Under the pieces are notes generated by a model. The model saw only the letters and a program-made list of their open reading frames with translations, did not search any database and had not been told where the DNA came from. A stretch of 35,908 nucleotides of DNA from Acidimicrobiia bacterium (GTDB taxonomy: Bacteria > Actinomycetota > Acidimicrobiia > UBA2766). Numbering within the stretch: position 1 is the stretch's first letter; each line of letters starts with the position of its first letter. The position numbers and the translations under genes are program-made. The DNA lies in NCBI GenBank assembly GCA_020850945.1, contig JADZDR010000079.1, positions 1-35,908 on the forward strand. Direction: 5' to 3'. This document shows positions 1-35,908 of the stretch, in pieces.

Positions 1-690
1 CGAGTCCAACTCGCCGGCGTCCAGTGCGGAATAGGCGACGGCGACGACCTCGTCCGTCACGCGTTCAGCCGTCTCCCACACCTGCCGGGCATAGGCGGAC
101 GGTTCGTCGAAAGGAGGCTTCCAACCGAAGAGCTGCGCGTTGGGCTCGCCTCCGCTCACGAGCACGGCGTCGAGGGGCCGCACGCCGGCGCATGCGACCG
201 CGATGCCGTGCGCAGCGCCACGCAGCTCGCGGAGTACGTGGATTTCGTGGAGGAGCCGGGCCTGGGCATCGCCCGGGCGGGGAGTCACCTGCCAGGCTGC
301 GAAGAGCGAGAGCCCCGCCGGGTCGGCAGCGGCATTGACACGGGCCACGAGGTCGGCTGCGACCTCGAGGTCCGGATCCTGCGACAGGTGCGAGCGGGCC
401 CAGTCATGCCCGCAGGACGCGAAGTGCTCGGCTGCACGCCCCGGTTCCATGACCTCGAGCCCCTGGGTCCAGAACGTCTCGACTGCGTCGGGTTCGAACC
501 AGAACATCGCGGCACGGACGACGTTCGCCGGTGTGCGGCCCAGCACGCCACAGCGCCCCGCGATGTAGAACGACAGACCGGGGAACCCGAGCTCGGCCCC
601 ACGTTGGTAGGTGTGAGCGTCGAGCATGAACGCCCCGCCGACGTGTTTGACCGCTGCCTTCGTGGCGAGGACGCACTCTTCGGGTGTCAT
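1..690 (-). CDS. SCO6745-like helical protein, C-terminus cut by window edge
   Basis: An open frame starts at the ATG whose complement is at 688-690 and runs to base 1 without a stop, giving 230 residues with the C-terminus missing. It begins MTPEECVLATKAAVKHVGGA. Around residues 35-60 it has a GRCGVLGR segment followed by NVVRAAMFWFEPDAV, the pattern I associate with the uncharacterised SCO6745 family of actinobacteria. It has no signal peptide or membrane segment and looks alpha-helical and cytosolic. Its start lies only 5 bases beyond the stop of the ThDP enzyme, so it is the third gene of the oxidase/ThDP-enzyme operon. Function is unknown. The family assignment rests on pattern memory alone; the coding call itself is firm from the long clean frame and its operon position. 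Confidence 0.7.
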   Translation of the reverse strand, partial: MTPEECVLATKAAVKHVGGAFMLDAHTYQRGAELGFPGLSFYIAGRCGVLGRTPANVVRAAMFWFEPDAVETFWTQGLEVMEPGRAAEHFASCGHDWARSHLSQDPDLEVAADLVARVNAAADPAGLSLFAAWQVTPRPGDAQARLLHEIHVLRELRGAAHGIAVACAGVRPLDAVLVSGGEPNAQLFGWKPPFDEPSAYARQVWETAERVTDEVVAVAYSALDAGELDS

Positions 691-695
691 GACCG

Positions 696-2249
696 TCAGA
701 CGATAGACGGAACGAGCGCCTCGACGAGGTGTGGGCCGTCCTCCGCGAATGCCTGTCTCAGTTGGGTCGTGAGCTCGTCGGTGGTCTGGGCCCGGGTTGC
801 GGGCACCCCCATGCCCTGGGCGAGGGCGACGAAGTCGAGTGGGGGAGAGGACAGGTCGAAGAGGGCCCTCGCCTTCTCGCCCGATTCCGCACCGACGCGG
901 GAGAGCTCGAGGTTGAGGATCGCATAGGACCGGTTGTTGTAGATGATCGTCGTGACGTCGAGGCCCTCCCGGGCCTGCGTCCACAGCGACTGAAGCGTGT
1001 ACATGGCACTTCCGTCGGACTCGAGGTTGACCACGGGTCTGCCGGGGCTGGCCACGGCGGCACCGGTCGCGACGGGCATGCCCTGCCCGATTGCCCCGCC
1101 CGTGAGGGCGAGCCAGTCGTGAGGTGGAGCGCCTGCCGTCATCGCACCGAGGGACAGCGAAGAGGTGTTCGACTCGTCCGACACGATCGCGTCGTCCGGG
1201 AGCAGGGCACCGAGGACTGCGGCCACGCTGTCGGCCGTGAGAGGTCCGGGCGGTATCTCGGGGCGGGGAGCAGCGGAACCGGTGGCTCCCTCGGGCCCTG
1301 CCCCGACGGTTTCGGCGAGTGCCTCGAGAGCAGCCACACCGTCCTCGGCAGCACCGGAGAGGACGTGGACGGTGCAGTGCTCGGGCACGAGGTCGCTCGC
1401 CTTGCCGGGATAGGCGAAGAACGACACCGGCGCCTTGGCGTCGACGAGGACCAGGTGCCGCACGCCGGCAAGTTGCATCTCGACGAACTCGGCGAGATAG
1501 CCGAGCCGACTCACGGCCGGAAGGCCGGCCCCGCGTTCGAGGCGCGTGGGGAACGTCTCGGCGAGCATCTGCGCGCCCGTCACATGCGCGACGCGTCCCG
1601 CCGCCTCCAGACCGGGGCGTCGCAGCACCCTCCCGCCGAGGAGGAGGGCGGCAGGCTCGGACGTGCGCAGGATCTTCGCGATCTCGGCCACGGTGGACTC
1701 GGAGACCGCTGTCGGGGACTCGACCTTGGCGGGGGGAGCCGGCTCGGCGCCGTCCCCCCACGAGACGTCGGCGGGGAGGATGAGCGTGGCCACCTGGGCG
1801 GGCGGTCCGTGCGCCGCGGCCACGGCCGCGGCGGCGTCGCCGCCGATCTCGGCCGGGCTCTCCGATGTCCAAACCCAGCTCGACACACCGCGCGCGATCG
1901 CCGGGATGTCGGACGTGAGGGGGGCGTCGAGTGGCAGGTGGTATGTGGCATGGTCTCCGACGATGTTCACGACGGGTACGCGGGCGCGGCGTGCGTTGTG
2001 CAGGTTCGCGAGGCCGTTGCCGAGCCCAGAACCGAGATGCAGGAGTGTGGCCGCCGGCGTGTCCGACATACGGGCATAGCCGTCCGCGGCCCCGCTCACG
2101 ACTCCCTCGAAGAGACCGAGGATCGCCCGCATCTCCGGGACCGTGTCGAGCGCCGCCACGAAGTGCATCTCGGAGGTACCCGGATTCGTGAAGCACGTGT
2201 CCACACCGGACGCGACGAGTGTCCGTATCAGTGCCTGGGCACCGTTCAT
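696..2249 (-). CDS. ThDP-dependent acetolactate synthase / benzoylformate decarboxylase-like enzyme
   Basis: 517 residues starting MNGAQALIRTLVASGVDTCF, preceded by a good ribosome binding site (GGAGG five bases before ATG). A longer frame exists upstream, but it lies inside the oxidase gene and is not coding. The order is a PYR domain with the catalytic glutamate in the LFEGVV motif (about Glu48), a central domain, and a C-terminal PP domain whose ThDP/metal motif reads ESDGSAMYTLQSLW and ends in IIYNN. Annotation pipelines call this family acetolactate synthase large subunit. No small regulatory subunit is adjacent, so biosynthetic AHAS is unlikely. A 2-oxoacid decarboxylase or carboligase acting on the product of the neighbouring oxidase is more plausible (inference). 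It starts 13 bases after the oxidase stop, in the same operon. Confidence 0.88.
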   Translation of the reverse strand: MNGAQALIRTLVASGVDTCFTNPGTSEMHFVAALDTVPEMRAILGLFEGVVSGAADGYARMSDTPAATLLHLGSGLGNGLANLHNARRARVPVVNIVGDHATYHLPLDAPLTSDIPAIARGVSSWVWTSESPAEIGGDAAAAVAAAHGPPAQVATLILPADVSWGDGAEPAPPAKVESPTAVSESTVAEIAKILRTSEPAALLLGGRVLRRPGLEAAGRVAHVTGAQMLAETFPTRLERGAGLPAVSRLGYLAEFVEMQLAGVRHLVLVDAKAPVSFFAYPGKASDLVPEHCTVHVLSGAAEDGVAALEALAETVGAGPEGATGSAAPRPEIPPGPLTADSVAAVLGALLPDDAIVSDESNTSSLSLGAMTAGAPPHDWLALTGGAIGQGMPVATGAAVASPGRPVVNLESDGSAMYTLQSLWTQAREGLDVTTIIYNNRSYAILNLELSRVGAESGEKARALFDLSSPPLDFVALAQGMGVPATRAQTTDELTTQLRQAFAEDGPHLVEALVPSIV

Positions 2250-2262
2250 TGTCCCTCCACGC

Positions 2263-3636
2263 TCAGTCGAAGACGGTTCCGGGGTTGAGGATGCCGTGCG
2301 GGTCGAACGTGCGCTTGATACCCCGCAGGAGCTCGATCTTGACCGGATCCTCGAGTTCGGCGAAGTAGCGCTTCTTCTCCGTACCGATACCGTGCTCGGC
2401 CGAGATCGCCCCGCCGAGGTCGAGGCCGATCTCGAACATCTCCCGCATGACCTTGTGACGCTTGTCGGCGTCCGGCTGGAAGACCGACAGGTGCACGTTC
2501 CCGTCGCCTGCGTGGCCGCACCCGGCGATGAGGGTCTCGTACCTCTGTTGGAGCTCGGCGACCTTCGCCATGTATTCCGGGATCGCCGCCCGCGGGACGA
2601 CGATGTCGACGATGTCGTCTGCGTTGGCACCCTTGGCGACCCAGAAGGCCTTCTCGCGTGCGTCGATGAGGTCCTGTGCCGCCTTCGGGGGCAGGACGTA
2701 GACGTCGATCGCGCCGAGGTTCCCGAGGAGCCCGGCCAGCTCGCCGACGTCCTCCTCGAGGCGTGACTCGTGTGTGTCCTCGAGCATCACGACGAGATAT
2801 GCGAGCGCTTCCTGCTTCACGTCGTCGGGGATGCCGAGCTCGAGCCCGAGGGTGGCTCGGAGGGCGGCCATCGTGAGCATGTCTATGTACTCGAGGATCA
2901 GCGGTTCGACTCCGGCGCCGACGATACGGGGAATCGCCCCCGTCACACCCTGCAGTGTCGGGAAGGGCGCGAGGATCGTGGCCTGTGCCGGGTAGCGGGG
3001 GTGGAGGCGGAGGGTCGCCTCGGTGACGAGGGCGAGGGTGCCCTCAGATCCGATGACGAGCTGGGTGAGGTCGTACCCGGAGGTCGCCTTCACGTACTTG
3101 CCGCCCGTGCGGATCACGTCGCCGCTCGCGAGGACGGCCTCGAGGCCGAGGACCTGGTGTCGCGTCACGCCGTACTTCACGGCGCGCATCCCCCCGGCGT
3201 TGGTGTTGACGTTCCCGCCGATCGAGGCCGAGTACTCACCGGGGTAGACGGGGTATACGAGGTGCTGCGGTTCGAGTTCCGTGTCGAGGGCATCTAGGGT
3301 CACGCCGGGCTGCACGACGGCGACGTAGTTGTCGGTGTCGATCTCGAGGACACGGTTCATGTGCTCGAAGCAGACGACCATGCCCCCGGGGGTCGGCACG
3401 GCGGCGCCGGACAGCCCCGTACCGCTGCCCCGAGCCGTCACGGGGATGCGCTCGGTGTCGGCGAGACGCAGGAGGGCGGAGACCTCCTCGGTGGAGCGGG
3501 GGTGGACGACGTATGCCGGGACCGCGGACTCTGCCGTGAGGGCCTCGTCACGCTGGTAGTTGGCGGCGATGGCGGAGCCAGTGAGAACGTTCGCGGCACC
3601 GACAATCCCTTCGAGCTGTGACGTGATGTCGGTCAT
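2263..3636 (-). CDS. FAD-linked 2-hydroxyacid oxidase/dehydrogenase (GlcD / D-lactate dehydrogenase family)
   Basis: 457 residues starting MTDITSQLEGIVGAANVLTG, chosen because GGAGG lies seven bases upstream. An upstream in-frame ATG would add 28 residues of unlikely sequence. The N-terminal PCMH-type FAD domain shows VVHPRSTEEVSALLRLA and the flavin-binding loop GSGTGLSGAAVP. The C-terminal FAD-oxidase domain carries CGHAGDGNVHLSVF and SAEHGIGTEKKRY, the histidines expected for metal and substrate binding. The family oxidises 2-hydroxyacids such as glycolate or D-lactate to 2-oxoacids, passing electrons to quinone or another acceptor. No GlcE or GlcF subunits are adjacent, so a single-subunit enzyme is likely. 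It is first in a three-gene operon with a ThDP enzyme that could use its 2-oxoacid product. The actual substrate cannot be read from the sequence. Confidence 0.9.
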   Translation of the reverse strand: MTDITSQLEGIVGAANVLTGSAIAANYQRDEALTAESAVPAYVVHPRSTEEVSALLRLADTERIPVTARGSGTGLSGAAVPTPGGMVVCFEHMNRVLEIDTDNYVAVVQPGVTLDALDTELEPQHLVYPVYPGEYSASIGGNVNTNAGGMRAVKYGVTRHQVLGLEAVLASGDVIRTGGKYVKATSGYDLTQLVIGSEGTLALVTEATLRLHPRYPAQATILAPFPTLQGVTGAIPRIVGAGVEPLILEYIDMLTMAALRATLGLELGIPDDVKQEALAYLVVMLEDTHESRLEEDVGELAGLLGNLGAIDVYVLPPKAAQDLIDAREKAFWVAKGANADDIVDIVVPRAAIPEYMAKVAELQQRYETLIAGCGHAGDGNVHLSVFQPDADKRHKVMREMFEIGLDLGGAISAEHGIGTEKKRYFAELEDPVKIELLRGIKRTFDPHGILNPGTVFD

Positions 3637-3770
3637 CGATTCGTCCTCCACCGTCTCCCGCTTCGTGTCCGCTGCGCTGCCCAGTCTCGCACATGTCCGG
3701 CAGGATTGTCCGGTGTGCATGCGGACAGCCGTTGTCGTGACGGGTCACAGCCTGCACAGGGGACCGATAG

Positions 3771-3788
3771 GGTGGGCTACAACCCACC
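3771..3788. promoter_or_regulatory. Small inverted repeat in the divergent oxidase/OsmC intergenic region
   Basis: GGTGGG (3771-3776) and CCCACC (3783-3788) flank a 6-base spacer. They overlap a -10-like TAGGGT (3768-3773) about 60 bases before the OsmC-family start. This could be a repressor site or a short mRNA hairpin. Evidence is positional only. Confidence 0.25.
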
Positions 3789-3833
3789 GGGACGGCGTCT
3801 ACCGATGACGGCTGATCACGAGAGGAGCGCGAT

Positions 3834-4271
3834 GTGGGGTCGACGATCACGGCGAACCTGACGGGCGGCAAGACGACCGTGGAGATCCGGTCCGGTGAAC
3901 GCATGTGGCTCGCCGACGAGCCGATCGACGCGGGGGGCGGGGGGCTCGGCCCGGACCCGTATTCGCTCCTGCTCAGCGCTCTCGCCTCGTGCACGTGCCT
4001 GACGATCGAGCTCTACTGCAGACGCAAGCAGTGGAACCTCGACAGCGTGTCCGCCCGGTTCACGCACGAACGCATCCACGCCGACGACTGCGACGCATGC
4101 GAGGACGACGCCGCGGGCTACATCGACACGATCCGCTCACAGGTCTTCGTCGAGGGATCCTTCGATGCCGACCAGAGCGCACGGCTGCAGCAGGTCGCGC
4201 GCCGCTGCCCCGTCCACAAGACCCTGGCCCAAGGGGTCACCTTCACGTCCGAGCAGGTGGTCGTGGGCTGA
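3834..4271 (+). CDS. OsmC/Ohr-family peroxiredoxin-like protein
   Basis: 145 residues from a GTG start (MGSTITANLTGG), with AGGAG about six bases upstream. The overlapping ATG at 3832 is in another frame and is not used. The OsmC fold is indicated by GPDPYSLLLSALASCTCLTIEL, with the first family cysteine, and by RRCPVHKTLAQG, with the second. These paired cysteines reduce organic hydroperoxides in OsmC/Ohr proteins. A third element, HADDCDACED around residues 81-90, adds two cysteines seen in the YhfA-like branch. It is probably a cytosolic thiol-dependent hydroperoxidase or a related hydrolase. The gene is divergent from the FAD oxidase, an H2O2-prone enzyme class, and convergent with the next small gene. 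Confidence 0.87.
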   Translation: MGSTITANLTGGKTTVEIRSGERMWLADEPIDAGGGGLGPDPYSLLLSALASCTCLTIELYCRRKQWNLDSVSARFTHERIHADDCDACEDDAAGYIDTIRSQVFVEGSFDADQSARLQQVARRCPVHKTLAQGVTFTSEQVVVG

Positions 4272-4298
4272 GCACCACGTGGCTGTGCCGCGCCGACC

Positions 4299-4655
4299 TC
4301 ACCCCCGGGCGGCGCCGATCAGAAGGGTGACGGACAGAGCGATCCAACCTGCCCAGCCGAGGCCGACAGGCACCCATGCAAGCCGCTGATCACGCACGAA
4401 GCGGAGCGCAACCCACGTGGACAGAGCCGTCACGGCCGTGATCGCGAGACCGAGGATCACGAGGATCGCCGCATAGACACCGCCGTCGATCGCGCAGTCG
4501 TAGGGACCCTGCTCGGTGCACGGGATGCCGGCCGACAGCGACCACCGCCGCAGCACCCAGGCCGCCCCGGCTACGACCGGCACCGTGCCGGCTAGCACGA
4601 TCACTGCCGGCCATGGCCTCACGGCAGTCGAGGTCCGGCCTTTCCCCGTGGTCAT
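4299..4655 (-). CDS. Small three-helix membrane protein, unknown function
   Basis: 118 residues with three hydrophobic segments: about 18-34 (VIVLAGTVPVVAGAAW), 59-80 (GGVYAAILVILGLAITAVTAL) and 95-114 (VPVGLGWAGWIALSVTLLIG). A loop between the first two has two cysteines (IPCTEQGPYDC) that could form an extracytoplasmic disulfide. AGGAG immediately abuts the ATG, which is closer than ideal. I do not recognise the family. It is convergent with the OsmC gene (27 bases apart) and divergent from the B12 riboswitch. Coding potential is supported by the coherent membrane pattern rather than by homology. Confidence 0.62.
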   Translation of the reverse strand: MTTGKGRTSTAVRPWPAVIVLAGTVPVVAGAAWVLRRWSLSAGIPCTEQGPYDCAIDGGVYAAILVILGLAITAVTALSTWVALRFVRDQRLAWVPVGLGWAGWIALSVTLLIGAARG

Positions 4656-4769
4656 CTCCTGTCTGACACGGAGAACGATACGGGGACGAAGCCGAACGGG
4701 AACGCCGAGAAGTCCAGGTAGCGAAGGCGCCTGTGTTCCGGTTCACATGATTCCCCGCGGCCGCGGACG

Positions 4770-4775
4770 TATACT
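4770..4775 (+). promoter_or_regulatory. Probable -10 box of the B12 operon promoter
   Basis: TATACT at 4770-4775 stands out in GC-rich DNA just upstream of the cobalamin aptamer and would start transcription near 4783. A -35 element is unclear: TTCACA at 4742-4747 has a 22-base spacer, which is too long. Confidence 0.5.
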
Positions 4776-4782
4776 CCGCCCA

Positions 4783-4996
4783 CCCGGCATTCTGCGTGCC
4801 GGTGTCACAGGCGGCGGCGAAGTCCGGTGTGAGTCCGGCGCTGTCCCGCAACTGTCATGCTTTCGTCCTTCGGGACCGAAGCGAGCCAGGTCGCCCGCGT
4901 CTGTGGCCACGAACGAGTCCTCGGAGGAAGGGCAAGTCCGTGGGGCAGCGCAGCGCCCACGAGCTCGCTTTTCATCCTCCGACCAACTGGAGGATG
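4783..4996 (+). promoter_or_regulatory. Cobalamin (B12) riboswitch with ribosome-binding-site sequestor
   Basis: The conserved aptamer core runs 4826-4855 and includes GGTGTGAGTCC and CTGTCCCGCAACTGT. A UUCG-capped hairpin (GTCC/GGAC, 4865-4876) follows, then the B12 box AGCCAGGTCGCCCG (4884-4897). CACAG (4806-4810) can pair with CTGTG (4901-4905) as a closing helix. Downstream, CATCCTCC (4973-4980) is exactly complementary to GGAGGATG (4989-4996), which holds the btuF Shine-Dalgarno, so the hairpin would hide it. TCGGAGGA (4921-4928) is exactly complementary to TCCTCCGA (4975-4982) and would free it. There is no terminator-like U-tract. Control of translation initiation of the btuF-cobU operon is therefore the natural reading, with B12 expected to favour the hidden state. 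Confidence 0.95.
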
Positions 4997-4999
4997 TCG

Positions 5000-5989
5000 A
5001 TGTTCAAGCGTGTCTTGGCGGGCGCGGTACTCGCCACACTCACCTTGATCGGCTGCGCTGACAACGGCTCGGGCGACAAGGCTGCAGTCACCCGTGAGGG
5101 CGGGTTCCCCGTGACGATCGCGGCCGCGAACGGTGACGTCGAGATCGAGTCCGAGCCTGAGCGCATCGTGTCGCTGTCACCGACGGCAACCGAGATGCTC
5201 TTCGCGATCGACGCCGGCCCCCAGGTCGTGGCGGTGGATGACGAGTCCGACTACCCAGCCGATGCGCCGGTCACGGATCTGTCGGGATTCGAGCCGAACG
5301 TAGAGGCGATCGCCGCCTACGAGCCTGACCTCGTGGTCGTCGCCAGTGATGCCGGCGACGTGATCGCTTCCCTGGAGCAGACGGGGACGGCGGTTCTCGA
5401 GATGCCCACCGCCGAGAAGCTCGAGGACACGTACGAGCAGATCGACCAGCTCGGTGACGCGACAGGCCATCCCGAGGAGGCGGCCGAGCTGACCGACCAC
5501 ATGCGGGCGAAGATCGAGGCGATAGTCGATGCCACTCCGCCGGCAGAGGGACTCACCTTCTACCACGAGCTCGACCCCCAACTGTTCTCGGTGACATCCA
5601 CCACCTTCATCGGGCAGATCTACGGGCTACTCGGACTCGAGAACATCGCTGACGCCGCCGATCCTGCCGGGACCGGCTACCCGCAGCTCAGCGGGGAGTT
5701 CGTCATCGACGCCGATCCGTCGTTCATCTTCCTCGCGGACACCCAATGCTGCGGCCAGAACGCCGAGACCGTCGCGGGACGGGCGGGTTGGGATCAGATG
5801 CAGGCCGTCACGAACGGGAGGGTCGTCGAGCTCGACGACGACATCGCATCACGATGGGGGCCCCGGATCGTCGACTTCCTGCAGGTGGTGTCCGACGAAG
5901 TGACGGCTGCCGCAGGTAGCAGCGCCCCCCAGAGCAGCGTTCCGGAAGCAGGCACCCCGGAAGAAGAGGCCCCGGAAGAAGGCCGATGA
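5000..5989 (+). CDS. btuF: Corrinoid ABC transporter substrate-binding lipoprotein
   Basis: 329 residues starting MFKRVLAGAVLATLTLIGC. The ATG at 5000 is six bases after GGAGG; the in-frame ATG at 4994 abuts it and is less likely. The N-terminus is a lipoprotein signal with lipobox LIGC (Cys19). The mature part is a periplasmic-binding-protein type III fold typical of BtuF/FecB: PERIVSLSPTATEMLFAI, then FEPNVEAIAAYEPDLVVV, and late WDQMQAVTNGRVVELDDD. An acidic tail (about PEEEAPEEGR) is unusual but likely inert. The protein captures corrinoid outside the membrane and delivers it to BtuC. Position directly behind a cobalamin riboswitch separates it from siderophore-binding relatives. The stop overlaps the btuC start. 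Confidence 0.93.
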   Translation: MFKRVLAGAVLATLTLIGCADNGSGDKAAVTREGGFPVTIAAANGDVEIESEPERIVSLSPTATEMLFAIDAGPQVVAVDDESDYPADAPVTDLSGFEPNVEAIAAYEPDLVVVASDAGDVIASLEQTGTAVLEMPTAEKLEDTYEQIDQLGDATGHPEEAAELTDHMRAKIEAIVDATPPAEGLTFYHELDPQLFSVTSTTFIGQIYGLLGLENIADAADPAGTGYPQLSGEFVIDADPSFIFLADTQCCGQNAETVAGRAGWDQMQAVTNGRVVELDDDIASRWGPRIVDFLQVVSDEVTAAAGSSAPQSSVPEAGTPEEEAPEEGR

Positions 5990-7071
5990 TGTCGGCGCCG
6001 GCCCGTGTCTCTGCGCCTCGCGTCGGAGGACGTGTCGGGGTGCGGTCACGCGTGTCCCGGCGGCGCCGCATTTGGATGGCCGCCGGCGTGGGCGCGATGT
6101 GCGGAGCCGCTCTCGTCGGGGTGCTCGTCGGCCCCGCTGCCATGCACCCCGTCGACATCATGGCGGAGCTCGTGGACAGGCTCGTCCCCTTCACGCACGT
6201 CGAGTCGGGCCTGAGCGAACGGCAGGCGGCGATCCTCTGGAACCTGCGTGTGCCACGCGTGGTCCTCGGCGGCATGGTCGGGGCGATGCTCGCCGTGGCG
6301 GGCGCTTCGTACCAGGGTGCCTTCCGCAACCCTCTCGCCGACCCGTACCTGCTCGGTGTCGCGGCCGGGGCCGGTCTCGGAGCAACACTCGCGTTCGCCT
6401 ACGTGCCGGGGGTCACAGGTCTCGTTCCGGTCGCCGCCTTCCTCGGCGCGCTTCTCGGTGTCGGGATCGCATATGCGCTCGGCCGCTCGCGTGATCCGCG
6501 GCGGGCCGCGACCAGCCTGATCCTCTCCGGTGTCGCCGTCGCGTCCTTCATGACGGCCCTGCAGATCTTCGTGCAACAGCAGCATTCCGACACTCTGCGG
6601 CAGGTGTACGGCTGGATCCTGGGGCGCCTCACGACCGCTGGCTGGAGTGAGGTGCTCCAAGTCCTGCCGTATGTGGCGGTCAGCCTCGCCGCCCTTCTCC
6701 TGGCAGGGCACCTCCTCGACGTCATCAGCGTGGGCGACGAGGAGGCCGAGACCCTGGGCGTGAACACGAAGCGCGTGCGGCTCGTGATCGTAGGCCTCGC
6801 GTCACTGGGTACGGCAGCGGCTGTGGCGGTGAGCGGCCTCATCGGCTTCGTCGGCATCATCGTCCCGCACACGATCCGTCTCGTCGCGGGATCGAGCTAC
6901 AGGTCGATCCTGCCTCTCTCGGTGCTGTTCGGGGCGGCCTTCCTGATCCTCACGGATCTGGCCGCACGCACGGTCGTGTCACCCGCCGAGTTGCCGATCG
7001 GTGTCGTCACGGCTCTCATCGGCGCCCCCTTCTTCGCTGTGGTCCTGCGTTCGAGCGGGGAGGGGACGTGA
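5986..7071 (+). CDS. btuC: Corrinoid ABC transporter permease (FecCD family)
   Basis: 361 residues. The ATG overlaps the btuF stop (ATGA), so translation is coupled. After a basic, probably cytoplasmic N-terminus of about 27 residues there are roughly ten hydrophobic segments. FecCD hallmarks are NLRVPRVVLGGMVGAMLAVAG, GAFRNPLADPYLLGVAAGAGLG, a VYGWILGRL segment, and near the end GLIGFVGIIVPHTIRL, the region around the coupling helix. BtuC dimers form the channel for corrinoid passage. The loop AETLGVNTKRVR matches the cytoplasmic face that contacts the ATPase. It is followed by btuD with another four-base overlap. Confidence 0.94.
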   Translation: MMSAPARVSAPRVGGRVGVRSRVSRRRRIWMAAGVGAMCGAALVGVLVGPAAMHPVDIMAELVDRLVPFTHVESGLSERQAAILWNLRVPRVVLGGMVGAMLAVAGASYQGAFRNPLADPYLLGVAAGAGLGATLAFAYVPGVTGLVPVAAFLGALLGVGIAYALGRSRDPRRAATSLILSGVAVASFMTALQIFVQQQHSDTLRQVYGWILGRLTTAGWSEVLQVLPYVAVSLAALLLAGHLLDVISVGDEEAETLGVNTKRVRLVIVGLASLGTAAAVAVSGLIGFVGIIVPHTIRLVAGSSYRSILPLSVLFGAAFLILTDLAARTVVSPAELPIGVVTALIGAPFFAVVLRSSGEGT

Positions 7072-7862
7072 CAGCCGAGATCGTGATCCGGAACCTGAGT
7101 GTGCGACTCGGCGGCACATGCGTCATCGACGACCTCGACCTCACTGTCACCGGCGGCCATCTCTCGGTGCTGATCGGGCCGAACGGCGCCGGCAAGACCA
7201 CGTTGCTGCGGGCCGTCCTCGGCCTCGTGCCCTACGAGGGCGAGATCGAGCTGCCCGGTCTCTCCCCGGCAGGCGGGGGTCGCCGTGAGCTCGCCCGCCT
7301 CGTCGCGTTCGTGGCGCAGCGGCCCGTCATCCCCGAGGGGATGGCGGTCTTCGACTATGTGCTGCTGGGTCGCACACCGTACATCGGTTATCTGGGTCGT
7401 GAGCGAGCGGCGGACCTCGAGGTCACGGCGGAGGCGCTCGAGTTGCTCGACCTGGGACGCTTCGCGGATCGCCACCTCGGGTCCCTGTCGGGGGGTCAGT
7501 TGCAGCGGGCGGTGCTTGCCCGCGCTCTCGCCCAGGAACCGAGCGTCCTTCTCCTCGACGAACCCACGAGCGCTCTCGACATCGGCCAGGCACAGCGCGT
7601 GCTCGAGCTCGTGGACCGCATCCGCCGTGAGCGCGGCCTGACCGTCCTGGCTGCGATGCACGACCTCTCCCTCGCCGGGCAGTTCGCGGACGCACTCGTT
7701 CTGCTCAACGAGGGCCGCACTGTCGCCGTAGGTCCACCGGAAGCGGTCCTCACGGCCGATGTCATCGGCGAGTACTACGGTGCCACGGTGCACGTGTTCC
7801 ACGACCCCGACCTCGGCGTCGTCGTCGCGCCTGCGAAGACACGGCGCCGGCCCGAGCGATGA
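7068..7862 (+). CDS. btuD: Corrinoid ABC transporter ATPase
   Basis: 264 residues from a GTG overlapping the btuC stop (GTGA). Every ABC ATPase motif is present: Walker A GPNGAGKTT (37-45), Q-loop FVAQRPVIP (about 81-89), signature LSGGQLQRA (140-148), Walker B VLLLDEP (160-166) and the H-loop histidine in AAMHDLS (about His198). The size and the layout of the FecE/BtuD branch fit a stand-alone subunit that dimerises on BtuC. It powers uptake by ATP hydrolysis. The stop overlaps the start of cobO. Confidence 0.94.
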   Translation: MTAEIVIRNLSVRLGGTCVIDDLDLTVTGGHLSVLIGPNGAGKTTLLRAVLGLVPYEGEIELPGLSPAGGGRRELARLVAFVAQRPVIPEGMAVFDYVLLGRTPYIGYLGRERAADLEVTAEALELLDLGRFADRHLGSLSGGQLQRAVLARALAQEPSVLLLDEPTSALDIGQAQRVLELVDRIRRERGLTVLAAMHDLSLAGQFADALVLLNEGRTVAVGPPEAVLTADVIGEYYGATVHVFHDPDLGVVVAPAKTRRRPER

Positions 7863-8434
7863 GCGCCAGCCCCTCCGCGGATCCGCCGCACGAGCAGCCC
7901 GCGGCTGCGACGCATACGGCACCTTCACTGGTAATCGTGAACACGGGGGAGGGGAAGGGCAAGTCGACGGCGGCCATGGGAATCCTCATGCGGGCGGTCG
8001 CCCGCGGATGGCGGGTCGCGGTGATCCAGTTCGTCAAGTCCGGGGCCTGGCAGGTGGGGGAGGAGAAGGTGGCGCGAGATCTCGGCGTCGACTGGTGGAC
8101 AGTCGGAACGGGCTTCACGTGGGACGCCGACGACATGGAAGAGACCGAGGCCGTGGCTATGGCCGGCTGGGAGTTCGCGAAGGAGGCACTCGCCTCCGGC
8201 AGCTACGACCTCCTCGTCCTCGACGAGGTGACGTACCCGGTCAACTGGGGGTGGATCGACGCGGACGAACTCGTGGCCGCGGTCGCGGCACGGCCCGAGC
8301 ACGTTTCGGTAGTGATGACCGGACGCGACGCACCTGAGTCCCTCCTCGGGATTGCCGACACTGTCACGGAGATGCGCAACGTGAGGCATGCCTTCGACCG
8401 CGGGGTGCGGGCCCGGAGGGGGATCGACTACTGA
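7859..8434 (+). CDS. cobO: Cob(I)yrinic acid a,c-diamide adenosyltransferase
   Basis: 191 residues, with the ATG overlapping the btuD stop. A short disordered leader of about 22 residues precedes the P-loop GEGKGKST (30-37), in which the phosphates bind in the reversed orientation typical of the BtuR/CobO/CobA class. Further family marks are MGILMRAVARGWRVAVIQF, WQVGEEK, LLVLDEVTYPVNWGWI and VMTGRDAPESLL. The enzyme transfers the 5'-deoxyadenosyl group of ATP to Co(I) corrinoid. Placed directly after an importer, it would adenosylate imported corrinoid, including incomplete corrinoids (inference). It shares a one-base stop/start overlap with cobU. Confidence 0.94.
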   Translation: MSASPSADPPHEQPAAATHTAPSLVIVNTGEGKGKSTAAMGILMRAVARGWRVAVIQFVKSGAWQVGEEKVARDLGVDWWTVGTGFTWDADDMEETEAVAMAGWEFAKEALASGSYDLLVLDEVTYPVNWGWIDADELVAAVAARPEHVSVVMTGRDAPESLLGIADTVTEMRNVRHAFDRGVRARRGIDY

Positions 8435-8961
8435 TGCCGCTCACGGTCGTCCTGGGCGGTGCCCGCAGCGGCAAGTCCGCGTACGCGGTGCGAGCCGGCC
8501 AGGCGTGGGGGGGACCCGTCCGCTTCGTCGCGACCGCCGAGGCACATGACGAGGAGATGGCTGCCCGCATCGAGCGTCATCGTGCCGACAGGCCCCCGGC
8601 ATGGGAGACCGTCGAGTCGCCACGCGACGTCGGGGGGGCGATCGCCTCCACCCCGGCGGGGACGCTCGTGATCGTCGACTGCCTCACGCTCTGGGTCGCG
8701 AACCTGGTCGCGGCGGGTCTGGAGGACGACGATATCCGGGCATTGGCGATCTCGGCCGCGGCAGCCGCCGCTTCGCACACCTCACCGGTGGTCGTGATCT
8801 CGAACGAGGTGGGTTCGGGCATCGTCCCCGCGGACCCCGACGTGCGCCGATATCGGGATCTCCTCGGAACCGTGAACATGGCGTGGGTAGAGGCGTCGGA
8901 CCACGCCTGGTTCCTCGTGGCAGGTCGTCCCCTCGCTCTCGAGCCACCGGACGCGACATAG
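8434..8961 (+). CDS. cobU: Adenosylcobinamide kinase / adenosylcobinamide-phosphate guanylyltransferase
   Basis: 175 residues. The start shares its A with the cobO stop (TGATG). The P-loop GGARSGKS is at 8-15. The histidine of RIERHRADRP (His49) is the expected guanylylated residue. VDCLTLWVANL and ISNEVGSGIVP complete the CobU signature. The bifunctional enzyme phosphorylates adenosylcobinamide and converts it to the GDP form that CobS joins to the lower-ligand nucleoside. It acts immediately after CobO in salvage. cobS, cobT and cobC are not in this window and must be elsewhere if nucleotide-loop assembly is complete. It is the last gene of the riboswitch operon as judged by spacing. Confidence 0.94.
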   Translation: MPLTVVLGGARSGKSAYAVRAGQAWGGPVRFVATAEAHDEEMAARIERHRADRPPAWETVESPRDVGGAIASTPAGTLVIVDCLTLWVANLVAAGLEDDDIRALAISAAAAAASHTSPVVVISNEVGSGIVPADPDVRRYRDLLGTVNMAWVEASDHAWFLVAGRPLALEPPDAT

Positions 8962-9034
8962 GCGGTCCCACTCGAGGGGAGCCCTGCCTCCGGCCCGGCC
9001 CATGCCGACTCGCGTCTGTGGCAGACTCCTCGGC

Positions 9035-9556
9035 ATGCGTGGCCGTTCCCTGAGGGCGATCCTGCAACTCCCGTTCAACACCGTCGTGACGGTGCCGCTC
9101 GTCATCCTCGCCACGACCCGCCGGACTCGCCTCAGATGGTGCATGGCCGGACCGAAGACCGTCCGGTTCTGGGCCGCCCTCGCCCTGTTCGGTTTCGGTG
9201 TCGGCCTCTTCGTCGCCACCATCCGCCTCTTCTGTTCGGTGGGTGGGGGGACACTCGCCCCGTGGGATCCGACGCAGCGGCTCGTCGTCGTGGGGGTCTA
9301 TCGGCGTGTGCGCAATCCGATGATCTCGGCCGTGTCCTGCATGATCGCCGCCGAAGCCCTCATGTTCGGGTCAGCCGGCCTCGCCATCTGGGCTGGGGTG
9401 TTCGGAGCCACGAACGCGGTATGGATCCCACGCTTCGAGGAACCTGTCCTCCGAGACCGCTTCGGACCCGCGTACGAGGCGTATGCCCAGGCTGTTCCGC
9501 GCTGGATCCCACGTCTTGTGGCGTGGGAGCCGGGGACCGTCACCGACTCGCTGTAG
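9035..9556 (+). CDS. Isoprenylcysteine carboxyl methyltransferase-like membrane protein (ICMT/PEMT-type)
   Basis: 173 residues from the ATG at 9035 (MRGRSLRAILQLPFN). An in-frame ATG at 9002 would add 11 residues. I prefer 9035 because a CAGACT hexamer sits seven bases upstream, consistent with a leaderless start, and because neither candidate has a ribosome binding site. Four or five hydrophobic segments are visible. The C-terminal half carries the family pattern GVYRRVRNPM, then IPRFEEPVLRDRFGPAYEAYAQAVPRWIP, which contains the conserved RxxNP and EE...FG..Y motifs of membrane methyltransferases. These use S-adenosylmethionine. The bacterial substrate is generally unknown and could be a lipid or isoprenoid acid. 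It lies 73 bases after cobU with no obvious link to B12. Confidence 0.78.
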   Translation: MRGRSLRAILQLPFNTVVTVPLVILATTRRTRLRWCMAGPKTVRFWAALALFGFGVGLFVATIRLFCSVGGGTLAPWDPTQRLVVVGVYRRVRNPMISAVSCMIAAEALMFGSAGLAIWAGVFGATNAVWIPRFEEPVLRDRFGPAYEAYAQAVPRWIPRLVAWEPGTVTDSL

Positions 9557-9563
9557 GCACGGT

Positions 9564-9593
9564 GGGGGCACCCCCGTCTCGCTTGCATCGAGA
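9564..9593. terminator. Weak hairpins between convergent genes
   Basis: GGGGG (9564-9568) faces CCCCC (9571-9575). TCTCG (9577-9581) pairs with CGAGA (9589-9593), followed by GATTTCG. Both lie in the 64-base gap between two converging stops, where a two-way terminator is expected. Stems are short and the call is tentative. Confidence 0.3.
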
Positions 9594-9620
9594 GATTTCG
9601 CGGCGGCGTTCGACCCCGAG

Positions 9621-12146
9621 TCAGTCAACGGCGCACACCTCGGGGACCCCCTCGGCAAAGGTCTCGAGGAAGCATTCGTACTGCTGTTTCGGCGCTTCGG
9701 TCTGGAAGATGATCTCGTGGCCGTCTTCGATGCCGTCCTCGGGATGCTGCACCACGACTGCGGTTCGCAACGCGCCGTCATCGACCTTGTTCCCGCTCGC
9801 GGGCAGTGGGATCCGACGGCCGCCGGCGAGGTGGAGAAGCTCCTCGAGCGGGCGGAACCGCAGCAGCCCGGGATGCCCGGTGTCCAGGGGTTCTCCGGCG
9901 AGGTCGAGGCCCATCGACAGGCTCGTCGTGTTGGCAATGGGCGGCAGGATATACGTGTCGACGATGCCTTGCAGCATGAGGACGTGCGCCGCCGGTACTC
10001 CTGCAGGACGCAGTGAAAGCAGTCGGTTGTAGGCAGGTGCGTCTGATGGCTCCCCGGCCCACTGCACGAGACTCAGGGCCGGATCGTGCTCGGTCAGCTC
10101 CAGGCTCCTCAAGGGGTACAGCAGGATCCACTCGGCGAGCGGCTTCACGTCGAGCGGGCTCTCCTTGTGGACGATGTTCTCCAGCCAGCTGGCACCAGCG
10201 CCACTGAGAACGGCAGCACCGTAGCGCGGCTCGAGAGCAAGGACGGGTTGGGCGATGGTGGCCCCCATCGAGTGCCCCATCAATCCGAGCCTCTCCATGT
10301 CGAACCGCACTGCGGCGCCTCCGGTCGTGAAGAGGTCGGGGCAGTCCGCAGGGTCCACGCTGATCTGTTCCATGACATGGGCGAGGAGGATCAGCTCGAG
10401 TGCGGACTGGCGCACGTTGTGACGCATCGCTGCCGGATTGAGGAAGTTGAACATGAGGAGTTGCTCGTCGAGGCCCGTGACGTTGCGACGTCCTCCGTGC
10501 GGGCCGTCCACGCTCACGCCTGCGAATCCGGCTCTGGCCAAATTGAGCGCGGGTCCCGTACCGGCCTCGATTGAGCCTCCCCTGCGGGACTTGGGACCGT
10601 GGTCGACCAACGGCCGCTCACCTCCGCCACCGGTTCTCGAAAAGACCACGAGCGGGAAGCCCGACTCGGGCATCGGCTTCCTCGGCAGCGTCAGGACGAA
10701 GTTGGCGAGCTCGTACGTCTGCAGAAGGGGAGTGCCGTCCTCGTCCGTCTGCCATTCGCCGCCGCCTGTGAAGAAGGGGGGCCGACCCTTCTGGTACACC
10801 GGCATCGGGATCGTGCTCTCGTATACGCAGAACTCCGGGAACACCTCTTCTCGTCGGAGCGGTTCTCGGAGGGAGGGGAGGGGCCGGCTCAGCACGTCCT
10901 CACGGAAGACTCCCAGTTGTCTCGTGGGTGGTCCCGTCGTGAATACGGCGAGTGCCGCGACACGCTCTCTGGGAACACCGCTCTCCTCGAGGGCGCCGAG
11001 CGCCTCGAGGTACTCCCGGAAGCTGCCTTCCGGGAGCCCTTCCGGTCTCTCTCCGTTCACCAGGCTGAGCATGGAGTCGGAGACGCCGAGCGGCTGCCCG
11101 TACGCGTCCACCACGTCCCGAAGCACCACTGCGGCGTAGCGCGTGCCTTCGAGCAGGGGAACGCCTTGGAGGGGTAGGAGGGACAGAAGGTTCGCAGCCC
11201 CGAAGGGTCCACCATCGGTCGTGAAGCTCGCGTCGACGGGATACCGGCGCAGATAGTCGGGTCGCAGGGGGTCGACCCCGACAAGGAAGACCCGCGCGCC
11301 GCTCGAGACGCTCTCGTGCACATCCGGCAGCTGATCGGGGTCGATGGCACCGGTGGTCTGGAAGAAGACACCGGAACTGACACCGAAGCCGTCCGCGTGT
11401 TCGCGTATCTCGGTGAGGGTCTTGTCTACGAAGAGGACGTGGTCGGGATTCGGGAATCCGCTCAGTGGGATCGAGCCATCCTCGCTTTGCAGGTCGTCGC
11501 TCGGGAACGGGGCGCTGTAGAAGCCCCGGTCCCTGGCGAACCGCATCCTCACCTGGGTTCCGGGGATACCGGTCTGCTCTATACCCTCGCGTTCGATCAC
11601 GAGGTCTCCCCGGATCACGTCGGCATCCAAGTCGAGGTCGCGGGGGCCGTGTCGAGTCGCGAGATGATCGACGCCACCTGGGCCTCCGTCGGTCACGACG
11701 AGATCGAACCGGCCGGTCCACCAGGGGCTGCGTGACACGTCCACGCCCGCGGCGGGCAGGCGCACTCCGCCCTCGGGCGCGTCTGCGAGGCGGGTCTGGA
11801 GCACCCGAGCGTGCGTCGTCCGTCCACTCGACGAATCCCGGATGGTCAGTACGCCGGCATGGAAAGATCCGCCGAACCACACGACACGGGACACATGGAC
11901 TGTTGCGATCGCCTCGCCACCCGCGCTGTTCGGGACGGTTCCCGAACCCGTGACCCGCGTCACGGGCGGGAGTCCGGCGCCTGCGACCCCCGCCTGTCGG
12001 GGGGGATCCTCGCCGCTGGCCGGGAGTCCCACGAGCCCTGCAGCGAATAAGGCGATGACCGTCAGCGTCGAGACACCACGCGAGCGGATACTGGCGTAAC
12101 TCGAGGCAGGCGCGCTCCCCCCTGGCCCTTCCACCATGCCCTGCAT
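9621..12146 (-). CDS. Large secreted lipase/esterase with C-terminal alpha/beta hydrolase domain
   Basis: 841 residues starting MQGMVEGPGGSAPASSYASI; GGGAGG lies eight bases before the ATG. A longer frame upstream lies inside the ATPase gene. A signal peptide is visible at about 20-43 (VSTLTVIALFAAGLVGLPASG). Residues from about 60 to 450 look like beta-rich domains, with FPNPDHVLFVDKTLTEI and LLEGTRYAAVVLRDVVDAYG, resembling the N-terminal Ig-like part of VolA/Pla-1-type extracellular lipases. The catalytic domain follows: nucleophile elbow GHSMG with Ser626, a likely Asp730 in GIVDTYILPP and a likely His810 in EDGHEIIF. It probably hydrolyses lipids or esters outside the cell. The substrate is not readable. 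The Ig-like assignment is by pattern only; the hydrolase assignment is firmer. Confidence 0.82.
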   Translation of the reverse strand: MQGMVEGPGGSAPASSYASIRSRGVSTLTVIALFAAGLVGLPASGEDPPRQAGVAGAGLPPVTRVTGSGTVPNSAGGEAIATVHVSRVVWFGGSFHAGVLTIRDSSSGRTTHARVLQTRLADAPEGGVRLPAAGVDVSRSPWWTGRFDLVVTDGGPGGVDHLATRHGPRDLDLDADVIRGDLVIEREGIEQTGIPGTQVRMRFARDRGFYSAPFPSDDLQSEDGSIPLSGFPNPDHVLFVDKTLTEIREHADGFGVSSGVFFQTTGAIDPDQLPDVHESVSSGARVFLVGVDPLRPDYLRRYPVDASFTTDGGPFGAANLLSLLPLQGVPLLEGTRYAAVVLRDVVDAYGQPLGVSDSMLSLVNGERPEGLPEGSFREYLEALGALEESGVPRERVAALAVFTTGPPTRQLGVFREDVLSRPLPSLREPLRREEVFPEFCVYESTIPMPVYQKGRPPFFTGGGEWQTDEDGTPLLQTYELANFVLTLPRKPMPESGFPLVVFSRTGGGGERPLVDHGPKSRRGGSIEAGTGPALNLARAGFAGVSVDGPHGGRRNVTGLDEQLLMFNFLNPAAMRHNVRQSALELILLAHVMEQISVDPADCPDLFTTGGAAVRFDMERLGLMGHSMGATIAQPVLALEPRYGAAVLSGAGASWLENIVHKESPLDVKPLAEWILLYPLRSLELTEHDPALSLVQWAGEPSDAPAYNRLLSLRPAGVPAAHVLMLQGIVDTYILPPIANTTSLSMGLDLAGEPLDTGHPGLLRFRPLEELLHLAGGRRIPLPASGNKVDDGALRTAVVVQHPEDGIEDGHEIIFQTEAPKQQYECFLETFAEGVPEVCAVD

Positions 12147-12223
12147 CCTGCGAACCTCCCTGCCGTGACCGCATTCTCCCGAGCGGTGCCACCCGAGCAC
12201 AAGCGACCGCCCGCACCCGAGAT

Positions 12224-13387
12224 CTAGAGGTCCTCCGGATGGCGGTCGAGTATCCAGTCCGCCATCCCCGGAACGGCGAAGCGCAATTGCCTTCCCTGCG
12301 CGTACAAGGTGCCCTGGCGTAGGAGACGGTCGCGCAGATACGAGAGCTGGCCGGGTTTCCTGTCGAGGCGGGCTGCGATCTCGGCGCCCGATGCGGTTCG
12401 CTGCTCGGCCAGCAACTCGGCGAGAGCGTGCAGGTAGCGGCGTCCGAGGGGCTCGGTCTCGCCCCAACGCGCCGAATAGAGGCCGGCGCCGAGCTCCTCG
12501 TTCGCTTTGGCAACTGCTTCGAGGGCGTGGCCCTCGGTGATGCTGGGCTGTTGCAACGAGACGCGCCAAGCCCACCGGCCGAAGACCTGGATCGCGTACG
12601 GATAGCCGCCCGTCGCGTCCGCGAGGATCTCCACCGCCGCGTCGTCCATCGGCCTGCCCGCATTCCGAGCAGGCTCGGCAAGAGCCCGCTGCGTGGAAGC
12701 CCTGTCGAGGAATCCGATCTCGTGCCACTCGGCCCGCTCCAGATAGGTGACCTTGCGATGCTCCTCGCGCATCGAGGGAAGGCCGGCAAATGCCACGAGC
12801 AGGGGGAGGTTCTGGGGCACGTGCTGCTGGAGCACCGATGTGAACCCGCCCATCTCCACGCGGGACGCGTTGTGCGCCTCGTCGACGGTCACGACGAGAC
12901 CCGCCTGCCGCGCGGCGAGGGCCTCCATCGCGGCGAGGAGTGAGTTCTCGAGGGCGAACTCGGCCTCGGCGGGGGGCTCGGGCCGCTCCCGCCGCGAGGC
13001 AGCAACACTGAAGTCGGCGACACCGGGGATCCCTGCCTTTGCCGTGATCGAGTCGAGAGCGAGAGCCCTGCCGCGGGGTGTCTCATGAACTGCGCCCCGG
13101 ATCTGCGTCAGACGCCCGACGAGGCGGCTGACCAGAGCGCCGTCCTCGACAACCTCCACGGTTGCCGTCGGCCATCCCCATCTGGCTGCGGCATGGGCGA
13201 TCTCGACCAAGAGCACGGTCTTGCCGACACCGCGGGGGCCCACGAGGACGAGGGGACGGGGTGTCACACCGCCGACGTCTGCCGTCTCGAGAGCATCATC
13301 TACGGCGCCGAGCACCGCCGCCCGTCCGGCAAGGAGGGGGGGTTCCTGGTTGAACCCGGGCCGAAACGGATTCGTGGGCCGGGTCAC
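12224..13387 (-). CDS. AAA+ ATPase with C-terminal winged helix (Orc1/Cdc6-like fold), unknown role
   Basis: 387 residues from a GTG (MTRPTNPFRPGFNQEPPLLA). Walker A is GPRGVGKT at about 49-56 and Walker B is LVVTVDEAHN around 165-175. A sensor-1-like region VAFAGLPSM and a sensor-2/lid region with ATGGYPYAIQVFGRWAW follow. The last 80 residues (ASGAEIAARLDRKPGQLSYLRDRLLRQGTLY) look like a winged helix. This actinobacterial family is usually labelled only ATP-binding protein. It resembles Orc1-type and STAND-like ATPases. There is no Shine-Dalgarno; a TAGAGT hexamer (complement of 13400-13405) lies 12 bases before the GTG, suggesting a very short leader. The repeats just upstream suggest autoregulation. 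A DNA-linked or stress role is possible but unproven. Confidence 0.8.
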   Translation of the reverse strand: MTRPTNPFRPGFNQEPPLLAGRAAVLGAVDDALETADVGGVTPRPLVLVGPRGVGKTVLLVEIAHAAARWGWPTATVEVVEDGALVSRLVGRLTQIRGAVHETPRGRALALDSITAKAGIPGVADFSVAASRRERPEPPAEAEFALENSLLAAMEALAARQAGLVVTVDEAHNASRVEMGGFTSVLQQHVPQNLPLLVAFAGLPSMREEHRKVTYLERAEWHEIGFLDRASTQRALAEPARNAGRPMDDAAVEILADATGGYPYAIQVFGRWAWRVSLQQPSITEGHALEAVAKANEELGAGLYSARWGETEPLGRRYLHALAELLAEQRTASGAEIAARLDRKPGQLSYLRDRLLRQGTLYAQGRQLRFAVPGMADWILDRHPEDL

Positions 13388-13394
13388 TGCCCGG

Positions 13395-13437
13395 TAGCAA
13401 CTCTAGAGTGCTCTAGCATATATAGCATTGTATAGCA
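13395..13437. repeat. Iterated TAGCA-type direct repeats upstream of the ATPase gene
   Basis: TAGCA occurs at 13395, 13414, 13423 and 13433, with a variant TAGAG at 13404. The steps are 9, 10, 9 and 10 bases. The tract is strikingly AT-rich (TCTAGCATATATAGCATTG) for this genome and contains the palindrome TAGAGTGCTCTA (13404-13415). It ends eight bases before the ATPase GTG and overlaps its likely promoter, so it fits a cooperative operator. Confidence 0.6.
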
Positions 13438-13470
13438 CTGCACTTCGATTAGGGAGGAGGGTGATCCCTT

Positions 13471-13824
13471 TCAGGCTGAGTGCGGCGGCGGGAGGTGTGC
13501 ATCGACATCAGCGCTCCCTGCCACGTGGTGTACGGCCACCACCGCGTCGAGTGACAGGGGAGCGTGGACGTGGGGGAAGGGCGTCCCGTCCGCAGCGGGT
13601 TCCCAGAGCAGGGCCTCGCCGAGCACCGCCGCGTCGAGCGCGACGATCACGAGCCCGGCCTCGGCCGGGAACACGCGGCGGGCCGTGGCGGCGACTTGCT
13701 CGCGCGAGGAGCAGTGCACGAACCCGTCGGCCCGATCGAGCTCCGAACCTCGGAACGCACCGTTCGCCTGGAACTCCGCCCACTCGCCCGGAAGGAGGAT
13801 CTTGTAGACGACCACGGCCCGCAT
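13471..13824 (-). CDS. DUF952 family protein
   Basis: 117 residues starting MRAVVVYKILLPGEWAEF. An in-frame upstream ATG would add 20 unlikely residues. The family pattern is clear: YKILLPGEWAEFQANGAF, RADGFVHCSSREQVAATARR, LVIVALDAAVLGEALLWEP, and FPHVHAPLSLDAVVAV. DUF952 proteins are small, single-domain and uncharacterised. They have an ADP-ribosyltransferase-like fold in some structural classifications, but no activity is established. There is no signal peptide. No strong ribosome binding site is visible; ACCACC precedes the ATG. It lies between the ATPase and the AIM24 gene on the same strand, with a hairpin-forming repeat upstream. Confidence 0.82.
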   Translation of the reverse strand: MRAVVVYKILLPGEWAEFQANGAFRGSELDRADGFVHCSSREQVAATARRVFPAEAGLVIVALDAAVLGEALLWEPAADGTPFPHVHAPLSLDAVVAVHHVAGSADVDAHLPPPHSA

Positions 13825-13902
13825 GGTGGTTGCACGACGCCTGTCGCCGCAAGCGGGGCAGCGGCCGCCCCTGCCCAGCCGCACAAACCAGGAATCCTAG
13901 AT

Positions 13903-13922
13903 AATCCGTCTTATTACGGATT
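13903..13922. promoter_or_regulatory. Inverted repeat between the AIM24 and DUF952 genes
   Basis: AATCCGT (13903-13909) and ACGGATT (13916-13922) are perfect complements around a six-base spacer CTTATT. The element lies after the AIM24 stop and 79 bases before the DUF952 start, both on the minus strand. It could be a terminator lacking a U-tract or an operator. AT-richness favours a protein-binding site. Confidence 0.4.
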
Positions 13923-13966
13923 GGGAGGGGGTGGATGGCCGACTCGGAGTGTGTCCGCCCCCTCGC

Positions 13967-14647
13967 TCACACCGTGCCGGAGCCGAGCACGATGTTCTCC
14001 GACGGTTGCACCATGACCCAGCCCTGCCCACCGAAGGCGACCTGGATCGATTCACCCGAGCCGCGCCCGATCAGCGTCTTGGCGCTCACGTCGGTCTTGA
14101 TGCCCGTCTGCACTCCGCTCGTCCAGGCCACGACAGCCTGTGCGTCGGCGAAGGTGGGGGCCGCCGCCACGTCGAGGATGACCGGTTCGCCGTTCGTCGT
14201 GAGCGCCACGTATCCGGTGCCCTGCAGGGTCACGTTGTAGAGACCGCCTGCCATCATGCCGGCGATACCGCCCGACACGCGCTGGATGTCCCACTGGATC
14301 GAGGCCGCGTGGAAGGCGAGCACGTTCGCGCCGTTGCACGTGAGCATGTCGTTCTCGAGGTAGAGCACCTGGATGTCCTTGGCGAAGTCCGCGAGGAACA
14401 GCTCGCCTGTCCCCTGCACGTTCATGATCGGCAAGCCCTCGCCCGTCGCCACCTTCTTCATCCAGCGGGCGGCCCCGCCCGAGCCGCCGTGCTCGAACTG
14501 GGCGTCACCCTGATAGGCCACCATGGCGCCACGGCGTGTTATGACGGGTCCGTAGTGCAGGAAAACCTTGAGCAACTTCTTGTTCTGGAGCGTGAACGGA
14601 TCGGCCGCGCTGGACTCCTTGAAGCCCTCGAGTTGTCCGTGAATCAT
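13967..14647 (-). CDS. AIM24 family protein (TRAP-like beta-helix)
   Basis: 226 residues starting MIHGQLEGFKESSAADPF, with GGAGGAG upstream. Frame upstream of this ATG is spurious. It shows the AIM24 pattern: RGAMVAYQGDAQFEHGG, GTGELFLADFAKDIQVLYLE, the core VLAFHAASIQWDIQRVSG, and LYNVTLQGTGYVALTTNGEP, ending in GSGESIQVAFGGQGWVMVQPSE. Proteins of this family form pseudo-trimeric beta-barrels. In yeast the relative acts in mitochondrial cristae; in bacteria the role is unknown. No signal peptide or membrane helix is present, so it should be cytosolic. It is divergent from the membrane protein at 14923, sharing a 275-base regulatory region. Confidence 0.9.
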   Translation of the reverse strand: MIHGQLEGFKESSAADPFTLQNKKLLKVFLHYGPVITRRGAMVAYQGDAQFEHGGSGGAARWMKKVATGEGLPIMNVQGTGELFLADFAKDIQVLYLENDMLTCNGANVLAFHAASIQWDIQRVSGGIAGMMAGGLYNVTLQGTGYVALTTNGEPVILDVAAAPTFADAQAVVAWTSGVQTGIKTDVSAKTLIGRGSGESIQVAFGGQGWVMVQPSENIVLGSGTV

Positions 14648-14860
14648 GTCTCTCCTCCACGATTGCGGGCACCGGCGGCCCGTCGAGTCACCGCTCGGTA
14701 TACACCCGCAACGACCCCCGCCCGACCATCCCCGACCGCGTCCGGGACCTTGGCCGGCGGTGGCGTGGGGCACGGCGACGGCAGTCCCCTCTTGATGAGC
14801 CCCGTAGAACCGGCCCACCCACTTCTACTGTCGGTGAGCGCAACCCGCTCGATTCCTCCC

Positions 14861-14866
14861 TATAAC
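14861..14866 (+). promoter_or_regulatory. Candidate -10 box for the gene at 14923
   Basis: TATAAC at 14861-14866 lies about 60 bases before the start, in the divergent AIM24/membrane-protein region. No convincing -35 is visible. On the other strand, GTATAC near 14698-14703 could serve the AIM24 gene. Confidence 0.35.
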
Positions 14867-14922
14867 TGCGATGACTGCTAGGGTATCGCGGTGTCTCGAC
14901 CGTCGGGGGAGGTATGGGGACG

Positions 14923-16095
14923 ATGAGAACCACGCGTCGGGGTCTCGCCCGGGAGGTTTCACCCCAGGGCGTGACCGTCGGGCCCGTAGTGGAAGTCGGG
15001 ACGGAACCCCGACAGGACTTCGATCCTCCGGTTCCTCCGAATCCCCCCGCTCCGAGTGGGGTGGTCATCATGCCCGCCGGTCTCGTGCGCGATCTGTTCA
15101 GTGACGCTGCCCGGGCAGGCCCCGTTCGCACCAAGGCCTCGAAGTTGCGCACATTCCTGCTCCTCGGTGTGGGTGCCCTCATAGGTGGCATCCTCTTCGC
15201 ACTTGCGAACTTCCTCGTCGTCCCGAGGCTGTTGCGAGGAGATCCGGCTGAGCCCGTAGGCCTGGACGACGCGCTCGAGGAGTTCCGTGGAGGCGGTGCG
15301 GACTCCGGCGGCAGCGCGGCTGCCCCTGAGACCGATCCCACCCTGACGGGGGACGCGGTCGGCGTTCCCGGGCAGGATCCCTCGTCACTCGAGAGCAGCA
15401 CCGATGTGGCGGGCCCTGAGTCCGGCACCGAGAACCAGTCGGCTGCACCCGGCGCGGCTGCTGTGCTGCGTCCACCCCAAGGTGTCTATTCATTCTCGGG
15501 CAAAGGCAGCGAGTCGACGAAACCCGGAGGGTTACCCGCCGAAACAAGCGCTATCGGCCCCACAGTCGCCGCTGTCGTCAGACACGCCGGAGCAGATTGT
15601 TGGACCCTCGAACTCAAACTCCACACGAAGCATTCCCTCGTCAACACCTATTGCGCCGGAGAGGGATCGCTCACGACGCCGGGCAGCGAGTCCGAGATGG
15701 TGACATTCGGAAAGGGATTCCGGAATTCCGTCCGCTGCAATCCCGCCGTTGCTCTGATCACGCCCGGCATGGCGCCGGGTGCAGCGTGGAAGGGGGCGTG
15801 CGCACTGGCAACGTCGGGCGGCACAACTGGGAACTCGACCCTGGACGAGACCTGGACATACGTGGCGACCGAGACCGTCCTCGGTACCCCTACGTGGCAC
15901 TTGCGTAGCATCACGCAGTCGAGCGGCAGTGCAACCGGCTCGACCGAGCAGAATCTCTGGATCTCCCAGGCGAACGGCCTCCCTTTGAAGATCCGCACCC
16001 AGATCCGCGCTGTCAGCTCGGCCCCGGTGATCGGCAGTGCCGTGCACACCGAGGAGATGGAGCTCACGGTCGAATCGCTCACACCCCGCACGTGA
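14923..16095 (+). CDS. Single-pass membrane-anchored protein with extracytoplasmic cysteine-containing domain, unknown
   Basis: 390 residues if started at the ATG at 14923. That ATG is ten bases after GGGGGAGG; an ATG at 14914 is only one base from it and would add three residues. A cytoplasmic part of about 75 residues, proline-rich near VPPNPPAPSG, precedes one membrane helix (TFLLLGVGALIGGILFALA). A Gly/Ser/Pro/acidic linker of about 90 residues follows, then a beta-rich domain from VYSFSGKG to the end with four cysteines (DCWTL, NTYCAG, SVRCNP, KGACALA). I do not recognise the family. The architecture suggests an envelope protein with its C-terminal domain outside. It could be co-transcribed with the beta-propeller gene 205 bases downstream. 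Confidence 0.75.
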   Translation: MRTTRRGLAREVSPQGVTVGPVVEVGTEPRQDFDPPVPPNPPAPSGVVIMPAGLVRDLFSDAARAGPVRTKASKLRTFLLLGVGALIGGILFALANFLVVPRLLRGDPAEPVGLDDALEEFRGGGADSGGSAAAPETDPTLTGDAVGVPGQDPSSLESSTDVAGPESGTENQSAAPGAAAVLRPPQGVYSFSGKGSESTKPGGLPAETSAIGPTVAAVVRHAGADCWTLELKLHTKHSLVNTYCAGEGSLTTPGSESEMVTFGKGFRNSVRCNPAVALITPGMAPGAAWKGACALATSGGTTGNSTLDETWTYVATETVLGTPTWHLRSITQSSGSATGSTEQNLWISQANGLPLKIRTQIRAVSSAPVIGSAVHTEEMELTVESLTPRT

Positions 16096-16300
16096 CGGTG
16101 ACGGTCCGTCGCCCACCCCGGAGCGGCTGGACGGGTCGGGCGGTCGGGTAGGTTTTCGCTCCATTCATCCTGTTACCATCGCCGTGGTGTGTGGTGGCTT
16201 CAGTGGGTTCGCCCGACAGGTGTGTTTCCTCGTGTCCGCCGTACGAAGACAAGGTGGAGCCCCGACCGGCACGGGTGGGGCGGGACTGGAGGAACGAGAA

Positions 16301-18052
16301 GTGGTCTGTAAGTGGTGGGTCTTCCGGGTGGCGGCCGTCTCTGGCGCCGTGGTCCTGTTCTGCTCGAGTCAATCGCCGTCGCCCGCGGCCGGAGACGGCG
16401 GCGGGGCCCTTACCGAACGAGTGAGCATCGCGAGCGACGGCACGGAAGGTGACCTCTTCAGCGAGGCGCCGCCCGGTGGTGCACTCGTCTCAGCCGACGG
16501 ACGCTTCGTCGCGTTCGAGTCGGAAGCGAGGAACCTCGTCCCGGCAGACACGAACAGCAGCACGGACGTGTTCATTCGCGACCGCGGCACGGGTGCGACG
16601 GAGCGGGTCAGCGTGAGCAGTGCCGGTACGCAGGCAACGGGCGGAGGCCACTCCCCCGCGATCTCCGCCGACGGCAGGTTCGTGGCGTTCGTCTCGACGG
16701 CAGACGACATCGCTCCCGGGGAGACGCCCGGTGGCTCGGACAGCGACGTCTACGTCCGCGACCGCGTGGCAGGTACGACCGAGCGGGTCAGCGTCGGCGT
16801 CGCAGGCGGCGACGCCGGTGGGGAAAGCAGCTCACCTGCCGTCTCGGCCGACGGCAGAACGGTCGCCTTCACCTCGACGTCGGCGAGCCTCGTCGCCGCC
16901 GACACGAACGGGGTCGCTGACGTCTTCGTGCGCGACCGCAGCGCGGCGACGACGGAACGGGTCAGCCTCGACAGCACCGGGTCCGAGGTGAGCGACGCGA
17001 GCCATTCCCCGCACATCTCGGCCGGAGGCGACTTCGTCGTCTTCACCTCGACCTCAGTGGACCTCGACCCCGGAGATGCCGACAGCTCGGCGGACGCGTT
17101 CCTGCACGACCGCGGGACGGGTCTCACGGAGCTCGTGAGCGTTCCCGATCCCCTCGGCGCAGATACAGGGTCGAGCTTCGCCCGAGGTGTCAGCGCCGAC
17201 GGCGGTGTCGTGTCCTTCGTCTCCGATTCGGGACTCGTCCGGGTCGACACCAACACCCGCTACGACGTGTACGTCCGCGACCGCATCGGCGGCGCGACGG
17301 AACTGATCAGCGTCTCGTCTTCGGAGATCCCGGCGTACATGCCGAGCTCCTGGCCGTACCCGGCCACCGACGGCGGCTCGATGTCGGCGGACGGTCGCTA
17401 CGTGGCGTTCGAGTCCCTGGCGGCGAACCTCGTTGCCGGGGACACGAACGCGATATGGGACGCGTTCGTGCGTGACCGCGGCCTCGGCATGACCGAGCGG
17501 CTCAGCGTGTCCACGACCGGTGCCGAGTCGAACGGCTGGAGCGCACATGCATCCCTGTCCCCGACAGGCAGATACGCGGCGTTCCGCTCCGACGCCACGA
17601 CGCTCGTCACCGGCGACACGAACGGCTTCTCCGACGCGTTCATACGTGATCGGGGGGAAGCTCCCCCTCCCGTGGTGGCGGACGCCCTGTCCGTCCGCTT
17701 CAGCGGCAACGTGTCGTTCGAGAGCGTCGGCCAGCTCCCATCGTCGGCGGTGAAGGTCACGCCGTCCTCTGACGGCAAGGCAGGATCGGTCACGGCGAAT
17801 GCGACCGTGAACGATCCCGCCGGGGGTCAGACGCGCGTCACGGTCTCCGTGAACCGCCTCTTCGTGCTCCCCGTCTGGATCGGGTCGGTCACAGTCGTCA
17901 ACGCCCTCGAGCACGTCTCGCTCACGACGCCGATCATCACGACGAGCCTGACGGGCTCGGGCGGTGACGTGGGTGGTTCCGCGTCGTGGATCAGCTTCCG
18001 CTGGCCCTTCAAGACCTACAGGCTCCAATGGCGCGTGATCGACGGCGGGTGA
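16301..18052 (+). CDS. Secreted seven-repeat beta-propeller (TolB/PD40-like) with C-terminal beta domain
   Basis: 583 residues from a GTG at 16301, eight bases after GGAGG; the frame continues upstream but is not coding. The signal peptide is MVCKWWVFRVAAVSGAVVLF, with likely cleavage near SPAAG. Seven repeats of about 57-65 residues follow, each with SADGRFVAFES, a D-T-N turn and DVFVRDR..G.TERVSV. The protein begins with an isolated TERVSIASDG strand, while the seventh repeat stops at DAFIRDRG. The N-terminal strand therefore probably completes the last blade (velcro closure). About 125 C-terminal residues form a separate beta-rich domain. Binding or surface function is likely. No catalytic motif is visible. 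Confidence 0.85.
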   Translation: MVCKWWVFRVAAVSGAVVLFCSSQSPSPAAGDGGGALTERVSIASDGTEGDLFSEAPPGGALVSADGRFVAFESEARNLVPADTNSSTDVFIRDRGTGATERVSVSSAGTQATGGGHSPAISADGRFVAFVSTADDIAPGETPGGSDSDVYVRDRVAGTTERVSVGVAGGDAGGESSSPAVSADGRTVAFTSTSASLVAADTNGVADVFVRDRSAATTERVSLDSTGSEVSDASHSPHISAGGDFVVFTSTSVDLDPGDADSSADAFLHDRGTGLTELVSVPDPLGADTGSSFARGVSADGGVVSFVSDSGLVRVDTNTRYDVYVRDRIGGATELISVSSSEIPAYMPSSWPYPATDGGSMSADGRYVAFESLAANLVAGDTNAIWDAFVRDRGLGMTERLSVSTTGAESNGWSAHASLSPTGRYAAFRSDATTLVTGDTNGFSDAFIRDRGEAPPPVVADALSVRFSGNVSFESVGQLPSSAVKVTPSSDGKAGSVTANATVNDPAGGQTRVTVSVNRLFVLPVWIGSVTVVNALEHVSLTTPIITTSLTGSGGDVGGSASWISFRWPFKTYRLQWRVIDGG

Positions 18053-18068
18053 TCGCCCCGTTCCGGTA

Positions 18069-18494
18069 TCAGGCTTCACCCACAGTGCGATCGCGCAGGC
18101 GCATGAGCTCCTGTGCGGCGACCTCGAGGGCCGTCTGACCTTCGAGCGTCTCGTCGACATCGGCACAGTCGGCCAGTACGTCGATACACGCGTCGAAGAC
18201 GGCCCCGGCCGTCACCGGATCCAGTGACTGCCCGAGCGCGTCCAAACGTGGCTCGAGACCCGAGGCGGAAGCCCGTTGCAGGACGTGCTCCGCGACGTGA
18301 GCGGCGAGCACTCCCCTCTTCGTGGGGTCGAGCCCGAGATGATCCGACCAGAAGCCGGCGAGGAGGAGTGCCCAGCTCTCGTCGCGCACTGCACCTGCAC
18401 CCAAGGCGGCGTCGAGGGTGTCGAACCAGTGCGCGAGAAGGGGCGCCTCGTGATCGTCGAGTCCGAGCTCGTCGGCGATGTCCTGTGTCGACAC
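18069..18494 (-). CDS. Small helical hypothetical protein
   Basis: 141 residues from a GTG start (MSTQDIADELGLDDHEAPLL). The composition is that of a soluble all-alpha protein, with repeated Ala/Leu/Asp/Glu helices and motifs WALLLAGFWSDHLGLDP and PRLDALGQSLDPVTAGAVFD. I do not recognise a family. There is no ribosome binding site, but a TACCGT hexamer ends seven bases before the GTG, which fits a leaderless start. The gene is convergent with the beta-propeller (16 bases apart) and divergent from the glycosyltransferase operon (88 bases). The frame is free of stops and the protein is plausible; the function is unknown. Confidence 0.6.
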   Translation of the reverse strand: MSTQDIADELGLDDHEAPLLAHWFDTLDAALGAGAVRDESWALLLAGFWSDHLGLDPTKRGVLAAHVAEHVLQRASASGLEPRLDALGQSLDPVTAGAVFDACIDVLADCADVDETLEGQTALEVAAQELMRLRDRTVGEA

Positions 18495-18582
18495 GAGGCT
18501 GACGGTACCGGCAAACCGCGTTCACAGGAAACTCTGAGCCTCCTCCCAGCCTCACCTGACACATCCCCGCCAGTGTGTTCGC

Positions 18583-19866
18583 ATGACGACACACACCCCG
18601 ACCCGTCCCCACGACGATCAGGTGCGCCAGGAACACACTCCTGCGGACGGGATCCCCCGGACCTGCACCCGCGTGGAGATCGCCCTTCCGGTGCACAACG
18701 AGGCGGCGACACTCGCCCGCAGCGTGCGCGCACTGGATGCCTACCTCGAAGAGGGCCCCGCCACGAGCCCGCGGGCCACGCCGTTCCCCTTCGAGGTCGA
18801 GATCGTGATCGTCGACAGCGCATCAACCGACACCACCTTCGAGATCGCCCGCGGCCTTGAACGCGAGTTGGGTCGCGTGTCCGTGGTCCACGTCCCCGAG
18901 CGGGGACGAGGCCGGGCCCTGCGCGCGGTCTGGGCGACGAGTCACGCGGACATCGTCGCGTACATGGACGTCGACCTCTCGACCGATCTCAATGCCCTGT
19001 GGCCGCTCCTCGCCCCCCTCGCTGCCGGACACAGTGACGTGGCGATCGGCACCAGGCTCGCACGCGGCGCCCACACCGAACGCGGCGTGAAACGCGAGGT
19101 GATCTCGCGCGTGTACAACTCGCTGCTCCGGGCAACGTGCCGTGCCGGCTTCACGGACGCCCAGTGCGGCTTCAAGGCGCTCCGCCGGGAGACAGCGGCC
19201 CGGCTCCTGCCCCATGTCGAGAACGACAACTGGTTCTTCGACACGGAGCTGTTGCTCCTGGCGGAGCGCTCAGGCCTGCGGATCATGGAGGTCCCGGTCG
19301 ACTGGACCGATGATCCGGACAGCCGTGTCGACGTGCCTCGCGCGATCCTCGAAGATCTACGCGGCATCATGCGGGTGCGGTGCCGCATCGCGACGGGTAC
19401 GTTTCACACGAGCGGGCACGATCCGCGCCACGATCGGCCGCGGCGCCAGCTCGTCCGCTTCCTGGGTGTGGGCGCGCTGTGCACCTTCGGTTATCTCGTC
19501 CTGTACGCGGGCTTGGCTCGACTGCTCCCGTCCATGGCCGCGAACGCCTTCGCGTTGGCGATCATGACCGTCGTGAACACGGCCCTTCATCGCGGGTTCA
19601 CCTTCTCGATCCGCGGACGAGAGCGGCTCGTCCGCGACCACGCCGAAGCAGCCGTGGTGTTCCTCCTCTTCTTCGCTCTCACCTCGGCAGCCCTCGGTGT
19701 CACGGAGCTCCTCTGGCCCGACCCCGACCTTGCCCTTCGCCTCGTAGCGCTCGGCACGGCGAACCTCGTCGCGTCACTGGCGAGGTTCGCAGGCATGCGC
19801 TGGTGGGTCTTCAACCCGGCCCGCAGATCCGCCGGACCGAGTCATACTGAGAAGGAGCGTTCGTGA
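18583..19866 (+). CDS. Bifunctional GT2 glycosyltransferase / GtrA-family membrane protein
   Basis: 427 residues. Residues about 30-270 form a GT2 (dolichyl-phosphate mannose synthase-like) domain: VEIALPVHNEAATLARSV, VEIVIVDSASTDTT, the metal-binding AYMDVDLSTD and the acceptor region DAQCGFKALRRETAARLLP. From about residue 285 a GtrA domain with four membrane helices follows: LVRFLGVGALCTFGYLVLY, then FALAIMTVVNTALHRGFTF, then VVFLLFFALTSAALGV, and a last helix before GMRWWVF. Such fusions are thought to make and translocate polyprenyl-phosphate sugars. The next gene, a GT39-type enzyme that would use such donors, overlaps by four bases. The two probably form one glycan-decoration unit (inference). 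No clear ribosome binding site precedes the ATG. Confidence 0.9.
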   Translation: MTTHTPTRPHDDQVRQEHTPADGIPRTCTRVEIALPVHNEAATLARSVRALDAYLEEGPATSPRATPFPFEVEIVIVDSASTDTTFEIARGLERELGRVSVVHVPERGRGRALRAVWATSHADIVAYMDVDLSTDLNALWPLLAPLAAGHSDVAIGTRLARGAHTERGVKREVISRVYNSLLRATCRAGFTDAQCGFKALRRETAARLLPHVENDNWFFDTELLLLAERSGLRIMEVPVDWTDDPDSRVDVPRAILEDLRGIMRVRCRIATGTFHTSGHDPRHDRPRRQLVRFLGVGALCTFGYLVLYAGLARLLPSMAANAFALAIMTVVNTALHRGFTFSIRGRERLVRDHAEAAVVFLLFFALTSAALGVTELLWPDPDLALRLVALGTANLVASLARFAGMRWWVFNPARRSAGPSHTEKERS

Positions 19867-22115
19867 CCCTCGTCCCACCCCCCTCGCCCGCGATGTCCGC
19901 ATCGGTCGAGGAGCTCACACCCGTACCGGCTCCACCCACGCCGCCGGTGCCCCCGTCCGGCTACAAGCCGAAGCGGGGTCTGCTCGCGAGGCTGTTCCTC
20001 GGCCAGATCGAGGACCCACCGTGGGTGCGGCCCTGTCTCCTCCTTCTCCTCGGGCTCAGTGCCGCGCTCAACATCTGGGCCCTGGACGTAAACGGCACCG
20101 GCAACGAGTACTACGCGGCTGCGATCCTCTCGGGAACGAAGAGCTGGAAGGCGTTCTTCTACGGCGCGCTGGACAGCTCGAGCTTCATCACAGTGGACAA
20201 ACCGCCGCTCGCGCTCTGGGTCATGGGACTATCGGCGCGCGTGTTCGGGTTCTCGACCTGGTCACTGCTGCTCCCCCAGGCCCTCATGGGTGTCGCCTCC
20301 GTCGGGGTTCTCTACGCCACGGTCCGACGCGCGTTCGGTGCATCGGCAGGCCTCCTCGCCGGGCTCGTCCTCACCCTCACTCCCGTCGTCGTCGTCATGA
20401 ACCGCTACAACAACCCCGATGCGCTGCTCATGTTCCTGCTCGTGCTCGCGGCATGGGCGACCGTCCGGGCGATCCAGTCGGGCCGCACGACCTGGCTCCT
20501 CCTCGCCATGGTGTTCGTCGGGCTCGGGTTCAACACGAAGATGCTCCAGGCTTGGATGGTTGTTCCTGCATTGGGGCTCGCCTACCTCGTCGCCGCGAAG
20601 CCGCGTCTGCGCACCCGCATCCTCCAACTCGGAGCCGCCGGCCTGGTTGCCGTCGCAGTGTCGGCCACCTGGATGGTGGTAGTCGACTCGATCCCCGCCG
20701 ACTCACGGCCTTACATCGGTGGCTCGCAGGACGGCACGGTGTGGGATCTGGTCCTCGGCTACAACGGCCTCGGCCGCATCTTCGGACGCGGTGGACCTCC
20801 CGGTGGAACAGCATCTGCCCAGGCGCCACCCGGCGCCCCGGCACAGGTGAACGGGCAACCACCCGCTGCAGGTGCACAACGGCCCCAAGGGAACCAGGCT
20901 GGATCCGGCCGGATCGGTGCGGGTGACGGCACCGCCGGGGGTCCCGGCGCACCCGGCGGCGGTCGAGCCGGCTTCGGCGGCCAGAGCGGATGGCTACGCC
21001 TGTTCAACGAGCAGATAGGCGACCAGATCTCCTGGCTCATCCCTCTTGCCCTCCTCTGTCTGGCTGTGGGCCTGTACCTCACACGCCGCAGTCCCCGCAC
21101 GGACCTCGCACGTGCGTCGCTGATCCTGTGGGGTGTTTGGGTGGTGGTGCACGGCGTCGTCTTCAGCCTGGCCGAGGGTGGCTTCCATCCCTATTACACG
21201 AACGTGATGGGGCCGGCGATCGGTGCTCTCGTCGGCGGTGGTGTCGTGCTCCTGTGGCGGCGCATGCAGGATACGGTCTGGCCCGCCTGGGTCCTGGCCG
21301 GCGGGATCATTGCCACGTCAGCCTGGTCGGCGGTCCTGCTCGGTCGCGCGCCGGGTTGGAACCCCTGGCTCGTACCCTTCGTCCTCCTCTTGGGCGTCGC
21401 AGGCGGGATCGGCCTCGTCGTCTGGCGCATGCAGGCGGGTCGGGCACTGCGGGTCGGTGTCGTGATCTGCGGCGTCGCCTTCGCCGGAGCCCTGCTCGGA
21501 GGGGCTGCGTATGCCACCACTCCCCTCTCGATCGCCTACCAGGGCGGTGATCCCGTCGCCGGCCCCGCGAGCACGCAGGGCCAACCTGGCGACATGCCGC
21601 CGGGGAATCCCGGAAACACCGCTCCTCCCCTGTCTGGTCGTATGCAACCCGGGCCGGCAGGCAGGGACGGCGCCGCACCGGGGAACGGCACGGACGGCGG
21701 GGTGGCCCCGGGCCGGCAGGGACGGGAGTACCGGGAGGCGGACGCAGGACTCGTCTCATTCCTACAAGAGAACTGGAAGGGCACCGGCTGGCTCGTGGCC
21801 ACGGCCGGCTCGCACGAGGCCTCCCCCATCATCCTCGCCACGGGCGGCCTCCCCGTCATGGCCATGGGCGGCTTCAGCGGCAACGATCCCGCGCTCACGA
21901 CTGCCGAGCTGGCACAGTATGTGGAGTCGGGTGAGCTCCGTTTCGTCCTCGTGGGCGGGAACGGGCCGGGCGGGAACCGCCCCGGCGGACCCGGTCCCGG
22001 CGCACGCGGCCAGACCTCGGACCACACGTCCTGGGTCCAGGACAACTGCAGCCTGGTCGACAGTACGGAATACGGAGGTGCCTCGAACGGCGCCCGCCTC
22101 TACGACTGCAGTTGA
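19863..22115 (+). CDS. GT39/ArnT-like polyprenyl-phosphate-sugar glycosyltransferase
   Basis: 750 residues from a GTG overlapping the previous stop. A proline-rich cytoplasmic N-terminus of about 50 residues precedes the first helix. The first extracytoplasmic loop has GTGNEYYAAAILSGTKSW, where this family's putative acidic catalytic residue would lie, followed by FITVDKPPLALWVMGLSARVFG. About ten or more helices follow. A Gly/Pro/Gln low-complexity stretch occupies 309-374, and a second Gly/Pro-rich stretch occurs near 560-615, both in extracytoplasmic regions. The soluble C-terminal domain begins near YREADAGLVSFLQENW and ends with a possible disulfide pair (NCSLV, YDCS). The protein probably transfers a sugar from a lipid donor made by the upstream GT2-GtrA protein. 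The acceptor is unknown. Confidence 0.88.
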   Translation: MTLVPPPSPAMSASVEELTPVPAPPTPPVPPSGYKPKRGLLARLFLGQIEDPPWVRPCLLLLLGLSAALNIWALDVNGTGNEYYAAAILSGTKSWKAFFYGALDSSSFITVDKPPLALWVMGLSARVFGFSTWSLLLPQALMGVASVGVLYATVRRAFGASAGLLAGLVLTLTPVVVVMNRYNNPDALLMFLLVLAAWATVRAIQSGRTTWLLLAMVFVGLGFNTKMLQAWMVVPALGLAYLVAAKPRLRTRILQLGAAGLVAVAVSATWMVVVDSIPADSRPYIGGSQDGTVWDLVLGYNGLGRIFGRGGPPGGTASAQAPPGAPAQVNGQPPAAGAQRPQGNQAGSGRIGAGDGTAGGPGAPGGGRAGFGGQSGWLRLFNEQIGDQISWLIPLALLCLAVGLYLTRRSPRTDLARASLILWGVWVVVHGVVFSLAEGGFHPYYTNVMGPAIGALVGGGVVLLWRRMQDTVWPAWVLAGGIIATSAWSAVLLGRAPGWNPWLVPFVLLLGVAGGIGLVVWRMQAGRALRVGVVICGVAFAGALLGGAAYATTPLSIAYQGGDPVAGPASTQGQPGDMPPGNPGNTAPPLSGRMQPGPAGRDGAAPGNGTDGGVAPGRQGREYREADAGLVSFLQENWKGTGWLVATAGSHEASPIILATGGLPVMAMGGFSGNDPALTTAELAQYVESGELRFVLVGGNGPGGNRPGGPGPGARGQTSDHTSWVQDNCSLVDSTEYGGASNGARLYDCS

Positions 22116-22125
22116 GCGAGAAGAC

Positions 22126-22827
22126 ATGCCTGAGGCCCAGGCCGCGACACGTGCACGCATCCTCGTGGTAGACGACGAGGAACCGATCCGTGACGTGGTC
22201 TCGACCGCCCTCGACTTCGCGGGATTCGACGTGCGCACGGCGCCGACGGGGAACGATGCCCTGTCGGCGGCGCAGTCCTTCCGGCCCGACCTCGTCGTCC
22301 TCGACGTCATGTTGCCGGATCTCGACGGGTTCGCCGTGTGCGCCCACCTGCGTCGCCGTGGTGACGACGTGCCTGTCATCTTCCTCACAGCCCGCGACGC
22401 GGACGACGACAAGATCTCCGGCTTCGACGAGGGTGGTGACGACTACCTGACGAAGCCCTTCAGCCTGCACGAGCTCGTCGCCCGCATCAAGGCCGTCCTC
22501 CGGCGGGCCGGTAATGATCCGGATGCACGTCCGGTCCTCTCGTGCGACGACCTCCGCCTCGACCTCGACGCGCATCGCGTGACCCGGAGCGGTACGGAGA
22601 TCCAGCTCTCGGTGACCGAGTTCCGCCTCCTCGAGTACCTGCTCCGCAACGTGGGCCGGGCGGTGCCGAAGCACGCGATCCTCGTGGATGTGTGGGGAAT
22701 CGACTTCGACGGGGACGTTGGGGTCGTCGAGACCTATGTGAGCTATCTGCGCAAGAAGGTGGACACGGGCCGGAAGCCGCTGATCCACACGGTTCGCAGC
22801 GTCGGGTACAGCCTGCGGGAGCCGTGA
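22126..22827 (+). CDS. OmpR/PhoB-family response regulator
   Basis: 233 residues starting MPEAQAATRARILVVDDEEP. Frame extending upstream overlaps the glycosyltransferase and is not coding. The receiver domain has the acidic pair Asp16/Asp17, the phosphoacceptor Asp60 in VVLDVMLPDLDG, the Thr of FLTARD and the Lys of YLTKPF. The C-terminal winged helix runs from about 135 to the end (SVTEFRLLEYLLRNVGRAV, VVETYVSYLRKKVD, IHTVRSVGYSLRE). It lies 10 bases after the GT39 stop and abuts the kinase gene with no gap. Together with the kinase it forms a complete two-component system that may control the adjacent glycosyltransferases (inference). Confidence 0.95.
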   Translation: MPEAQAATRARILVVDDEEPIRDVVSTALDFAGFDVRTAPTGNDALSAAQSFRPDLVVLDVMLPDLDGFAVCAHLRRRGDDVPVIFLTARDADDDKISGFDEGGDDYLTKPFSLHELVARIKAVLRRAGNDPDARPVLSCDDLRLDLDAHRVTRSGTEIQLSVTEFRLLEYLLRNVGRAVPKHAILVDVWGIDFDGDVGVVETYVSYLRKKVDTGRKPLIHTVRSVGYSLREP

Positions 22828-24237
22828 GTGTCGATCCGGACACGCCTTCTACTCATCGTGAGCGGCCTCTTCGCCGTCGGTCTCGCCGTCACGGCGTTGG
22901 CGACGATCACGGCGGTGCGCCGCGACATGATCGCCCGCCTCGACGACACGCTGCTCAGTGCGAGCCGCAATCCTCCACCGGGCGGGAGGGTGCCCCCGCC
23001 CGGCCAGATCCCCGGTCTCCCCCAGGTGAGCCCGGTTCCGGTCGAAGGCGATGTCCGCCGCTCACTCGCCGTCACCGTGTACGACGAGTCCGGTCGTCTC
23101 GTCGAGGTCTTCCCGTCAGGCTTCGGAGCGGAGCAGGACCGTCCACCCGACCTACCTGCAAGCACTTCCGGCGTACCACTCGGCTCGGTCTTCGAGGTGA
23201 CGGCACAAGGGGACTCGGACCTCACATACAGGGCATACGCCACACGGCAGCGGGACGGCCGGGTCGTCGTGTACGCGAGTCCCCTCACCGACGTGCAAGC
23301 CACGGTGCGGGGACTCGCGGTCGTGTGGAGCATCACGGGGGCCGTGGTGCTCGCCGTCCTCGTCGGCGTGGGCTGGTGGGCAATCCGCGCCGGCATGCGG
23401 CCTGTGGACAGCATGATCGACACGGCGGGAGCCATCGCGGGCGGGGACCTCACGCAGCGTGTCGACCACACCGACCCGCGCACTGAGGTCGGGCGACTCG
23501 GTGCGGCGCTGAACACGATGCTCTCCCGCATCGAGGCCGCCTTCGCGGCACAGGTCGAGAGCGAGGACCGACTGCGTCAGTTCGTCGCCGACGCCTCACA
23601 CGAGTTGCGTACACCCCTCACGGCGATCCGCGGATATGCGGAGCTCTACGAGGCGGGCGCCCTGCACGAGGACGGCAAGGTCGGGGACGCGATGGGCCGG
23701 ATCGGTTCCGAGTCGCGGCGCATGGGGGGCCTCGTCGAGGACCTGCTCCTCCTCGCCCGCCTCGACCAGGGCAGGCCCCTCCAGGCCGAGCGGGTGGACC
23801 TCGCCGAGGTGTGCGCCGACGCCGTGCGAGACAGCGAGGCCACCGACGCCACCCGGCCCGTGTCCCTCCTGGCTGACGGCCCGGCTGTGGTCAGGGGGGA
23901 TCCGGAGCGGCTCCATCAGGTCGTCGCCAACCTCCTCGCGAACACTCGGACCCACACACCGGAGGGTACCGCGGTCGAGGTGTACGTCGACGCCGATGCA
24001 GACAACGCGGCCGTGTCCGTCTCGGACACAGGCCCTGGCCTCGACGCCGCCCACGCAGAGCACGTGTTCGATCGCTTCTGGCGAGCCGAGCCCGGCAGGG
24101 CACGCGCCGGCTCCGGCTCCGGCCTCGGCCTCTCCATCGTGCAGTCGATAGTCGCAGCACACGGCGGCGACGTCGCCGTGGAGACCGAACCCGGTCTCGG
24201 CTTTCGCGTGACGTTGCGCATCCCGCTTGCCCCGTGA
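22828..24237 (+). CDS. Membrane sensor histidine kinase
   Basis: 469 residues from a GTG immediately following the regulator stop. The first membrane helix is about 6-30 and the second about 162-187. The roughly 130-residue extracytoplasmic sensor begins with a proline-rich stretch (NPPPGGRVPPPGQIPG) and then has VTVYDESGRLVEVFP, resembling a PAS-like/dCache fold. HAMP, HisKA and HATPase_c domains follow. The phosphoacceptor is His258 in DASHELRTPLTAI. The N-box includes LHQVVANLLANTRTHTP, G1 is VSDTGPGLD, the F-box includes FDRFWRAEP, and G2 is GSGLGLSIVQSI. All are intact. The overall layout resembles the MprB/TrcS class of actinobacterial kinases. The partner is the upstream regulator. Confidence 0.95.
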   Translation: MSIRTRLLLIVSGLFAVGLAVTALATITAVRRDMIARLDDTLLSASRNPPPGGRVPPPGQIPGLPQVSPVPVEGDVRRSLAVTVYDESGRLVEVFPSGFGAEQDRPPDLPASTSGVPLGSVFEVTAQGDSDLTYRAYATRQRDGRVVVYASPLTDVQATVRGLAVVWSITGAVVLAVLVGVGWWAIRAGMRPVDSMIDTAGAIAGGDLTQRVDHTDPRTEVGRLGAALNTMLSRIEAAFAAQVESEDRLRQFVADASHELRTPLTAIRGYAELYEAGALHEDGKVGDAMGRIGSESRRMGGLVEDLLLLARLDQGRPLQAERVDLAEVCADAVRDSEATDATRPVSLLADGPAVVRGDPERLHQVVANLLANTRTHTPEGTAVEVYVDADADNAAVSVSDTGPGLDAAHAEHVFDRFWRAEPGRARAGSGSGLGLSIVQSIVAAHGGDVAVETEPGLGFRVTLRIPLAP

Positions 24238-24244
24238 CTGCGCG

Positions 24245-25045
24245 TCACGCCTCGGGCAGGTTCGTGAAATCCGGGGGGCGGCGCTCGCGGAACGCGGCGA
24301 GGGCTTCACGCACGGCTGGACCGCCCTCGAGTGACGCCCACGCTGTACCTTCCCGCGCACGAGCCGCCCGCACCGCGTCGAGGTGAGCGTCACGCAGCAG
24401 CTCCTTGGTCGCCACGAGTGATGCGATGGGCATCGCTGCCATCTCACGTGCGAGCTCCATTGCCGCCTCGAGAAGAGACACCGCGGGCACTGCCCGCAAC
24501 GCGAGACCGAGGGCGACGGCCCGATCGGCCGGCAGCCAGTTCGAAGTGAAGAGGAGGTGAGCTGCCTCCTGCCGGCCGATGCGTTCGGGCAGGAGGACCG
24601 AACTGCCCGCCTCGGCCGTGACCCCGAGGCTCACGAAGGGCACACGCAGCCGGGCCTCCTCTGCGATGAGGACCTGATCGCAGTGCAGGAGGAGCGTGAG
24701 GCCGATGCCGACCCCGATGCCGTTCACGGCTGCCATCAGGGGCTTCGGGAAGGACTCGACGATCTCGATGAACGGCAGGAATCCGTGGCGGGCGCCGTCG
24801 TCGTAAGACGGGCGCTTCGCCAACTCACCGAGATCCTGGCCGGCCGTGAACGCCCGACCTGCACCCGTGATCACAACGACGGCGATGTCCGGCCTGGCCG
24901 CGGCATCCATCAGCCCGTCCCTGACGGCGTCATAGAGCGCGTCGTTGAACGCGTTGAGGGCGCCGGGTCTGTCGAGGGTCATGAGGCGGATCCGCGACTC
25001 GTCGGCGATCCGCAGGACCCCTCGTGTGTCCACCGCTTCACCCAC
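24245..25045 (-). CDS. Crotonase-superfamily protein, enoyl-CoA isomerase-like
   Basis: 266 residues from a GTG (MGEAVDTRGVLRIADESRIR), with GAGGTG about four bases upstream. The start overlaps the end of the VOC gene by eight bases, indicating coupling. Oxyanion-hole segments GAGRAFTAGQDLGELA and AVNGIGVGIGLTLLLHCD are present. The first hydratase glutamate is replaced by Thr (GLTLLL). The later segment FVSLGVTAEAGSSVLLPERIG has the Glu-Ala-Gly-Ser-Ser arrangement seen in peroxisomal Delta3,Delta2-enoyl-CoA isomerases (EGCSS). An isomerase is therefore likelier than a hydratase (inference). It is cytosolic and acts on acyl-CoA thioesters. The gene is convergent with the histidine kinase with only seven bases between the stops. 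Confidence 0.88.
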   Translation of the reverse strand: MGEAVDTRGVLRIADESRIRLMTLDRPGALNAFNDALYDAVRDGLMDAAARPDIAVVVITGAGRAFTAGQDLGELAKRPSYDDGARHGFLPFIEIVESFPKPLMAAVNGIGVGIGLTLLLHCDQVLIAEEARLRVPFVSLGVTAEAGSSVLLPERIGRQEAAHLLFTSNWLPADRAVALGLALRAVPAVSLLEAAMELAREMAAMPIASLVATKELLRDAHLDAVRAARAREGTAWASLEGGPAVREALAAFRERRPPDFTNLPEA

Positions 25046-25940
25046 GGGGCACCTCGTCACCACCGGCAGCCTGCGGCCGGCCCGACCAGACCCAGGCATG
25101 GCCGGGACGGGAGAGGCCGAGCATCATGCCCGCCAAGGCCGGGGGGTGCACGAAGATGGTGTCGGGCCCGTCCGTGACGTCCGCTCGCCGGTCCCGCCTC
25201 GGAACGGACGTGTGAGGTACGCCGTGCGCCTCGAAACGGGCTTCGAGCGCCGCGAGGTCGTCTGCCTCGGCAAAGGCCATGTAGAGCGACTCGTGGAAGC
25301 GCGCATAGAACCTGCCCATCGTGTTCCCCCCGGCGCTCGGTGTGATCATCTCGATGCGGTCGAGTCGCGCGGGTGAGAAGAGGGTGAGCGTCCCGCGATA
25401 CCCGTAGAACTCCGATTCGATCGGCACGAACGCGGACGAGTCGAGGCCGAAGAGGTCCGCGAAGCACGCGACCGCCACAGAGGTGTCCTCGACCAGGTTC
25501 GTGACCTCGTACAGATGCTCGATCGCACCCACGTGCCCGAGCTCTCCGTTGTCCTCACTCACGACGAGTCGCAGGCCGTGTCCGCCCGTCGCATCCGTCC
25601 CGAGGAAGACCTGGTCCGCTTCGACAGCCGCATCGACGCCGTGAGCGCGGAGCCTTTCGCACAGCGCCCCGAGCGCGGGTGTGCTGACACCTGCCGCGAA
25701 CAGGTGGGCGCCGCGCTCAGAAACGGCCGCGTCGACCGGCCCCGCCCCGTCGGGCTCGAGGAACTCCACCCAGCCGTTGCCGAGACGACACGACGTGCGG
25801 TGGGCATGCAGCGTTTCGACACGGTCGACACCGGCGGTCTCTGCACCGAGCAGCTCTCCCCAGGCATGCGCGGCGGCAGTCGCGTCGGGGACGGCGAGCT
25901 GCACGCGATCGACCCGGGTGAGCATCACGCATTCAAGCAC
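25038..25940 (-). CDS. VOC-superfamily (glyoxalase/dioxygenase fold) protein
   Basis: 300 residues from a GTG (MLECVMLTRVDRVQLAVPDA). The ATG five residues later (25925) is an equally possible start, as neither has a clear ribosome binding site. Two VOC modules can be seen. The first, at about 7-130, has RVDRVQLAVPDATAAAHAWGELLG. The second, at about 135-285, has GAIEHLYEVTNLVEDTSVAVACFADLFGL and ends with TIFVHPPALAGMMLGLSRP. The His of EHLYEV and the Glu and His near the ends of the modules could bind metal. The exact reaction is unknown; relatives include methylmalonyl-CoA epimerases and extradiol dioxygenases. Overlap with the crotonase gene suggests an acyl-CoA or ring-degradation role. 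Confidence 0.78.
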   Translation of the reverse strand: MLECVMLTRVDRVQLAVPDATAAAHAWGELLGAETAGVDRVETLHAHRTSCRLGNGWVEFLEPDGAGPVDAAVSERGAHLFAAGVSTPALGALCERLRAHGVDAAVEADQVFLGTDATGGHGLRLVVSEDNGELGHVGAIEHLYEVTNLVEDTSVAVACFADLFGLDSSAFVPIESEFYGYRGTLTLFSPARLDRIEMITPSAGGNTMGRFYARFHESLYMAFAEADDLAALEARFEAHGVPHTSVPRRDRRADVTDGPDTIFVHPPALAGMMLGLSRPGHAWVWSGRPQAAGGDEVPRG

Positions 25941-25973
25941 GTCTCATCTCGCAGGCGGCGACCCGGCAGCTCT

Positions 25974-26705
25974 CTACGTGTCGAAGCGATGCGCGTCCTC
26001 GGTCGCGTATTGCGACACTGTGTCGAGGATGTCCTCTGCGGTCTCTACTCGTTCGAGGATCTCCTCGATACGTGCGGCGGGCAGAGCGACAGTCATCTCC
26101 GTCGGTGCCATGCCCGTGCGTACTCGGCTCACCGCACAACCGATACTGGCCGCAGGGCGACCGCCGTATGCGAGAGCAATGATGTGGCACTGTGGCTTGC
26201 CTTCGATCAGCAATTCCGGTAGGGCGTCGGTGAGCTCCATGAGCTGCTGCGCGTTCACGCGGAGGAAGATCACGTCGGGGTCCTCTGAGAGCGAGGTGAG
26301 GGGACCGTAGGTGATGCCTGCAGGCCGATCCGGAACTCGGGGGATCGCGGCGGCTGCCTCCGGGGTCATCCAGCCGACTTTCAGCAGGGTCTCGACATCT
26401 CCGCCCGCAAGAACCTCGTCTGGGCCGATGAGGCCGTGCGTGAACGAGCCCACGGAGCAATTCGCATGATCCTGCGGTGCGGTCGTGAACGTCCTACCGG
26501 TCGCATGCATCCAGAACACACATCCGGCGGCTACGGCGCCCGTTCGTCCGTCCGCGGCAGGTTCCGGTGCAGGTCGGCCGAACATCTCGGCCCCGTCGCG
26601 CAGTTCGGTCTCGAACCGGATGGCGATGGGCGGAATCTCGAGACCCAGCACTCGCTCGAGCACCTCGGCATGCTGCGACCACGTCTCTTTCACAGTTGCC
26701 GTCAC
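25974..26705 (-). CDS. DUF169 family protein
   Basis: 243 residues from a GTG (MTATVKETWSQHAEVLERVL), with GGGAGG four bases upstream. An extended upstream frame is spurious. It shows the DUF169 pattern: PPIAIRFETE, a cysteine in AAGCVFWMHATGRTFTT, then DHANCSVGSFTHGLIG, and later PDVIFLRVNAQQLMELTDAL and SIGCAVSRVRTGMAPTEMTVALP. The spaced cysteines could hold a metal or cofactor, but the function is unestablished. A TAGGAT hexamer on this strand (26735-26740) gives a short leader. It is the first gene of a unit with the VOC and crotonase genes, 33 bases upstream of the VOC start. Confidence 0.85.
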   Translation of the reverse strand: MTATVKETWSQHAEVLERVLGLEIPPIAIRFETELRDGAEMFGRPAPEPAADGRTGAVAAGCVFWMHATGRTFTTAPQDHANCSVGSFTHGLIGPDEVLAGGDVETLLKVGWMTPEAAAAIPRVPDRPAGITYGPLTSLSEDPDVIFLRVNAQQLMELTDALPELLIEGKPQCHIIALAYGGRPAASIGCAVSRVRTGMAPTEMTVALPAARIEEILERVETAEDILDTVSQYATEDAHRFDT

Positions 26706-26734
26706 GGTACCTCCCGAGGTGGCGGTGCTACGCC

Positions 26735-26740
26735 ATCCTA
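26735..26740 (-). promoter_or_regulatory. Probable -10 box of the DUF169-VOC-crotonase unit
   Basis: TAGGAT on the minus strand lies 29 bases before the GTG of the DUF169 gene, and GGGAGG lies between. No convincing -35 is visible. Confidence 0.4.
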
Positions 26741-26850
26741 GCCACGCGTCTCGATCGAGGCAGGTGTAGACACGTCTCGTGCCGAAGGAGCCTTTCGGGC
26801 CGTCCGGAGTCCCCGGACGCGGGCAGACGGCCCCGGGTGCGGAGGATCGG

Positions 26851-27471
26851 GTGAAAGATCTCCAGCTTGGCGGACATGCCCCACGTGAACTCGCTACCCA
26901 GACCGGTGCCGACGCCACGCCGGTCGACAGCACCCACGCCGAACGCGTGGCCCGCTTCGAGGCGATCTACACCGAACACAGGAGAGCCGTGCTCGCGTAC
27001 TGCCTGCGCAGGTCGGATCCCGACACTGCCCGGGATGCCATGGCCGAAGCGTTCCTCGTCGCGTGGCGGCGCCTCGACGACGTCCCGACCGAACCACGCG
27101 CTTGGTTGATCGCCACGGCACGCCGCACGCTTGCCAACCTCCGTCGCGCATCGGTTCGTCAGAGCTCTCTGCGCGACAAGATGACCCGTGATCCCGTCGG
27201 CGTGCCGACGTCCACCCCCGAACAGCAGGCTCTCCGGTCCGCCGAACGGGAGGCACTGCACCTCGCCCTCACCCGCCTGTCGGCGGATGACAGAGAGCTC
27301 CTCGAGCTCGCAGCATGGGACGACCTGAGCACCTCGGAGATCGCGACCGTGCTCGGCATCCCGGCGGCTCGTGTCTCGGTGAGGCTGCACCGCGCGAAAC
27401 GGCGTCTCGTACGGGCCTACCGGGCCGTCGATGCGGCTGGTCCGTCACAGGCGCGGGAGGAGGGACGATGA
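26851..27471 (+). CDS. ECF-type RNA polymerase sigma factor
   Basis: 206 residues from the GTG at 26851, five bases after GGAGG. A GTG at 26779 would add 24 residues but lacks a binding site. Region 2 spans about 35-100: ARFEAIYTEHRRAVLAYCLRR, AEAFLVAWRRLDDVPTEPRAW, ARRTLANLRR. Region 4 spans about 140-190: LTRLSADDRELLELAAWDDLSTSEIA, then VLGIPAARVSVRLHRAKRRL, the DNA-binding helix-turn-helix. No extra C-terminal domain is present. The stop overlaps the next gene (ATGA), as is common for sigma/anti-sigma pairs. Confidence 0.92.
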   Translation: MKDLQLGGHAPRELATQTGADATPVDSTHAERVARFEAIYTEHRRAVLAYCLRRSDPDTARDAMAEAFLVAWRRLDDVPTEPRAWLIATARRTLANLRRASVRQSSLRDKMTRDPVGVPTSTPEQQALRSAEREALHLALTRLSADDRELLELAAWDDLSTSEIATVLGIPAARVSVRLHRAKRRLVRAYRAVDAAGPSQAREEGR

Positions 27472-28400
27472 GGAACGTAGACATCGACCGCGTGTTCGGC
27501 CTCCTCGCCGCAGAGGACCCCGCACCTGCCGCGGAGATCGACAGAGAACTGGCAGCCTCCCCAACGGCACATACCATCCTCACCCGCTCTTCTACCGGCC
27601 ACGAAGCCGAGTCCGAGGGCAGGCAGGACGGCACTCCGCAGGTGGTCACGGCAGCCGTGCCGATCCGCAGGACTCCGCGACGCGCGCTCGTCGCCACGTT
27701 CGCCGCCGTGGCAGCCGCCCTACTCCTCGTCGCCGCGATCGTCGCGATCACCTCGCGGGAGGCGACGGAGATCGAACCCGCCGACACAACCACGACCGGG
27801 GTCGACTCGACCACAACGCGGCCGCAGGGAGAGCACGGCCAGGTCCCCGCTGATGCCGGCACCCCCGGCGATGTCGGAGGCGAGCAGGCTCCTCCCGCCC
27901 CGGGCCAGGACTCCGCCGACCCCGACAACGAGACGCAGGATGGGCGCGGGTCGGGCACGCCCAGCGACGCGAACCCGGTGAATCCGCCTGCAACGGGGAG
28001 TGGCCTGCCGCCTGTAGGTGCCCCACTCGCCGGGCGGGCGCCGTACCCGGCTGCAGTCTCGGGACGCAGTCCGCTGCCGTTCTGCGGTGTCGCCCACCTC
28101 CACGAGACCGAGGACCTCGTCGGTGCCGAGCGGCTTCCAGTCGAGTGCTTCTACTACTGGGTCGACAGGAACGAACCGGTCGAGGTGATCCTCACCGGGA
28201 CACCACCGGATGAGCAGGAGGGGACACAGATCCTCCGCCACTTCGGGGATCGCAACACGGTCACGTACCGCAACTTCCCCGACAGCCAGGGCGACTACAC
28301 ATGGTCGATCCAGGCGTGCCACCGGATGACGAAGAACCCGACGATCCTGCGGCTCATGGGTCCGGGCGCGTACTGCGACGCTGCTGCGCCCATCTCCTGA
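27468..28400 (+). CDS. Single-pass membrane protein coupled to the sigma factor; candidate anti-sigma factor
   Basis: 310 residues starting MRNVDIDRVFGLLAAEDPAP, with GGGAGGAGGGACG before the ATG. Frame extending upstream is inside the sigma gene. A cytoplasmic N-terminus of about 72 residues lacks the HxxxCxxC zinc motif of classical anti-sigma domains. One helix spans about 73-94 (LVATFAAVAAALLLVAAIVAI). A Thr/Pro/Gly-rich linker follows, then an extracytoplasmic domain with four cysteines (PFCGVA, ECFYYWVD, IQACHRM, AYCDAA). Overlap with the sigma gene and topology suggest it restrains the sigma factor and senses the envelope, but this is inferred from position. The C-terminal domain is not recognised. 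Confidence 0.82.
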   Translation: MRNVDIDRVFGLLAAEDPAPAAEIDRELAASPTAHTILTRSSTGHEAESEGRQDGTPQVVTAAVPIRRTPRRALVATFAAVAAALLLVAAIVAITSREATEIEPADTTTTGVDSTTTRPQGEHGQVPADAGTPGDVGGEQAPPAPGQDSADPDNETQDGRGSGTPSDANPVNPPATGSGLPPVGAPLAGRAPYPAAVSGRSPLPFCGVAHLHETEDLVGAERLPVECFYYWVDRNEPVEVILTGTPPDEQEGTQILRHFGDRNTVTYRNFPDSQGDYTWSIQACHRMTKNPTILRLMGPGAYCDAAAPIS

Positions 28401-28424
28401 CACCGATCGGGTTGGTGTGGCGAC

Positions 28425-28468
28425 ACTGGGTACCTGAGCGGCGATATATCGCCGCTCAGGTACCCAGT
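28425..28468. terminator. 44-bp perfect palindrome (22-bp arms), probable bidirectional hairpin terminator
   Basis: Every base pair from 28425/28468 to the centre at 28446/28447 is complementary. The left arm begins ACTGGGTACCTGAGCGGCG and the centre is GATATATC. It lies 24 bases after the membrane-protein stop. No U-tract follows, so it would be an I-shaped terminator as proposed for actinobacteria, or a protein-binding or repeat element. Confidence 0.6.
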
Positions 28469-28493
28469 TGGGTCGGACGAGTGACCGTACGAG

Positions 28494-28521
28494 GTCTAGT
28501 TGACATGAATGTCAACTAGAC
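28494..28521. promoter_or_regulatory. 28-bp operator-like palindrome before the MBL/crotonase operon
   Basis: Arms GTCTAGTTGACAT (28494-28506) and ATGTCAACTAGAC (28509-28521) are perfect complements with a 2-base centre GA. The element contains TTGACA and overlaps the -10-like TAGACT (28517-28522), which lies seven bases before the MBL start. The form suits a dimeric TetR-type repressor of acyl-CoA genes. No such regulator lies in this window. Confidence 0.72.
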
Positions 28522-28529
28522 TGGCCGGC

Positions 28530-29522
28530 ATGTCCGGCAAGCCCCCCCTCACAGAAGTGCTCCTCTCGCCACCCGACGGAATCCGCCACGTCGAGTTGCC
28601 GACACCCTTTCCCGTCGGACCGGTCAACGCCTGGCTCCTCACCGAACGACCCATCACGCTCGTCGACCCCGGCATGTACTTCCCCGAGTCGATCGGTCTC
28701 CTCGAGGATTTCCTCGCTGCGAACGGCCTCCGCGTCTCGGATCTGGACCAGGTGGTGCTGACGCACGGCCACCCGGATCACTTCGGCCTCGCCGGCTGGA
28801 TCGCGGAGAACAGCACTGCGACACTCGTGTGCGGACGGGGGGAGGAGGGCAAGATCCTCGACCGACCCTGGAACGCCGATCATGCGCGACGTGTCGTGGG
28901 TGATCTCGGCCTGCCCGAGGACGTCCTCCTCATGCTGCCGGCTGCCCTCGAGCTGATGCGGACGATGATCACGCACCCGGCCGAGGACCGCCTCGAGCCG
29001 CTCGAGGACGGAACACGCCTCGAAGCGGGGGGACGCATGTTCGACGTGCACGTCACACCGGGCCACGCGCAGGGCCACCTCTCCCTCTCCCGGGACGACC
29101 TCCTCCTCTCGGGCGATCACCTCCTGCCCCTCATCACACCGAATCCCTCGATCGAGTTCGACGAGACGTCGGAGCTCGGCCGCCGACGCAGCCTCGTCGA
29201 GTACCTCACCACGCTCGACAGGTTCACGAAGCTTGATCCCGGCTCGGTCCTGCCCGGGCACGGCCCCGCCTTCCGTGACGTACCCGGCCTCGTGAGACGC
29301 ATGCGCGAGCACCACCGCGAGCGGGCAGCCCACATCCACGACGTCGTCACGCGGCTCGGTCCGTCCTCCGTCTACGACGTCTCACGCGTGCTCTTCCCCG
29401 ATCTCGACGGGATGAGCGTCATGCTCGGCCTCTCGGAGGTCGTGGGCCACCTCGATCTCCTCTTCGATGAGGGAGTTGTCGTGCGCAGCGACGATCACCC
29501 CAACCTCTGGGCGGCCGCCTGA
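28530..29522 (+). CDS. Metallo-beta-lactamase-fold hydrolase
   Basis: 330 residues starting MSGKPPLTEVLLSPPDGIRH. An in-frame ATG at 28509 lies inside the palindrome and is unlikely. TAGACT ends seven bases before the ATG at 28530, so the mRNA is probably leaderless. The metal motif HGHPDH (His79, His81, Asp83, His84) follows QVVLT. Later ligands are in VTPGHAQGHLSL and LLLSGDHLLP, and the C-terminal LPGHGPAF completes the set. A roughly 80-residue C-terminal helical region (HHRERAAHIHDVVTRLGPSS) ends the protein, as in thioester- or lactone-hydrolysing relatives. The crotonase gene follows 19 bases downstream, suggesting hydrolysis of an acyl-CoA or related ester. The substrate is unknown. 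Confidence 0.88.
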   Translation: MSGKPPLTEVLLSPPDGIRHVELPTPFPVGPVNAWLLTERPITLVDPGMYFPESIGLLEDFLAANGLRVSDLDQVVLTHGHPDHFGLAGWIAENSTATLVCGRGEEGKILDRPWNADHARRVVGDLGLPEDVLLMLPAALELMRTMITHPAEDRLEPLEDGTRLEAGGRMFDVHVTPGHAQGHLSLSRDDLLLSGDHLLPLITPNPSIEFDETSELGRRRSLVEYLTTLDRFTKLDPGSVLPGHGPAFRDVPGLVRRMREHHRERAAHIHDVVTRLGPSSVYDVSRVLFPDLDGMSVMLGLSEVVGHLDLLFDEGVVVRSDDHPNLWAAA

Positions 29523-29541
29523 GCCGGGACGGAGGCACGAC

Positions 29542-30327
29542 ATGCACGACACGGTCCGCACCGAGCGGCACGACAAGATCCTCGTCGTCACGATCGACCG
29601 GCCAGAGGCGCGCAATGCCGTGGATCGACCGACGGCCGCGGCCCTCGAGGCCGCGTTCGCCGAGTTCGACCGAGACAGCGCCCTCTCGGTCGCCGTGCTG
29701 ACGGGAGCGGATGGCACGTTCTGCGCCGGTGCCGACCTGAAGGCGATCGCGTCCGACCACGCCCGAGCGAACCGCGTCACGCCTGACGGACCGGGCCCGA
29801 TGGGTCCCACCCGCCTCGCTCTCTCGAAACCGGTCATCGCCGCGGTCGAAGGGTACGCAGTCGCGGGTGGGCTCGAGCTCGCCGTCTGGTGCGACCTGCG
29901 CGTGAGCACACCGTCCGCCGTGTTCGGGGTGTACTGCAGGCGTTGGGGTGTGCCCCTCCTCGACGGGGGCACGATTCGCCTCCCCCGGCTCATCGGCGCA
30001 TCCCGGGCGGCGGACCTTATCCTCACGGGCCGGGGTGTGTCAGGTCATGAAGCCTTCGACATGGGCCTCGTGAACCGCCTCGTGCCCGATGGCAGGGCGC
30101 TGGCGGCGGCACTCGACCTCGCGCGATCCATCGCCACCTTCCCGCAGGCCTGTGTGCGCCACGACCGGCTGTCATCACTCGAACAGTGGTCGTTGTCCCT
30201 GGAAGACGCACTTGCAAACGAGTACACACACGGCTGGTCCGTGATCGAGAGCGGCGAGACGTTCTCCGGTGCGAGTCGCTTCACCGCCGGCAAGGGCCGC
30301 GGCGGAAGCTTCGACGACATCCAGTGA
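29542..30327 (+). CDS. Crotonase-superfamily protein (enoyl-CoA hydratase-like)
   Basis: 261 residues starting MHDTVRTERHDKILVVTIDR, six bases after GGAGG. Oxyanion-hole parts are GADGTFCAGADLKAIA and AVEGYAVAGGLELAVWCD, the latter keeping the first hydratase glutamate (LELA). The position of the second catalytic glutamate reads VYCRRWGVPLLDGGTIRLPR, so that residue appears to be replaced. Another crotonase reaction (for example isomerase or decarboxylase) or altered chemistry is possible. The C-terminal FSGASRFTAGKGRGG is typical of a trimer-forming tail. It is in one operon with the MBL-fold gene and convergent with the kinase gene 35 bases away. Confidence 0.88.
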   Translation: MHDTVRTERHDKILVVTIDRPEARNAVDRPTAAALEAAFAEFDRDSALSVAVLTGADGTFCAGADLKAIASDHARANRVTPDGPGPMGPTRLALSKPVIAAVEGYAVAGGLELAVWCDLRVSTPSAVFGVYCRRWGVPLLDGGTIRLPRLIGASRAADLILTGRGVSGHEAFDMGLVNRLVPDGRALAAALDLARSIATFPQACVRHDRLSSLEQWSLSLEDALANEYTHGWSVIESGETFSGASRFTAGKGRGGSFDDIQ

Positions 30328-30361
30328 GGAGATGCCGCGATCGGCAAGATCACCGTGATCC

Positions 30362-31807
30362 CTACCGTTGGATCTCGGTATCAGGCAGGACATTCTCCCG
30401 GTCTGACGATGGATCTCCCTGGGGGGCCAGCGGTACTCGGAAGTACGTGTGGAACGCCTCGGCATCGAGCTTCGTCGTGAGCCGTCCGCCCATCTGACGT
30501 ACGAGATCCCGTGTCAGCCCGATCGTGACGCCGGCCCACCCGGGATCCGCCTCCGGCTCGTCCATCTTCGACAGGACCGCGGCGATCGCCTCGGCTTGGA
30601 CAGGGAACAGCGGAGTGCTCGCAACCTCGAATCGCACGGTGTCGGCCGCCACCCGGGCGGCGTGGATGCGGACACCACAGCCGGGATTCATCTCGATGCT
30701 GAACGCCGCGAGTGCCTCCAGCACGCCGGCCAGGCGGGTGGCGTCCCCGACGACATCGAGATCGATGCCTTCCCCGCAGGAGGTCGAGATCTCCCCGGGT
30801 CCGAGGCCGCGCTGTGTCGCGACCCGTGCCGCGACCTGGGGGAGGACTTCGTCGACGCGGAACGAGAGCGCCTCGAGCTCGTTCGTCTCGGCTGCGAGGC
30901 GGGCGAGATCGACGAGTCCGCCCACCGATGCGTGGAGAGCCGATACCGTCTCGCTGATCGCGTAGGCCAGCTCCTGCTGTTCGGCCGTCAGATCCCCCTC
31001 GAGCAGGTGCGCGCATGAGGCGAGGACAGCATTGACGGGGTCGCGGATCTCGTGCCCGACGGCCGCGAGCAACTTCGCCCTCGCGTTCTCGGCCTCACGT
31101 CGATCCCCGAGAGCTGCCTCGAGCTGGGCGGCCGCTGTGCGTGCATTCGATCCGACTGCATCGGTGCGGACTCGAATCGAATCGAGCTCGGCCCGCTGCC
31201 GGCGGATCGTGCCGCGCTGACGGTCGAGCTCCGCGATCTGCCTCACGGAGAGGGTGCGTACGAACGATCCGACCGCGAGGACCCCGATCAGGAAGGCGAC
31301 CTCGGAGAGGTAACCGGCGACCGCCTCTCCGCTGGCGATGTCAGTGGCTCGCACGTCTTTGATCGTGACGAGACCGAGAATCGTCACCGCCACTGTCGTC
31401 CAACCGACCCCTGCGACTCTGCCGAGCAGATGCACGATGGGGAGGATCACGAGGGCGAGCCACCAGAAGCCGTTCAACAATGCGTGGGGATTCTCGATCC
31501 AGAGGGCGAGGCCGACGGCACAGACGCCGGCACCCCCCGCCACATGCCCGCAGAGCCGCAGATACCTGTCCGGAACGAACCGCACGAGGAACACGAATGC
31601 CAGGGCGAACACGCCGAATCCCGCCGCGACGGGAGCCGCCTCCCCGACGCGACCGAAGGCGATCGGAATCGAGGCGAGGAGGACGAAGAGGCCCCCGGCC
31701 GCCACGAAGCCGTTGAGCTGGCGTGCGAAGACGCTCGCCTCGGGCGAGCGTCCTTCGAGCCCCGACGCCGTGATACCGTCCCAGATCCTCGTCAGGTTGC
31801 TCGCCAC
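30362..31807 (-). CDS. Membrane histidine-kinase-like protein with degenerate ATP-binding domain
   Basis: 481 residues from a GTG (MASNLTRIWDGITASGLEGR). Six hydrophobic segments lie between about 34 and 187, with no large extracytoplasmic domain. A coiled-coil-like stretch (RQIAELDRQRGTIRRQRAEL, about 189-240) leads to a HisKA domain with His252 in AAVGHEIRDPVNAVLAS. In the ATPase region the usual N-box asparagine is absent (GVLEALAAFSIEM), G1 is FEVASTP without the Asp-x-Gly, and G2 is GVTIGLT rather than GLGLG. It therefore may not bind ATP. No response regulator is adjacent. TATCCT ends six bases before the GTG, suggesting a leaderless mRNA. It lies 66 bases downstream of the thiolase gene. 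Confidence 0.82.
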   Translation of the reverse strand: MASNLTRIWDGITASGLEGRSPEASVFARQLNGFVAAGGLFVLLASIPIAFGRVGEAAPVAAGFGVFALAFVFLVRFVPDRYLRLCGHVAGGAGVCAVGLALWIENPHALLNGFWWLALVILPIVHLLGRVAGVGWTTVAVTILGLVTIKDVRATDIASGEAVAGYLSEVAFLIGVLAVGSFVRTLSVRQIAELDRQRGTIRRQRAELDSIRVRTDAVGSNARTAAAQLEAALGDRREAENARAKLLAAVGHEIRDPVNAVLASCAHLLEGDLTAEQQELAYAISETVSALHASVGGLVDLARLAAETNELEALSFRVDEVLPQVAARVATQRGLGPGEISTSCGEGIDLDVVGDATRLAGVLEALAAFSIEMNPGCGVRIHAARVAADTVRFEVASTPLFPVQAEAIAAVLSKMDEPEADPGWAGVTIGLTRDLVRQMGGRLTTKLDAEAFHTYFRVPLAPQGDPSSDRENVLPDTEIQR

Positions 31808-31813
31808 GGTCTC

Positions 31814-31819
31814 AGGATA
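31814..31819 (-). promoter_or_regulatory. -10 box of a probable leaderless promoter for the kinase-like gene
   Basis: TATCCT on the minus strand sits six bases before the GTG start, and no Shine-Dalgarno is present. Transcription would begin at or beside the start codon. Confidence 0.5.
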
Positions 31820-31841
31820 CGAGCGCGTCCGCTCGACACGT

Positions 31842-31876
31842 TGACTCCCGGAGCCACGCGTGCGGGCCGGGAGTCA
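31842..31876 (-). terminator. Hairpin terminator after the thiolase gene
   Basis: TGACTCCCGG (31842-31851) and CCGGGAGTCA (31867-31876) are perfect 10-base arms around a 15-base loop that itself contains CACGCGTG. The right arm overlaps the thiolase stop codon. No U-tract follows. It would separate the thiolase transcript from the kinase-like gene. Confidence 0.6.
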
Positions 31877-33043
31877 CAGGCGCTCGATGAGTGTGGCGTT
31901 CGCGAGGCCGCCACCCTCGCACATCGTCTCGAGGCCCCACCGCCCACCGCGGCGCTCCAGCTCGTGCAGAAGCGTGGTCATGAGGCGAACCCCCGTGCAG
32001 CCGAGGGCGTGGCCGAGGGCGATAGCCCCCCCGTTCACGTTGAGCTTGCCGGGATCGGCATGCGTGTCGTTGAGCCAGGCGAGCGGCACGCTGGCGAACG
32101 CCTCGTTGACCTCGAAGAGGTCGACGTCGTCGATCGTGAGGTTCGTCCGCTCCAGCACGCGTGCGGTAGCGGGAATCGGCGCTGTGAGCATGATTACCGG
32201 GTCCGTCGCGGCCAGGGCCATGGCGTGGATGCGCGCCCGCGGCGTGGCCCCGAGGCGTTCCAAGCCCACCTCGTTGCATACGAGGACTGCCGCGGCACCG
32301 TCGGCGATCTGGCTGGACGTCCCGGCAGTGAGAACACCGGTGTCGCTCAGGGCAGGCAACTGGGCCATCGCCTCGAGAGACGCGTCGTAGCGGATCCCCT
32401 CGTCGCGAGTGGCCAGGATCGACTCGCCATCGAGCTCGATGGGCACCGGCTCGATCTCGTCTTCGAAGAGACCGGCTTCGGTTGCGGCCGCGGCCTTCTC
32501 GTGGCTGGCGAGGCCGAAGGCGTCGAGCGTCTCTCGTGTGAAGCCCCACTTCGATGCGATCATCTCGGCGCCCTGGAACTGGTCGAAACGCACGCCCGGG
32601 TAGCGTTCCTTCATGCGCGGGCTGTAGGGGACGCCGAACCCGGCTTTGTGGCCGGCGACGGCATTCCCGCCGAGAGGCACCGTGCTCATCGACTCGACTC
32701 CGGCCGCGACCACGACGTCGTGCACGCCGCTCATCACGGCCTGCGCCGCGAAGTGGATCGCCTGCTGCGACGAGCCGCACTGGCGGTCGACGGTCGTCGC
32801 CGGAACGGTCTCGGGCCATCCGGCTGCGAGCACGGCGTTGCGGGCGATGTTGGCACTCTGCGCGCCCACCTGGTCGATGCAGCCGAAGACGACGTCCTCG
32901 ACGAGATCGGGATCGGTGCCCGTGCGCGTGACGAGTGCGTCCAACACGAATGCACCGAGGTCTATCGGATGCCAACCCGAGAGCTGCCCCTTCTTGCGGC
33001 CACTCGGCGTGCGTACGGCCCCGACGATGTATGCCTCTCCCAT
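31874..33043 (-). CDS. Acetyl-CoA acetyltransferase (thiolase)
   Basis: 389 residues starting MGEAYIVGAVRTPSGRKKGQ, with AAAGG upstream of the ATG. All thiolase active-site parts are present: nucleophile Cys89 in DRQCGSSQQA, FEVNEAFASVPLAW, His345 in GGAIALGHALGCTG and Cys375 in TMCEGGGLANA. Cytosolic thiolases either condense two acetyl-CoA or cleave 3-ketoacyl-CoA. The SCP2/FadA-like distinction is not certain from the sequence. A TAGGAT box on this strand (33128-33133) could be its promoter, since the YhhN gene ends 140 bases upstream. A strong hairpin overlaps its stop. Confidence 0.95.
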   Translation of the reverse strand: MGEAYIVGAVRTPSGRKKGQLSGWHPIDLGAFVLDALVTRTGTDPDLVEDVVFGCIDQVGAQSANIARNAVLAAGWPETVPATTVDRQCGSSQQAIHFAAQAVMSGVHDVVVAAGVESMSTVPLGGNAVAGHKAGFGVPYSPRMKERYPGVRFDQFQGAEMIASKWGFTRETLDAFGLASHEKAAAATEAGLFEDEIEPVPIELDGESILATRDEGIRYDASLEAMAQLPALSDTGVLTAGTSSQIADGAAAVLVCNEVGLERLGATPRARIHAMALAATDPVIMLTAPIPATARVLERTNLTIDDVDLFEVNEAFASVPLAWLNDTHADPGKLNVNGGAIALGHALGCTGVRLMTTLLHELERRGGRWGLETMCEGGGLANATLIERL

Positions 33044-33183
33044 AACTGCGCCTTTCCCCGTCGTCCCCGTTCCGGCTGGTCTCGGCCACTCCCGCGGCAG
33101 ACTGCCTCCGGGGCAATCGCGTACCGCATCCTACGTGACGGGCATCGGCCCGGCCTGTTCCCCGGGTCCGCCCACACACCGAG

Positions 33184-33855
33184 TCATCGAAAGAGAGCGG
33201 CGACGAGGCACACCTGGCCGACGTGGTACGTGACGATTATGGCGAGGTCGACGCCGCCGAATCGGCCAACGAAGCGTCGCCAGCCGATCATGGCGTCGGA
33301 CGCGTAGAAGAGAAGCGCACCGAGCGCAGCCACGACGCCGGCCCAGACCGGGGGTCCCTGCCGCCACGGCTGCGTGAGAGCGACCACGACCATGAGCGAG
33401 ATCACGGTGATGTAGGCGGCCACAGGACCGCGCTCACGTCCCGCGACACCCGCGAGTATTCGCCGCGCCAAGGGCAGGGCAACCGCGACCACGACCAGTG
33501 CCGCGACGACGAGCGGCCACCAGTGGTGGAGCGGCGGCACGCTCAGACCCACTATGTAGGCAACATGCCCGAGCAGGAAGCTCGCGAGGCCCGGTACGAA
33601 CAGATCGCGGGGCAGCATGAGGAACACGTCACCTGCAAGGGAGAGGGCGATCGCAACGAGCCAGCACGCGACCTGGAAACCGTCGAGTCCCTCGGCCGTG
33701 GCTGCGAGGAGGACGACGGATGCGAACAGGACGCACATCGTCACCGGCTTGAACACGTACTCGAGTGGTTTGCTCCCGCGGGCGACGGCGACCCAATCGA
33801 GACACGCGCACAGCGCTGTGATCGCAACAGCCGCCGCGAAGGCGGGAGTCAGCAT
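33184..33855 (-). CDS. YhhN/TMEM86-family membrane protein (lysoplasmalogenase-like)
   Basis: 223 residues with about eight hydrophobic helices. Family marks are EYVFKPVTMCVLF, IALSLAGDVFLMLP, FLLGHVAYIVGL, LFYASDAMIGWRRF and IIVTYHVGQVCLV, with the conserved aspartates in AGD and SDA. Characterised relatives cleave the vinyl-ether bond of lysoplasmalogens. The bacterial substrate here is unknown. The start is nine bases after the CarD stop, so it is co-transcribed with CarD. Confidence 0.9.
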   Translation of the reverse strand: MLTPAFAAAVAITALCACLDWVAVARGSKPLEYVFKPVTMCVLFASVVLLAATAEGLDGFQVACWLVAIALSLAGDVFLMLPRDLFVPGLASFLLGHVAYIVGLSVPPLHHWWPLVVAALVVVAVALPLARRILAGVAGRERGPVAAYITVISLMVVVALTQPWRQGPPVWAGVVAALGALLFYASDAMIGWRRFVGRFGGVDLAIIVTYHVGQVCLVAALFR

Positions 33856-33864
33856 CGGGTCGAC

Positions 33865-34431
33865 CTACCCCTCGAGCTCCGCCCCCAAGTCGCCCTCGAG
33901 AAGGGGCGCGTTGTCCGCCGCGGCCATCTCCGGGTTGCTCGCGAGGGCCTTGTCGATCTTCTTCGCAGCCGCATCGCGGTCGGTGTCGTAGGTGATCGCG
34001 AGCTCCCCCTCCAGCGAATGGCGAGCTGACTTGAGGAGCCGCTTCTCCCCTGCCGACACAGGCTTCTTGGCATCCGCGAGCTCGAGGTTGCGGATGAGCT
34101 CGGCGATCTGGATCGGATCGCCGGAATGCAGCTTCTCGTTGTGAGCCTTGAACCGGCGTGACCACTGAGCCGACTGGGCCGTGGCCGGTTCCGAGAGGAT
34201 GCGCAACACGTCCCGTGCCGTGGCCTTCGACATCGGGGGGCGGATACCGATCTCCTCCCATCTGTCGACGGGCGCCTTGAGGACGAGGTCGTTCTCGTCC
34301 GCGCGCACGATCAACATGCGACGCTTCTCGCCGAAGACCACCTCGGTCTTGACCTGGTCGACCGTGACAGGCCCGTGCGGCGGGTAAACGATCCTGTCAC
34401 CCTTCTTGAAGCTCGGTTTGCGCGTGGCCAC
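33865..34431 (-). CDS. carD: CarD-family RNA polymerase-binding transcription regulator
   Basis: 188 residues from a GTG (MATRKPSFKKGDRIVYPPHG), nine bases after AGGAG. Frame upstream is spurious. The N-terminal RNA-polymerase-interacting Tudor-like domain (about 1-60) reads FKKGDRIVYPPHGPVTVDQV and RMLIVRADENDLVLKAPVD. The helical C-terminal DNA-binding domain follows (ARDVLRILSEPATAQSAQWSRRFKAH, with a Trp at the position that wedges the promoter), then LADAKKPVSAGEKRLLKSARH. CarD stabilises the open promoter complex in actinobacteria, especially at rRNA promoters. It is longer at the C-terminus than the roughly 160-residue mycobacterial protein. It is first in an operon with the YhhN gene. 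Confidence 0.94.
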   Translation of the reverse strand: MATRKPSFKKGDRIVYPPHGPVTVDQVKTEVVFGEKRRMLIVRADENDLVLKAPVDRWEEIGIRPPMSKATARDVLRILSEPATAQSAQWSRRFKAHNEKLHSGDPIQIAELIRNLELADAKKPVSAGEKRLLKSARHSLEGELAITYDTDRDAAAKKIDKALASNPEMAAADNAPLLEGDLGAELEG

Positions 34432-34463
34432 GGGCGACGTCTCCTGGGGAGGTGGGGCGGCCG

Positions 34464-34469
34464 AGTATA
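34464..34469 (-). promoter_or_regulatory. Extended -10 box of the carD promoter
   Basis: TATACT on the minus strand, preceded by TTG (TTGTATACT), is a good extended -10 about 32 bases upstream of the carD GTG. No clear -35 is present, as is common when an extended -10 is used. Confidence 0.55.
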
Positions 34470-34557
34470 CAAGCTGACATCGACCGGCCCGATTCCGCGC
34501 GAAACGGGGACTCCGCGCTTCTTGGGGATTTCTTCGGAATTCCGGAGACGAATAGGT

Positions 34558-34563
34558 TACGCT
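34558..34563 (+). promoter_or_regulatory. -10 box of a probable leaderless promoter for the BldC-like gene
   Basis: TACGCT at 34558-34563 is followed by six bases and the GTG at 34570, with no Shine-Dalgarno. A palindrome CGGAATTCCG (34535-34544) lies 14 bases upstream and may be a regulatory site. Confidence 0.5.
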
Positions 34564-34569
34564 GGCCAC

Positions 34570-34773
34570 GTGGTAACCAAGCACCAATCCGAACGCGGCA
34601 CCAAGCTCATGACCGTGTCCGAAGTAGCCGACCTCTTCGGCGTCAGCGGGAAGACGGTTTCACGCTGGGCCAGGGAGGGTCGGATCTCCTCGGTACGGAC
34701 GTTGGGTGGTCACCGGCGGTTCCGCGAAAACGACATCCGCGAACTGCTCGACCGCTACCAGACGAGTACCTGA
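34570..34773 (+). CDS. BldC-like MerR-type DNA-binding protein
   Basis: Sixty-seven residues from the GTG (MVTKHQSERGTKLMTVSEVA). An ATG at 34609 would give a shorter form. The helix-turn-helix with wing is MTVSEVADLFGVSGKTVSRWAR, then EGRISSVRTLGGHRRFREND, nearly identical in layout to BldC of streptomycetes, which represses developmental genes by binding direct repeats cooperatively. The length fits BldC. It is divergent from carD and has a leaderless-type promoter. A helix ending in LLDRYQ closes the protein. Developmental control in this organism is only an inference from the family. Confidence 0.9.
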   Translation: MVTKHQSERGTKLMTVSEVADLFGVSGKTVSRWAREGRISSVRTLGGHRRFRENDIRELLDRYQTST

Positions 34774-34798
34774 GGCCAGACACTCCCGGGGGGTACGG

Positions 34799-35590
34799 TC
34801 AGGCCCAGCCGGCCACCTGCCATACCTCCGCGCTCTTGATGAACTGAACCGAGCGCGTGAGGCCGGCACCCTGCGCCGTGCAGGCGGCTGTCTCCCCGGA
34901 CTCCGTGCACGCCACCGTCTGGGCGGCAACGTTCATGTCCGTTCCCGGCGAGTTCATAGCCGTGACGATCTCGCTGATCTCGACAGGACGCGCCTCGGGG
35001 TGAAGCAGACTCGCCATGAGTGGCTGGTTCTCGTAGGCGACGGCCGAGATGAGCGCCGTCATCGCATCCTTGGACGTCACTGCCGGATACGGCGCCCGCG
35101 ATTCCCCCGCCAACTGGCCCGTGGACACCGCCTGGAGGAAGGGCAACGTGCTCGACGGCACGGACTCCTCGGCCGGAGTCGTCTCGGGTGGCTCCGTGGA
35201 CGGTGCGGACTGGCTCGTCTCCTGCGGTCCCCGGAAGTCGAGGTTGCCGCTCGTGAAGAGAACGACGACGAGGATGAGCAATCCTCCGACGAGGCCGACG
35301 ACGAGAGCCGTGACGAGTATCTGCTTGACGGGGATCGGTCTCGGCCCAGCCGGCGTCCCGGCCGAGCTCTCCCCGGTATCGCCGCGGAGACGGCGACGTG
35401 TCCGAACCGGTCGGTCCGACACACCGGCGAGACGCCGTGAGAGCTCGTCGGCGTCCGGTACGAAACGATTCAGGCCGGCGGGTTCTGCGACCACGGCAGT
35501 GCCCGCGAAGGGCTGCGCCGGGTACTGGGCCGACCCGGGTATGCCCTGATCCGGCACTACCGTCTGCTGAGGGTGCTCGACGCCTGTCAC
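34799..35590 (-). CDS. Single-pass membrane protein with extracytoplasmic C-terminal domain, unknown
   Basis: 263 residues from a GTG (MTGVEHPQQTVVPDQGIPGS), nine bases after GGAGG. An ATG 21 residues upstream lacks a binding site. A cytoplasmic N-terminus of about 85 residues (proline-rich, then FVPDADELSRRLAGVSD) precedes one membrane helix (ILVTALVVGLVGGLLILVVVLF). A Ser/Thr/Pro/Glu linker (SAPSTEPPETTPAEESVPSS) follows, then a roughly 110-residue domain with two cysteines in TVACTESGETAACTAQG, ending WQVAGWA. That domain may be a small alpha/beta fold of the NTF2 or SnoaL type, judged only from its length. I do not recognise the family. The upstream TAGCGT (35653-35658) could be its -10 box. 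Confidence 0.75.
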   Translation of the reverse strand: MTGVEHPQQTVVPDQGIPGSAQYPAQPFAGTAVVAEPAGLNRFVPDADELSRRLAGVSDRPVRTRRRLRGDTGESSAGTPAGPRPIPVKQILVTALVVGLVGGLLILVVVLFTSGNLDFRGPQETSQSAPSTEPPETTPAEESVPSSTLPFLQAVSTGQLAGESRAPYPAVTSKDAMTALISAVAYENQPLMASLLHPEARPVEISEIVTAMNSPGTDMNVAAQTVACTESGETAACTAQGAGLTRSVQFIKSAEVWQVAGWA

Positions 35591-35908
35591 GCTGATCTCC
35601 CTCCTCGCCTCCGTCCGTGGCGCATGCACTTCGCCATGCAGCTCCCTGCCCAACGCTACCGCGAGTCGCGGCCCCGCGGAAAGGGCAAGTGACCTCGGTG
35701 CCCTTCACACCTTGGGCGCGCAGAGTGCCCGCGACGCCACTGAATGAGATTCCCGCTGGATGCCGTCCGATCCTGCACGCGCGGTCGACCACACCCCCCG
35801 TCACCGGAGAGCAACCGGCGTGACAGACACGGTGCCCGCGTGCGAACCTCCAATCCTGCGGGACACGCCCTGGCACTCCTGCTTTGAGCCCGACATGAGA
35901 GAGGACAG
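35591..35908. other. Non-coding upstream region, no gene recognised
   Basis: 318 bases before the edge of the window. It holds the likely promoter of the preceding minus-strand gene (TAGCGT on the minus strand at 35653-35658) and a small hairpin CCGCG/CGCGG (35659-35671). No RNA gene or convincing reading frame was found. An ATG at 35895 on the plus strand could start a gene that continues beyond the window, but only 14 bases remain. Confidence 0.5.

Follow-up and report, generated by a model that had tools for sequence, protein, structure and literature searches.

A Cobalamin Riboswitch Upstream of a btuF-Like Gene in an Acidimicrobiia Bacterium, with One Apical Loop Probably Contested by Two Partners

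The btuF Leader and Its Operon

The window, i.e., the whole stretch of 35,908 nucleotides of contig JADZDR010000079.1 from an Acidimicrobiia bacterium, carries a btuF-btuC-btuD-cobO-cobU gene cluster for cobalamin uptake and salvage in which the gene ends overlap or adjoin each other, and which is preceded by a cobalamin riboswitch (Table 1). The btuF- and btuD-like products stay under the cut-offs of the NCBIfam models for BtuF (70.8 bits) and for a corrinoid ABC transporter ATPase (223 bits), and their putative B12 assignment draws on protein family and operon context. Two in-frame ATGs occur at the beginning of btuF, at 4994 and 5000, the former lying inside the arm GGAGGAUG of the SD-sequestering hairpin, an arm retained by many relatives. 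ATG 5000 is the likely start; ATG 4994 was rejected in this role, as it leaves no gap to the Shine-Dalgarno (SD) sequence.

TABLE 1. Features of the btuF leader and the downstream operon (window positions).
Feature	Position	Strand	Basis or remark
Possible -10 element TATACT	4770-4775	+	Read from sequence; weak
Cobalamin riboswitch aptamer	4777-4916	+	Rfam RF00174
Outer P1/P3 helix	4806-4820/4891-4905	+	Aptamer
P4	4824-4827/4835-4838	+	Aptamer
L5, UCCCG, aptamer strand of the kissing loop	4844-4848	+	UCCCG L5 consensus (PMC10653944)
P6 arm, single short hairpin	4859-4882	+	Aptamer
B12 box, variant AGCCAGGUCGCCCGC	4884-4898	+	Relatives carry AGCCAGGUCGCCUGC
P13 hairpin, GUCCU 4917-4921/AGGGC 4929-4933	4917-4933	+	Stem covaries
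L13 apical loop CGGAGGA	4922-4928	+	Kissing partner of L5, also anti-sequestor (both proposed)
Anti-sequestor strand (anti-anti-TIR)	4921-4933	+	4921-4928 with 4975-4982; 4929-4933 with 4967-4971
Sequestor arm (anti-TIR) CAUCCUCCGA	4973-4982	+	Common to both exclusive helices
SD-sequestering hairpin, 8 bp, 4973-4980/4989-4996	4973-4996	+	Exact complementarity
SD GGAGG of btuF	4989-4993	+	Sequence; 6 nt 5′ of ATG 5000
btuF-like B12 substrate-binding protein	5000-5989	+	Pfam Peripla_BP_2, 107 bits
btuC-like permease	5986-7071	+	Pfam FecCD, 289 bits
btuD-like ABC ATPase	7068-7862	+	Pfam ABC_tran, 97 bits
cobO/btuR corrinoid adenosyltransferase	7859-8434	+	TIGR00708, 204 bits, exceeding the cut-off of 167.75
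cobU cobinamide kinase/guanylyltransferase	8434-8961	+	Pfam CobU, 169 bits

The aptamer matches RF00174 with 32.6 bits (cut-off 31.5, E 9e-5) and features the core including a variant B12 box. The P8-P12 extension of class I is not present in the window, and the riboswitch looks class II-like. Its sequence reads GAA in J3/4 and UC in J6/3; class IIb has been described with GGAA and UCU at these joints. The P4 loop UGUGAGU was considered as L5 and rejected, the published L5 consensus UCCCG (PMC10653944) being found in the next hairpin. A scan for a sigma70 -35/-10 pair found none; if TATACT serves as a -10 element, transcription might begin close to the aptamer's 5′ side.

Mutually Exclusive Pairings around the Shine-Dalgarno Sequence

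The segment CATCCTCC (4973-4980) is the exact reverse complement of GGAGGATG (4989-4996), and TCGGAGGA (4921-4928) is that of TCCTCCGA (4975-4982). As 4975-4980 is common to both pairings, the SD hairpin and the anti-sequestor helix exclude each other, and the 5′ arm of the hairpin thus has a competing upstream partner. Both 8-bp pairings and their exclusiveness had been described in an earlier note on this DNA and proved exact. Moreover, the anti-sequestor helix is longer than 8 bp, with 4929-4933 being able to pair with 4967-4971. In 20,000 dinucleotide-preserving shuffles of the region 4901-5002, a single perfect 8-bp stem appeared in 7.7% of cases and two 8-bp stems with a common middle arm in 0.03%. 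The former frequency, together with a G+C content of 69%, could suggest that the complementarities in this leader are due to chance; nevertheless, the rarity of the shared-arm pair as well as the conservation and covariation in relatives described below, which already contradict chance, render this explanation practically negligible.

The earlier note had further proposed that the switch works without a terminator. This holds for intrinsic terminators, since scanning of 4600-5100 found no terminator-like site, and does not extend to Rho-dependent termination. The latter or RNA decay could represent the main output, with SD masking as the trigger, as such an output was reported alongside SD masking for Mycobacterium tuberculosis metE (PMC11260477) and would agree with the missing intrinsic terminator. 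Such an output would be compatible with the translational reading; still, all conserved features act on the SD and there is no sequence sign of a defined termination site, so that we regard it as possible rather than probable.

Comparative Sample

Genome searches at family and order level yielded four genomes in all, and no strong btuF match was found in the three others of the family (best E 2e-13). Therefore, the tests of conservation drew on the class as a whole and on named genomes of actinobacteria. The named best matches include Acidimicrobiia and Nitriliruptorales, and leader sequences of class relatives recur in named Acidimicrobiia, e.g., the platforms of leaders L118 and L008 are the same. 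More distant class members match the btuF of the window (5000-5989) at 60-63% identity; the pattern within the family may point to lineage-specific loss or transfer.

By aptamer pattern, 156 btuF leaders were picked, including a few false picks, and 153 were used. Dereplication resulted in 43 leaders as the base for the swap, blocking, and association tests. The aptamer core is common to about 150 relatives according to the pattern search, with 12 of 40 scanned loci reaching either the RF00174 or the RF01482 cut-off; the btuF leaders L006, L015, L030, L055, L064, and L077 score better with RF01482 than with RF00174. No published account of the actinobacterial btuF leader group was found in a literature search covering few subscription journals.

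P13 and the L5-L13 Kissing Loop

Shortly 3′ of the aptamer, and beyond the end of the RF00174 match, the leader forms a hairpin which is conserved in relatives, where it usually starts 31-36 nt past the B12 box. Its stem covaries, with 89% of cells paired across 29 distinct stems closing a 7-nt loop of the CGG type, compared to 73% in shuffles (none of 2000 reaching 89%) and 48-58% with the partner slid. The loop consensus CG[N]GGA is the complement of UCCCG with a bulge of 1-2 nt, and UCCCG is the published L5 consensus of cobalamin riboswitches (PMC10653944). Considering the conserved hairpin, the complementarity of its loop to this consensus, and the presence of UCCCG at 4844-4848, the hairpin was identified as P13 and its loop as L13. 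A basal extension of P13 by CACG (4908-4911) and CGUG (4939-4942) is possible. In the window, UCCCG and CG[GA]GGA combine to five Watson-Crick pairs (U4844-A4928, C4845-G4927, C4846-G4926, C4847-G4923, and G4848-C4922) with G4924-A4925 bulged; the shortness of this pairing and the required 2-nt bulge count against it.

L5 is near-invariant in the relatives, and each of its four variants occurs with an L13 that retains five pairs (L195 ACCCG/CGAGGU, L016 UGCCG/CGGCGCA, L025 UCCAG/CUAGGA, and L082 UCGCG/CGCGGA). For L195, L016, and L025, the match of L13 to the L5 of the same leader exceeds that to the consensus L5, whereas L13 of L082 fits both equally, which counts against the kissing loop. 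A few leaders possess an imperfect L13 despite a consensus L5, e.g., L153 (CGAGGU) and L045 (CGGCGCA). Automatic picking of P13 missed some leaders (e.g., Actinomadura, L089, L117), and L13 was then defined by motif search; since this renders the L5-L13 statistics partly circular, the L5 variants were given the weight, along with platform tests that make no use of L5.

These findings bear on the role of 4921-4928, which the earlier note regarded as an anti-sequestor. Its exact pairing with 4975-4982 remains, but the segment is not a free strand, 4922-4928 being the apical loop of a hairpin. It is likely that the aptamer competes for 4921-4928 via L5, as the segment corresponds to L13 plus one base of P13.

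Folding Energetics

The effect of holding L13 was calculated with the aptamer helices fixed. With L13 free, opening of the SD costs 4.9, 4.4, and 6.9 kcal/mol at 3′ ends 5000, 5010, and 5060, in comparison to 11.2, 11.5, and 10.8 kcal/mol with L13 held. For 3′ ends 5000-5010, the calculated cost thus rises from about 4.5-5 to about 11 kcal/mol. In the platform alone (4905-5010), the state with P13 and the SD hairpin (-41.0 kcal/mol) and the anti-sequestor state (-41.2 kcal/mol) are nearly equal. When each 7-nt stretch 5′ of the SD hairpin was blocked in turn, blocking of L13 in the window caused a penalty of 6.5 kcal/mol, placing L13 at most one base away from the stretch with the greatest effect. 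L13 ranked in the top tenth with a coupling of at least 1.5 kcal/mol in 18 of the 43 dereplicated leaders, while 3.8 would be expected for a random stretch.

Folding of the growing transcript predicts the anti-sequestor with a probability of 0.94-0.95 at 3′ ends 4985-4990, where the SD is still incomplete. Even in the predicted anti-sequestor state, the SD is open to about 19% only (3′ end 5000), since GGA (4989-4991) can be bound by UCC (4918-4920). With at least 30 nt of coding sequence in the fold, the SD hairpin is the dominant equilibrium structure even if L13 is free, and the SD is open to at most 0.01 at 3′ ends 5030-5060. Both points speak against a switch governed by thermodynamics alone. 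As the OFF hairpin would consequently win without ligand, the ON state would require co-transcriptional or ribosome-assisted trapping and is probably a matter of synthesis order and capture by the ribosome.

Co-Evolution of L13 and the Sequestor Arm

In the dereplicated leaders, the native L13 strand pairs more strongly with the sequestor region (mean -13.1 kcal/mol) than strands of other loop types do (-10.7 kcal/mol; Wilcoxon p=3.3e-4, 43 leaders). L13 of the type CGGAUGA is accompanied by UUCAUC between P13 and SD in all 36 leaders concerned. Among dereplicated leaders, CGGAUGA or CGGGUGA is associated with UUCAUC (Fisher p=3.7e-6) and GGAGGA with UCCUCC (Fisher p=2.1e-6); all these tests may retain some effect of shared ancestry. 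The SD is mostly paired in the minimum free energy structure of the platform in 37 of 43 dereplicated relatives.

The coupling differs between groups, as an anti-sequestor effect was obtained for 14 of 20 leaders of the long-loop group, which includes the window, and for 4 of the 23 others. The competition is mostly absent in the CGUGGA-loop leaders (e.g., Streptosporangiales), which nevertheless keep P13 and L13. Accordingly, the use of L13 as anti-sequestor is not universal. This retention of P13/L13, usually without coupling, would suit a direct switch lacking any anti-sequestor, in which the kissing loop or P13 sterically hinders the ribosome and the complementarity of 4921-4928 and 4975-4982 is a by-product. 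L13 has to complement UCCCG and is therefore GGRGGA-like, i.e., an SD mimic, while the sequestor arm has to complement GGAGG; with GGAGGA present in L13 and in the SD for independent reasons, some complementarity of L13 to the sequestor arm is to be expected. However, CGGAUGA is no SD mimic and still comes with its UUCAUC counterpart, native L13-sequestor duplexes are stronger than swapped ones, and the pairing in the window runs beyond GGAGGA via U4921-A4982 and 4929-4933:4967-4971. A direct switch is thus considered decidedly unlikely.

A more far-reaching idea, rather unlikely in our view, is that the near-universal UCCCG of L5 makes L13 an SD mimic pairable with the SD sequestor throughout actinobacterial btuF leaders, so that the use of L13 as anti-sequestor would constitute a default way for cobalamin riboswitches to become translational, with the unbound L13 maybe acting as a 30S standby site.

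Further arrangements were observed. The leaders L183, L189, L198, L200, L209, L212, L053, L070, L075, and L083 feature an SD hairpin of the form CUGUC...GACAGGAG, and in some members the complement of L13 (e.g., CCUCG) is located in the hairpin loop instead of the arm, which could represent another topology of the same competition. In leaders of the L013 type (e.g., L013, L018, L024), P13/L13 (ACCCU-CGUGGAAA-AGGGU) is almost invariant with little coupling of L13 near the SD, and the switch may operate differently.

Proposed Mechanism and Known Systems

Comparative and energetic data as well as the precedent of M. tuberculosis metE make the translational sequestor/anti-sequestor switch put forward in the earlier note the best-supported reading. 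The btuF leader very probably constitutes a cobalamin riboswitch of the translational OFF type, with a single loop, L13, for which two partners compete. The basis established here comprises sequence, aptamer match, conservation and covariation, and calculated energies; ligand identity, repression, and co-transcriptional timing are what we infer. In the ligand-free state, the nascent sequestor arm (4967-4982) would be captured by L13 together with the 3′ arm of P13 (4921-4933) before the SD emerges, leaving the SD at most weakly paired and btuF translated. With bound cobalamin, probably adenosylcobalamin, L5 would kiss L13 and thereby prevent formation of the anti-sequestor. P13 would then be held, the sequestor arm (4973-4980) would close on 4989-4996, and the uptake and salvage operon would be shut off, a repression suggested by the riboswitch family.

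As stated in 2007, cobalamin riboswitches usually work via a pseudoknot between a C-rich loop and sequences outside the aptamer (PMC2258182). The closest design is that of M. tuberculosis metE (PMC11260477), likewise a translational OFF switch whose anti-TIR masks the SD without an intrinsic terminator and whose anti-anti-TIR resides in a hairpin with the apical loop L13, which pairs with cytidines of L5. There, L13 overlaps the anti-anti-TIR, as examined by in-line probing, compensatory L5/L13 mutants, and deletion fusions; in the window, L13 (4922-4928) lies inside 4921-4928. In contrast, M. tuberculosis metE has been described as a class I riboswitch whose P6 carries a large extension (P7-P11), with uORFs in addition, while the P6 arm of the window is short. 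The distance from anti-anti-TIR to anti-TIR amounts to about 60 nt in the former, and to about 40 nt up to the sequestor arm in the window, whose P13 moreover follows close behind the aptamer and whose riboswitch would control btuF uptake and salvage genes.

In Escherichia coli btuB and env8HyCbl, kissing of L5 and L13 lends stability to P13 and favours the RBS hairpin (PMC10653944), which resembles the sequence of events proposed here, although gene and clade differ. The kissing loop of env8HyCbl was reported with a bulge and a mismatch (PMC10653944), and that of the window would need its 2-nt bulge. Priestia megaterium metE has exactly UCCCG as L5, and its alternative structure engages the 3′ side of P13 in pairing, which makes P13 and the anti-structure mutually exclusive; unlike in the window, its output is an intrinsic terminator and not SD masking (PMC10653944). 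The btuF leader hence represents a known design in a new instance, the same logic having already been tested experimentally in M. tuberculosis metE (PMC11260477), and its biology is otherwise ordinary, namely B12 feedback on B12 uptake. Still, it offers a small, readable case of how a ligand signal may be relayed to a ribosome-binding site by a 7-nt loop with two competing partners, and the 153 related leaders supply natural compensatory variants for tests of this relay.

Further Cobalamin Riboswitches

In a genome of the same family, a similar cobalamin riboswitch (L003, 1541-2420) precedes a predicted secreted protein of 244 aa, for which no Pfam match was found. The genome of the window itself harbors a second cobalamin riboswitch (L001, 1500-3021; G000:C53:21859-21986) with ACCCG as L5. 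Its P13-like hairpin, GGCCCU-CGUGGAA-AGGGGCC, almost touches the SD, without a separate sequestor arm. This riboswitch is followed by the gene of a secreted protein (about 440 aa) that weakly matches squalene-hopene cyclases and the alpha-alpha-toroid, a fold that also occurs in intrinsic factor.
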